From assembly GCA_904379015.1 (NCBI GenBank), contig CAJFHG010000022.1:1-42092 (forward strand): a stretch of 42,092 nucleotides of DNA, in the 5' to 3' direction. Positions 1 through 42,092 of the stretch are shown here, piece by piece. Each line of letters opens with the position of its first letter. Position 1 is the stretch's first letter. A program made the translations under genes and the position numbers. The DNA comes from Candidatus Paralachnospira caecorum. Its GTDB lineage: Bacteria; Bacillota; Clostridia; Lachnospirales; Lachnospiraceae. The notes beneath the pieces were generated by a model. The model saw only the letters and a list, made by a program, of their open reading frames with translations. It did not search any database and was not told where the DNA came from.

Positions 1-180
1 TACACCGTCAAGTACACAACCGGCTTTAAGAAGGACTACAAACGGGCAATCAAGCGCGGCCTGAAAATCGAATTGCTGGAGCAGGTCGTGGCGCTGCTGG
101 CGATGGGCGAACCGCTGCCGGAGAAGAACCGTGATCACGATCTGTCCGGCGATTGGGTGGGCCATCGGGAATGTCACATT
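1..180 (+). pseudogene. YafQ/RelE-family toxin fragment
   Basis: The frame open from base 1 gives a peptide starting YTVKYTTGFKKDYKRA and ending LSGDWVGHRECHI, which matches the pattern of YafQ-type mRNA interferases (type II toxin, ribosome-dependent RNase): a basic N-terminal helix and the conserved region around the D-W-x-G-x-R-E-C-H catalytic stretch. The start lies off the left edge. After the His-Ile at about base 180 the similarity stops, and the frame continues into sequence that reads better on the other strand. The final strand with the last catalytic residues is missing, so the toxin should be inactive. No DinJ antitoxin is visible; it would lie to the left of the window. Confidence 0.6.
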
Positions 181-324
181 CTCCCGCATGGCCTTCATGC
201 CGATGGTGTCCACCTGCTTCTGGGCGGTCAGCAGGTCGATCTCACGCTGCCATGCCTTCGGTGTGATTTCCTCACCGCTGTCTTTCAGTTCCTTCAGATA
301 CCGGGTCATCGCTTTTTGCATCAT
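175..324 (-). pseudogene. Relaxase C-terminal tail-like fragment (uncertain)
   Basis: Reading the minus strand from an ATG at 324 gives a charged helical peptide beginning MMQKAMTRYLKELKDSG, followed by EEITPKAWQREIDLLTAQK and ending near MKAMRENV. The pattern resembles the coiled tail of MobA/relaxase proteins from Clostridial mobile elements (ITPKxW...LTAxK), but this is recognition from memory and the match is short. It abuts the toxin fragment in opposite orientation. Together they look like the scar of a mobile-element rearrangement, or possibly an assembly join at the window edge. Confidence 0.3.
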
Positions 325-432
325 GAGATAAAAAAATGAAAGGAAAAAGGGATAGGAAACAGCTTGATGAATGGCGTGTCCTGAAAGATCCAGTAAGGGA
401 TTTGTGCGCCCCAAAATAAGCAGGATAAAAAG

Positions 433-496
433 AAAGAGACAGTCTGGCAGAGAATTCAGTTTTTAAAAAGTACGAATTCTCTGAGATTGTCTCTTT
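433..496 (-). terminator. Long hairpin, probable terminator of the flavodiiron gene
   Basis: AAAGAGACA and CAGAGAATTC (433-457) pair with GAATTCTCTG and TGTCTCTTT (474-496). Read on the minus strand, the stem is followed by TCTTTTTATCC, the usual shape of an intrinsic terminator. It lies about 100 bases beyond the stop of the minus-strand flavodiiron gene. The remaining 340-592 region holds no other gene I can support. Confidence 0.6.
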
Positions 497-592
497 CCTG
501 CATGTCAAGGGTTAAAAACCGGAATTAACTGACAGCTCATCCGATTGACTCAGACGGACCTTTCCTGTCCGGACCGGTCTTGCCGACGGGCT

Positions 593-2383
593 TTATCCAA
601 TGCGCTCGAAATCCGCGACGCCGTGTTTGCAGAGCGGGCAGATGAAATCATCGGGAAGCTCTTCGCCTTCATAGATATAGCCGCATACCTTGCATACCCA
701 GCCCTTTTTGCCTTCTGTCTCGGGCTTGGGCTTCACGTAATTCTGGTAATAGGTGTAGGTCATGGTCTCCACTTTGTTGATCACGCGTGCCTCTGTGATG
801 CTGCAGATGAACATGCCGTGGGTATCCAGATCAATGTACTGCTCAACCTTCAGGGACATGAAGGAATTGATATACTTGGGCAGGAACACCAGGCCGTTGT
901 CGGAGCGCAGCACTTCCATTCCCGCGAATTTGTCCGCGGTTCTTCCGCTCTGGAAGCCGTAATTTTCAAATACGGAGAAGGGCGCGTCTGTGGACAGGCA
1001 GTTCAGGTTCATGATGCCGGTCTGCTTGATCACATGATGAGAATAGTTGGCCTTGTTGATGGTCACAGCGATCCGGTTGGGGGTGTTGGTCACCTGGGAT
1101 ACAGTGTTTACGATCAGGCCGTTGTCCTTCTTTCCGTCATTGGAGGTTACGACATAGAGACCGTATCCGATGTTGAAGAGCGCGGTCAGGTCATTTTTGT
1201 TGGCGGTATCGCCGTGCTGTGCCAGGTAATCGCCGCAGAGCTCTTCTGCGAGGGCTTCCAGCTGAGCGCTGCTCTCATCGTCCAGGGCGGATTTGATGTG
1301 GACCGTGGTGTCCGTGAAGGTCAGTTTTTTGCAGCCGGAGAGCATCTGCTTCATGGTCTTGGCGGCCATGGGCGCCCAACTTCCGTTTTCCACGAGCGCG
1401 ACGGTGCGGTTCTGGAAGTTCCGCTCGGTCAGATGATCGATGAAGTCGCGCATGAAGGGGAAGATGCCGGCGTTGTAGGTTGTGGTGGCCAGTACCAGCT
1501 TTCCGTAGCGGAAGGCGTCGGATACAGCCTGGGACATGTCGCAGCGGGCCAGATCATAAACGACCACATTGGGGCAGTCTTTGGCGCGCAGCTTCTCAGC
1601 CAGCAGTTCCACGGCCTTCCTGGTGTGTCCGTAAATGGAGGTGTAGGCGATCACGATGCCGTCTGTCTCTACCTCGTAGGAGGACCAGGTATTGTAAAGG
1701 TTCAGGTAGTAGCCGAGATTTTCTTTCAGTACGGGGCCGTGGGTAGGGCAGATCACCTGAATATCCAGGCCGGCGGCCTTCTTTAACAGGTTCTGCACCT
1801 GAGCGCCGTATTTGCCTACGATGCCGATGAAATAGCGGCGCGCCTCGTCTGCCCAGTCTTCCTCCACGTCCAGGGCTCCGAATTTGCCGAAGCCGTCGGC
1901 AGAGAACAGAACTTTGTCGCAGGTGTCATAGGTTACGATGACCTCGGGCCAGTGCACCATGGGAGCTTCCACAAAAGCCAGGGTATGTTTTCCGAGGCTC
2001 AGGGTGTCACCCTCTTTTACCACGACCTGTCTGTCCGCGTAGTCTGTTCCGAAAAACTGCTTCATCATGGCAAAGGCCTTCGCGGAAGAAACAATCGTTG
2101 TTTCCTTATATAATTGCATGAAATTCGCGATATTGGCCGCGTGATCCGGCTCCATATGCTGGATGATCAGATAATCAGGTCTGCGGGAAGCAAGCACCCG
2201 CTCAATGTTGTCCAGCCATTCATGGGTGAAATGTGCGTCGACGGTGTCAAAAACAGCTGTTTTTTCGTCAAGAATCACGTAGGAGTTGTAGGCAATGCCG
2301 TTCTTGACCGGATACTGTCCCTCGAACAGATCCACGGCATGGTCATTGACGCCTACGTACTTGATATCGTTTGTAATTTCCAT
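593..2383 (-). CDS. Flavodiiron protein fused to flavin reductase and rubredoxin
   Basis: A 596-residue soluble protein expected to reduce O2 or NO to protect an anaerobe. Domains in order: metallo-beta-lactamase-like diiron domain (about 1-240) with ligands H76-x-E78-x-D80-H81, H144, D163 and H215; flavodoxin domain (about 242-385) with the FMN loop TSIYGHTRK; flavin-reductase-like domain (about 400-550); and a C-terminal rubredoxin (last 38 residues) with CKVCGY and CPLC metal-binding pairs. The fusion should carry electrons from NAD(P)H through FMN and rubredoxin to the diiron site. The start is supported by AAAGGAGTG upstream. It is transcribed alone, divergent from the amino-acid importer, and ends before a strong hairpin. 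All diiron and Cys ligands expected for the family are present. Confidence 0.93.
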   Translation of the reverse strand: MEITNDIKYVGVNDHAVDLFEGQYPVKNGIAYNSYVILDEKTAVFDTVDAHFTHEWLDNIERVLASRRPDYLIIQHMEPDHAANIANFMQLYKETTIVSSAKAFAMMKQFFGTDYADRQVVVKEGDTLSLGKHTLAFVEAPMVHWPEVIVTYDTCDKVLFSADGFGKFGALDVEEDWADEARRYFIGIVGKYGAQVQNLLKKAAGLDIQVICPTHGPVLKENLGYYLNLYNTWSSYEVETDGIVIAYTSIYGHTRKAVELLAEKLRAKDCPNVVVYDLARCDMSQAVSDAFRYGKLVLATTTYNAGIFPFMRDFIDHLTERNFQNRTVALVENGSWAPMAAKTMKQMLSGCKKLTFTDTTVHIKSALDDESSAQLEALAEELCGDYLAQHGDTANKNDLTALFNIGYGLYVVTSNDGKKDNGLIVNTVSQVTNTPNRIAVTINKANYSHHVIKQTGIMNLNCLSTDAPFSVFENYGFQSGRTADKFAGMEVLRSDNGLVFLPKYINSFMSLKVEQYIDLDTHGMFICSITEARVINKVETMTYTYYQNYVKPKPETEGKKGWVCKVCGYIYEGEELPDDFICPLCKHGVADFERIG

Positions 2384-2458
2384 TGGCAGTTCACTCCTTT
2401 ATTTTGTTTATGGTTTGTCTGATTGCTTCTGCAGATATTCTTCCGGATATCTGCGGTT

Positions 2459-2487
2459 ATTATAACAAAACATGGAAGAAAATGATA
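2459..2487 (-). promoter_or_regulatory. Probable promoter of the flavodiiron gene
   Basis: On the minus strand TATAAT (2464-2459) is a perfect -10 about 75 bases before the start codon. The -35 at 17 bases (TATCAT-like) is poor, so activation by a regulator is possible. Confidence 0.4.
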
Positions 2488-2536
2488 GCGTGTATCCCAA
2501 AATATACTTAAAAAATGAATTTTGTGGCGAAAAGAC

Positions 2537-2566
2537 TTGCGCTTTATTGTGATAATGTGCTACTAT
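2537..2566 (+). promoter_or_regulatory. Probable promoter of the amino-acid ABC importer
   Basis: TTGCGC (2537-2542), an 18-base spacer and TACTAT (2561-2566) precede the binding-protein gene. A TGGCGAA match to the Spo0A box core TGNCGAA lies just upstream at 2525-2531; a single 7-base match could be chance. Confidence 0.4.
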
Positions 2567-2608
2567 TACGGAGTCGGTAAAAGGACAACTTGAAAGAGGG
2601 AGGAATGA

Positions 2609-3502
2609 ATGATCATGAAAAAAATGATTGCGCTGATGACGGCTGCGGTACTGGCTGTGGCATCTCTGGCAGGCTGCGGCGGCGGTTCTGCTGATGAAAC
2701 GACAGAGGCTGTCACCACAGAGGCCGCGGGAGACAGCACAGAAGCAGAGGCTGACGATACCGCTGCGGCGGATGACACAACGGCCGCTTCCGAAGAGAGC
2801 GATATGGCTTACGTACAGGACAAAGGAACTCTGGTCGTGGGCGTGACCAACTTTGAGCCCATGGATTATCTGGATGAGTCCGGCGAATGGATCGGATTTG
2901 ACGCGGATCTGGCGAAGGCATTCGGCGAGAGCCTTGGCGTAGAGGTGGAATTTGTGGAGATCGACTGGGACAATAAAGTTCTGGAGCTGGACAGCCATAC
3001 CATTGACTGTGTATGGAACGGCATGACGCTGACGGATGAAGTGCTCGGCGCCATGGAGTGCTCCAACGCTTACTGCAACAATGCTCAGATCGTGATCGTG
3101 CCCGCGGACGTGGCGGATCAGTATCAGGATGTGGACAGTCTTTCTGACCTGACCTTTGCCGTGGAGGCAGGCAGCGCCGGCGAAGAGCAGGTCAGCGCCC
3201 TGGGGCTGAATTATACGCCGGTCACCAGCCAGGCGGACGCGCTGATGGAGGTTGCGGCCGGTACTTCTGACGCGGCTGTGATTGATTCCCTGATGGCTGC
3301 CGCTATGGTAGGCGAGGGAACCAGCTACGCGGATCTGACCTACACCATCGGTCTCAACAGCGAAGAGTACGGAGTCGGCTTCCGCATGGGATCGGATCTG
3401 GCGGCTGCGCTCAATGACTTTTTCGCTCAGAGCTACGCGGACGGCAGCATGCAGGAGCTTGCCGCGACATACGGCGTACAGGCTGCCATTATTGAGCAGT
3501 AA
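2609..3502 (+). CDS. Amino-acid ABC transporter substrate-binding lipoprotein
   Basis: A 297-residue family 3 solute-binding protein, held outside the cell by a lipid anchor. The signal peptide ends in a lipobox, SLAGC, at about residues 18-22. A low-complexity Thr/Glu/Ala/Asp linker (about 28-66) follows, then the binding domain starting GTLVVGVTNFEPMDYLDESG, with the family's G-x-D-x-D-L-A-K/R stretch (GFDADLAKAFGESLGVE) and the W-D pattern near IDWDNKV. A second start codon at 2615 is equally possible, since GAGGGAGG lies 5 bases before 2609 and 11 before 2615. It is the first gene of a three-gene importer. The exact amino acid cannot be read from the sequence; polar amino acid or cystine are typical. 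Confidence 0.9.
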   Translation: MIMKKMIALMTAAVLAVASLAGCGGGSADETTEAVTTEAAGDSTEAEADDTAAADDTTAASEESDMAYVQDKGTLVVGVTNFEPMDYLDESGEWIGFDADLAKAFGESLGVEVEFVEIDWDNKVLELDSHTIDCVWNGMTLTDEVLGAMECSNAYCNNAQIVIVPADVADQYQDVDSLSDLTFAVEAGSAGEEQVSALGLNYTPVTSQADALMEVAAGTSDAAVIDSLMAAAMVGEGTSYADLTYTIGLNSEEYGVGFRMGSDLAAALNDFFAQSYADGSMQELAATYGVQAAIIEQ

Positions 3503-3542
3503 TTGAAAGAAGAACCATTCAGGTAGGAAGCAGGAGAGTTTT

Positions 3543-4229
3543 ATGGATCTGATCATGGAGCAGATGCCGATAGTCATTCAGGCGCTGAATGTCGGCTTTA
3601 TACAGACGTTAAAATTGTTTTTTGTCACTCTGATCGGCGCCCTGCCGCTGGGGCTTCTGATCGCGTTCGGCTCCATGTCCCGGTTTAAGCCTTTGAGCTG
3701 GCTGATGAAGACCATTGTCTGGATCATAAGAGGAACGCCTCTTATGATCCAGCTTCTGATTATCTTTTATTTTCCGGGACTGGCACTGGACAACAATGTC
3801 TGGGGAAGCGGGGAGACCGGCCGTTTTATTGCGGCTTCGATCGGTTTTATCATCAATTATGCCTGTTATTTTTCAGAAATATACCGGGGCGGCATCCAGG
3901 GCGTGCCTGTGGGGCAGGAGGAAGCCGGTCTGGTGCTTGGCATGACAAGGCGCCAGATCTTTTTCAGGATCAAGCTGCTCCAGATGATCAAGCGCATTGT
4001 GCCGCCGATTTCCAACGAGATCATTACCCTGGTGAAGGATACGTCCCTGGCCAGGACGATTGCCCTTCAGGAAATCATCTGGGCCGGCCAGTCCTTCCTG
4101 AGAGGGTCCCAGGGGATCCGCGGCGCTGTCTGGCCTCTGTTCTTCACGGCCTTCTATTATCTGATCTGGAACGGCGTGGTGACGGTGCTTCTCGGCCGGC
4201 TGGAGAGAAAGCTGGATTACTTCAGATAG
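3543..4229 (+). CDS. Amino-acid ABC transporter permease
   Basis: A 228-residue inner-membrane protein of the HisM/GlnP family. It has about five hydrophobic segments and the cytoplasmic coupling (EAA-type) loop EEAGLVLGMTRRQIFFRIK, which contacts the ATPase. The N-terminal part shows the family pattern GFIQTLKLFFVTLIGALPLG and IIRGTPLMIQL. Only one permease is encoded, so the transporter should use a homodimer. It lies 40 bases after the binding protein and 15 before the ATPase, so the three genes form an operon. Confidence 0.92.
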   Translation: MDLIMEQMPIVIQALNVGFIQTLKLFFVTLIGALPLGLLIAFGSMSRFKPLSWLMKTIVWIIRGTPLMIQLLIIFYFPGLALDNNVWGSGETGRFIAASIGFIINYACYFSEIYRGGIQGVPVGQEEAGLVLGMTRRQIFFRIKLLQMIKRIVPPISNEIITLVKDTSLARTIALQEIIWAGQSFLRGSQGIRGAVWPLFFTAFYYLIWNGVVTVLLGRLERKLDYFR

Positions 4230-4244
4230 GAGGACGGATGCATT

Positions 4245-5030
4245 ATGGCGATTTTGGAAGTAGAACATATTTGTAAATCCTTTGGCCGGACAGAGGTCCT
4301 GAAGGATATCAGCTTTTCCATGGAAAAGGGACAGGCGCTTTCTCTGATCGGCTCTTCCGGAAGCGGAAAAACGACGCTTCTGCGGTGCCTGAATTTCCTG
4401 GAGCAGCCCGATGGCGGCATGATCCGGGTGAATGGCGAAACGCTTTTTGACGGCGCGAATCCGGTGACCAGGCAGGAGTCGGAAATCCGCAAAAAAAGGC
4501 TCCATTTCGGACTGGTGTTTCAGTCCTTCAATCTGTTCCCTCAGTATACGGCCATTGGGAACGTGATGCTGGCAAAGGAGCTTCTGGCGAAGGAACGGCC
4601 GGATTACAAAGTAAGAAAGAAAGCGATCCATGAGGAGATCCGTGCCCGGGCGGAGGAACTTCTCCGTCAGATGGGACTGACTGACAGGATGGAAAATTAT
4701 CCTCATCAGCTGTCGGGAGGGCAGTGTCAGCGTGTCGCCATCGCCAGAGCGCTGGCGCTGGAGCCGGATATTCTCTGCTTTGACGAGCCGACATCGGCCC
4801 TGGATCCGGAGCTGACCGGGGAAGTCCTGCGGGTTATGAAGGAGCTCGCGGATAAGAATATGACCATGATCATTGTCACCCATGAGATGGCTTTTGCCAG
4901 GGATGTCTCTGACCAGGTGATCTTTATGGATGAAGGGAATATCGTTGAGCAGGGCGCGCCGGAGCAGGTTTTCGGCCATCCCCGCGAGGAGCGGACGAAG
5001 CAGTTCCTTTCCCGCTATATGGGTGAATAA
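4245..5030 (+). CDS. Amino-acid ABC transporter ATP-binding protein
   Basis: A 261-residue GlnQ/HisP-type ATPase that powers uptake by the preceding permease. Visible motifs are Walker [11 protein letters not shown]-loop [15 protein letters not shown], signature [15 protein letters not shown], Walker [15 protein letters not shown] and H-loop [13 protein letters not shown]. Its length is a little above the usual 240-250, owing to an insert after the Q-loop (about residues 108-135, rich in Lys/Arg/Glu). It is the last gene of the operon. The next promoter starts only 17 bases beyond its stop, and I see no clear terminator hairpin between them. Confidence 0.94.
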
Positions 5031-5046
5031 AAAATCCAATTAATGG

Positions 5047-5075
5047 TTGACATTTTGAAAATGGCATGGTATGCT
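5047..5075 (+). promoter_or_regulatory. Promoter of the infC operon
   Basis: Perfect TTGACA (5047-5052), a 17-base spacer and TATGCT (5070-5075), followed by about 160 bases of leader before IF3. Confidence 0.8.
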
Positions 5076-5082
5076 ATTAAAG

Positions 5083-5242
5083 CTGTATAAATAAAAGAAG
5101 AGTATCCGCTCTCACCTCAGCGCCTTTGAGCGACTCGGGTTTCCTATATGGATTGTCAGCCGGAATCAGATTCCGGTTCTTCATGAGGATTTCAGGTGGA
5201 TAGTTCTTCTATCCACTTTTTTATTGATGGGGGTGCAGAGTT
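5083..5242 (+). promoter_or_regulatory. Structured leader of infC-rpmI-rplT
   Basis: The leader contains a conserved-looking block (CTCACCTCAGCGCC ... GACTCGGGTTTCC), a hairpin CCGGAAT/GATTCCGG near 5159-5176 and then an intrinsic terminator at 5196-5222. In Bacillus and relatives the infC-rpmI-rplT leader is bound by L20 and attenuated. The layout here (constitutive promoter, folded leader, terminator just before the first gene) fits that. Whether the ligand here is L20 or another factor is inference. Confidence 0.7.
5196..5222 (+). terminator. Attenuator hairpin before infC
   Basis: GTGGATAG (5196-5203), loop TTCTT, CTATCCAC (5209-5216), then a run of six T. It lies only 20 bases upstream of the IF3 start, so it must be read through for the operon to be expressed. 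Confidence 0.85.
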
Positions 5243-5749
5243 ATTAGCGAATTAATGGTGAATGAACAGATCAGAGACAAAGAGGTGCGTCTGATCGGCG
5301 TAAATGGTGAACAGCTTGGTATTGTATCATCAAGAGAAGCACAGAGGCTTGCGAGAGAGGCTGATCTGGATTTGGTGAAGGTTGCTCCGATGGCAAAGCC
5401 GCCGGTATGCAAGATCATTGATTATGGCAAATACCGTTATGAGATGGCCCGGAAGGAAAAAGAGGCTAAGAAAAAGCAGAAGGTCATTGAAATAAAAGAA
5501 GTGCGTCTGTCTCCGAATATTGAGGAGAATGATCTGAATACGAAGATTTCCGCCGCAAGGAAGTTCATTCAGAAAGGAAACAAGGTCAAGGTGACCTTGC
5601 GGTTCCGTGGCAGAGAGATCAGCCATATGAATAACTCCAAGCACATCCTGGAGGATTTTGCAGAAAAGCTTTCTGATATTGCAGTGGTCGACAAGCCTTC
5701 CAAGGTCGAGGGCCGGAGCCTGGTTATGTTTTTGTCAGAAAAGCGTTAA
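5243..5749 (+). CDS. infC: Translation initiation factor IF-3, AUU start
   Basis: IF3 binds the 30S subunit and proofreads start-codon choice. The protein (168 residues from ATT) shows the N-domain start SELMVNEQIRDKEVRLIG, the Lys/Glu-rich linker KYRYEMARKEKEAKKKQK and the C-domain with KVTLRFRGREISH. The first in-frame ATG is at 5255, but the ribosome binding site GGGGGTG (5229-5235) is 7 bases from ATT at 5243 and 19 from that ATG. ATT is therefore the likely start, as in E. coli and many other bacteria, where the rare start lets IF3 repress its own translation. The in-frame TGA at 5225 rules out a longer form. It is the first gene of the operon with L35 and L20. Confidence 0.95.
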   Translation: MSELMVNEQIRDKEVRLIGVNGEQLGIVSSREAQRLAREADLDLVKVAPMAKPPVCKIIDYGKYRYEMARKEKEAKKKQKVIEIKEVRLSPNIEENDLNTKISAARKFIQKGNKVKVTLRFRGREISHMNNSKHILEDFAEKLSDIAVVDKPSKVEGRSLVMFLSEKR

Positions 5750-5793
5750 AAGAACAGGGCTATACCTGGGATCAAGTTTAAGGAGGAAGAATC

Positions 5794-5988
5794 ATGCCTA
5801 AAGTAAAAACCAGCAGAGCAGCAGCAAAGCGTTTTAAAAAAACCGGTACCGGTAAATTAAAAAGAATGAAGGCCTATAAGAGCCATATCTTGACCAAGAA
5901 GTCTCAGAAGAGAAAGAGAAACCTCAGAAAATCAGCCGTTGCAGTTCCTTCGAATGCAAAGGTGATGAAAAAAATTTTACCGTACTGA
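5794..5988 (+). CDS. rpmI: 50S ribosomal protein L35
   Basis: A 64-residue, highly basic ribosomal protein of the expected length, starting [19 protein letters not shown] after the Met and with the family's [16 protein letters not shown] stretch. It follows IF3 by 44 bases with a strong AAGGAGG ribosome binding site and precedes L20, the standard infC-rpmI-rplT order. It sits in the large subunit and is needed early in 50S assembly. Confidence 0.98.
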
Positions 5989-6021
5989 TGGATTTGATAG
6001 AATAAAGGAGGAAGACTTAAA

Positions 6022-6378
6022 ATGGCAAGAGTAAAAGGCGGATTAGGCGCTAAAAAGAAGCATAACAGAGTTCTGAAGCTGGCGAAAGGCTACAGAGGAG
6101 CCCGTTCCAAACAGTATAGAGTTGCAAAGCAGTCTGTCATGAGAGCGCTGACCAGCTCCTATGCGGGAAGAAAGCAGAGAAAGAGACAGTTCAGACAGCT
6201 CTGGATCGCCCGTATCAACGCTGCGGCCAGAATGAACGGACTTTCCTACAGCCGTTTTATGTATGGTCTGAAGGAAGCGGGCGTTGAGATGAACCGCAAG
6301 ATCCTGGCGGACATGGCAGTCAATGATGCGGCTGGTTTCGCGAAGCTGGCTGAGGTTGCCAAGGAGAAATTGGCTTAA
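6022..6378 (+). CDS. rplT: 50S ribosomal protein L20
   Basis: A 118-residue ribosomal protein with the typical start [20 protein letters not shown] and the [19 protein letters not shown] helix that binds 23S rRNA. It is needed for early assembly of the large subunit. In Firmicutes it also represses its own operon by binding the infC leader, which is consistent with the attenuated leader at 5083-5242. Ribosome binding site AAAGGAGGAAG. It is the last gene of the operon. Confidence 0.98.
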
Positions 6379-6454
6379 TTGACGTAACAGCCACGACTAA
6401 TTGAATTAACAGACAATTAGTGAAAAATTCTTGCGAAAAAAATGTAAAAAACAC

Positions 6455-6483
6455 TTGCAAGAACCAAAAATAAATGGTATAGT
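6455..6483 (+). promoter_or_regulatory. Promoter of tRNA-Pro
   Basis: TTGCAA (6455-6460), 17-base spacer, TATAGT (6478-6483). Transcription would start at about 6490, right at the foot of the leader hairpin. Confidence 0.75.
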
Positions 6484-6490
6484 ATATGAG

Positions 6491-6521
6491 GATTTGGTTC
6501 TGAGATCAAAAGAACCAAATC
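6491..6521 (+). other. Perfect hairpin in the tRNA-Pro precursor leader
   Basis: GATTTGGTTCT (6491-6501) and AGAACCAAATC (6511-6521) form an 11 base-pair stem with a 9-base loop. It begins at the predicted transcription start and ends six bases before the tRNA. It has no T-run after it, so it is not a terminator. It may protect or shape the 5' leader for RNase P. Confidence 0.7.
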
Positions 6522-6527
6522 TGCTAT

Positions 6528-6601
6528 CGGAATGTGGCTCAGTTTGGTAGAGCGTTCGGTTAGGGACCGAGAGGCCGCAGGTTCGAATCCTGTCATTCCG
6601 A
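6528..6601 (+). tRNA. tRNA-Pro (anticodon AGG)
   Basis: A 74-base tRNA with acceptor CGGAATG/CATTCCG and discriminator A (Pro-like), D arm GCTCAGTTTGGTAGAGC, anticodon stem TTCGG/CCGAG with loop TTAGGGA, and T arm with GGTTCGAATCC. Loop positions 34-36 read AGG, so it decodes CCU directly and more Pro codons if A34 is deaminated to inosine. CCA is not encoded. Confidence 0.95.
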
Positions 6602-6614
6602 TGAATGAAATCAG

Positions 6615-6641
6615 AGCAGACAAGAAATTGTCTGCTTTTTT
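6615..6641 (+). terminator. Terminator of tRNA-Pro
   Basis: AGCAGACAA, loop GAAA, TTGTCTGCT, then six T. A TTTCATAGAAAAC block follows; see the repeat at 10067. Confidence 0.9.
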
Positions 6642-6694
6642 CATTTCATAGAAAACGGTGTTCCCTGGATAGTTTTAAATTCAAAATATTTTGC

Positions 6695-6723
6695 TTGCCA
6701 AATACATGCGGCTGCGTTATAAT
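6695..6723 (+). promoter_or_regulatory. Promoter of the SCP2-like / alcohol dehydrogenase pair
   Basis: TTGCCA (6695-6700), 17-base spacer, perfect TATAAT (6718-6723), 50 bases before the first start codon. Confidence 0.75.
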
Positions 6724-6772
6724 GCGGAAAGAGCAAAAAACACGATGATAGAAGCAGATTCTGGAGGGAAAT

Positions 6773-7360
6773 ATGAGTCAGCTGGAGTTGGATATCAAAC
6801 ATGCGGAGGCGGCGGGCGTCTATCAGATGTCGGCCCGCAAAAAGAGAACGCTTGCGGCCAGGAAGGCTTTCTGCGGCGTGATTTTCTGTTTTCTTTATCA
6901 GGGGCTGAATGTGCTGGCCGGGAAGGATGAGAGGGTCATCCGTGAGATGGAAACCTGGGAGGAGGGCTTTTCCTGTGGGATTGGAATGGGAGAAGGCGCT
7001 CCGGCCCTTTATATGGAAAAGAGAGGAAACGAGCTGGTCCGGTTGTCCGGAGAGGAAACCTTACCGGAAAAAATGGATCTGATGATCGAATTTAAAAGCG
7101 TGGAGGCCGCTTTTCTGGTCATGTCGGGACAGGTGGGAGTCGCGGGATCCTATGCCAGACACGGTTTTCTTCTGAAAGGAGATATTGCCAGAGGAATGTC
7201 TCTGGTGCGCTGCGTGGATCTGGCGGAGGGGTATCTGTTTCCCCGCTTTATTTCCAGGAACATACTCAAGGCGGTGCCTGAAAAGAAAATGGGCCTGATC
7301 CGCACCTATCTGGCCGTTGTCTGCAGGATGCTGTTTCATGGAAAAGGAGGCCGCGGATGA
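6773..7360 (+). CDS. SCP2-like (sterol carrier fold) protein
   Basis: A 195-residue soluble protein. An N-terminal helical and basic part (about 1-60) is followed by a region (about 65-165) patterned like SCP2/sterol-carrier domains: a polar strand GAPALYMEKRGNELVRL, then a strand DLMIEFKSVEAAFLVMSGQVG and a helix-turn part HGFLLKGDIARGMSLVRCVDLAEGYLF. Such folds bind hydrophobic ligands such as acyl chains. It overlaps the next gene by the ATGA junction, so the two proteins are made together. The ligand and any link to the dehydrogenase reaction are unknown. The SCP2 assignment rests on the strand pattern only. RBS: TGGAGGG. Confidence 0.55.
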   Translation: MSQLELDIKHAEAAGVYQMSARKKRTLAARKAFCGVIFCFLYQGLNVLAGKDERVIREMETWEEGFSCGIGMGEGAPALYMEKRGNELVRLSGEETLPEKMDLMIEFKSVEAAFLVMSGQVGVAGSYARHGFLLKGDIARGMSLVRCVDLAEGYLFPRFISRNILKAVPEKKMGLIRTYLAVVCRMLFHGKGGRG

Positions 7361-8556
7361 TTCCGGATTATTATGAATTTCAGCACAGCACCAAGCTGAT
7401 TTCGGGAAGCTTTGCGCTGGAAAATATTTCGGCGGAATTGAAAATGCTGGGATCGGGACACCCCATGGTGCTGTCCGATCATGTTCTCAGTGAAATCGGA
7501 ACTCTGGCGGTGGTGTGCGATGCCATCGCGGCGGGCGGTATTGCCGTGGGAGCGGTGTTTCATGAGATCCCGGCTGATTCCTCGTCGGCGGTTGTCAATC
7601 AGATCGCGGAGATCTACAGGAAAAGCGGATGCGACAGTCTGGTGGCCGTGGGCGGCGGTTCTGTGCTGGATACGGCGAAAGGCGTGCGTATGATCCTTTC
7701 CCAGCGGGCAGAGAACATTATGGATCTGCTTGGCTGTGAGATCCTGAGCAGAGGCCGCCACATCCCCTTTGTGGCGGTGCCCACCACTTCGGGAACCGGT
7801 TCTGAGTCTACTTTAGTGGCTGTGATCAAAAACGCGTCGGACGGCATGAAAATGGAGTTTATTTCCTATTTCCTGCAGCCGGACGTGACGGTGCTGGATG
7901 TGCGCATGACTGCTTCCCTGCCGGCGAAGACCACCGCTTCTACGGGAATAGACGCGCTGTGCCATGCCGTTGAGGCCTATACCTGTCTGCAGAAAAATCC
8001 TCTGAGCGACGCCTACGCCTTTGCCGCGGTCAGGATGATCGGAGAATATCTGGAGCGGGCAGTGGAAAATGGAAAAGACAGGGAAGCGAGACTGGCTATG
8101 GCCAACGCCTCTACCATGGCGGGCGCGGCTTTTTCCAATTCCATGGTGGGAGTGGTCCATGCCGTCGGCCACGCGCTGGGCGGAGTCTGTCATGTGCCCC
8201 ATGGAGACGCCATGACGATCCTGCTCCCGTACTGTATGGATTATAATATGGAGCGGCTGTCGGAAGGATACGGCGAGCTGCTGCTTCCGCTCTGCGGACC
8301 GGAGGTTTATGCCGCCACGCCGAAGGAGGAACGGGGCCGGGCAATGAGAGATCAGGTCATGGGCCTGGAGCGGAGGCTTCATGACTGCTGCGGACTGCCG
8401 CTGACTCTGAGGGAAGCCGGAGTCAGCAAAAAGGATTTTGAGGCGGTGGCGCAGGCAGCGCTGAATGACGGAGCTATGATCGTCAATCCGGTGCAGGTCA
8501 GCAAAAGGGATGTCCTGTCGATTCTTGAGAATGCTTACGGGCCGGAGACATCATGA
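7357..8556 (+). CDS. Iron-containing alcohol dehydrogenase
   Basis: A 399-residue group III metal-dependent dehydrogenase that interconverts alcohols and aldehydes with NAD(P). The N-terminal nucleotide-binding domain has the GGGS motif in VAVGGGSVLDTAK and the family signature PTTSGTGSE. The C-terminal helical domain carries the metal ligands in TGIDALCHAVEAY and VVHAVGHALGGVCHVPHGDA (two conserved His) with an upstream Asp in LQPDVTVLD. Its length is typical. It is translationally coupled to the SCP2-like gene through ATGA. The substrate (ethanol, butanol, 1,3-propanediol, lactaldehyde and others in this family) cannot be told from sequence. Confidence 0.92.
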   Translation: MIPDYYEFQHSTKLISGSFALENISAELKMLGSGHPMVLSDHVLSEIGTLAVVCDAIAAGGIAVGAVFHEIPADSSSAVVNQIAEIYRKSGCDSLVAVGGGSVLDTAKGVRMILSQRAENIMDLLGCEILSRGRHIPFVAVPTTSGTGSESTLVAVIKNASDGMKMEFISYFLQPDVTVLDVRMTASLPAKTTASTGIDALCHAVEAYTCLQKNPLSDAYAFAAVRMIGEYLERAVENGKDREARLAMANASTMAGAAFSNSMVGVVHAVGHALGGVCHVPHGDAMTILLPYCMDYNMERLSEGYGELLLPLCGPEVYAATPKEERGRAMRDQVMGLERRLHDCCGLPLTLREAGVSKKDFEAVAQAALNDGAMIVNPVQVSKRDVLSILENAYGPETS

Positions 8557-8607
8557 TCCTGCTGCTTCGGGGGTTCTGTGGGGGATCTGTGAGATTTCAG
8601 AAACTAT

Positions 8608-8636
8608 TTGACATCTTCAGACAGTGGAAGTAGAAT
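8608..8636 (+). promoter_or_regulatory. Promoter of the 82-residue orphan gene
   Basis: Perfect TTGACA (8608-8613), 17-base spacer, TAGAAT (8631-8636), 49 bases before the ATG. A good promoter here is the best argument that the short gene is real. Confidence 0.7.
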
Positions 8637-8685
8637 AGAACCCGTAACCTGAAAAGGAACAGATTCCTGAAGAGGCGGTAGATTT

Positions 8686-8934
8686 ATGAAATACGGTTTT
8701 GAGGTGGAGGCGATCCAGGCGAAAAAAGGAAAACTTCCCCGTGATGAGAGAAATGACATTGCGGCTTATATCTCATCTTTGCAGATGGAGGCAGAGGAAG
8801 GGAAAAAGGCGTTCCGTCTGCTGGCGAACAGGGTCAACGGCAGACTTTCCAGGGATTGTACGGAAAGATCGGCAACGATCACCCTGCCGGATTACGGCGG
8901 CTGCCAGGTGATGGTCCGGCTGAAGACGGGCTGA
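8686..8934 (+). CDS. Small conserved-looking protein of unknown function
   Basis: 82 residues, not recognised. It is a soluble, charged protein: a central helix (about 20-45, DERNDIAAYISSLQMEAEEG) and a basic segment (about 50-65) followed by short strands (SATITLPDYGGCQVMVRLK). There is no signal peptide or membrane segment. It has its own promoter and a GAGGCGG ribosome binding site. The bidirectional terminator at 9024 closes it. The name FlgM was considered for the helix but there is no real match. Confidence 0.6.
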   Translation: MKYGFEVEAIQAKKGKLPRDERNDIAAYISSLQMEAEEGKKAFRLLANRVNGRLSRDCTERSATITLPDYGGCQVMVRLKTG

Positions 8935-9023
8935 CGGATCCCGCCGGGCCGGCGCTTTTTCGCGGCTGGACAGATTTTGTATTTTTACAGCAGAATGATG
9001 TGAAAAATGATGATGAAAAAAAG

Positions 9024-9044
9024 AGGACTGCCATGGGCAGTCCT
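9024..9044 (-). terminator. Bidirectional terminator between orphan gene and XRE regulator
   Basis: AGGACTGCC, loop ATG, GGCAGTCCT. The minus strand runs into CTTTTTTTTC and the plus strand into TGTTGATTTTT, so both convergent genes can end here; it is stronger for the minus strand. Confidence 0.85.
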
Positions 9045-9086
9045 TGTTGATTTTTGTCCTCATTCTGCTCTGTGAAGCGGGATGGA

Positions 9087-9359
9087 TCACGGAAGAGGAG
9101 TAAAAAGCTGAACGGGCTCGATCTCCAGTATCTGACAGATTCTGAACAGCAGATCCACAGAACAGTTCTGCGGTATATTGGGCGCTTCGATATGACTCAG
9201 ATAAGAACGGGAGATCCCCGCCATTTCCGCCAGCTGACTCTGTGTCAGTCCCGCTTTCCTGCGGTAGTAGCTGATATGATGGCTCAGATCCAGATAATAA
9301 TCAATATTCTCAAACTGCATCCGGTAATCAGGCGGACGTTTCTGCTTGTGGTCTCCCAT
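9087..9359 (-). CDS. XRE-family DNA-binding regulator
   Basis: 90 residues when started at the ATG at 9359, which has CAGGGGTGAG four to five bases upstream; the frame stays open further upstream but without a ribosome binding site. The helix-turn-helix (Cro/C1 type) spans about residues 27-83: ISYYRRKAGLTQSQLAEMAG, then ISRSYLSHIEAPNIPQ and LFRICQILEIEPVQLF, the standard five-helix pattern. There is no further domain, so it is a bare repressor-like protein. An inverted repeat at 9381-9402 in its own upstream region is a candidate autoregulatory site. Confidence 0.88.
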   Translation of the reverse strand: MGDHKQKRPPDYRMQFENIDYYLDLSHHISYYRRKAGLTQSQLAEMAGISRSYLSHIEAPNIPQNCSVDLLFRICQILEIEPVQLFTPLP

Positions 9360-9380
9360 ATGCTCACCCCTGTTTCTCTG

Positions 9381-9402
9381 TCGTATGACTGTCAGTATAC
9401 GA
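9381..9402 (-). promoter_or_regulatory. Inverted repeat, candidate operator of the XRE gene
   Basis: TCGTAT (9381-9386) and ATACGA (9397-9402) are perfect half-sites 10 bases apart. The minus strand also reads TATACT here, a possible -10, so a bound protein would block the promoter. Inference from position only. Confidence 0.45.
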
Positions 9403-9486
9403 TACAGAAAAAAGGATTGCCTAGACTGATTGCTTTTATGCAGCACATATGCGCTTTGACAGAACGCACATAAAAATTATAATTCC

Positions 9487-9564
9487 GGGAGGGCTTCAGA
9501 TCAGTGTCCGCGCTTCGGCCGGCGCTGAATCCGTGCCGTCGGCACGCAGCGTCCCTCCGGGCTT
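9487..9564. other. GC-rich folded element, role unknown
   Basis: GGAGGG (about 9487) can pair with CCCTCC (about 9553), and inside lie a GCCGGC core and CCGTGCCG/CGGCACG, giving a branched fold. GGGCTTTTA follows on the plus strand. There is no open reading frame. It could be a structured RNA or a terminator-like piece between the XRE regulator and the tRNA-Leu. Confidence 0.4.
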
Positions 9565-9573
9565 TTATCGTAC

Positions 9574-9611
9574 AAAAAAAGACTGTGTTCTGATTTCTCA
9601 AAACACAGTCT
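9574..9611 (-). terminator. Terminator of tRNA-Leu(AAG)
   Basis: On the minus strand AGACTGTGTT pairs with AACACAGTCT, followed by seven T. Confidence 0.9.
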
Positions 9612-9620
9612 GACCGATCC

Positions 9621-9705
9621 TGCAGTTGGCGGGACTTGAACCCGCACGAGCGCAATGCTCACTAGATCCTTAGTCTAGCGCGTATGCCAATTCCGCCACA
9701 ACTGC
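9621..9705 (-). tRNA. tRNA-Leu (anticodon AAG)
   Basis: 85 bases, class II with long variable arm. Acceptor GCAGTTG/CAACTGC, discriminator A, anticodon stem CTAGA/TCTAG, loop CTAAGGA with AAG at 34-36, T arm GCGGGTTCAAGTCCCGC. It decodes CUU, and more if A34 becomes inosine. Confidence 0.95.
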
Positions 9706-9740
9706 CTGTGATGGACGCCCGATTAACTGACGCGTCTATT

Positions 9741-9769
9741 ATCATAGCATTGGGGCCTGAAATTGTCAA
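9741..9769 (-). promoter_or_regulatory. Promoter of tRNA-Leu(AAG)
   Basis: Minus strand: perfect TTGACA (9769-9764), 17-base spacer, TATGAT (9746-9741). Confidence 0.85.
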
Positions 9770-9824
9770 TAGTTTTCGCAAAAATTCCCTCAAAAAAATA
9801 TTTAAAAAAAGTTTCAAAATTGTG

Positions 9825-9853
9825 TTGACAAACATGAATATTTGGAGTATACT
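9825..9853 (+). promoter_or_regulatory. Promoter of tRNA-Leu(CAG)
   Basis: Perfect TTGACA (9825-9830), 17-base spacer, TATACT (9848-9853), after an A-rich upstream stretch that could act as an UP element. Confidence 0.88.
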
Positions 9854-9909
9854 ACAGAAGTGTTCAGCGGTAAGACAAAAACAAAGAACACCAAAACAAA
9901 ATCAAATAT

Positions 9910-9994
9910 GCAGTTGTGGCGGAATTGGCATACGCGCATGATTCAGGTTCATGTGAGCATTACGCTCGTGAGGGTTCAAGTCCCTCCAACTGCA
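9910..9994 (+). tRNA. tRNA-Leu (anticodon CAG)
   Basis: 85 bases. Same acceptor and D arm as the Leu(AAG) gene, but anticodon stem CATGA/TCATG with loop TTCAGGT, so 34-36 read CAG (codon CUG). T arm GAGGGTTCAAGTCCCTC. It is divergent from the other tRNA-Leu. Confidence 0.95.
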
Positions 9995-10022
9995 CGAAGA
10001 TGCGGATGCATCGATTGAGAAG

Positions 10023-10066
10023 ACGGAAGCGAGGCTGAGTGAGATGCCTGTTTCCGTTATTTTTTT
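10023..10066 (+). terminator. Terminator of tRNA-Leu(CAG)
   Basis: ACGGAA and AGGC pair with GCCT and TTCCGT (10052-10057) around a 10-base loop, then a T-run. Confidence 0.75.
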
Positions 10067-10097
10067 GTTTCATAGGAAACTGCGTTCCCTATGAAAC
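10067..10097. repeat. Small palindromic element after a terminator
   Basis: GTTTCATAGG (10067-10076) and CCTATGAAAC (10088-10097) are a perfect 10 base-pair palindrome around AAACTGCGTTC. Diverged relatives follow the T-runs at 6641 (TTTCATAGAAAACGG) and 17802 (CAGGAAACTGCGTTTC). Confidence 0.6.
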
Positions 10098-10150
10098 AAA
10101 AATGCTCCGCAGGATCGCACTGCGGCGGAGTGGAATATATCGAAAAGAGC

Positions 10151-10179
10151 TTGCAACCATACTGCAAAAGACGTATAAT
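10151..10179 (+). promoter_or_regulatory. Promoter of the lrgA operon
   Basis: TTGCAA (10151-10156), 17-base spacer, perfect TATAAT (10174-10179). A hairpin CCGGATAC/GTATCCGG lies at the start of the leader (about 10199-10219). Confidence 0.8.
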
Positions 10180-10268
10180 GATATATCCGGGGCGGTATGC
10201 CGGATACGGGCTGTATCCGGAAACTGCCGCACCCGGTTCAGGCCATGAAAGGACGAAAGAGACAGAGT

Positions 10269-10649
10269 ATGAAGTGGGTCAAATATGTAAAACAGCTTGC
10301 TGTCATTATGGCAGTTTCATTCGCGGGGGAATTGCTGAACCGGCTCCTTCCGCTTCCGGTACCGGGCAGTGTGTACGGGCTGGTTTTGATGTTTCTGGGC
10401 TTGATGACAGGCGTCATTAAGCTGGAGCAGGTGGAGGATGTGGGAGATTTCCTTTTGAAGATCATGCCGGTCCTGTTTGTGGGACCCTGCGTCAGCATGA
10501 TAACGGTAGTGGGCGGAATCACGGATCAGCTGGCGGCGATCCTTGCGGTCTGCCTGATCAGCACCGTGGTGGTCATGGCTGTCACAGGGGTGACGGCGCA
10601 GCTGATTCTGAACAGGAAGGCAGACAGGGAGGAAAAAGAGCATGAATGA
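10269..10649 (+). CDS. CidA/LrgA-family membrane protein
   Basis: 126 residues, about four hydrophobic helices. It shows the family pattern near the N-terminus (QLAVIMAVSFAGELLNRLLPLPVPGSVYGLVLMF) and the central VGDFLLKIMPVLFVGPCVSM. CidA/LrgA proteins are holin-like and act with CidB/LrgB; roles proposed in the family include autolysis control and pyruvate uptake. The frame is open from 10197 but LrgA proteins start close to the first helix, so the ATG at 10269 is preferred; the ribosome binding site is weak. It overlaps the next gene by 8 bases. Confidence 0.85.
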   Translation: MKWVKYVKQLAVIMAVSFAGELLNRLLPLPVPGSVYGLVLMFLGLMTGVIKLEQVEDVGDFLLKIMPVLFVGPCVSMITVVGGITDQLAAILAVCLISTVVVMAVTGVTAQLILNRKADREEKEHE

Positions 10650-11337
10650 GTGGCTTCAGGGCAGTGTTTATTTTGGCTTTTTCCTGTCGCTGGCAGCTTA
10701 CTGGGCGGGAATGGCCATTCAGAAAAAGTTTCCTTATACCATCTGCAATCCGCTGCTGATCGCCAGCGTGATCGTGATCGTGATTCTGCTCGGGTGCGGG
10801 ATTGATTATGATACCTTCAACAGCGGGGCACAATATATTACGTATTTCCTGACGCCGTCGACCGTCTGTCTGGCCATTCCCATGTACAGACAGATGCGGG
10901 TGCTGAAAAAGAATCTGGCGGCGATCCTGATCAGCCTTGTAAGCGGATGCATAGCAGGCGCGCTTACCATATGGGCGCTCTGCCGTCTGTCTGGATTAAA
11001 CGGCGTGATCTATCATTCCCTGCAGCCAAAATCTGTGACCAGCGCCATCGCCATGGGAGTCGCAGAGGAAATCGGCGGAGATTCCGCTCTTGCGGTGGCT
11101 GCGGTTATTGTGACAGGTCTGTTCGGGGCGATCATAGCCAGGGGCGTGTGCCGGCTTTTCCGGATCACCAGCCCCATTGCAGTCGGACTTGCCTGCGGAA
11201 ACGCGGCCCATGCCATGGGCACGAGCAAAGCCCTGGAGTTCGGGGAAGTAGAAGGAGCCATGTCCAGCCTCGCGGTTGTCGCGGCGGGGATCATTACCGT
11301 TGTGCTGGCCCCGGTTTTCGCGGGACTGATACCATGA
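10642..11337 (+). CDS. CidB/LrgB-family membrane protein
   Basis: 231 residues with about seven membrane segments, matching LrgB: SLAAYWAGMAIQKKF, the PLLIASVIVIV segment, FLTPSTVCLAIPMYRQ, LQPKSVTSAIAMGVAEEIGG and the GNAAHAMGTSKALEFGEVEG motif near the C-terminus. It works with the LrgA-like protein just upstream, to which it is translationally coupled. RBS: GGAGGAAAAAG. The next gene follows 24 bases later, so co-transcription with the SufCB pair is possible. Confidence 0.93.
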   Translation: MNEWLQGSVYFGFFLSLAAYWAGMAIQKKFPYTICNPLLIASVIVIVILLGCGIDYDTFNSGAQYITYFLTPSTVCLAIPMYRQMRVLKKNLAAILISLVSGCIAGALTIWALCRLSGLNGVIYHSLQPKSVTSAIAMGVAEEIGGDSALAVAAVIVTGLFGAIIARGVCRLFRITSPIAVGLACGNAAHAMGTSKALEFGEVEGAMSSLAVVAAGIITVVLAPVFAGLIP

Positions 11338-11361
11338 AGATAGAAAGTGAGGGCAAAACCT

Positions 11362-12096
11362 ATGCTGGAATTACAGAATGTTTCTTTCCAGGTGGAGGAA
11401 GAGAGCAGTCAGAAGGAGATTCTGAAAAATGTAACCCTGAAAATTGAGGATGACCGGTTCATCGCCATCACAGGTCCCAACGGAGGAGGAAAATCCACGC
11501 TGGCCAGGGTGATCGCGGGAATCGAAAAGCCCACAGAGGGGCGGATCCTTTTTGACGGAGTTGATATTACAGACAAGAACATCACGGAGCGGGCCAATAT
11601 GGGCATCAGCTACGCGTTTCAGCAGCCGGTGCGGTTCAAGGGCGTGACAGTCCTGGATCTGATCCGTCTTGCTGCGGGAGAGAAGATCAGTACGGCGGGC
11701 GCCTGCGAATATCTTTCGGAGGTTGGGCTCTGCGCCAGAGATTATATCAACAGAGAGGTGAACGCGAGTCTGTCGGGCGGTGAATTGAAGAGAATTGAGA
11801 TTGCCACTGTCCTGGCCCGCGGAACAAAGCTTTCTGTATTTGACGAGCCGGAGGCCGGTATTGACCTGTGGAGCTTCAATAACCTGATCAAGGTATTTGA
11901 AAAGCTTCATGCTCAGATCGACGGTTCTTCCATTCTGATCATTTCCCATCAGGAGCGGATCCTGAACATTGCTGACCGGATCATTGTGATCGCGGGCGGC
12001 CAGGTGACGGCGGAGGGAAGCAGAGAAGAGATCCTTCCTGAGCTGCTGAGCAGCGACGAGGGAATGAACTGCAAGTTTTATAAGGAGGGATACTGA
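11362..12096 (+). CDS. SufC-like ATPase of a minimal SUF (SMS) system
   Basis: 244 residues. An ABC-type soluble ATPase of the SufC branch, which powers Fe-S scaffold remodelling rather than transport. Motifs: Walker A GPNGGGKST, Q-loop AFQQPVRFKG, signature SLSGGELKRIEIATVLAR, Walker B LSVFDEPEAGIDLW with the E-A-G-I-D-L typical of SufC, and H-loop IISHQERI. The ATG at 11362 has GTGAGGG upstream and is preferred over the in-frame GTG at 11347. Its stop overlaps the ATG of the SufB-like gene. With one SufB/D-like partner and no SufS, SufU or SufD nearby, it fits the two-gene SmsCB type. Confidence 0.9.
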   Translation: MLELQNVSFQVEEESSQKEILKNVTLKIEDDRFIAITGPNGGGKSTLARVIAGIEKPTEGRILFDGVDITDKNITERANMGISYAFQQPVRFKGVTVLDLIRLAAGEKISTAGACEYLSEVGLCARDYINREVNASLSGGELKRIEIATVLARGTKLSVFDEPEAGIDLWSFNNLIKVFEKLHAQIDGSSILIISHQERILNIADRIIVIAGGQVTAEGSREEILPELLSSDEGMNCKFYKEGY

Positions 12097-13013
12097 TGGA
12101 CGCAATAGAAAAAACACTGCTGGAACAGATCGCGGGTCTCCATAAGATTCCCACGGGCGCTTATAATATCCGTGCCAACGGAAAAACGGAGAGCAGAAAT
12201 ACAACGGCCAATATCGATATTATTTCCAAGCCGGACGGAAGCGGCATTGATATCCGCATCAGGCCGGGAACGAAGCACGAGAGCGTGCATATTCCCGTGA
12301 TCCTGAGCCAGGCGGGGCTTCAGGAGGTCGTGTACAATGATTTCTATATCGGAGAGGGCGCCGACGTGGTGATCATCGCCGGCTGCGGGATCCACAACAG
12401 CAGCTGCGATACCTCCAGACACGACGGGATCCACCGGTTTTTCATTGAGAAGGGCGCGAAGGTCAAATACGTGGAAAAGCATTATGGAGAAGGGGACGGC
12501 AACGGAAAGCGGATCATGAATCCCAAAACGGTTGTGGAGCTTGGCGAGGATGCCTACATGGAAATGGACAGCGTCCAGATCAAGGGTGTCGATTCTACCG
12601 TGCGGGAGACGGACGCCGTTCTGGATAAGGGAGCCCGTTTTGTGGTGACAGAGAGACTGATGACCCACGGGCAGCAGGACGCGAGAAGCGAGTTTTCTGT
12701 CGATCTCAACGGAGAAGGCTCCAGCGCCAATGTGGTGTCCCGTTCCGTGGCGAGAGAGGATTCCCGTCAGGTCTTTGTATCCAAGATTCATGGGAATCAG
12801 GCCTGCAGCGGCCATTCGGAATGTGATTCTATTATTATGGACAACGCGAAGATTAGCGCGGTGCCGGAGATCACGGCGAACCATCCGGACGCGGCTCTGA
12901 TCCATGAGGCGGCCATCGGGAAAATCGCGGGAGAGCAGATCACGAAGCTGATGACGCTGGGACTGACGGAGCAGGAGGCGGAAGAGCAGATCGTAAACGG
13001 ATTCCTCAAATAG
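12096..13013 (+). CDS. SufB/SufD-like Fe-S scaffold (SmsB type)
   Basis: 305 residues, a short single SufBD core (E. coli SufB is about 495). A right-handed beta-helix scaffold is expected. The family segment CGIHNSSCDTSRHDGIHRFF (about 107-126), rich in Cys and His, and the C-terminal PEITANHPDAALIHEAAIGK with conserved His and Glu are present. C-terminal helices read LGLTEQEAEEQIVNGFL as in SufB. It is coupled to the SufC-like gene by TGATG with a strong AAGGAGGG site. It should assemble Fe-S clusters; the sulfur donor must be elsewhere. Confidence 0.9.
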   Translation: MDAIEKTLLEQIAGLHKIPTGAYNIRANGKTESRNTTANIDIISKPDGSGIDIRIRPGTKHESVHIPVILSQAGLQEVVYNDFYIGEGADVVIIAGCGIHNSSCDTSRHDGIHRFFIEKGAKVKYVEKHYGEGDGNGKRIMNPKTVVELGEDAYMEMDSVQIKGVDSTVRETDAVLDKGARFVVTERLMTHGQQDARSEFSVDLNGEGSSANVVSRSVAREDSRQVFVSKIHGNQACSGHSECDSIIMDNAKISAVPEITANHPDAALIHEAAIGKIAGEQITKLMTLGLTEQEAEEQIVNGFLK

Positions 13014-13067
13014 AGGATTGGGATCGTGGCGGAGGGAACATAAAACAGCAGAAAGGGCGGGGCGGAT

Positions 13068-14135
13068 ATGGACAGCAGGATGGAAAAAAGAAAAGCCTTT
13101 ATCATCAATTTTCTGTATTTTATTATTGTGGTCGGCGTGCTTTATTTTGTGCTGAAAAAGCTCTTTCCGATTTTTCTTCCCTTTGTGATCGGCCTGGCGG
13201 TGGCCTGTATCCTCAATCCTCTGATCCGCTTTCTGACAGCCAGGGTCAGGATCAGCAGAAAAATCTGCGCGCCGGTCCTGGTGGCGCTGTTTTATATTCT
13301 GATCTGCCTTCTGATTTATCTGTTCGGGGCAAAGATCGTTTCTTTTATACAGAGCGCGGCGGTCAGATTGCCGGAATATTACGCGGCCCATATTGAACCC
13401 CAGATCGAGATCCTGATGGATAAGATCGCGGAAGGATTTCCGGAGAATGAGGAGCGGGTCATGGCGATAGCCGGTTCTGTGGAGAACACGATGCAGGAGG
13501 TGGTCCAGGCGGCATCGGGAAGTATCATCAGTCTCGGCGCTTCTTATGTGGTGGCCTTTCCGGGACTGCTTCTGCAGATTATTTTCATGGTGATCTCATC
13601 CTTCTTTTTTACGTCGGATCTGGAAAATATCAAAGCCTTTGTTCTGCGCCAGATTTCGGGGAAAAAACGGGAGATGACAGTGGGCGTGGTGAAAAACGCC
13701 CGGACTATGGTCGGAAAGATCCTGAAGGTTTACCTGTTTCTGATGTGCGTGACGTTCCTGGAGCTGTATGTGGGATTTCTGATCCTGAGGGTGGATATGG
13801 CGCTTCTCTACGCGGTTCTGATCGCCATTGTGGATATCCTGCCTGTGCTGGGAACAGGAACGGTCCTGATCCCGTGGGGCATCATTGCCTGTATTCTGGG
13901 CAATGTGGGACAGGGAATCGGCATTCTGATCCTGTATCTGATCATCACTGGTGTCCGTCAGTTTCTGGAACCCAAATTTATCGGGCATCAGGTGGGGCTT
14001 CACCCGATCGTGACGCTGATCTGCATATTTGCCGGCGCGAAGGTCATGGGGATCCTTGGCATTTTCCTGTTTCCGGTGGCGGCTACTGTGCTCAAAAAAA
14101 TGAATGATGACGGTACGATCCACCTGTGGAAATGA
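13068..14135 (+). CDS. AI-2E family transporter
   Basis: 355 residues, about seven or eight membrane segments. It shows the AI-2E/PerM/YtvI plan: two N-terminal helices (FLYFIIVVGVLYFVLKKLFP, FVIGLAVACILNPLIRFL), a soluble central part (about 90-150), and the C-terminal block with DILPVLGTGTVLIPW, GVRQFLEPKFIGHQVGLHPIVTL and the last helix GILGIFLFPVAATVLKK. Members export small molecules or act in Na+/H+ exchange; the substrate here is unknown. It lies 54 bases after the SufB-like gene with AAAGGGCGG upstream and could be the last gene of that operon. Confidence 0.9.
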   Translation: MDSRMEKRKAFIINFLYFIIVVGVLYFVLKKLFPIFLPFVIGLAVACILNPLIRFLTARVRISRKICAPVLVALFYILICLLIYLFGAKIVSFIQSAAVRLPEYYAAHIEPQIEILMDKIAEGFPENEERVMAIAGSVENTMQEVVQAASGSIISLGASYVVAFPGLLLQIIFMVISSFFFTSDLENIKAFVLRQISGKKREMTVGVVKNARTMVGKILKVYLFLMCVTFLELYVGFLILRVDMALLYAVLIAIVDILPVLGTGTVLIPWGIIACILGNVGQGIGILILYLIITGVRQFLEPKFIGHQVGLHPIVTLICIFAGAKVMGILGIFLFPVAATVLKKMNDDGTIHLWK

Positions 14136-14193
14136 CAGCTCCGCTCCCTTTGCCATGCCGGAGATAGTCAGAATTTTAACGGGAAAAAGAGGA

Positions 14194-14221
14194 TGTACAA
14201 ACAGAAAAAATCGTGTATAAT
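14194..14221 (+). promoter_or_regulatory. Promoter of the Mn riboswitch transcript
   Basis: TGTACA (14194-14199), 16-base spacer, perfect TATAAT (14216-14221); the start would be at about 14228, just before riboswitch stem P1. Confidence 0.7.
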
Positions 14222-14230
14222 ATAAAATGC

Positions 14231-14327
14231 CAATAAAAGGGAGTAGCCGGCATGGTGATCATGGATTCCATGGCGTCAGTACGATTGAGAAATCCGCTGG
14301 GAATTGAAATGGCGAGACTTTTATTGC
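14231..14327 (+). promoter_or_regulatory. yybP-ykoY (Mn2+) riboswitch aptamer
   Basis: P1 is CAATAAAAG (14231-14239) paired with CTTTTATTG (14319-14327). Just inside it are the family's conserved loop GGGAGTAGCC and, on the 3' side, GGCGAGAC. The second conserved loop region is present as GCGTCAGTACG plus GAGAAATCCGCTGGG. These match the yybP-ykoY class, which binds Mn2+ between the two docked loops. The 3' P1 strand is also the 5' strand of the terminator, so ligand binding should turn expression on. Confidence 0.85.
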
Positions 14328-14358
14328 AGCAGGGCGGCTGCAATAAAAGTCTTATTTT
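14316..14358 (+). terminator. Riboswitch expression-platform terminator
   Basis: GACTTTTATTGCAGC (14316-14330) and GCTGCAATAAAAGTC (14337-14351) form a perfect 15 base-pair stem followed by TTATTTT. It competes with aptamer stem P1 for bases 14319-14327. Confidence 0.9.
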
Positions 14359-14432
14359 ATATTTATAGTGGATCAATTCCGACCGGTGGAGGGGGCTTCT
14401 TCCGCATTACAAACAAGAAGGAGAGATGGAAT

Positions 14433-15569
14433 ATGGAGTTTTTGGTGGACGGCATTATGTCGATTACCTGGCAGCAGGCAGTGATGTATGTGGTAGGCCT
14501 GGTGCTCATCTGGCTGGCAATTAAAAAACAGTACGAGCCGGCACTGCTTTTGCCCATGGGATTTGGTGCGATCCTGGTGAATCTGCCCTCGAGCGGCGTG
14601 ATCAATCAGGTCCTGTCCGGCGTGGGAGAGACGAACGGTATCATTCAGTGGCTGTTTGAAGTGGGAATCGAGGCGTCTGAAGCCCTTCCCGTTCTTTTGT
14701 TTATCGGAATCGGCGCGATGATCGATTTTGGTCCGCTCCTGCAGCAGCCGGTTATGTTTTTCTTCGGCGCGGCTGCCCAGTTCGGAATCTTTTTCGCGAT
14801 CTCCGCGGCCTGTCTGATGGGATTCCCGCTGAAGGACGCGGCTTCCATCGGCATCATCGGCGCGGCGGACGGCCCTACGTCGATCCTGGTGTCTCAGATT
14901 CTGAGGTCCAATTATATCGGCCCTATCGCGGTGGCGGCTTATTCTTATATGGCCCTGGTGCCCATTGTGCAGCCGCTGGCCATCAAGCTGGTGACGACCA
15001 AAAAGGAGCGTCAGATCACCATGGATTATCAGCCTGGCAAGGTGTCCAAGGGCATGCGGATTGCCTTCCCCATCGTGGTAACGTTTATTGTCGGTCTGCT
15101 GGCGCCTTCGGCAGTCGCGCTGGTAGGCTTCCTGATGTTCGGCAACCTTCTGAGAGAGTGCGGCGTGCTGGGAACACTTTCTGACACAGCGCAGACGACC
15201 CTGACCAATCTGATCACGCTGCTCCTGGGAATCACGATTTCCTTCAGTATGCGCGCGGATGCCTTCGTCAACGCGCAGACGATCATGATCATGGCAATCG
15301 GCCTTCTGGCATTTGTGTTCGACACCATCGCAGGCGTGGTATTCGCGAAGATCGTCAATCTGTTCCTGAAGAAGAAGATTAACCCGATGATCGGCGCGGC
15401 AGGTATTTCTGCTTTCCCCATGTCTTCCAGAGTCGTTCAGAAGCTGGCCATGGAGGAAAAGCCGGGCAATATCCTGATCATGCAGGCGGCGGGCGCCAAT
15501 GTGTCCGGACAGATCGCCTCTGTGATCGCGGGCGGCCTGGTGATCAGCCTTGTAACACAGCTTCTGTAA
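14433..15569 (+). CDS. Na+-transporting decarboxylase beta-subunit (OadB/GcdB family)
   Basis: 378 residues, about ten hydrophobic segments. The family couples decarboxylation of a carboxybiotin to Na+ export. The key residues known from Klebsiella OadB are kept in the right spacing: Asp146 in GAADGPTS, and Asn317, Gly321, Ser326 and Arg333 in the NPMIGAAGISAFPMSSR block. The ion pathway therefore looks intact. There is no carboxyltransferase or biotin carrier gene in the window. The ATG at 14433 has AAGGAGAG upstream; the longer frame would start inside the riboswitch terminator and is rejected. It sits under a Mn2+ riboswitch and is followed by a tiny OadG-like gene. Confidence 0.93.
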   Translation: MEFLVDGIMSITWQQAVMYVVGLVLIWLAIKKQYEPALLLPMGFGAILVNLPSSGVINQVLSGVGETNGIIQWLFEVGIEASEALPVLLFIGIGAMIDFGPLLQQPVMFFFGAAAQFGIFFAISAACLMGFPLKDAASIGIIGAADGPTSILVSQILRSNYIGPIAVAAYSYMALVPIVQPLAIKLVTTKKERQITMDYQPGKVSKGMRIAFPIVVTFIVGLLAPSAVALVGFLMFGNLLRECGVLGTLSDTAQTTLTNLITLLLGITISFSMRADAFVNAQTIMIMAIGLLAFVFDTIAGVVFAKIVNLFLKKKINPMIGAAGISAFPMSSRVVQKLAMEEKPGNILIMQAAGANVSGQIASVIAGGLVISLVTQLL

Positions 15570-15604
15570 ACTGCGGGTGCAGACAGTAAAAAGGAGAAAA
15601 AGAT

Positions 15605-15733
15605 ATGTGGGATAATTTTATCACTTCTCTCGGTATTATGGGAAAGGGAATGGGAGGCATCTTCGTTGCCATTCTGATCATCGTCATCCTGGTATGGCTG
15701 ATGGGAAAGATCGGAAGCAAAAAAGAAGACTGA
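15605..15733 (+). CDS. OadG-related small membrane subunit
   Basis: A 42-residue gene: one membrane helix (about 17-34) flanked by the N-terminal NFITSLGIMGKGMGG and a basic C-terminus KIGSKKED. The start pattern SLGIMGKGM-G-IF is typical of OadG-related small subunits that bind the OadB membrane core. A good AAAAGGAG site lies 10 bases upstream. It is only 35 bases from the OadB-like gene, so the two form a complex-encoding pair. It lacks the longer soluble tail and His-rich zinc site of classical OadG. Confidence 0.8.
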   Translation: MWDNFITSLGIMGKGMGGIFVAILIIVILVWLMGKIGSKKED

Positions 15734-15805
15734 GAAAAAACTGGAAATCCTGGGGACAGCGTGCTATGATGATACAGGAAATCATATATGAGGAGTAGTT
15801 GCGAA

Positions 15806-16480
15806 ATGAAAGAACTTGAGATTGTATCACTTTATGATCTGAGCCATACGCTGGCGGCTCCTTATCTGTCCCGCTTTACGTATCCCTGGGAGGCGCTGGC
15901 CGGCCTCAGCGATTTTATCGTGGAGCTGGGGCGGAGCCTTCCGGCGGAGGAATATGAAGAGATCGGGGAGAAGATCTGGGCGGCGAAGTCGGCCGTGATC
16001 GCGCCCACCGCGTCCCTGACAGGCCCTGTGATCATCGGGAAGAATTCCCAGGTCCGCCACTGCGCGTTCCTGAGAGGAAGCATTCTGGTAGGCGAGACCT
16101 GCGTGGTGGGAAACTCCACGGAACTGAAAAATGTGATCCTGTTTGACCATGTGCAGGTGCCGCATTACAATTACGTGGGAGATTCCATTCTGGGGTATCA
16201 TTCCCATATGGGAGCCGGATCCATTACGTCCAATGTGAAATCTGACAAGCAGCCGGTGGTGATCAAAGCCGGAGAGGTTCAGATTGAGACGGGAAGGAAA
16301 AAAGTGGGCGGAATGCTCGGGGATTATGTGGAGGTCGGATGCGGCAGTGTCATGAATCCGGGCGTGGTCGTCGGGAGACATACAAGCATATATCCCCTTT
16401 CCATGGTCAGAGGATATATCCCCGCCGGCGCCATTTATAAAAAACAGGGAGAAATTGTACAGAAGAGGGAGGAGCTTTAA
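15806..16480 (+). CDS. Left-handed beta-helix (hexapeptide) transferase-like protein
   Basis: 224 residues from the ATG at 15806, chosen because GAGGAG lies about 10 bases upstream. After an N-terminal helical part (about 1-70) comes a hexapeptide repeat region with I/V/L at every sixth position (VIAPTASLTGPVIIGKNSQ, then ILVGETCVVGNSTELKN, VGDSILGYHSHMGAGSITSN, and YVEVGCGSVMNPGVVVG). This resembles the acyltransferase half of GlmU, including the GAGSITSN type loop. There is no nucleotidyltransferase domain. Likely role: sugar nucleotide acetylation or a scaffold; the substrate is unknown. The stop overlaps the convergent gene's stop by four bases. Confidence 0.8.
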   Translation: MKELEIVSLYDLSHTLAAPYLSRFTYPWEALAGLSDFIVELGRSLPAEEYEEIGEKIWAAKSAVIAPTASLTGPVIIGKNSQVRHCAFLRGSILVGETCVVGNSTELKNVILFDHVQVPHYNYVGDSILGYHSHMGAGSITSNVKSDKQPVVIKAGEVQIETGRKKVGGMLGDYVEVGCGSVMNPGVVVGRHTSIYPLSMVRGYIPAGAIYKKQGEIVQKREEL

Positions 16481-17325
16481 GAAGCGTCCTCCCTTTTTTC
16501 CGCGCGGGGCATCTCCGCCAGCATTTTATTGAGTTCGGCTCCGATGAAGACGATGTTCATGCAGATATAGAGCCAGAGCATGAGCAGGATGATAGCGGTC
16601 AGGCTGCCGTAGATATAGGAAAAATTCGCGATATAGTCGATGTATAAGGAATAGACATAGGAAAAGATCATCCAGCCGGCGGTGGTAAAGGCGGCTCCCG
16701 GGATCTGTTTCCAGAAGGAAAGTTTCTGATTGGGCAGTATGGTGTAGATCAGCACAAAAAACAGCATGAACAGAGCGATGGAAAGACCGGTCCGGAACAG
16801 AATGATGATCTCGGAAAAATAGGCCAGATCCGGAAAATGGCTTTCCAGGAGCAGCTGCAGCCGGTTGCCGAACAGCAGGACGCCCAGGGTGAAGATCAGG
16901 ACGAAAATGAAGCCGAGGGTATACACGATGGACAGCAGCCTCTGTACCACAATATTCCGCGTTTCCTTCGCGGCCGCGATGTTGTTCAGCCCCTGCTGCA
17001 GGGAATAGATCCCTTTGGAAGCGGACCAGAGCGTGGTCAGGGCGGATACGGATACGATGGTGCCGGCGGAATTGGTATATACGTCATTGAGGATGCTGGT
17101 GACAAAATTCTGCATTTCCGGAGAAGAGGGCAGTACCGCGAGAATGGTGCTGGTGATGGTGTTCTGGGAAAAAGGCACCAGAAACTGGATCAGAGGGATC
17201 AGCAGCATGATGACGGGAATGGCCGATATGATGACAAAAAATGAAACCTGCGCGGCATACACAGAGATTTTATCGTCCAGTATGCTGATGATGATCTTCT
17301 TCAGAAATAACCGGAATCGTTTCAT
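16477..17325 (-). CDS. YihY/BrkB family membrane protein
   Basis: 282 residues from the ATG at 17325, which has AGGAGGGGG four bases upstream; the longer frame lacks a site. There are six membrane segments in the YihY plan: an N-terminal amphipathic part FRLFLKKIIISILDDKISVYAAQ, then SFFVIISAIPVIMLLIPLIQF, a loop, and GSLTAIILLMLWLYICMNIVFIGAELNK at the end, the best conserved block. The family was once called RNase BN but its function is open. It is convergent with the beta-helix gene; the TTAA at 16477-16480 contains both stop codons. Confidence 0.9.
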   Translation of the reverse strand: MKRFRLFLKKIIISILDDKISVYAAQVSFFVIISAIPVIMLLIPLIQFLVPFSQNTITSTILAVLPSSPEMQNFVTSILNDVYTNSAGTIVSVSALTTLWSASKGIYSLQQGLNNIAAAKETRNIVVQRLLSIVYTLGFIFVLIFTLGVLLFGNRLQLLLESHFPDLAYFSEIIILFRTGLSIALFMLFFVLIYTILPNQKLSFWKQIPGAAFTTAGWMIFSYVYSLYIDYIANFSYIYGSLTAIILLMLWLYICMNIVFIGAELNKMLAEMPRAEKREDAS

Positions 17326-17503
17326 GAAGCCCCCTCCTGTCTCGGATATCTTTGAAATCATATCACGCCGGCGGAAGGATTTCAAGAGGGAGAGCTTTCA
17401 GGAAAAAAAATAAACTTCTGCCGGGAAAAAATTATGTTGGAATCTGTCACGGGATCAGAGGGCGGGAAGAAGAGGTAGCCTCTGCCTCCGGGTTCGGAAT
17501 TTG

Positions 17504-17532
17504 TTGACAAAACCTGTAATCTGTGCAATAAT
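17504..17532 (+). promoter_or_regulatory. Promoter of the pheS-pheT T-box transcript
   Basis: Perfect TTGACA (17504-17509), 17-base spacer, AATAAT (17527-17532); TAATAT two bases on is an alternative -10. Confidence 0.7.
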
Positions 17533-17534
17533 AT

Positions 17535-17803
17535 CTTATATTTTGGGCTGTGAACATACGTGAGTAGGGAAGGCGTAGCGGTTCAGAGACGGAATGTCAT
17601 CGGCTGAAAGCATTCCGCGTGAATCTTCCTGAAGTTTCAGTATGGGAGCTCTCCGGCGAAAAGCGTGGCGCGTTAAGCCGGATGTCCGTGTAGCAGAAGA
17701 GTACACAAAATGAGTGCAGGGCATGAAAGGACATGCTCTGAAATAGGGTGGTACCGCGATGAACATCGTCCCTTGTTGAATTGACAGGCGGCGATGTTTT
17801 TTA
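17535..17803 (+). promoter_or_regulatory. T-box leader for phenylalanyl-tRNA synthetase
   Basis: The T-box sequence AGGGTGGTACCGCG is at 17745-17758. Stem I lies upstream with CATCGGCTGAAAGC in its distal part, and the likely specifier codon TTC (Phe) is at 17636-17638 in GAAGTTTCAG. The terminator AACATCG/CGATGTT (17762-17798) with a T-run follows. Uncharged tRNA-Phe would stabilise the antiterminator and turn on pheST. Confidence 0.93.
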
Positions 17804-17867
17804 TTTCACCAGGAAACTGCGTTTCTGCGACCGCCTGAAGGTGAGAAAGGAGAAAAGGAGAAACGTT

Positions 17868-18905
17868 ATGAAAGATAAAATCAACAGCATTTTATCAGAA
17901 GCAAAACTCAAAATTTCTGAAACAGTCAGTGAGGAACAGCTGCAGAATGTAAAGAGCGCCTACGTTGGGAAGCAGGGCTCCCTTAGCCTTTTGATGAAGG
18001 ATATCCCGAAGCTGGATGTGTCTCTCCGTCCGGAGATGGGAAAGCTCCTGAATCAGGCGAAGAACCAGGTTACGGAGCTGATCAATGAGAAGAGAGTGGA
18101 GCTGAAGCTGAAGGCCTCCGAGGTCTCTCCGGATTTTGACTGCTCTGTTCCGGGCATTCTGCCCTCCGGCGGCGGACTTCACCCGATCACTCAGATGTGC
18201 TATGACCTGAATGATACATTCCGTTCCATGGGATTTGAGATTTTTGAGGAAGATGAGATCACAAGCGAGCTGTATGCCTTCGACAAACTGAATTTCCCGC
18301 CCAATCATCCGGCCCGTGAGAGCATGGATACTTACTGGATCGCAGGACACGACAGCGGAAGCACCAATGAGAAGCTTTGCCTGCGTCCCCATCTGACAGG
18401 AGGAAGCGTCCGCTACATGCAGACCCACAAACCGCCGTACCGGTTTGTTTATCCGGGACGGGTTTACCGGAATGAAACGACGGACGCGCATCATGAAAGG
18501 GCGTTTTTCCAGTATGAGGCCCTGATCGTTGACAAGGATATCACCTTTACGTCCGGAAAGGTGATGATCAAGAGCATCCTGAGCAAGGTGTTCGGAACCG
18601 ATGTGCCCGTGCGGATGCGTTCCGGCTTTTTCCCCTTTGTGGAGCCCGGGTTTGAGATCGACATGCAGTGTCAGGTGTGCGGCGGAAAGGGCTGCAGCGT
18701 CTGCAAGCATGTGGGATGGATCGAGGTAATGCCGGGCGGTTCTCCTCATCCGAATGTGCTCCGGGCGGCGGGGCTGGATCCGGACGAATATACGGGCTTT
18801 TATGTCAATATCGGTCTGGACCGTCTTGTTATGATGCGTTACGGTGTGGATGACGTAAGATTGTTCCACAGCGCGGATTTGAGATTCCTGAAACAGTTTA
18901 GATAA
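17868..18905 (+). CDS. pheS: Phenylalanyl-tRNA synthetase alpha subunit
   Basis: 345 residues from the ATG at 17868, which follows AAAGGAGAAAAGGAG; the frame stays open upstream into the T-box terminator and that part is not coding. N-terminal coiled coil (about 1-90), then the class II catalytic core. Motif 2 is RVYRNETTDAHHERAFFQYE, with the substrate-binding FxxEG-like segment RSGFFPFVEPGFEIDMQC, a Cys-rich insert CQVCGGKGCSVCKHVGWIEV, and motif 3 GLDRLVMMRYGVDDVR. It forms an alpha2-beta2 enzyme with PheT, 10 bases downstream. Regulated by the T-box. Confidence 0.97.
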   Translation: MKDKINSILSEAKLKISETVSEEQLQNVKSAYVGKQGSLSLLMKDIPKLDVSLRPEMGKLLNQAKNQVTELINEKRVELKLKASEVSPDFDCSVPGILPSGGGLHPITQMCYDLNDTFRSMGFEIFEEDEITSELYAFDKLNFPPNHPARESMDTYWIAGHDSGSTNEKLCLRPHLTGGSVRYMQTHKPPYRFVYPGRVYRNETTDAHHERAFFQYEALIVDKDITFTSGKVMIKSILSKVFGTDVPVRMRSGFFPFVEPGFEIDMQCQVCGGKGCSVCKHVGWIEVMPGGSPHPNVLRAAGLDPDEYTGFYVNIGLDRLVMMRYGVDDVRLFHSADLRFLKQFR

Positions 18906-18915
18906 GGAGAGAAAA

Positions 18916-21360
18916 ATGAAGTTATCGTTATCATGGATTAAGGATTATGTGAAGATTCCGGAGGATACGGATCTGAAAAAGCTGGCGTATGACCTGACAA
19001 TGTCGACCGTGGAGGTAGAGGACGTGGAGGATCTGGCCCGCCGCTTCGACCATATGCTGGTCGGAGTGATCGAAACGATCGAGCCCCATCCCAACGCGGA
19101 TAAATTAAAGATATGCAAAGTCGATATCGGCGGCGGTGAGATCCGGGACATCGTCTGCGGAGGCATCAATCTGAAAGAAGGAATGCGGGTCGCCGTATCC
19201 TGTCCGGGAGCAGTTGTGCGGTGGCACGGAGAGGGAGAGCCGGTTGTGATCAAGAATTCCAAGCTCCGCGGCGTCGAGTCCTTCGGCATGATCTGCGCTT
19301 CCGATGAGATCGGGCTGGGCGACCTGTTCCCGGCAGAACAGGAGGCGGAGATTCTGGATCTGTCTGCCTTCGATGTGCCGGCGGGCACTTCTCTGGCGGA
19401 CGCGCTGGATATGAATGATATGATCCTGGAGATCGACAATAAATCAATGACAAACAGACCGGATCTTTGGGGACATTACGGGATTGCCCGTGAGATCGCG
19501 GCTCTTTATAATCTGCCCCTGGCCAGGATCGAGCCCTTTGAGACCGATGTCCAGTCCGATTTCCGGGTTGAGATCGAGGCGCCGGACAGATGCGCGCGGT
19601 ACATCGGCGTTGAGATGTCCGGTGTCGGCGTGAAGCCTTCGCCGTATAAGATGCAGAACAGGATCTGGAAAGCCGGCATGCGGCCGATCAATGCCCTTGT
19701 TGATATCACAAACTATGTGATGCTTGCCACCGGAAATCCGACCCACGCCTTTGACGCGGACAATATCACAGACCACATTGTGGTCAGACACGCGGCGGAG
19801 GGAGAGAAGCTGCTCCTTCTGAATGATCATGAGCTGACGCTCCGCGAAGATGATCTTGTGATCACCGATTCGGAAGGGCCGGTTGCACTCGCGGGCGTGA
19901 TGGGCGGGGCAAAGGACTCCATCCTCCCCAAAACAGAGCGCGTGATCCTGGAGGTCGCCAATTTTGACGCGGCGGGAATCCGGCGCACAGCCCTGCGCTA
20001 TGATACGCGGACCGAGGCATCCTCCAGATATGAAAAGGCTGTTGATCCGGAAAGATGCGACCAGGCCCTTGCGCTGTCCATGAAATTTTTCAAAGAGCTT
20101 TATCCGGAGCTGAAGGTGACCGGATTCTGCGATAATTATGTGAAAAAGCTGAAGAAGGCGGAAATCGATGTCCGTCTGTCCTGGCTTGAGAAGAGACTGG
20201 GAAAACATTTTACAAACGCGGAAATGCAGGACAAACTGGAACGGCTTGGATTTGCGGTCCGGATTGACGGGGACAATATGCATGTGACGGCGCCCACCTG
20301 GCGTTCGACCGGCGATATTTCCATCAAGGACGACGTGATGGAAGAGGTTGCCAGAATGTATGGATATGACAATCTGGAGGCAACCGAATTCACCACCACG
20401 TTTACGGGAGATATCAATCAGAAGGATAAAAACCTTGTCAGAAACATCAAGGAATATCTCGCGGTGCGCTGCGGAATGCAGGAAATCTATACGTATCCGT
20501 GGATGAATGATGTCTTTGTCAACGCGGTCCTGCAGAACACGGACGGGATTCTGAAGCTGTCCACGCCTCCGGCGCCGGACATGAGCTTTATCCGTTCTTC
20601 CCTGCTTCCGAATCTCTGTGAGGCGGTTGTGAAGAACGAGCGTTATTTCAGTGATTTTGCCATTTTCGAGGAAGCGCAGGTGTTTTTTGACAGAAATTAC
20701 ACTTCTGTATACGATGAGACAGAATCTCTTCCGGAACAGCGCAGACATATCGGAGCCGCCTTCGCGAGCAGCGAGAAAGATATCAATACACTTTTCCGGG
20801 AAGCCAAAGGCGTCCTGGAATATATGCCCCGCTATACACACATGGAGACATATGAGTTTACAAAGGATGAGAAACCGGCATGGGCTGACAATATCGTATG
20901 GCTGAATCTCTGTCTTGACGGTGAAAAAATCGGAGACATGGGACTGGTGGCGAAGAAAGTGTCCATGGAATGCGGAATCAAGAATCTTTCCGTCATTCTG
21001 TTTGAACTGGATGCGACAAAGCTGAGGCCGCTGAAGTCCAGAACCAATCATTTCACGCATCTTGCCGAATATCCGGAAACGGATTACGACATTTCCATGC
21101 TGTTCGATTCAGGCGCGGCATGGCATGATATTTATGATACGATCATGGGAAGCAAGAAGGCGAGCGCGCTGCTCAGAAACGCGTCGTTTGTGGATGAATA
21201 CAGAGGAAAACAGATTCCGCAGGGCAAGAAATCGGTGACGATCCGGCTCAGCATCGGATCTGATGAGAAGACGCTGACTTCTCAGGAAATTGAACAGGCC
21301 GCGAATCAGGTCATGAAGAAGCTTGGAAAGAAGATGGGAGCGGAGCTTCGGACTCAGTAA
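18916..21360 (+). CDS. pheT: Phenylalanyl-tRNA synthetase beta subunit
   Basis: 814 residues, full length. Domains: N-terminal B1 with a tRNA-binding OB fold (about 40-155, VGVIETIEPHPNADKLKICKV), B3/B4 editing domain (about 215-400, including GNPTHAFDAD and TRTEASSRYEK), B5 DNA-binding-like part (about 410-480), catalytic-like core B6/B7 (about 490-690), and a C-terminal ferredoxin-fold anticodon-binding domain (about 720-814, AEYPETDYDISMLFDSG). It has its own AAGGAGAG site directly after pheS. It pairs with PheS to charge tRNA-Phe and clears mischarged Tyr-tRNA. Confidence 0.97.
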   Translation: MKLSLSWIKDYVKIPEDTDLKKLAYDLTMSTVEVEDVEDLARRFDHMLVGVIETIEPHPNADKLKICKVDIGGGEIRDIVCGGINLKEGMRVAVSCPGAVVRWHGEGEPVVIKNSKLRGVESFGMICASDEIGLGDLFPAEQEAEILDLSAFDVPAGTSLADALDMNDMILEIDNKSMTNRPDLWGHYGIAREIAALYNLPLARIEPFETDVQSDFRVEIEAPDRCARYIGVEMSGVGVKPSPYKMQNRIWKAGMRPINALVDITNYVMLATGNPTHAFDADNITDHIVVRHAAEGEKLLLLNDHELTLREDDLVITDSEGPVALAGVMGGAKDSILPKTERVILEVANFDAAGIRRTALRYDTRTEASSRYEKAVDPERCDQALALSMKFFKELYPELKVTGFCDNYVKKLKKAEIDVRLSWLEKRLGKHFTNAEMQDKLERLGFAVRIDGDNMHVTAPTWRSTGDISIKDDVMEEVARMYGYDNLEATEFTTTFTGDINQKDKNLVRNIKEYLAVRCGMQEIYTYPWMNDVFVNAVLQNTDGILKLSTPPAPDMSFIRSSLLPNLCEAVVKNERYFSDFAIFEEAQVFFDRNYTSVYDETESLPEQRRHIGAAFASSEKDINTLFREAKGVLEYMPRYTHMETYEFTKDEKPAWADNIVWLNLCLDGEKIGDMGLVAKKVSMECGIKNLSVILFELDATKLRPLKSRTNHFTHLAEYPETDYDISMLFDSGAAWHDIYDTIMGSKKASALLRNASFVDEYRGKQIPQGKKSVTIRLSIGSDEKTLTSQEIEQAANQVMKKLGKKMGAELRTQ

Positions 21361-21420
21361 GATTCACGGACGGCTTCAGGCGTGGTGAGCGCGGCAAAGA
21401 CGAAAAAAGGCATAAAAAGA

Positions 21421-21450
21421 GGAAGGCAGCTGGATGACCAGCTGTCTTCC
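21421..21450 (-). terminator. Terminator between pheT and ychF (stronger on minus)
   Basis: GGAAGGCAGCTGG, loop ATGA, CCAGCTGTCTTCC. The minus strand continues CTCTTTTTATGCC, a good end for ychF; the plus strand has only a weak T stretch. Confidence 0.8.
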
Positions 21451-21459
21451 CTGGTTTCA

Positions 21460-22557
21460 TCAGACATTGAAGCGGAACAGGATCACATCTCCGTCCTTTA
21501 CCACATAATCTTTTCCTTCCAGGCCCACCAGTCCCTTTTCTTTCGCGGCAGCATAGCTTCCGGCATCCAGAAGATCCTGATAGTTTACGACTTCGGCCCG
21601 GATGAATCCCCGTTCAAAATCGCTGTGGATCTTTCCGGCAGCGGCAGGCGCCTTGGTTCCTTTTTTGATGGTCCAGGCTCTTGTTTCCTGTTCTCCGGCG
21701 GTGAGATAGCTGATCAGTCCCAGAAGCTTGTAGCTGGCTTTGATGAGCTTGTCCAGGCCGGATTCGGACAGTCCCAGGTCTTCCAGGAACATCTTCTTTT
21801 CGTCCTCTTCCAGCTCAGCGATTTCCTGTTCGATCTGGGCGCAGATCACGAAGACCTCGCTTCCCTGTCCGGCGGCGTATCCTCTTACCTGCTGTACAAA
21901 AGAATTGGAGGCTCCGTCGTCTGCCACATCTTCTTCAGATACGTTGGCGGCGAAGATGACGGGCTTGGCAGTCAGGAGGTTCAGAGTGTGGATAAACGCC
22001 TCTTCATCCTCATCCTTCGCCTGATAGGTGATGGCCAGGTGTCCGTCTTCCAGCCAGGCCTTCAGAGCCTTCAGGATCTCCACTTCCTTTGCCAGCGCCT
22101 TGTCATTGAAGGCGCCTCTGGAGGTTTTGGCGATCCGCCGCTCCAGGATCTCCAGATCGGAGAAGATCAGTTCCAGGTTGATGGTCTCAATATCTCTCAG
22201 AGGATCGATGCTGCCGTCCACATGGACGATGTTGTCATTCTGAAAGCAGCGTACCACATGGACGATGGCGTCCACTTCCCTGATATTGGCAAGAAACTGA
22301 TTGCCGAGTCCTTCGCCCTTGGAAGCGCCTTTTACAAGTCCCGCGATGTCAACAAATTCAATAACGGCAGGGGTGATTTTTTTAGACGCGTACATATTGG
22401 CCAGCAGGCCGAGGCGAAAATCCGGAACAGCCACTACGCCCACATTGGGATCGATGGTACAGAAAGGGTAATTGGCGGATTCCGCTCCTGCCTTTGTCAG
22501 TGAATTAAACAGTGTGCTTTTTCCCACATTAGGGAGACCTACGATTCCTAATTTCAT
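21460..22557 (-). CDS. ychF: Redox-regulated ATPase/GTPase YchF (Obg family)
   Basis: 365 residues, standard length. G domain with G1 GLPNVGKST, G3 region DIAGLVKGASKGEGLGNQFL, and the altered G4 typical of YchF that makes it prefer ATP (FAANVSEEDV). A coiled-coil arm (about 130-200) and a C-terminal TGS domain (about 280-363, ending DYVVKDGDVILFRFNV) complete it. It binds ribosomes and is linked to translation and oxidative stress. Start after AAGGAGATG. Single-gene transcript, convergent with pheT. Confidence 0.97.
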   Translation of the reverse strand: MKLGIVGLPNVGKSTLFNSLTKAGAESANYPFCTIDPNVGVVAVPDFRLGLLANMYASKKITPAVIEFVDIAGLVKGASKGEGLGNQFLANIREVDAIVHVVRCFQNDNIVHVDGSIDPLRDIETINLELIFSDLEILERRIAKTSRGAFNDKALAKEVEILKALKAWLEDGHLAITYQAKDEDEEAFIHTLNLLTAKPVIFAANVSEEDVADDGASNSFVQQVRGYAAGQGSEVFVICAQIEQEIAELEEDEKKMFLEDLGLSESGLDKLIKASYKLLGLISYLTAGEQETRAWTIKKGTKAPAAAGKIHSDFERGFIRAEVVNYQDLLDAGSYAAAKEKGLVGLEGKDYVVKDGDVILFRFNV

Positions 22558-22741
22558 ATATTTTCACATCTCCTTAAAAAATACCGTATTTACAAGGCTT
22601 TCGCGCTTTGACATTCTGGCGGCCGCGCCGTTTTTACGCCATTTGCGCACTGACTTGTATCGGGTGATATCAACTGAGATTTTTACCCATGGACAGGCTC
22701 CTTTCCCACAGAGAAGAGCGGCGCGCACTGCCACGCTGTAT

Positions 22742-22770
22742 AGTATAGCGCATGGGGCTCTTTTCCTCAA
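22742..22770 (-). promoter_or_regulatory. Promoter of ychF
   Basis: Minus strand: TTGAGG (22770-22765), 17-base spacer, TATACT (22747-22742). It leaves a leader of about 175 bases before ychF in which I see no gene. Confidence 0.65.
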
Positions 22771-22820
22771 GACTTCTCTGCGAATTTTTGTCAAATCAGC
22801 CAAAACCGGGAAGAGGATAT

Positions 22821-22860
22821 TGTCGAAAAAGGCGGTTTAATATATTTGCTTTTTGGCGAA
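22821..22860. promoter_or_regulatory. Two Spo0A-box-like sites before the Spo0E-like gene
   Basis: TGTCGAA (22821-22827) and TGGCGAA (22854-22860) both match the 0A box core TGNCGAA, same strand, 33 bases apart. The second lies inside the promoter spacer. Confidence 0.5.
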
Positions 22861-22874
22861 AAATGAATTAATAT
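22846..22874 (+). promoter_or_regulatory. Promoter of the Spo0E-like gene
   Basis: TTGCTT (22846-22851), 17-base spacer, TAATAT (22869-22874). Confidence 0.6.
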
Positions 22875-22912
22875 GACAGTGTAGGAACTGACTGCTTAGA
22901 GGAATATGGACC

Positions 22913-23074
22913 ATGGATTTGAAAAAAGAAATTGAACGGGTGAGGTGTGAACTGGGAAGGGTGATAGAGCGGAAGGAATCGTCCGGCAGGATCCTGAGCC
23001 TCAGCATTGAACTGGATCAGCTGATCGAACAGTATCTGGAGCACAGTACAGATCATATAGACGCTTCAAAGTAA
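22913..23074 (+). CDS. Spo0E-like aspartyl-phosphate phosphatase
   Basis: A 53-residue gene. It has the Spo0E family plan of two antiparallel helices, with the signature LSIELDQLIEQYL near residues 33-45 (S-x-E-L-D-x-L-I) and a first helix EIERVRCELGRVIE. Members remove the phosphate from Spo0A~P and so hold back sporulation. Start supported by AGAGGA nine bases upstream. It has its own promoter and terminator. Two Spo0A-box-like sites in front would give feedback control. It lies directly ahead of the dcw cluster. Confidence 0.85.
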   Translation: MDLKKEIERVRCELGRVIERKESSGRILSLSIELDQLIEQYLEHSTDHIDASK

Positions 23075-23084
23075 GAAAAAGCGG

Positions 23085-23113
23085 GAAGATCTCGAAAGAG
23101 GTCTTCTTTTTTT
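23085..23113 (+). terminator. Terminator of the Spo0E-like gene
   Basis: GAAGATCTC, loop GAAA, GAGGTCTTC, then seven or more T. Confidence 0.92.
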
Positions 23114-23136
23114 ATTGATAAAAAAAAGAAAGGCTC

Positions 23137-23165
23137 TTGATATTTCACTTTAAATGGCTTAAAAT
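23137..23165 (+). promoter_or_regulatory. Promoter of the dcw cluster
   Basis: TTGATA (23137-23142), 17-base spacer, TAAAAT (23160-23165). Confidence 0.75.
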
Positions 23166-23173
23166 GATACCAG

Positions 23174-23209
23174 GTGGTTAAAAAGTGGGTTAAAAGGGTA
23201 GAAAGTGGT
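23174..23209 (+). promoter_or_regulatory. MraZ operator: four G-rich direct repeats
   Basis: GTGGT (23174), GTGGG (23185), AGGGT (23195) and GTGGT (23205) recur every 10-11 bases, one helical turn. MraZ is known to bind short GTGG-type repeats near its own promoter. Here they begin right after the predicted transcription start, so bound MraZ would block RNA polymerase. Confidence 0.75.
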
Positions 23210-23235
23210 AAATTTGTTCTGATTGGGTGGCACAG

Positions 23236-23673
23236 ATGATGAATCAGTTGTTTATGGGTGAATACAATCATACGATGGATGCCAAAGGGCGCCTGATTGT
23301 CCCGGCCAAGTTCAGAGAAGCAGGCGGGGACAAATTTATTGTGACAAAGGGCCTGGACAGCTGTCTTTTTGTGTTTACGGAGGAAAAATGGGCATCTGTG
23401 GTCGCCAGTATCGGACATATGTCACTGACCAACAAAGACGCCAGAAGCTTTTCCCGTTTTCTCATCGGCGGAGCCGGCGAATGCGAGGTGGACAAGCAGG
23501 GCAGGATCCTGATCCCGGGAAATCTCAGAACTTATGCCCATCTTGAAAAGGACGTGGTCCTGGTGGGAGTGGGGACGAGAGTCGAGATCTGGAACCGTGA
23601 GGCATGGGAAAGCGCCAGCGATTACGAGGGAATCGAGGAGCTGGCAGAAGGACTGGAGGAACTGAGGTTTTAA
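23236..23673 (+). CDS. mraZ: Transcriptional regulator MraZ
   Basis: 145 residues from the ATG at 23236, chosen for GGGTGG five bases upstream; the next ATG (23239) and a GTG at 23227 are alternatives. It has two AbrB-like SpoVT/MraZ halves, each with the D-x-K-G-R signature: [15 protein letters not shown] near the N-terminus and [14 protein letters not shown] in the middle. It forms a ring-shaped oligomer that binds direct repeats and represses the division and wall genes. First gene of the dcw cluster; its stop is two bases before the rsmH start. Confidence 0.96.
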
Positions 23674-23675
23674 CC

Positions 23676-24617
23676 ATGGGCTTTGAACACAAATCCGTAC
23701 TGCTGGAGGAAACAATTGCATACCTGAATATCAGGCCCGACGGGATTTACGCGGACGGAACTCTGGGCGGAGGCGGACATGCCTCTGAGGTCCTGAAGAG
23801 ACTGGGACCGTCCGGACGGTATATCGGCATCGACCAGGACGCGGACGCGCTGGCGGCGGCCGGAGAGCGTCTGAAGCCGTTCGGGGACAGGGTGACCATT
23901 GTAAGAGACAATTACGAGAATATGGGCGCGGTCCTTAAAAAGCTCGGGATCAGCCAGGTTGACGGGATCCTTCTGGATCTGGGAGTCTCTTCCTATCAGC
24001 TGGACACGCCGGAACGGGGATTTTCCTACAAAACCGATACGGTGCTGGACATGCGCATGGATCAGAGACAGCGGATCACGGCAAAGGACATCGTCAACGG
24101 CTACAGTGAATCGGAGCTGTACCGCATCATCAGAGATTACGGAGAAGATAAATTCGCCAGGAATATCGCGAAGCATATCGCGGCGGCGAGAGAAAAAAAG
24201 AGTATTGAGACAACCGGGCAGCTGGTGGAGATCATCAGAGAGGCTGTCCCGGCAAAGGCACAGATGACAGGAGGCCATCCGGCGAAAAAGACGTTCCAGG
24301 CGATCCGGATCGAGCTCAACCATGAGCTGGATGTGCTGAACCATTCCATCGATCAGATGATCGGACTTCTGAAGCCCGGAGGACGGTTCTGCATCATCAC
24401 CTTCCATTCGCTGGAAGACAGAATTGTAAAGAACAGTTTCCGAAGAAATGAAAATCCCTGTACCTGTCCGCCGAATTTTCCTGTATGCGTATGCGGCAAG
24501 GTGAGCAGAGGCAGAGTGGTCACGAAGAAACCGGTTCTTCCGGGAGAGGAGGAGCTGACAGAGAACAAGCGGGCCAAAAGCGCCAAGCTTCGGGTTTTTG
24601 AGAGGGCACAGGCCTGA
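23676..24617 (+). CDS. rsmH: 16S rRNA (cytosine-1402 N4) methyltransferase
   Basis: 313 residues. An S-adenosylmethionine enzyme that methylates C1402 in the ribosomal P site. Visible: SAM motif [26 protein letters not shown], the [14 protein letters not shown] segment and the C-terminal [18 protein letters not shown] motif. A late Cys cluster ([13 protein letters not shown]) is present, as in many Firmicutes. The ATG at 23676 follows AACTGAGG inside the end of mraZ; the longer upstream frame overlaps mraZ and is rejected. Confidence 0.97.
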
Positions 24618-24648
24618 CCGGCCGAAAGTCCCGGGAGGATTTGGATTT

Positions 24649-25104
24649 ATGGCATCATATAAAAAAAGAAGATCTTATTATGAAATAGAAGGAAACGCGG
24701 TCAGGAAGCCGGAGATTTACGTTCCCCATGAAGAGCAGGCGGAGCGGGTGCGGAAGGTCAGGAGAAACCGACAGAAGGCACTTCAGATGAGTCCCGGTTT
24801 TGTGGTTTTCCTGGCGGCGGCCTGCATGTTTGTGCTGGCAGTATGCGTGGATTATCTGAGGGTACAGGCGTCGATCGATTCGAGGATTTCCAATATCCAG
24901 CAGATGGAGGAGAGCCTCGAGAATCTGAAGGATACCAACGAGAAAACTCAGTCCCGGATCGCGGCGGCTTCTGATATTCAGCAGATCTATCAGAAAGCGA
25001 CGCAGGAGCTGGGCATGGTGTATCCCGACGACAGTCAGGTGATCTACTACGACAAAACAGAAAGCGAGTATGTGCAGCAGTATGAGAACATCCCCACAGA
25101 ATAG
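24649..25104 (+). CDS. ftsL: FtsL-like cell division protein
   Basis: 151 residues. A basic cytoplasmic N-terminus (1-62), one membrane helix (about 65-84, SPGFVVFLAAACMFVLAVCV), and an outside coiled coil (about 90-125, SRISNIQQMEESLENLKD), ending in an acidic tail with LGMVYPDDSQVIYY. The size, topology and position between rsmH and a division PBP identify it, since FtsL sequences diverge strongly. It partners with FtsQ/DivIB and FtsB/DivIC in the divisome. The ATG at 24649 has GGGAGGA upstream. Its end overlaps the start of the next gene. Confidence 0.85.
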   Translation: MASYKKRRSYYEIEGNAVRKPEIYVPHEEQAERVRKVRRNRQKALQMSPGFVVFLAAACMFVLAVCVDYLRVQASIDSRISNIQQMEESLENLKDTNEKTQSRIAAASDIQQIYQKATQELGMVYPDDSQVIYYDKTESEYVQQYENIPTE

Positions 25105-27106
25105 CGGCGGCGAACAGGGCCGCAGAAAAAACGCTCCTAAAATATTCCTAAAATATATGAAAAAAAAGCTGGCGCTCACCTTTTTTCTGGTGGCGCTGGC
25201 TTTATTTGGACTGGCAGTGGCGGTGGCTGTGATCGGGCAGAGAGACGGCGCGGACTACAGCCGCACAGTGCTGGCCCAGCAGACGTACACCTCCGATATC
25301 ATTCCTTTTAAAAGAGGAGAGATCACGGACCGGAACGGGACTGTTCTGGCGACCAATGAGGCGGTTTACAACCTGATCCTGGATCCTTCCGTGATCACTT
25401 CAGATGAGAATATTCTCAATCCCACTCTGGACGCGCTGGTGGAATGCTATGGCTATGACAGGGCTGAACTTGAAGCTTTGCTTAATGAAGATCCCAACGC
25501 GCAGTACATCCGTTATGAAAGAAGGATGAGTGAGGAGAGCCGGGACAAATTCCTGGCGAAGCAGGAAGAAGTCAACAATAATATGGAGATTAAGGACAAG
25601 ATCGACGGCGTCTGGTTTGAGACAGAATATAAACGGATCTATCCCTATTCCACGCTGGCCTGCGATCTGATCGGATTTTCATCGGAGGACGGAACCACCG
25701 GAAGCTACGGCATCGAGCAGTATTACAACGATGATCTGGCCGGTGTGGACGGAAGACGGTACGGATCCTTCAACGAGGATTCCGACGCGGAAAACGTGAC
25801 CAGAGACGCCATTGACGGAAATACGGTGGTATCCACCATCGACGTGAACCTTCAGTCGATCATAGAAGAGCAGATCCGTCTGTTCAATGAAAATGTCGGA
25901 TCAGAGAATACGGCGGTGATCGTCATGGATCCCAACAACGGCGAAGTCCTGGCGATGGCTTCTTATCCTTATTATGATCTGAACAATCCCTCGGATCTCA
26001 CCGTCAGCGGTTATTATACAAATGAAGAAATTGCTGCCATGAACGATGAGGAGACGACGGAAGCCCTCAATGAGATCTGGAAGAACTTCATTACCCAGAC
26101 GACCTATGAGCCGGGGTCCACGGCAAAGCCCCTGACCATCGCCGCGGGGCTTGAGGAAGGAAAGCTCAGCACGACAGACACGTATCTGTGCGACGGGGGC
26201 GAGGAGGTGGCCGGCAGCTATATCGGATGCCACAACCTTGCAGGGCATGGAATGCTGGATGTGCAGGGCGCGATTGTAGAATCCTGCAATGACGCGCTGA
26301 TGCATATCGGATGGCAGATCGGAAAGGAAGTGTTCTGCAAATATCAGCCGATCTTCGGACTGGGAGAACGGACCGGGATCGATCTGCCGGGAGAAGAGAC
26401 CGGGATCCTTCAGAACGAGGAGGCGATGACGGATGTGGACCTGGCGACCAATTCCTTCGGACAGAATTTCAACACCACGGTGATCCAGATGGCGGCGGCC
26501 TACTGTTCCATCATAAACGGCGGAAATTATTATACGCCCCATGTGGTGCGGGAAATCTTAAGTCCTGACGGCTCCGTGGTGCAGAGCATGGAGGCGACGC
26601 TGGTGCGGGAGACCGTCAGTGAAAGCACGTCTGAGTTCCTGAAAACGGCCATGCTGGCCATGGTTGACAATCAGACCACCTACTCGACCGCCATCGCCGG
26701 TTATGAGATCGGCGGCAAGACCGGTACGGCGGAGAAGCAGCCGAGAAGCGACAACACTTATGTGGTGTCCTTCTGCAGCTTTGTGCCGGCCAGCGACCCC
26801 GAATATTTTATGATGGTCGTCATCGATGAGCCCAACGTGGAGGACCAGTCGTCAGGCGGGTACGCCACATCCCTGACCCATGATCTGTGGACCCAGATCA
26901 TTCCCTATCTGAATCTGTTCCCGACCCGGAGCACAGACGGGACAGAGACAGAGACGGCCGCGACGCAGTCAGTCCTTCAGCAGCCGGAAAGCCAGGCCGC
27001 GGACGGCGGAAATGAGGCCGGCGGAGAGGAAGCCGATCCCGGAGCGGAGGGAGAGGCGGACGCGGCCGCTGAAGCGGAAGCAGATCCCCAGAACGGGGCG
27101 GAATAA
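25070..27106 (+). CDS. Class B penicillin-binding protein (FtsI/PBP2B type)
   Basis: 678 residues from ATG 25070; ATG 25082 is an alternative start, and both overlap ftsL. A basic N-terminus, one membrane anchor (about 33-56), the dimerisation/pedestal domain (about 80-270) with RGEITDRNG, then the transpeptidase with S350-TAK, S405-CN and K550-TG. It makes septal peptidoglycan cross-links. The C-terminal 60 residues are a Glu/Ala/Gly-rich low-complexity tail ending in ADPQNGAE. There is no PASTA domain. It is followed by a second, shorter PBP, as in other Clostridia where one acts in division and one in sporulation. Confidence 0.93.
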   Translation: MCSSMRTSPQNSGGEQGRRKNAPKIFLKYMKKKLALTFFLVALALFGLAVAVAVIGQRDGADYSRTVLAQQTYTSDIIPFKRGEITDRNGTVLATNEAVYNLILDPSVITSDENILNPTLDALVECYGYDRAELEALLNEDPNAQYIRYERRMSEESRDKFLAKQEEVNNNMEIKDKIDGVWFETEYKRIYPYSTLACDLIGFSSEDGTTGSYGIEQYYNDDLAGVDGRRYGSFNEDSDAENVTRDAIDGNTVVSTIDVNLQSIIEEQIRLFNENVGSENTAVIVMDPNNGEVLAMASYPYYDLNNPSDLTVSGYYTNEEIAAMNDEETTEALNEIWKNFITQTTYEPGSTAKPLTIAAGLEEGKLSTTDTYLCDGGEEVAGSYIGCHNLAGHGMLDVQGAIVESCNDALMHIGWQIGKEVFCKYQPIFGLGERTGIDLPGEETGILQNEEAMTDVDLATNSFGQNFNTTVIQMAAAYCSIINGGNYYTPHVVREILSPDGSVVQSMEATLVRETVSESTSEFLKTAMLAMVDNQTTYSTAIAGYEIGGKTGTAEKQPRSDNTYVVSFCSFVPASDPEYFMMVVIDEPNVEDQSSGGYATSLTHDLWTQIIPYLNLFPTRSTDGTETETAATQSVLQQPESQAADGGNEAGGEEADPGAEGEADAAAEAEADPQNGAE

Positions 27107-27168
27107 GGAGAATGGAATGTTCCGGAGAACAGAGACATAAGTTTTAATAAAAACTCCGGAGGCGGTAC

Positions 27169-28911
27169 ATGGATCTGAAAGATCGGAACTGCACGTTTCA
27201 CCGGATGAAGATCCTGATCGTGTTTGTCCTGTGCCTTGCGGGCTTTGGAGTCCTGACGGTCAGGCTGGGATATCTGATGCTGTTTCAGTCGGCCTACTAT
27301 ACGGCCCTGGCAGAGGAGCTGCATGAGCGGGAGCGTTCCATCAAGGCGGCGAGGGGACGCATTTACGATGCCAACGGCACCGTGATCGCCGACAACAGAA
27401 CGGTCTGCACCATATCTGTGATCCATAACCAGATCACAGATCCCGACGCGGTGGTGGCAGCCCTCTGCGAACACCTGTCCCTCTCTGAGGAAGAGGTTCG
27501 GGAAAAGGTGGAAACATACAGTTCAAGAGAAATCATCAAATCCAACGTGGATAAATCGACAGGCGACGCTATACGGGCCTGTGATCTGGACGGCGTGAAG
27601 GTGGACGAGGACTACAGGCGTTATTATCCCTTCGGCAGCCTGGCATCCAGGGTTCTCGGCTTTACCGGCGCTGACAATCAGGGGATCATCGGTCTGGAGG
27701 TTCAGTATGAAGAATATCTGAAGGGCCAGAACGGAACCATCCTGACTCTGACAGACGCGAGAGGCGTGGAGATCGACACGGCGGCGGAGCAGAGGATCGA
27801 ACCGGTGGAGGGCATGAGCCTGTATCTGAGTCTGGATGTGAATATCCAGAAATACGCCGAGCAGGCGGCCAGAAAGGTGATGGAGCAGAAAAACGCGAAG
27901 CAGGTTTCCGTCATTGTGATGAATCCTCAGAACGGGGAGATCATGGCCATGGTCAGTGTGCCGGAATTTGACCTGAATGATCCGTTTGCCCTGACCGGAA
28001 CGGGGGAGACAGAGGCAGCTTCCGCGGACAGCGGGGAGTATCAGGATCTGCTGAACCAGATGTGGCGCAATCCCTGCATCAATGACACCTATGAACCGGG
28101 CTCCACTTTCAAGATCATCACGGCGGCGGCAGGCCTGGAGGAGGGCGTGGTCTCTCTGGAGGATGCCTTTTACTGCCCCGGATATAAGATCGTGGAGGAC
28201 CGGCGCATCCACTGTCATAAGGTGGCGGGCCACGGAGCGGAAAATTTCCTTCAGGGCGCCATGAATTCCTGCAATCCGGTTTTCATCGAGGTGGGACTGA
28301 GGCTGGGCGTGCCGGGGATGTATCAGTATTTTGAACAGTTCGGCCTTCTGGAAAAGACCGGGATCGATCTGCCCGGGGAGGCGGGCACCATCATGCACAG
28401 GCAGGAGGATATGGGAGAAGTGGAGCTGGCCACGGTATCCTTCGGCCAGTCTTTTCAGATCACGCCTCTTCAGCTGATCACCACAGCCAGCAGCATCATC
28501 AACGGCGGAACCCGGATCACGCCCCATTTCGGCGTGGAGGCGAGGAGCAGCGACGGGAGCGTCATCAGAGAATTTCAGTATGACAGCCAGGAACAGATCC
28601 TGTCAGAAGAAACCAGTGAAACCATGCGTTATATCCTGGAGCAGGTGGTGGCAGAGGGAACCGGGAACAAAGCATATCTGGAAGGCTACCGGATCGGAGG
28701 AAAGACGGCGACTTCGGAAAAGCTTCCGAGGAGCGAGAACAAATATATTTCTTCGTTTCTTGGATTCGCGCCGGCAGATGATCCCCAGGTGATCGCCCTG
28801 ATCACCATCGACGAGCCGGAGGGGATTTATTACGGAGGCACCATCGCGGCACCGGTCATCGCGGAGATCTTCGACAATATCCTGCCTTATCTGGGAATAG
28901 AAAAGGATTGA
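27169..28911 (+). CDS. Class B penicillin-binding protein (SpoVD/PBP2 type)
   Basis: 580 residues. N-terminal anchor (about 14-36), PBP dimer domain (about 55-220) with RGRIYDANGTVIADN, and transpeptidase with S312-TFK, S367-CN and K512-TA. The third box reads KTAT rather than the usual KTGT. It is shorter than typical SpoVD (about 640) because a C-terminal PASTA domain is missing. By position (second PBP before mraY) it matches SpoVD of spore cortex synthesis, but a vegetative role cannot be excluded. RBS: CGGAGGCGG. Confidence 0.9.
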   Translation: MDLKDRNCTFHRMKILIVFVLCLAGFGVLTVRLGYLMLFQSAYYTALAEELHERERSIKAARGRIYDANGTVIADNRTVCTISVIHNQITDPDAVVAALCEHLSLSEEEVREKVETYSSREIIKSNVDKSTGDAIRACDLDGVKVDEDYRRYYPFGSLASRVLGFTGADNQGIIGLEVQYEEYLKGQNGTILTLTDARGVEIDTAAEQRIEPVEGMSLYLSLDVNIQKYAEQAARKVMEQKNAKQVSVIVMNPQNGEIMAMVSVPEFDLNDPFALTGTGETEAASADSGEYQDLLNQMWRNPCINDTYEPGSTFKIITAAAGLEEGVVSLEDAFYCPGYKIVEDRRIHCHKVAGHGAENFLQGAMNSCNPVFIEVGLRLGVPGMYQYFEQFGLLEKTGIDLPGEAGTIMHRQEDMGEVELATVSFGQSFQITPLQLITTASSIINGGTRITPHFGVEARSSDGSVIREFQYDSQEQILSEETSETMRYILEQVVAEGTGNKAYLEGYRIGGKTATSEKLPRSENKYISSFLGFAPADDPQVIALITIDEPEGIYYGGTIAAPVIAEIFDNILPYLGIEKD

Positions 28912-28936
28912 TTCTTCTCTGAAAAAGTCTTATACT
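28908..28936 (+). promoter_or_regulatory. Internal promoter before mraY
   Basis: TTGATT (28908-28913), 17-base spacer, TATACT (28931-28936), overlapping the stop codon of the upstream PBP gene. It would let mraY-murD-ftsW be made apart from the two PBPs. Confidence 0.6.
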
Positions 28937-28980
28937 GAAACAGTTGACGCATCGAAAGAAAAATAAAGAGGAGTATTCAT

Positions 28981-29937
28981 ATGAAATATGCAGCAATCAT
29001 TTCCGTATTGATCTCGTTTGCCATCAGCGCCATTCTGTGTCCGATTCTGATTCCGTTCCTCAGGAAGCTGAAATTCGGCCAGACGATCAGAGATGAGGGG
29101 CCCAAGGCCCATATGAAAAAATCAGGTACGCCGACCATGGGCGGGCTGGCCATTCTGATCAGCGTGGCGGTGACGAGTCTGTTTTTCGTGAAAGATTATC
29201 CCAGGATCATTCCGGTCCTGTTCACCACGGTAGGATTCGGGATCGTCGGACTTCTGGATGATTTCATCAAGGTAGTCCTGAAGCGCTCCGAGGGGCTGAA
29301 GCCCTGGCAGAAGCTGGGATGCCAGCTGGTGATCGCCGGCATTCTGTGTTATTATCTGATGACCTCCGATACGGTGTCCACGGCCATGATCATTCCCTTT
29401 ACAGGCGGAAAAACCCTGGATCTTGGATGGTTTTTCATTCCGGCCTTTTTTATCATCGTGCTGGGTACGGACAACGGAGTGAACCTGACAGACGGTCTGG
29501 ACGGATTGTGCACCAGCGTGACGATCCTGGTTGCTGTGTTCTTCACGGTGGTTTCCATGGGAATGGGAGGCGGCATCGAGCCCATTACAGGGGCGGTAGC
29601 GGGGGCGCTGCTGGGCTTCCTGGTCTTCAACGCGTATCCGGCGAAGGTCTTTATGGGCGATACCGGATCACTGGCCCTCGGCGGCTTTGTGGTATCATCG
29701 GCATTCATGCTGCAGATGCCGATTTTCATCCTTCTGGTAGGATTTATTTATTTCGCGGAAACCGTATCAGTCATGCTGCAGGTGGCATACTTTAAAAAGA
29801 CCCACGGAAAGCGGCTGTTCCGGATGACGCCCATCCATCATCATTTCGAGCTGGGAGGCTGGTCCGAGACAAGGATCGTGACCGTATTTTCTACTGTGAC
29901 GGCAATTTTATGCCTGGTCGCTTACATGGCACTGTAA
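28981..29937 (+). CDS. mraY: Phospho-N-acetylmuramoyl-pentapeptide transferase
   Basis: 318 residues, ten membrane segments. It makes lipid I from UDP-MurNAc-pentapeptide and undecaprenyl phosphate. Signature regions: GPKAHMKKSGTPTMGGLAIL, GLLDDFIKVVLKRSEGL, the Asp-rich NLTDGLDGL loop, FMGDTGSLALGG, and the C-terminal RMTPIHHHFELGG. RBS AGAGGAG. It is followed 20 bases later by murD. Confidence 0.98.
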   Translation: MKYAAIISVLISFAISAILCPILIPFLRKLKFGQTIRDEGPKAHMKKSGTPTMGGLAILISVAVTSLFFVKDYPRIIPVLFTTVGFGIVGLLDDFIKVVLKRSEGLKPWQKLGCQLVIAGILCYYLMTSDTVSTAMIIPFTGGKTLDLGWFFIPAFFIIVLGTDNGVNLTDGLDGLCTSVTILVAVFFTVVSMGMGGGIEPITGAVAGALLGFLVFNAYPAKVFMGDTGSLALGGFVVSSAFMLQMPIFILLVGFIYFAETVSVMLQVAYFKKTHGKRLFRMTPIHHHFELGGWSETRIVTVFSTVTAILCLVAYMAL

Positions 29938-29956
29938 TGACAGAGAGGAATGGAAA

Positions 29957-31315
29957 ATGGAAGAAAAAACAAATCAGAAAAAAATACTGGTGGCAGGCGG
30001 CGGAATCAGCGGCGTCGGCGCGGCCGGAATGCTTCTGCGGACGGGAGAACCGGTGATCCTGTATGACGGAAATGAAAAGCTGGACCGGACGGCTCTGGCG
30101 GCTTCTTTTGGAGAAACAGTCCCGGAGATCGTGCTTGGAGAACTGACAGACGAAGTAATCAGCCAGGTGCGGGCCTGTGTGATCAGTCCCGGCATTCCTC
30201 TGCGGGCGCCTTTCGTACAGAAGCTGAAGGCGGCCGGAATTCCCATCTGGAGCGAGATCGAGGCGGCTTACCGCCATGGGAAAGGCAGGCTGGCAGCTGT
30301 CACCGGAACCAACGGAAAGACGACGACAACGGCTCTTACGGGAGAGATCCTGAAGGCATATTATCCCTCTGTATTTGTGGTGGGGAATATCGGGACTGCC
30401 TATACGGAAAAGGCGCTGGAGATGACAGAGGAGTCTGTGACGGCCGCGGAGGTTTCCAGCTTTCAGCTGGAGACCATTGACACCTTTCATCCCAATGTGA
30501 GCGTGATCCTGAATATTACGCCGGATCATCTGGACCGCCACGGCAGTATGGAGGAATATATCCGGGTCAAGGAGCTGGTCACGAAAAATCAGGGAATCGG
30601 GGATACCTGTGTCCTGAATTATGAGGATGAGATCCTGAGAGAATTCGGAAAAACGCTGAACGGCGTCAGAGTCCTTTATTTCAGCAGCAGACAGAGGGTG
30701 CCGGGAAGCGTTTATCTGGAGAAGGATGAGATCGTCAGTGAACTGTCCGGTGTCCGGGAAACGGTGGCGCGCACCGGAGAGCTCCGGATTCTCGGCGTCC
30801 ACAATTATGAGAACGCCATGGCGGCGGTGCTGGCGTCAGACGCCCTGGGGGTGCCCATGGATGTGATCCGCAGGGCGCTGAAGGAATTCCAGGCTGTGGA
30901 GCACCGGATCGAATTTGTGGTGGAAAAAGACGGAGTGGCATATTATAATGATTCCAAGGGCACCAATCCGGACGCGGCGATCCAGGGAATCCGGGCTATG
31001 GTGCGTCCCACAGTCCTCATCGGCGGCGGCTATGACAAGGGGGCTGTCTACGGGGACTGGATCCGTGCCTTTGACGGCAAGGTAAAGAAGCTGATCCTTC
31101 TGGGGCAGACCGCGGAAAAGATTGCCGCGGAGGCGGAGTCCCTCGGTTTTACGGACTTCTGTTTCGCTCAGTCCATGGAAGACGCGGTGGAAAAAGCAAA
31201 GGAAACGGCAGTACCCGGCGATGCAGTGCTTTTATCGCCTGCCTGTGCCAGCTGGGGCATGTTTAAAAATTACGAGGAGCGTGGAAGAGTATTCAAAGAG
31301 CTTGTAAAAAAGTAA
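29957..31315 (+). CDS. murD: UDP-N-acetylmuramoylalanine--D-glutamate ligase
   Basis: 452 residues. Adds D-Glu to UDP-MurNAc-L-Ala. N-terminal nucleotide-sugar fold (VAGGGISGVGAAGML), central ATPase with P-loop GTNGKTTTT, the conserved EVSSFQLE and ITPDHLDRHGSMEEY segments, and the C-terminal ligase domain with NDSKGTNPDAA and LLSPACASWGMF. The carbamylated-Lys region near VKEL is present. It follows mraY and precedes ftsW. Confidence 0.98.
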   Translation: MEEKTNQKKILVAGGGISGVGAAGMLLRTGEPVILYDGNEKLDRTALAASFGETVPEIVLGELTDEVISQVRACVISPGIPLRAPFVQKLKAAGIPIWSEIEAAYRHGKGRLAAVTGTNGKTTTTALTGEILKAYYPSVFVVGNIGTAYTEKALEMTEESVTAAEVSSFQLETIDTFHPNVSVILNITPDHLDRHGSMEEYIRVKELVTKNQGIGDTCVLNYEDEILREFGKTLNGVRVLYFSSRQRVPGSVYLEKDEIVSELSGVRETVARTGELRILGVHNYENAMAAVLASDALGVPMDVIRRALKEFQAVEHRIEFVVEKDGVAYYNDSKGTNPDAAIQGIRAMVRPTVLIGGGYDKGAVYGDWIRAFDGKVKKLILLGQTAEKIAAEAESLGFTDFCFAQSMEDAVEKAKETAVPGDAVLLSPACASWGMFKNYEERGRVFKELVKK

Positions 31316-31342
31316 CGGCACGGAAGGAATCGGAGAGTGCAG

Positions 31343-32509
31343 ATGGGCAGGGTAAACGCGGAAAAGAGTAAAAAACTGAATAAACCTCAGAGATATTATG
31401 ACTACAGTCTGCTGGCGGTGATTCTTTTTTTGTGCTGCTTCGGCCTGATCATGGTCTACAGCTCCAGTTCCTACACGGCCCAGATCAATACAGGGGATTC
31501 TCTGTTCTATCTGAAAAAGCAGGGGATCGCTTTTCTCATCGGCCTGGTCTGTATGTTCCTGGTCTCCAAGATCGACTATCATAGATTTGGAAAGCTGGCT
31601 GTGCTGGGATACATACTGGCCCTGGTGCTCATGGTGCTGGTGAATTTTACACCCTTCGGCATTGAGTACAACGGCAAGAAGAGATGGTTCGGCATCGGAA
31701 ATACGTCTCTGTTCCAGGCGGCTGAGGCCGTCAAGGTGGCACTGATCCTTTCCATGGCCAGCCTGATCACAAAGTTCTTCGGTAAGATCGATACCTGGCG
31801 GGCTCAGCTCCTGATCGCGGCGCTTCAGGTTCCGGTCATTTTACTGGTGACGGCCAACAATCTGAGCAGCGGCATTATCCTGCTGGGCATTGTGTTTATC
31901 ATGATCTTTGTGGCAAGCCGCAGGAAAGTCCGTTTTCTTGTGATGGTGGCAGGAGCGGCCGGCCTGATCGGATTTGTCATGCTGTTTTCCGATCAGCTCA
32001 TTGAGTGGAATATTCTGCAGGAGTATCAGCTGGAGCGCATTCTTGTGTGGAGAGATCCCTCCGCCTACGCGCTGGAAGGCGGCCATCAGGTGCTCCAGGG
32101 CCTTTATGCCATCGGTTCCGGCGGGCTGTTCGGCAAAGGGCTGGGAGAAAGCATGCAGAAGCTGGGCTTTGTGCCGGAGGCCCAGAATGACATGATCTTT
32201 TCGATCATCTGCGAGGAACTGGGACTGTTCGGAGCAGTCTGCGTGATTCTTCTGTTCCTCTTTATGATCTGGCGCTTTATGGTGATCGCCAATAACGCTC
32301 CGGATCTGTTCGGCGCCATGCTGGTGGTCGGGATCATGGCGCATATTGCCCTTCAGGTCATCTTGAATATAGCAGTCGTCACCAACACGATCCCCAATAC
32401 GGGAATCACCCTCCCCTTTATCAGCTACGGAGGAACCTCCGTGGTGTTCCTGATGATCGAGATGGGAGCGGCCCTCAGTGTATCGAACAGCATCCGGTAT
32501 GAGAGATGA
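31343..32509 (+). CDS. ftsW: FtsW/SpoVE-type SEDS glycosyltransferase
   Basis: 388 residues from the ATG at 31343, which has CGGAG seven bases upstream (the GTG at 31337 is less likely). Ten membrane segments with SEDS landmarks: GLIMVYSSSSYTAQ, NGKKRWFGIG, the long outside loop with YQLERILVWRDPSAYALEGGHQ (catalytic Asp region), GLGESMQKLGFVPEAQNDMIFSIICEELG, and the last GITLPFISYGGTSVVFLM. It polymerises glycan with a class B PBP. It overlaps ftsQ by four bases. murG, usually next, is absent here. Confidence 0.95.
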   Translation: MGRVNAEKSKKLNKPQRYYDYSLLAVILFLCCFGLIMVYSSSSYTAQINTGDSLFYLKKQGIAFLIGLVCMFLVSKIDYHRFGKLAVLGYILALVLMVLVNFTPFGIEYNGKKRWFGIGNTSLFQAAEAVKVALILSMASLITKFFGKIDTWRAQLLIAALQVPVILLVTANNLSSGIILLGIVFIMIFVASRRKVRFLVMVAGAAGLIGFVMLFSDQLIEWNILQEYQLERILVWRDPSAYALEGGHQVLQGLYAIGSGGLFGKGLGESMQKLGFVPEAQNDMIFSIICEELGLFGAVCVILLFLFMIWRFMVIANNAPDLFGAMLVVGIMAHIALQVILNIAVVTNTIPNTGITLPFISYGGTSVVFLMIEMGAALSVSNSIRYER

Positions 32510-33282
32510 TGAGTATGCGGACTGAAAATCAGACGGAAAAACAGAAAAACACAGGCAGCGGGAAAAAACGGCGCCAGAGGCGGCTGATCATTCTGGCGGC
32601 GGTGTTTTTTGCCCTTCTGGCCGTTTTTCTGTTCGGGATCAATACCAGGATCACCCGGATCACTGTGACGGGCAGCACCCGCTATACGGAAGAAGAGCTG
32701 ATTTCCATCATTTTTTCCAGGGACCGGGATTACAATACTTTTTATGCTATGTATCGGGACCGGTTCGGAGAGCATGTGGATATTCCGTTTATCGAGAAAT
32801 ACAGTGTCCGGATTACGGGACTTCATACGGCCACAGTTACGGTTTATGAAAAGGCTATTGCGGGCTGCGTGGAATATATGGGATCCTATATGTATTTTGA
32901 CAAAGACGGAATCATTGTGGAAAGCTCCGGGGAAAAAATGGAATCTGTGCCCCTGGTGACGGGGCTCACATTCCGGAATATTGTCATGTATCAGCAGCTG
33001 ACAGTGGAGGATGACAGCGTATTCGCGGAGATCCTGAATATTTCCCAGCTTCTGGAAGGTCATGAGCTTCAGGTGGACAAGGTGGAATTTGACAGCGCGG
33101 GAAATGTATCCCTTTATGTGGGCGGGATCAGGGCTGTCCTGGGAGACAGCCGGTATATGGCGGGCAAAATATCCGAGTTCAGCGACATGCTGCCTAATCT
33201 GCAGGACAAGTCAGGGACCCTGTATCTTGATACTTATGATCCCGGCGCGAAAAATCCGTCCTATACATTTGTTTCAGATTAG
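32506..33282 (+). CDS. FtsQ/DivIB-type cell division protein
   Basis: 258 residues. A basic cytoplasmic N-terminus (1-28), one membrane helix (about 29-45, IILAAVFFALLAVFLFG), then the POTRA-like domain (about 48-120, ITRITVTGSTRYTEEELISI) and the beta domain (about 125-240) with MYFDKDGIIVES and PLVTGLTF. DivIB joins FtsL and DivIC outside the membrane. It overlaps the ftsW stop by four bases. The three near ATG codons (32506, 32509, 32515) make the exact start open. A separate promoter for ftsZ follows. Confidence 0.92.
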   Translation: MMSMRTENQTEKQKNTGSGKKRRQRRLIILAAVFFALLAVFLFGINTRITRITVTGSTRYTEEELISIIFSRDRDYNTFYAMYRDRFGEHVDIPFIEKYSVRITGLHTATVTVYEKAIAGCVEYMGSYMYFDKDGIIVESSGEKMESVPLVTGLTFRNIVMYQQLTVEDDSVFAEILNISQLLEGHELQVDKVEFDSAGNVSLYVGGIRAVLGDSRYMAGKISEFSDMLPNLQDKSGTLYLDTYDPGAKNPSYTFVSD

Positions 33283-33318
33283 CAGGTAAAAATTAATTTA
33301 TTTTTATGAAAGTAACAG

Positions 33319-33347
33319 TTGATTATTTTGAAAAAATAACTTATGCT
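33319..33347 (+). promoter_or_regulatory. Promoter of ftsZ
   Basis: TTGATT (33319-33324), 17-base spacer, TATGCT (33342-33347); leader of about 60 bases. Confidence 0.75.
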
Positions 33348-33414
33348 ATAGGAAGTGGCGACACCGGGGAGCCGGCGCTTACTTTCAAGCGATACATCAA
33401 GGGAGGAATTTGTT

Positions 33415-34644
33415 TTGTTGGAGATCAAGATTAACGAGTCGGAGAGCTCAGCGAAAATTATTGTGATCGGTGTCGGCGGCGCCGGCAATAACGCTGTGAA
33501 TCGGATGATTGATGAAAATATTTGCGGTGTGGAATTTATTGGGATCAATACAGATAAACAGGCGCTGCAGCTCTGCAAGGCGCCTACGCCGATCCAGATC
33601 GGTGAGAAGCTGACAAAGGGTCTTGGAGCAGGCGCAAAGCCGGAAGTGGGAGAGAAGGCGGCGGAGGAAAGCTCTGAGGATATTGCGGCCGCGATCAAGG
33701 GCGCGGATATGGTGTTTGTCACCTGCGGCATGGGCGGCGGCACCGGTACCGGAGCAGCGCCTGTGGTGGCGCGCATTGCCAAGGATATGGGCATTCTGAC
33801 AGTGGGCGTCGTGACAAAACCCTTCAAATTTGAGGGACGGGCCCGTATGAACAACGCGCTGGCCGGCATTGAGAATCTGAAGGCCAATGTGGATACCCTG
33901 ATCGTGATCCCCAACGACAAGCTTCTTGAGATCGTAGACAGAAGAACCACTATGCCCGAAGCACTGAAGCGCGCGGATGAAGTGCTGCAGCAGGCAGTGC
34001 AGGGCATCACGGATCTGATCAACGTACCGGCTTTGATCAATCTTGATTTTGCTGATATTCAGACTGTCATGATCGATAAGGGAATCGCCCATATCGGCAT
34101 TGGCAAGGCCAAGGGCGATGACAAGGCCATCGAAGCGGTGAAGGAAGCGGTATCCAGCCCTCTGCTGGAGACCACCATCGAAGGCGCTTCTCATGTGATC
34201 ATCAATATTTCCGGCGATATCGGCCTGGTGGAGGCGAACGAAGCGGCAAGCTATGTTCAGGAGCTGGCCGGAGAAAACGCGAATATTATCTTTGGCGCGA
34301 TGTATGATGATACTGTTCAGGATGAGGCCAGCATCACAGTCATCGCGACAGGACTTGAGAATTATGACGCGGCTGACGAGCCCGGGCCTGCGGCGAAGAC
34401 GGCTTCAGATTTTAGCGTTCATAAACAGCCGGCAGTCAAGCCGGCAGCACCCCGTCAGGCGGCGGCGCCTGCTTCCGCGGTGCAGCAGACGGCGAAGCCC
34501 GCGGCTTCTTCTGTGCCTCCCGCGCAGGAAAGAAGGACGATTCCCCGTTCTTCAGGCTCCGGATTCAGTAGCGGAGCGTCTTATAAGGCGCCGGAGAGCA
34601 AGGGAATCACCATTCCGGATTTTCTTCAGAGAACAAAACGCTGA
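33415..34644 (+). CDS. ftsZ: Cell division GTPase FtsZ, TTG start
   Basis: 409 residues. Tubulin-like GTPase that forms the Z-ring. GTP-binding GGGTGTG is at about 107-113, with NTDKQAL and the T7 loop [12 protein letters not shown] disordered Ala/Pro/Gln-rich linker (about 320-390) leads to the C-terminal peptide [13 protein letters not shown], which binds FtsA/SepF-type partners. No in-frame ATG fits: GGGAGG (33401-33406) is eight bases from TTG at 33415, giving the family-typical start [13 protein letters not shown] second TTG at 33418 is a less likely start. Confidence 0.97.
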
Positions 34645-34671
34645 CCGGAAACGGTTTAGACTGATGCAAAA

Positions 34672-34717
34672 GACATCCTCACAGAAAAGAGGGCTGCTGG
34701 CCCCGCTGTGAGGATGT
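34672..34717. terminator. Hairpin between ftsZ and the convergent tetR gene
   Basis: ACATCCTCACAG (34672-34683) pairs with CTGTGAGGATGT (34706-34717). T-stretches are weak on both sides (TTCTGGTTTC on plus, CTTTTGC on minus), so it is probably a bidirectional terminator. Confidence 0.7.
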
Positions 34718-34729
34718 TCTGGTTTCGGG

Positions 34730-35275
34730 TCATCCGGAAATAGCCCTGTAGGACATCTGCAGAACAATCCCCGCGAATGCCCGGGAGCTTAAAGGGAATT
34801 TGTCATGGATCCATTCTTTAAGGATGCCGATTACCCCGTTGACACAGTAGACGTAAGCGTAGCGGGCGGGCAAGCTTCCGCCTTCTCCTACGGGCATTCT
34901 GTATTTGTCCATCACCGCGTTGACCAGACGGTGGTTGAATTCGCTGCTGTCTCTCTGGATGATCAGGATCCGGAACAGCCGCTCGTTTTCACGGACATAA
35001 TCGAAGAATTCTTCCAGCATATCCAGGAATTTTTCGTCTGAGTAGTCTTTGGGCAGATCAGGCGGAACCGGCAGCTGATTCAGCACGTCGTTTTCTATTT
35101 CAAAGAGCAGCTGCCCGATGCTTTCATAGTAAGCGTAGAAGGTGGAGCGGTTGACATCCGCGCGTTCGCAGATGTCGGTAACGGTGATCTTCTCCAGAGA
35201 TTTGTGCTCCAGGAGTTCCAGCACAGCATCTTTCATCATCTTTTTTGTCAGTTTTACACGTCTGTTTTCAGCCAT
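34730..35275 (-). CDS. TetR-family regulator
   Basis: 181 residues. N-terminal helix-turn-helix (about 8-55) with ITVTDICERADVNRSTFYAYYESIGQLL, the hallmark TetR T-x-x-x-I-x-x-x-A-x-V-x-R/x-S/T-F-Y-x-Y pattern. The C-terminal part (about 80-181) resembles the TetR_C_8 type, ending IGILKEWIHDKFPLSSRAFAGIV. RBS CAGGGGGTAAAG before 35275. It is divergent from the ABC genes, whose promoter holds a perfect palindrome, so it most likely represses them; the effector is unknown. Confidence 0.92.
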   Translation of the reverse strand: MAENRRVKLTKKMMKDAVLELLEHKSLEKITVTDICERADVNRSTFYAYYESIGQLLFEIENDVLNQLPVPPDLPKDYSDEKFLDMLEEFFDYVRENERLFRILIIQRDSSEFNHRLVNAVMDKYRMPVGEGGSLPARYAYVYCVNGVIGILKEWIHDKFPLSSRAFAGIVLQMSYRAISG

Positions 35276-35304
35276 TTCTTACTTTACCCCCTGTTCATGA
35301 AAAA

Positions 35305-35332
35305 ATCATACTTTCTTTAGATTTATTTCCAA
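35305..35332 (-). promoter_or_regulatory. Promoter of the tetR gene
   Basis: Minus strand: TTGGAA (35332-35327), 16-base spacer, TATGAT (35310-35305). The -35 carries a TGTTGG half-site like that in the operator at 35391. Confidence 0.55.
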
Positions 35333-35382
35333 CATAATCATTAAAAATGTCGGAAACAAAACGTATTGATAAAAACTGATTG

Positions 35383-35411
35383 TTGATATGCCAACAATGT
35401 GTTGGTAAGAT
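35383..35411 (+). promoter_or_regulatory. ABC gene promoter with palindromic TetR operator
   Basis: TTGATA (35383-35388), 17-base spacer, TAAGAT (35406-35411). The palindrome CCAACA-ATG-TGTTGG (35391-35405) fills the spacer, and TTGTTG/CAACAA (35380-35397) gives a second overlapping palindrome. A bound dimer would exclude RNA polymerase. Confidence 0.7.
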
Positions 35412-35460
35412 TATATCATGACAGATGCAAAGTGTCAAAGACTTGTTTCAGAAAGTAAGG

Positions 35461-36171
35461 ATGATGAAGAAAGATTTTATTTCCTTTGATCAAGTAAAAA
35501 AAGAATATCACAGCGGCGCGGCGCCGGTTACGGCTCTGGAGGATGTTTCCTTTACCATAGGAGAAGGAGAAATCTGTGTGATCGTGGGAGAGTCGGGAGC
35601 AGGGAAAACGACACTCCTGAATATTCTGGGCGGAATGGATACGCTGTCCGCCGGAAAAGTAACCGTGGATGGTGTGGATATTTCTTCCTACAATAAACGG
35701 CAGCTCACTGATTTCAGACGGAGGGATGTGGGATTCGTATTTCAGTTCTACAATCTGATTCCCAATCTGACCGCGCTGGAAAATGTGGAGATTGCCGCCA
35801 CACTGTGCCGGGATTGTCTGGATGCGCAGGCGGTGCTTGACAAGGTGGGACTGCGGGAACGGGCTTCCAGTTTCCCGGCCCAGCTCTCCGGCGGAGAGCA
35901 GCAGCGGGTGGCCATTGCCCGGGCTCTGGCGAAGAACCCCAAGCTGCTTCTCTGCGATGAGCCGACGGGGGCGCTGGACTACAAAACAGGCAAGGCGGTG
36001 CTCAAGCTGCTTCAGGACACCTGCCGGGACACAGGGATGACGGTCGTGATCATTACTCATAATAAAGCGCTCTGTGCCATGGCGGATCAGGTGATCCGCG
36101 TCAGGAGCGGCAGGGTGGTCTCTTCAGAATGGAACAGTGAGGTGACGCCGGTAGAAAAGATTGAATGGTGA
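35461..36171 (+). CDS. MacB/LolD-type ABC ATPase
   Basis: 236 residues from ATG 35461 (35464 and an upstream 35425 are alternatives; no start has a clean ribosome binding site). Motifs: Walker [11 protein letters not shown]-loop [16 protein letters not shown], signature [19 protein letters not shown], Walker [18 protein letters not shown]-loop ITHNKAL. This class pairs with FtsX-type permeases for mechanotransmission or export of lipids, peptides or drugs. The cognate permease follows three bases later but is cut short. Controlled by the palindromic operator and the TetR regulator. Confidence 0.92.
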
Positions 36172-36174
36172 TGA

Positions 36175-37020
36175 ATGGATATGGCAAAGATGGTCTTTAA
36201 GACGCTTTTTCGTACAATCCGCGCTTCCCTTGGCAGATACATTGCGATTCTGGCCATTGTGGCGCTGGGCGTGGGGTTCTTTACCGGCCTGAAAAGCGCT
36301 CAGCCGTCCATGCAGGCCACTGCGGACCGCTATTTTGACGCGCAGCAGATGTATGATTTCCAGCTTGTTTCCTCGCTGGGACTGACCAGCGGGGATGTGG
36401 AAGCGCTTTCAGAAACGGAAGGGATCCAGAGCGCGGAAGGCGGGTACCGCCTGGAGGCCCTGGCTCATATCGGGGAAGGAGAGGATTCGGTATGGCAGTT
36501 TCTTTCTCTGCCGGAGCGTATTGCCCTTCCCCAACTGACAGCCGGCCGGATGCCGGAGCAGGAAGGAGAATGCCTGGCCGATGACAGCGCTTTTTCAGAA
36601 GATGACATCGGAAAGACGATCACAGTCTCTTCGGAAAACGAAGAAACCACCTTTTCCCAGCTGACCCGGACAGAGTATACGATCGTGGGCCTGGCACAGT
36701 CGCCGCGGTACATCAGTCCGGACAGAGGAAGCGCCTCCATGGGGAGCGGCGAGATCGCCGGCTTTCTTTATCTGCCTTCCGGAGCCTTCCAGTCTGATGT
36801 CTATCATGAGATCCTTTTGCGGGCAGAGGAAGATACAGTGGTCTTTTCTGATGAATATGATGAAATGATCGAAGGACTGAGGCCAGCGGTAGAAACAGCG
36901 CTGAATGACCAGGCGCAGCAGCGGTATGAAGCGCTCCGGGCGGCCAGCGCCCAGGCCGGAGGAGGAGAGCCGGCGCAGCCGGCCGTTTCTGTACTGGGGC
37001 TGGACAGCAACGCGGGCTAA
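36175..37020 (+). pseudogene. Truncated FtsX/MacB-type ABC permease
   Basis: 281 residues, where relatives of this ATPase-linked permease are commonly around 1000. The N-terminus is normal: basic KTLFRTIRASLGRYIAILAIVALGVGFFTGL with the first membrane helix (about 19-39), then an extracytoplasmic part (about 45-250). It then jumps to an Ala/Gln-rich stretch and ends AVSVLGLDSNAG and stop. In full-length homologs a long coiled coil lies before a segment like the final one, followed by the membrane block with the FtsX domain. Both are gone here, which suggests an internal deletion plus truncation. A good terminator follows 34 bases later. A short functional adaptor cannot be excluded. Confidence 0.7.
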
Positions 37021-37054
37021 GTCAGTGGAATAAGAAGCTGTAATCAACAGGAGC

Positions 37055-37098
37055 AGTATCGGGGTTCCTTTTCGGGATCTCCGATACTATTTTTTTTT
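37055..37098 (+). terminator. Terminator of the ABC genes
   Basis: AGTATCGG (37055-37062) and CCGATACT (37081-37088) with an inner small stem, then nine T. Confidence 0.9.
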
Positions 37099-37126
37099 GG
37101 AGAACACGCTCTGTTTTACATATAAT
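37097..37126 (+). promoter_or_regulatory. Possible housekeeping promoter of sigI
   Basis: TTGGAG (37097-37102), 18-base spacer, perfect TATAAT (37121-37126). A TATACT at 37163-37168 is a second -10 candidate but its -35 spacing is poor. Confidence 0.45.
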
Positions 37127-37191
37127 TTACGCTGCCTTGATTCTGATTTTACGTTTTTTTTGTATACTCAAACTGGAAAATTACACATAGC

Positions 37192-37238
37192 AAAAAAAAT
37201 TTTCCCTGCAATCCCGGTTTCAGGCCGCGGGATCCGTA
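37192..37238 (+). promoter_or_regulatory. Candidate SigI autoregulatory promoter
   Basis: A-tract plus TTTT (37192-37203), then CCCGGTTT (37213-37220), 13 bases, CCGTA (37234-37238), followed by GAGGAGG and the sigI start. The same elements with identical 13-base spacing occur at 38914-38958. A C-rich -35 and CG-containing -10 is what is reported for sigma-I promoters in Bacillus and Clostridium. Confidence 0.65.
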
Positions 37239-37265
37239 TTACTGTTATAGAGGAGGAACTGCTCC

Positions 37266-37988
37266 ATGTATGAAGAGCATCATATCATCCGGCAGGTGTA
37301 TGAGGCAAAAGAAGATACCCAGGCAGCCGACAGACTGATCGGCGCCTATATGCCGTTTATCAAGGTGGAAACGGCGAAATTTCTGAACCGGCCGCCGATG
37401 GAAGGACAGGATGATGAGCTGAGCATTGCCATGATCGCTTTCCATGAGGCCATTGGACGCTACTCAAGGGGAAGGGGGACATTTTTGAAGTATGCTGCTG
37501 TCCTGATCCGGAACCGTCTGATCGATTATGAGCGCAGGGAAAAACGCCACAGGCTGGTTATTTCTCTTGACGCGCCGGCTGGAGAAGAGGAAACGCCGAT
37601 CCTGGAAACTGTGGCGGGAAAAGAAAACCATGGAGAGGAAATCGCGGTGCGTGACGCGACCAGGGCTGAGATCGAGGAGCTGTCCAGACAGATGGAGCAG
37701 TTCGGAATCTCATTGACCGACGTGGCGGATAATTGTCCCAAACAGGCAAGGACCCTGGAGATATGCAGAAAAGCAGTGCAGAAAGCGCAGGATGATCCGG
37801 AGATCCTGGAAGAGTTTCTCAGGACGAAGCGGCTTCCCATGGCCAGGCTGGCCGGCGGAAGCGGAGAAAGGAAAACACTGGAGCGGCACAGAAAATATAT
37901 GGTGGCGCTTCTGCTGATCCATACGAACGGATATGAGATCATCCGCGGTCATATCAGGCAGGTATTGAAAGGAGGAGCTGCACAATGA
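37266..37988 (+). CDS. sigI: RNA polymerase sigma factor SigI
   Basis: 240 residues, sigma-I type (sigma-70 family, group IV-like). The N-terminal sigma-2 region (about 1-95) has EDTQAADRLIGAYMPFI and the -10 recognition segment DDELSIAMIAFHEAIGRYSRGRGTFLKYAA, typical of SigI. The C-terminal SigI-C region (about 130-230) has LTDVADNCPKQARTLEICRKA and TLERHRKYMVALLLIHTNGYE, which reads the -35. It overlaps rsgI by ATGA, so sigma and anti-sigma are made together. In relatives SigI answers heat, wall or polysaccharide signals. Confidence 0.95.
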   Translation: MYEEHHIIRQVYEAKEDTQAADRLIGAYMPFIKVETAKFLNRPPMEGQDDELSIAMIAFHEAIGRYSRGRGTFLKYAAVLIRNRLIDYERREKRHRLVISLDAPAGEEETPILETVAGKENHGEEIAVRDATRAEIEELSRQMEQFGISLTDVADNCPKQARTLEICRKAVQKAQDDPEILEEFLRTKRLPMARLAGGSGERKTLERHRKYMVALLLIHTNGYEIIRGHIRQVLKGGAAQ

Positions 37989-38905
37989 AATATATGGTTA
38001 TGGAATGCCATCACAGCTACGCGGTTCTTCTGGATGAAAACGGGATATTCTGCAAGGCCGCGAATCTGCATTACGAAATAGGAGAGATCGTAGAGGATCC
38101 GGTTCTGATGCGCGATCCGCCGCCAAAACGGAATAAGATCATCAAAATGATCGGAGGAGGCATTGCCGCGGCCGCGGCCGCCTGCATTCTGCTGATCGCC
38201 GGAACCGGGTACTACAGAGATCATATCGCGTCTTATTCTTCCATCTATCTTACGATTAATCCGGAAATTCAGATGGATCTGAACAGACAGGGAACCGTGG
38301 TGGACCTGGAAGGGCTGAATCATGACGGAGAGCGTCTGCTGGACGGATATAACGGGGACGGCAAAGATAAGGTGACCGTCACGGATGAACTCATAGACAG
38401 AGCGGTTGATATGGGATTCCTGACAGAGGGAGACCGGGTCGTGATCTCCATCGATACGCCGGATGAGACGCTGTTCCGCGAATATGGAGTGGAGCTGAGA
38501 ACAGGGATTACAGAGCATCTGGATGGAAGAATTGAGATTGCGGTAGAGATTTACAGTTACGGAACGGAAATTCCGGAGCATACCAGTGAATCGGCCGCAG
38601 AATCCACGACTGCGGCACCTGCGACTGAGGCGCCCACGACTGAGGCGCCTGCCACCGCGGCGCCCACGACTGCGGCACCTGCCACTGAGGCACCCACTAC
38701 GGCGGCGCCTGCCACTGAGACACCCGCTGCCCCGGCGCCTACCGTTCCGGCAACTGCTGCTCCGGCGCCCACTGCTCCGGCAACTGCGCCTGCTACCGCG
38801 GCGCCTCCGGCAGATGACGGCGACAGCGGGTACGACGATGACGGCAATGATGACGGCAATGATGACGATGACAGTGATGACGACGGCGATGACGATGATG
38901 ACTAA
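37985..38905 (+). CDS. RsgI-type transmembrane anti-sigma factor
   Basis: 306 residues. A cytoplasmic anti-SigI domain (about 1-50), one membrane helix (about 54-75, IGGGIAAAAAACILLIAG), then an outside SEAL-type domain (about 85-192) starting YLTINPEIQMDLNRQG. The Asn92-Pro93 bond fits the autocleavage site described for RsgI SEAL domains. A Thr/Ala/Pro-rich linker (about 200-275) follows, then a poly-Asp/Gly tail (about 276-306). There is no carbohydrate-binding module as in cellulosomal RsgI proteins; the tail is the only candidate sensor. It holds SigI until intramembrane proteolysis. Confidence 0.92.
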   Translation: MKYMVMECHHSYAVLLDENGIFCKAANLHYEIGEIVEDPVLMRDPPPKRNKIIKMIGGGIAAAAAACILLIAGTGYYRDHIASYSSIYLTINPEIQMDLNRQGTVVDLEGLNHDGERLLDGYNGDGKDKVTVTDELIDRAVDMGFLTEGDRVVISIDTPDETLFREYGVELRTGITEHLDGRIEIAVEIYSYGTEIPEHTSESAAESTTAAPATEAPTTEAPATAAPTTAAPATEAPTTAAPATETPAAPAPTVPATAAPAPTAPATAPATAAPPADDGDSGYDDDGNDDGNDDDDSDDDGDDDDD

Positions 38906-38913
38906 AAAAAATG

Positions 38914-38958
38914 AAAAAAATTTTCCGGTTACCCCGGTTTTGCAACCCCCCTTCCGTA
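38914..38958 (+). promoter_or_regulatory. Candidate SigI promoter of the lipoprotein gene
   Basis: A-tract plus TTTT (38914-38924), CCCGGTTT (38933-38940), 13 bases, CCGTA (38954-38958). It matches the motif before sigI at each element. No TTGACA/TATAAT-type promoter is evident in this gap. Confidence 0.65.
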
Positions 38959-39006
38959 ATCTACCAATAGAAAGATAAAAAAGATCAAACGAAAGGAGTC
39001 AAACAT

Positions 39007-40272
39007 ATGAAAAAGAATGGAATTGGAATCAGAAAGGCAGTTACATTGACAGCAGCAGCGGCGGCAGCGGCGGCGATGCTTCTGGCCGGATGCGGGAACG
39101 GAGCAGGAAAGCTGGCGGCAGAAGAAACAACACAGGCGGCGGTATCCGTGGCAGAGACCGGAACGCTTTTGTTAAGCGTGAATCCGGAGATCCAGATTGA
39201 ATACAATCAGGAAGGAAAGGTTGTGGCGCTTTCCGGGCGGAACGATGATGGAACAAAAATTGTTGAGTCCTGTCAGGATTATATCGGAAAAGACTGTGCG
39301 GCAGTCCTGGAAGAGCTGGTGAAGGAAATCCACGCGGCAGGATATTTCACGGAAGACATTGACGGAAATCAGAAAAATATCGTTCTGCAGCTGGAACCCG
39401 GATCGGAAGAACCGGATGATGATTTCCTGGAGAGAATGGCCGTAAGTACCCAGAACGCTGTAAAGGGGCTGGCTCTGGATTCTCAGATCGTCAATATTGA
39501 ACAGGATGATTATGACGCTGCCTATGCGGGCAAAGGCTATATCACCCTGGAGAAGGCGAAAGAGATCGCCCTCAGTCAGGCTCGCGTCAATGAAACAGAC
39601 GCAGTATTTGATGACAAGGAGTTTGACCTGGATGACGGCACCGCGCTTTATGAGCTCGAGTTTACTGCCGGCGGCAGAGAGTATGAGTATGATGTGGACG
39701 CTGTGACCGGAAAAATCCTGAGGGCAGAGCATGAGGAAGCGGCGGCAGCGCCGACGGCGGCTTCTCAGCCGGCGCAGAACGACACAGACTACGGTCCCAA
39801 CAATGACGGCGTGACGGACTACAACGACACAGACTACGGCCCCAACAATGACGGCGTGACAGACTACAACGACACAGACTACGGCCCCAACAATGACGGC
39901 GTGACGGATTACAATGACACAGACTACGGCCCCAACAACGACGGTGTGACGGACTACAATGACACGGACTACGGCCCCAACAATGACGGCGTGACAGACT
40001 ACAACGACACAGACTACGGCCCCAACAACGATGGCGTGACAGACTACAACGACACAGACTACGGCCCCAACAACGATGGCGTGACCGATTACAATGACAC
40101 AGACTATGGCCCCAACAACGACGGCGTGACGGACTACAATGACACAGACTATGGTCCCAATAACGACGGTGTGACCGATTACAGCGGAGACAGCGCGTAT
40201 GACGGAGACAGCAGCTACGACGACGACGGAGACAGCGGATACGACGACGGCGGAAGCGATTATGACGACTGA
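39007..40272 (+). CDS. SEAL-PepSY lipoprotein with Asp-rich 15-residue repeats
   Basis: 421 residues, exported and lipid-anchored: the signal peptide ends in LLAG-Cys29. Residues about 53-130 resemble the SEAL domain of the neighbouring RsgI (LLLSVNPEIQIEYNQEG, with Asn59-Pro60 at the matching place). Residues about 177-238 are PepSY-like (YITLEKAKEIALSQA ... YEYDVDAVTGKIL). Residues 258-392 are nine copies of NDTDYGPNNDGVTDY, followed by an acidic Asp/Ser/Gly/Tyr tail. The repeat's N-x-D-G-V-x-D spacing recalls calcium-binding TSP3-like loops. It lacks a transmembrane helix and an anti-sigma domain, so it cannot hold SigI itself. It may be a decoy, a co-sensor or a surface matrix protein. 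RBS: AAAGGAG. First gene after the second candidate SigI promoter. Confidence 0.85.
   Translation: MKKNGIGIRKAVTLTAAAAAAAAMLLAGCGNGAGKLAAEETTQAAVSVAETGTLLLSVNPEIQIEYNQEGKVVALSGRNDDGTKIVESCQDYIGKDCAAVLEELVKEIHAAGYFTEDIDGNQKNIVLQLEPGSEEPDDDFLERMAVSTQNAVKGLALDSQIVNIEQDDYDAAYAGKGYITLEKAKEIALSQARVNETDAVFDDKEFDLDDGTALYELEFTAGGREYEYDVDAVTGKILRAEHEEAAAAPTAASQPAQNDTDYGPNNDGVTDYNDTDYGPNNDGVTDYNDTDYGPNNDGVTDYNDTDYGPNNDGVTDYNDTDYGPNNDGVTDYNDTDYGPNNDGVTDYNDTDYGPNNDGVTDYNDTDYGPNNDGVTDYNDTDYGPNNDGVTDYSGDSAYDGDSSYDDDGDSGYDDGGSDYDD
39778..40182 (+). repeat. Nine tandem 45-base coding repeats
   Basis: Nine in-frame units of exactly 45 bases encode NDTDYGPNNDGVTDY without any amino-acid change. The DNA units differ at synonymous third positions (AAC/AAT, GGC/GGT, GAC/GAT), so the protein is held constant by selection or by gene conversion. 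Copy number may vary between strains. Confidence 0.97.
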
Positions 40273-40975
40273 TAAAATCAGGCAGGCGCGCAGGGAGCCG
40301 GCAAAGCTCCGGCATGAGAGCAAGCACCAGATCAGCCTTCCGGAGGATCTGGTGCTGACAAAAAGGCTGGAAAAGATATTGGAGCGGGACAGTCACGCAG
40401 GGAAGGACGGAACCTACCGGGTTACCAGTCTGTATTTTGACACTCCGGAGGACCGGGCCCTTCGGGAAAAGACGGAGGGCGTGAACCGGAGAGAAAAATT
40501 CCGGCTGCGGTATTACGGAACGGATACCGGCTGGATCAGGCTGGAAAAAAAATATAAAGTCAATGGTCTCTGCGGAAAACAGAGCGCGCCCATCAGCGCC
40601 GCGCAGGTGCGGAGGCTTCTGAAGGGAGAATACCGTTTTCTGTATGAATCAGACCTCCCTCTGTTTCTGGAATTTTACAGTAAGCTTACCGGGCAGGGCC
40701 TCCGGCCCAAAACCATCGTATGCTATGACAGGGAGGCGTTTCTGTACAGGCCGGGAAACGTCCGGATCACCCTTGACAGGAGAGTGAGGACCGGGCTGCG
40801 CCGCACAGATTTTCTGAATCCGGATGCCGCTTTTGTGGAGGCGCTGGACCGGGTGACCGTGCTTGAGGTAAAATATGACGAGTTTCTCCCGGAGACAGTG
40901 CGGATGGCCGTGCAGGTGCCGGGAAGACAGGCAGGGGCCTGTTCCAAATATGTCCTGTGCCGCAGATTCGACTAA
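40262..40975 (+). CDS. VTC-domain protein (polyphosphate polymerase-like)
   Basis: 237 residues from ATG 40262, which overlaps the lipoprotein stop by 11 bases. It has the tunnel-fold VTC pattern of alternating basic and acidic strands: LRHESKHQISL, TYRVTSLYFDTPED, REKFRLRYYG, IRLEKKYKVNG, IVCYDREAFL, VRITLDRRVRTG, and VTVLEVKYDEFLPE. The Arg/Lys/Glu residues expected to bind ATP and polyphosphate are present. Known VTC proteins make polyphosphate. The bacterial version here is soluble and would dock on the DUF4956 membrane protein that follows. Confidence 0.9.
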   Translation: MTTDKIRQARREPAKLRHESKHQISLPEDLVLTKRLEKILERDSHAGKDGTYRVTSLYFDTPEDRALREKTEGVNRREKFRLRYYGTDTGWIRLEKKYKVNGLCGKQSAPISAAQVRRLLKGEYRFLYESDLPLFLEFYSKLTGQGLRPKTIVCYDREAFLYRPGNVRITLDRRVRTGLRRTDFLNPDAAFVEALDRVTVLEVKYDEFLPETVRMAVQVPGRQAGACSKYVLCRRFD

Positions 40976-40997
40976 ATAAAATCGGAGGAGTTTCAGC

Positions 40998-41669
40998 ATG
41001 ACCTTTCGGGATATTTTCAAATCAGACTTTCTGGAAAATATGGGAAGCGTCTCCATACCGGATATGGTGCTTGCCCTGCTTCTTGCCTTTTGTCTTGGGC
41101 TGTTTATTTTCTTTGTCTATAAAAAAAGCTTCAGCGGGGTGATGTATTCAGGCGGTTTCGGCGTGACGCTGGTCGCCATGTGCCTGATTACCACATTTCT
41201 GATCATGGCGGTTGTGAGCAATGTGGTGCTGTCTCTCGGCATGGTGGGCGCGCTTTCCATCGTGCGGTTCCGTACAGCCGTCAAAGAACCGCTGGATATT
41301 GCGTTTTTATTCTGGAGTATCGCGGCCGGGATCGTGCTGGCGGCCGGCCTGATCGTCCTGGCGGTGTTCGGGAGCCTGCTGGTGGGGATCGTCCTGCTTT
41401 TATTTGCCCGGAGAACATGCGCGGATTTCCCCTATATTCTGATGGTGCGCTGCGCGGATGCGCAGACAGAGCAGAAGACCGTGGAATTTGTGAAATCGCA
41501 GGTGAAGAAGATGGTCCTGAAAAGCAAGAGCATGGCGGACGGGACGGTGGAACTGAATTATGAGGTGCGTCTGAACAGGGGCGACAGCTCTTTTCTGAAC
41601 GGGCTGGATCACATGGATGGCGTGGACAGTGTCGTTCTGGTGTCTTATAACGGTGATTATATGGGGTGA
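40998..41669 (+). CDS. DUF4956 membrane protein
   Basis: 223 residues. An N-terminal soluble stretch (1-22), three or four membrane segments (about 23-45, 52-78, 100-135), with the conserved cytoplasmic loop ALSIVRFRTAVKEPLDIAFLFWSIAAG, then a soluble C-terminal domain (about 140-223) ending DGVDSVVLVSYNGDYMG. The function is unknown, but this family is often found between VTC and CotH genes, as here. It may export or anchor the VTC product. RBS: ATCGGAGGAG. Five bases separate it from the CotH-like gene. Confidence 0.9.
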   Translation: MTFRDIFKSDFLENMGSVSIPDMVLALLLAFCLGLFIFFVYKKSFSGVMYSGGFGVTLVAMCLITTFLIMAVVSNVVLSLGMVGALSIVRFRTAVKEPLDIAFLFWSIAAGIVLAAGLIVLAVFGSLLVGIVLLLFARRTCADFPYILMVRCADAQTEQKTVEFVKSQVKKMVLKSKSMADGTVELNYEVRLNRGDSSFLNGLDHMDGVDSVVLVSYNGDYMG

Positions 41670-41673
41670 GCCT

Positions 41674-42092
41674 ATGATCAGTCACAGACGGATCGACAAC
41701 ATCTGCATAGGGGCCATGGCAGCGGCGGTTCTGACGGTGCTGGCGTTCCTGGCGGGATTTCACGGACTGGATGCGGGTGAAGAAACATGGACGGCGGAAT
41801 ATGAATTTCGCCTTTTTGATCAGAGCTTCGTCCATCATATCGATATCCGCATGGAGGATTGGGAGGGTTTTCTGGAAACGGCTGAAGAAGAGGAATATGA
41901 ATCCTGTACCGTGACGGTTGACGGAGAGGAATTCCGTCAGGTGGGAATCCGGGCGAAAGGAAATAATTCTCTGCGGCTGACCACGGAATATGGTCTTGAC
42001 AGATACAGCCTGAAGCTGGAGTTTGACCATTTTCTGGAAGGCGGAAATTATTACGGCCTGGATAAGCTGTCGCTGGATGCCTCTTTTCAGGA
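41674..42092 (+). CDS. CotH-like kinase, N-terminal part (runs off the window)
   Basis: 139 complete residues are visible. One membrane helix (about 9-28) is followed by an outside or lumenal domain typical of the CotH N-terminus: FVHHIDIRMEDWEGFLETA, VTVDGEEFRQVGIRAKGNNSL, and YSLKLEFDHFLEGGNYYGLDKLSLD. CotH proteins are atypical protein kinases; in Bacillus CotH phosphorylates repeat-rich spore coat proteins. The catalytic part lies beyond the right edge. The ATG at 41674 follows GGGGTGAG and is close to the DUF4956 stop, so it is in the same operon. Confidence 0.85.
   Translation, partial: MISHRRIDNICIGAMAAAVLTVLAFLAGFHGLDAGEETWTAEYEFRLFDQSFVHHIDIRMEDWEGFLETAEEEEYESCTVTVDGEEFRQVGIRAKGNNSLRLTTEYGLDRYSLKLEFDHFLEGGNYYGLDKLSLDASFQ

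Follow-up and report, generated by a model that had tools for sequence, protein, structure and literature searches.

A yybP-ykoY-class leader recurs ahead of an orphan OadB/OadG-like gene pair in many gut bacteria and points to a candidate Mn2+-induced transporter

Background

We take the hallmark of the yybP-ykoY riboswitch class (RF00080) to be an L1 loop carrying GGGAGUAG opposite AGAC. Loop L3 holds an invariable adenosine that coordinates Mn2+ (excerpt of PMC6754395), and the gene for MntP is among the targets of the class (excerpt of PMC9495176). In the L. lactis Mn2+ riboswitch the formation of P1.1 competes with a terminator and Mn2+ favours readthrough (excerpt of PMC11087558); a review, in the excerpt available, terms the yybP-ykoY class OFF switches (PMC11477304). 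OadB was not named as a yybP-ykoY target in the open-licence literature that we searched, nor did any text there join yybP-ykoY with Lachnospiraceae or a Mn2+ riboswitch with OadB, or mention 'OadG-related'; the likeliest lists of targets lie beyond that search, so we do not claim that the association is unpublished.

OadB (structures 6iww and 6iva; Pfam PF03977) is the elevator-type transporter of decarboxylase Na+ pumps. Its Na+-site residues are D203, S382 and N412 (Salmonella numbering), and E40 is critical for carboxybiotin decarboxylation in Salmonella. The tail of the gamma subunit of Salmonella OAD (residues 61-84) binds the alpha subunit, and gamma residues 2-43 are seen with beta (excerpt of PMC7274780). 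An ion riboswitch, Na+-I (DUF1646 motif), has been reported ahead of some oxaloacetate decarboxylase genes (excerpt of PMC9337991), and the one text in the searched literature that mentions yybP-ykoY along with oxaloacetate decarboxylase deals with this Na+ riboswitch; it differs from the element described below in being another RNA class, with no match in the window (the whole stretch of DNA that was analysed, 42,092 nucleotides long).

Results and discussion

Architecture of the leader

The gene order in the window runs from ytvI (TIGR02872, ending at 14135) through a promoter-like site and an aptamer with an overlapping terminator to the OadB-like gene (Table 1). The promoter scan returned three such sites in the scanned region against 1.7 in shuffled sequences, chance matches being common, which makes the site weak evidence for a promoter. 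Elsewhere in the window, two tRNA genes that resemble each other and have long variable arms lie back to back (9621-9705 on the minus strand and 9910-9994 on the plus strand), and 11347-13013 holds a two-gene SufC/SufBD-like set whose SufBD core protein has merely 305 amino acids.

Table 1. Positions of the leader elements and the gene pair in the window, with one further element of the same class
Feature	Position	Strand	Basis or remark
Promoter-like site, TGTACA-16-TATAAT	14194..14221	+	10/12 consensus matches
yybP-ykoY-class aptamer	14230..14328	+	R1 covariance model, 44.8 bits, E 2.6e-10
P1/P1.1 5' strand	14232..14239	+	perfect complement of 14318-14325
L1 loop GGAGUAG	14240..14246	+	GGGAGTAG spans 14239-14246
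L3 UCA	14276..14278	+	GTCA at 14275-14278
GGCGAGAC	14311-14318	+	read from sequence; AGAC is 14315-14318
P1 3' strand, common to terminator	14318..14325	+	pairs with 14232-14239
Intrinsic terminator, 15-bp stem and U tract	14316..14358	+	sequence inspection and scan
Orphan OadB-like membrane protein, 378 aa	14433..15569	+	PF03977, TIGR01109, 6iva (sequence), 6iww (fold)
OadG-like protein, 42 aa, one hydrophobic stretch, no alpha-binding tail	15605..15733	+	place and likeness
Element ahead of SPFH/Band_7 gene (L204)	G000:C17:24974-25084	-	Pfam for L204; also L214, L232, L274

The aptamer resembles the described class as follows: L1 carries GGGAGUAG opposite AGAC (at 14239-14246 and 14315-14318), a motif that the E. 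coli mntP leader also keeps; L3 has the NCA form, with A14278 as the counterpart of the invariable adenosine that coordinates Mn2+ (A41 in the L. lactis RNA and A48 in that of X. oryzae); and P1 is common to the terminator. It differs in scoring too low against RF00080 and in having an OadB-like protein as its target. The 5' arm of the terminator contains the 3' strand of P1. The two arms (14316-14330 and 14337-14351) form 15 pairs with zero mismatches on inspection, or 17 pairs when G-T pairs are included in the program scan, and are followed by TTATTTTAT. The segment 14220-14362 folds with z = -4.81, and the minimum-energy fold of the leader is the terminator state.

Because the 3' strand of P1 sits within a terminator arm, binding of the ligand should turn the gene on, a likeness to the ON geometry of the L. 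lactis Mn2+ riboswitch (excerpt of PMC11087558). The geometry at this leader argues for an ON switch, unlike the OFF label given to the class in the review excerpt (PMC11477304). Transcription would begin a short way ahead of the aptamer. At low Mn2+, the terminator would take up the P1 3' strand and the RNA would stop; at high Mn2+, the ion would be held between L1 and L3 by way of A14278 and would stabilise P1, so that the terminator could not form and the oadB-oadG pair would be transcribed.

Class of the RNA

A preliminary description, made from the window's sequence, had assigned the leader to the yybP-ykoY (Mn2+) class and had proposed a search with RF00080. That search was negative, with no match in the window at the gathering cut-off and none at E<=10 in 14150-14460. 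In the whole source genome RF00080 matched weakly at two sites, both away from the window leader and below the cut-off; the stronger match (14.6 bits) precedes an MntP gene (PF02659). At its cut-off the model matched 0 of 18 oadB leaders; at E<=1 it matched three of six tested oadB leaders (L062, L084 and L049, at 29-38 bits) and left L066, L085 and L074 unmatched. The E. coli mntP leader itself scores 41.6 bits, under the 45-bit cut-off of Rfam 15. RF00080 is too strict for the oadB-leader group, its score criterion being a database threshold and not a biological trait, and we therefore built a covariance model (R1) from 22 well-aligning oadB leaders, with the window excluded from training. 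For a broader model (R2) we used 49 elements, among them the window's own and many oadB leaders; the R2 scores of these training members are thus in part built in, whereas R1 has no such circularity for the window. An alignment of 11 mixed elements by MAFFT was poor and was left out of model building.

In the R1 alignment 90.9% of cells are paired in the model's structure, and 17 of the 27 pairs show changes in both partners, where shuffles give 9.2 and slid versions two to seven. R1 gave the window leader 44.8 bits (E 2.6e-10, with 346,794 bases searched), which upholds the assignment to the class, and the source genome's own mntP leader 53.4 bits (E 6.7e-13). It also recovered 29 of 30 loci called by RF00080 at E<=0.01 (five of which exceed the RF00080 cut-off) when read at E<=1, missing L135, and 22 of the 30 at E<=0.01. 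Among the E. coli leaders, R2 matched mntP at 43.8 bits (E 5.6e-10) and the alx leader weakly (20.0 bits, E 9.1e-4); with R1 the mntP match was weak (18.4 bits, E 8.1e-4) and alx was not found. RF00080 thus leaves a gap: the broader model finds four elements in the source genome, none of them over the Rfam cut-off. By sequence and structure, then, the window leader is linked to a known Mn2+ riboswitch, and its ligand is presumably Mn2+.

Other models also touched the leader. SSRC10 (RF02617) was set aside as its identity, the window match being weak (24.4 bits against a cut-off of 56); SSRC10 matches several oadB leaders weakly as well, perhaps through common parts of the same aptamer. Matches to CRISPR-DR60 and to miRNA in the leader were taken as chance.

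Recurrence ahead of an OadB subfamily

Relatives of the window OadB were gathered purely on protein likeness, irrespective of the element, giving 98 pooled loci of which 94 are distinct; the closest named relative found is from Fusibacillus kribbianus (Lachnospiraceae, 91%). The element lies upstream on the same strand in 62 of the 94 distinct subfamily loci, in 54 cases directly ahead of oadB and in eight with more than 1.4 kb between them. The intervening gene is a CNNM gene in three loci (L226, L282 and L284, the first by likeness only), a Na/Pi-PhoU gene in one (L283) and an LRR protein gene in L045, L048 and L086, and none was called in L043. At ordinary OadB control loci the element was found in 0 of 10. 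Among the listed matches in the 150 genomes surveyed below it stands at 14 of 36 subfamily oadB genes (ten of the 14 being R2 training loci and four, in G132, G033, G031 and G048, not) and at 0 of 114 ordinary oadB genes. The survey of OadB homologues that the preliminary description had called for thus bears out a recurrent association, confined in these listed matches to the subfamily.

The landmarks GGGAGTAG, CA and AGAC are present in 62 of 62 oadB leaders in an alignment fitted to the model, and the CA of L3, in the same kind of model-fitted alignment, is also present in 60 of 60 other leaders. A terminator overlapping the 3' strand of P1 was found in 60 of the 62 oadB leaders against 35 of 1,240 letter-shuffled sequences (a laxer scan finds one in all 62), in keeping with the shared strand and ON geometry first described for the window. 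That the RNA is a chance hairpin and no riboswitch would agree with the missing RF00080 match; the covariation (17 of 27 pairs against 9.2), the recurrence, the R1 and R2 matches, the fixed landmarks and the overlapping terminators contradict it, and we regard it as scarcely credible.

In 32 of the 94 subfamily loci the element was undetected, several of these having at most about 1.5 kb of upstream sequence. Of the three closest relatives, the nearest, L033 (91%), has the element, and none was detected in L034 (89%) or L005 (85%); by eye, a TGTACA/TATAAT-like promoter is still present in L005, with a comparable segment in L034, a pattern that would suit loss of the switch by deletion. No aptamer was detected ahead of oadB in the Merdimonas-like group L036-L041 and L093, where a GAGACTTTTGGC...GTCAGAAGTCTC-like hairpin remains that may, again by eye, be a leftover terminator. 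The element was found in 0 of four spirochaete subfamily loci, and in L051, where CNNM precedes oadB, it was likewise undetected. Placed on the protein tree, the presence of the element requires 13 changes against 31 in shuffles, and the element was therefore gained or lost several times.

The OadB-like protein

The window protein matches PF03977 at E 3.1e-147 and TIGR01109 at 397 bits (cut-off 190.6), and its predicted model (pLDDT 84.7) superimposes on 6iww with a TM score of 0.86 at 42% identity; the next folds, CitS (5xat, E 2.4e-4, TM 0.49) and Na+/H+ antiporters, are far weaker. It keeps D203, S382 and N412 as well as E40, in agreement with what had been proposed at the outset (an OadB core with intact ion-binding residues), and by family models, fold, Na+ residues and E40 it belongs to the OadB family.

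Within that family the subfamily forms a separate clade, 88 subfamily sequences falling on one side and ten ordinary OadB sequences on the other with an SH-aLRT of 99, on a quick tree in which long branches were noted. All 88 distinct subfamily sequences keep E40, D203, Y229, N373, G377, S382 and R389, and N412 is kept in 87, with one gap. In all 88, T148 is replaced by I, and further differences from OadB of the 6iww/6iva kind mark the subfamily: E83, D135, A144 and D297 (window numbering) in 88 of 88, and Q360 in 87 with one gap. We had considered the loss of R304 and N311 in the window protein as telling, and rejected it, both varying elsewhere (R304 is kept in five of ten ordinary OadB sequences).

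The small partner and the missing decarboxylase

The 42-residue ORF that follows oadB matches PF04277 at 20.9 bits (cut-off 27) and NF040909 (OadG_rel_small, an OadG-related small transporter subunit) at 14.1 bits (cut-off 25), in both cases below the cut-off; it agrees with the latter in size class and in resembling OadG's N-terminal hydrophobic part. We call it OadG-like on grounds of position and of resemblance to the short ORFs that come after subfamily oadB genes: of 87 readable subfamily loci, the window included, 86 have behind oadB an ORF of 38-77 amino acids with a single hydrophobic stretch (81 by motif and five by eye; L032 has no small ORF, and seven loci end too early). This recurrence sustains the proposal of an OadG-like subunit that was first made for the window. 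The protein ends at residue 42, where the alpha-binding tail would begin.

The earlier remark that no carboxyltransferase stands beside the pair proved correct at the locus and nearly so across the subfamily. No carboxyltransferase, biotin carrier or tailed gamma/delta subunit was found beside the window oadB, and no decarboxylase operon was seen beside any subfamily oadB. A loose biotin-site motif (a stricter biotin-carrier scan found none even in ordinary loci) occurs in one of 94 subfamily loci (L086) against nine of nine ordinary Clostridia loci, and a carboxyltransferase in one of 94, on the opposite strand (L064), against five of nine. The ordinary loci all have an OadG-like ORF of at least 94 amino acids (nine of nine, by eye and with mechanical start calls). 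Likeness to known OadB systems thus extends to the fold, the Na+ residues and the adjoining OadG-like protein, and the difference lies in the short gamma and in the lack of alpha or biotin carrier beside the gene.

These observations bear on the reading in which the pair is part of a normal carboxybiotin decarboxylase that borrows its alpha subunit and biotin carrier from another operon, Mn2+ control following the metal need of the carboxyltransferase. E40 is kept in all 88 sequences, and the source genome does have one ordinary decarboxylase operon elsewhere (L101), with a biotin carrier, a carboxyltransferase and an OadG-like ORF of at least 94 amino acids. Against such borrowing, the small subunit stops where the alpha-binding tail would start, biotin motif and carboxyltransferase are each found in one of 94 subfamily loci, and the element is absent from the listed ordinary oadB genes; we consider it very unlikely.

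Other genes led by the element

At least one element at E<=0.01 was found in 106 of 150 genomes of the host's family. For the 150 listed elements we classified the target as the first downstream match to a nine-protein panel, the panel proteins being named by Pfam; the totals combine 141 classified loci, L001 (MntP) and eight oadB elements that were not re-fetched. The first classified gene is MntP for 57 elements, a P-type ATPase for 44, CaCA for 18 and OadB for 11, the rest being SPFH (four), CNNM (three), CitMHS (two), NaPi (one), MgtE (one) and unclassified (nine). The listed regulon is mainly one of known or likely metal exporters. In the source genome the four listed elements lead oadB, MntP, a P-type ATPase and an SPFH gene.

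Several of the less familiar targets deserve record. CaCA antiporter genes (L249 and 17 other loci) are the third commonest classified target among the listed elements, and one was confirmed by Pfam Na_Ca_ex. SPFH/Band_7 (HflK-like) genes are led by the same element in four genomes, including the source genome (Table 1). ABC ATPases, MacB-like by eye, lie under six unclassified elements (L161, L190, L191, L213, L223 and L255), that of L161 being ABC_tran by Pfam; we know of no Mn2+ target of this kind.

A candidate route for Mn2+ efflux

Because the regulon is made up as it is, the alpha-binding parts are missing and the partners of the pair are transporters, the pair would lower cell Mn2+, most simply by export. 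The two proteins would form a beta-gamma complex that lacks alpha, in effect a decarboxylase Na+ pump reduced to its elevator-type transporter, with no carboxyltransferase. Most likely it would act alongside MntP and the P-type ATPases to bring down cytoplasmic Mn2+ through secondary transport, with efflux of Mn2+ coupled to Na+ or H+. Taken as a whole (Mn2+-ON antitermination of an alpha-less beta-gamma pair that most likely serves Mn2+ efflux by secondary transport), this is a reading towards which we lean slightly, and we infer that export of Mn2+ by the pair is likely. It counts against it that the source genome already has an element-led MntP and an element-led P-type ATPase, a further exporter not being obviously needed.

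The intact Na+ site would allow Na+ as the coupling ion or as the only cargo. The pair might accordingly move Na+ itself, by Na+/H+ exchange or leak, and be induced by Mn2+ to aid the Na+-coupled Mn2+ exporters of the regulon, for example CaCA. The near-complete conservation of D203, S382 and N412, the distant fold likeness to Na+/H+ antiporters, the CaCA genes led by 18 of the 150 listed elements and the Na/Pi-type transporter in one oadB operon all fit this scheme; no CaCA leader was seen among the four listed elements of the source genome, and we think the scheme unlikely, if worth keeping in mind. Export of a metal bound to an anion, such as Mn2+ with citrate or with phosphate, by a fold related to the citrate carrier CitS seems distinctly improbable to us: the folds that come next after OadB include CitS chains, CitMHS genes follow two of the 150 listed elements and a Na/Pi-type protein is encoded in one operon, but we know of no OadB homologue that carries anions.

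Conclusions

Mn2+ efflux by secondary transport is thus the function that we favour for the window's pair. More broadly, the whole OadB/OadG-like clade may have left decarboxylase-driven Na+ pumping and become a family of Mn2+ exporters induced by a Mn2+ riboswitch, sometimes encoded in one operon together with further transporters of metals or ions; this we put forward tentatively, our own judgement falling a little short of favouring it. If it is true, an elevator-type family would join the known kinds of bacterial Mn2+ exporter, and orphan OadB/OadG-like pairs, which family models annotate as subunits of sodium pump decarboxylases, would have a task. The clade would then also be an example of an enzyme-driven pump that lost its enzyme and changed its cargo.
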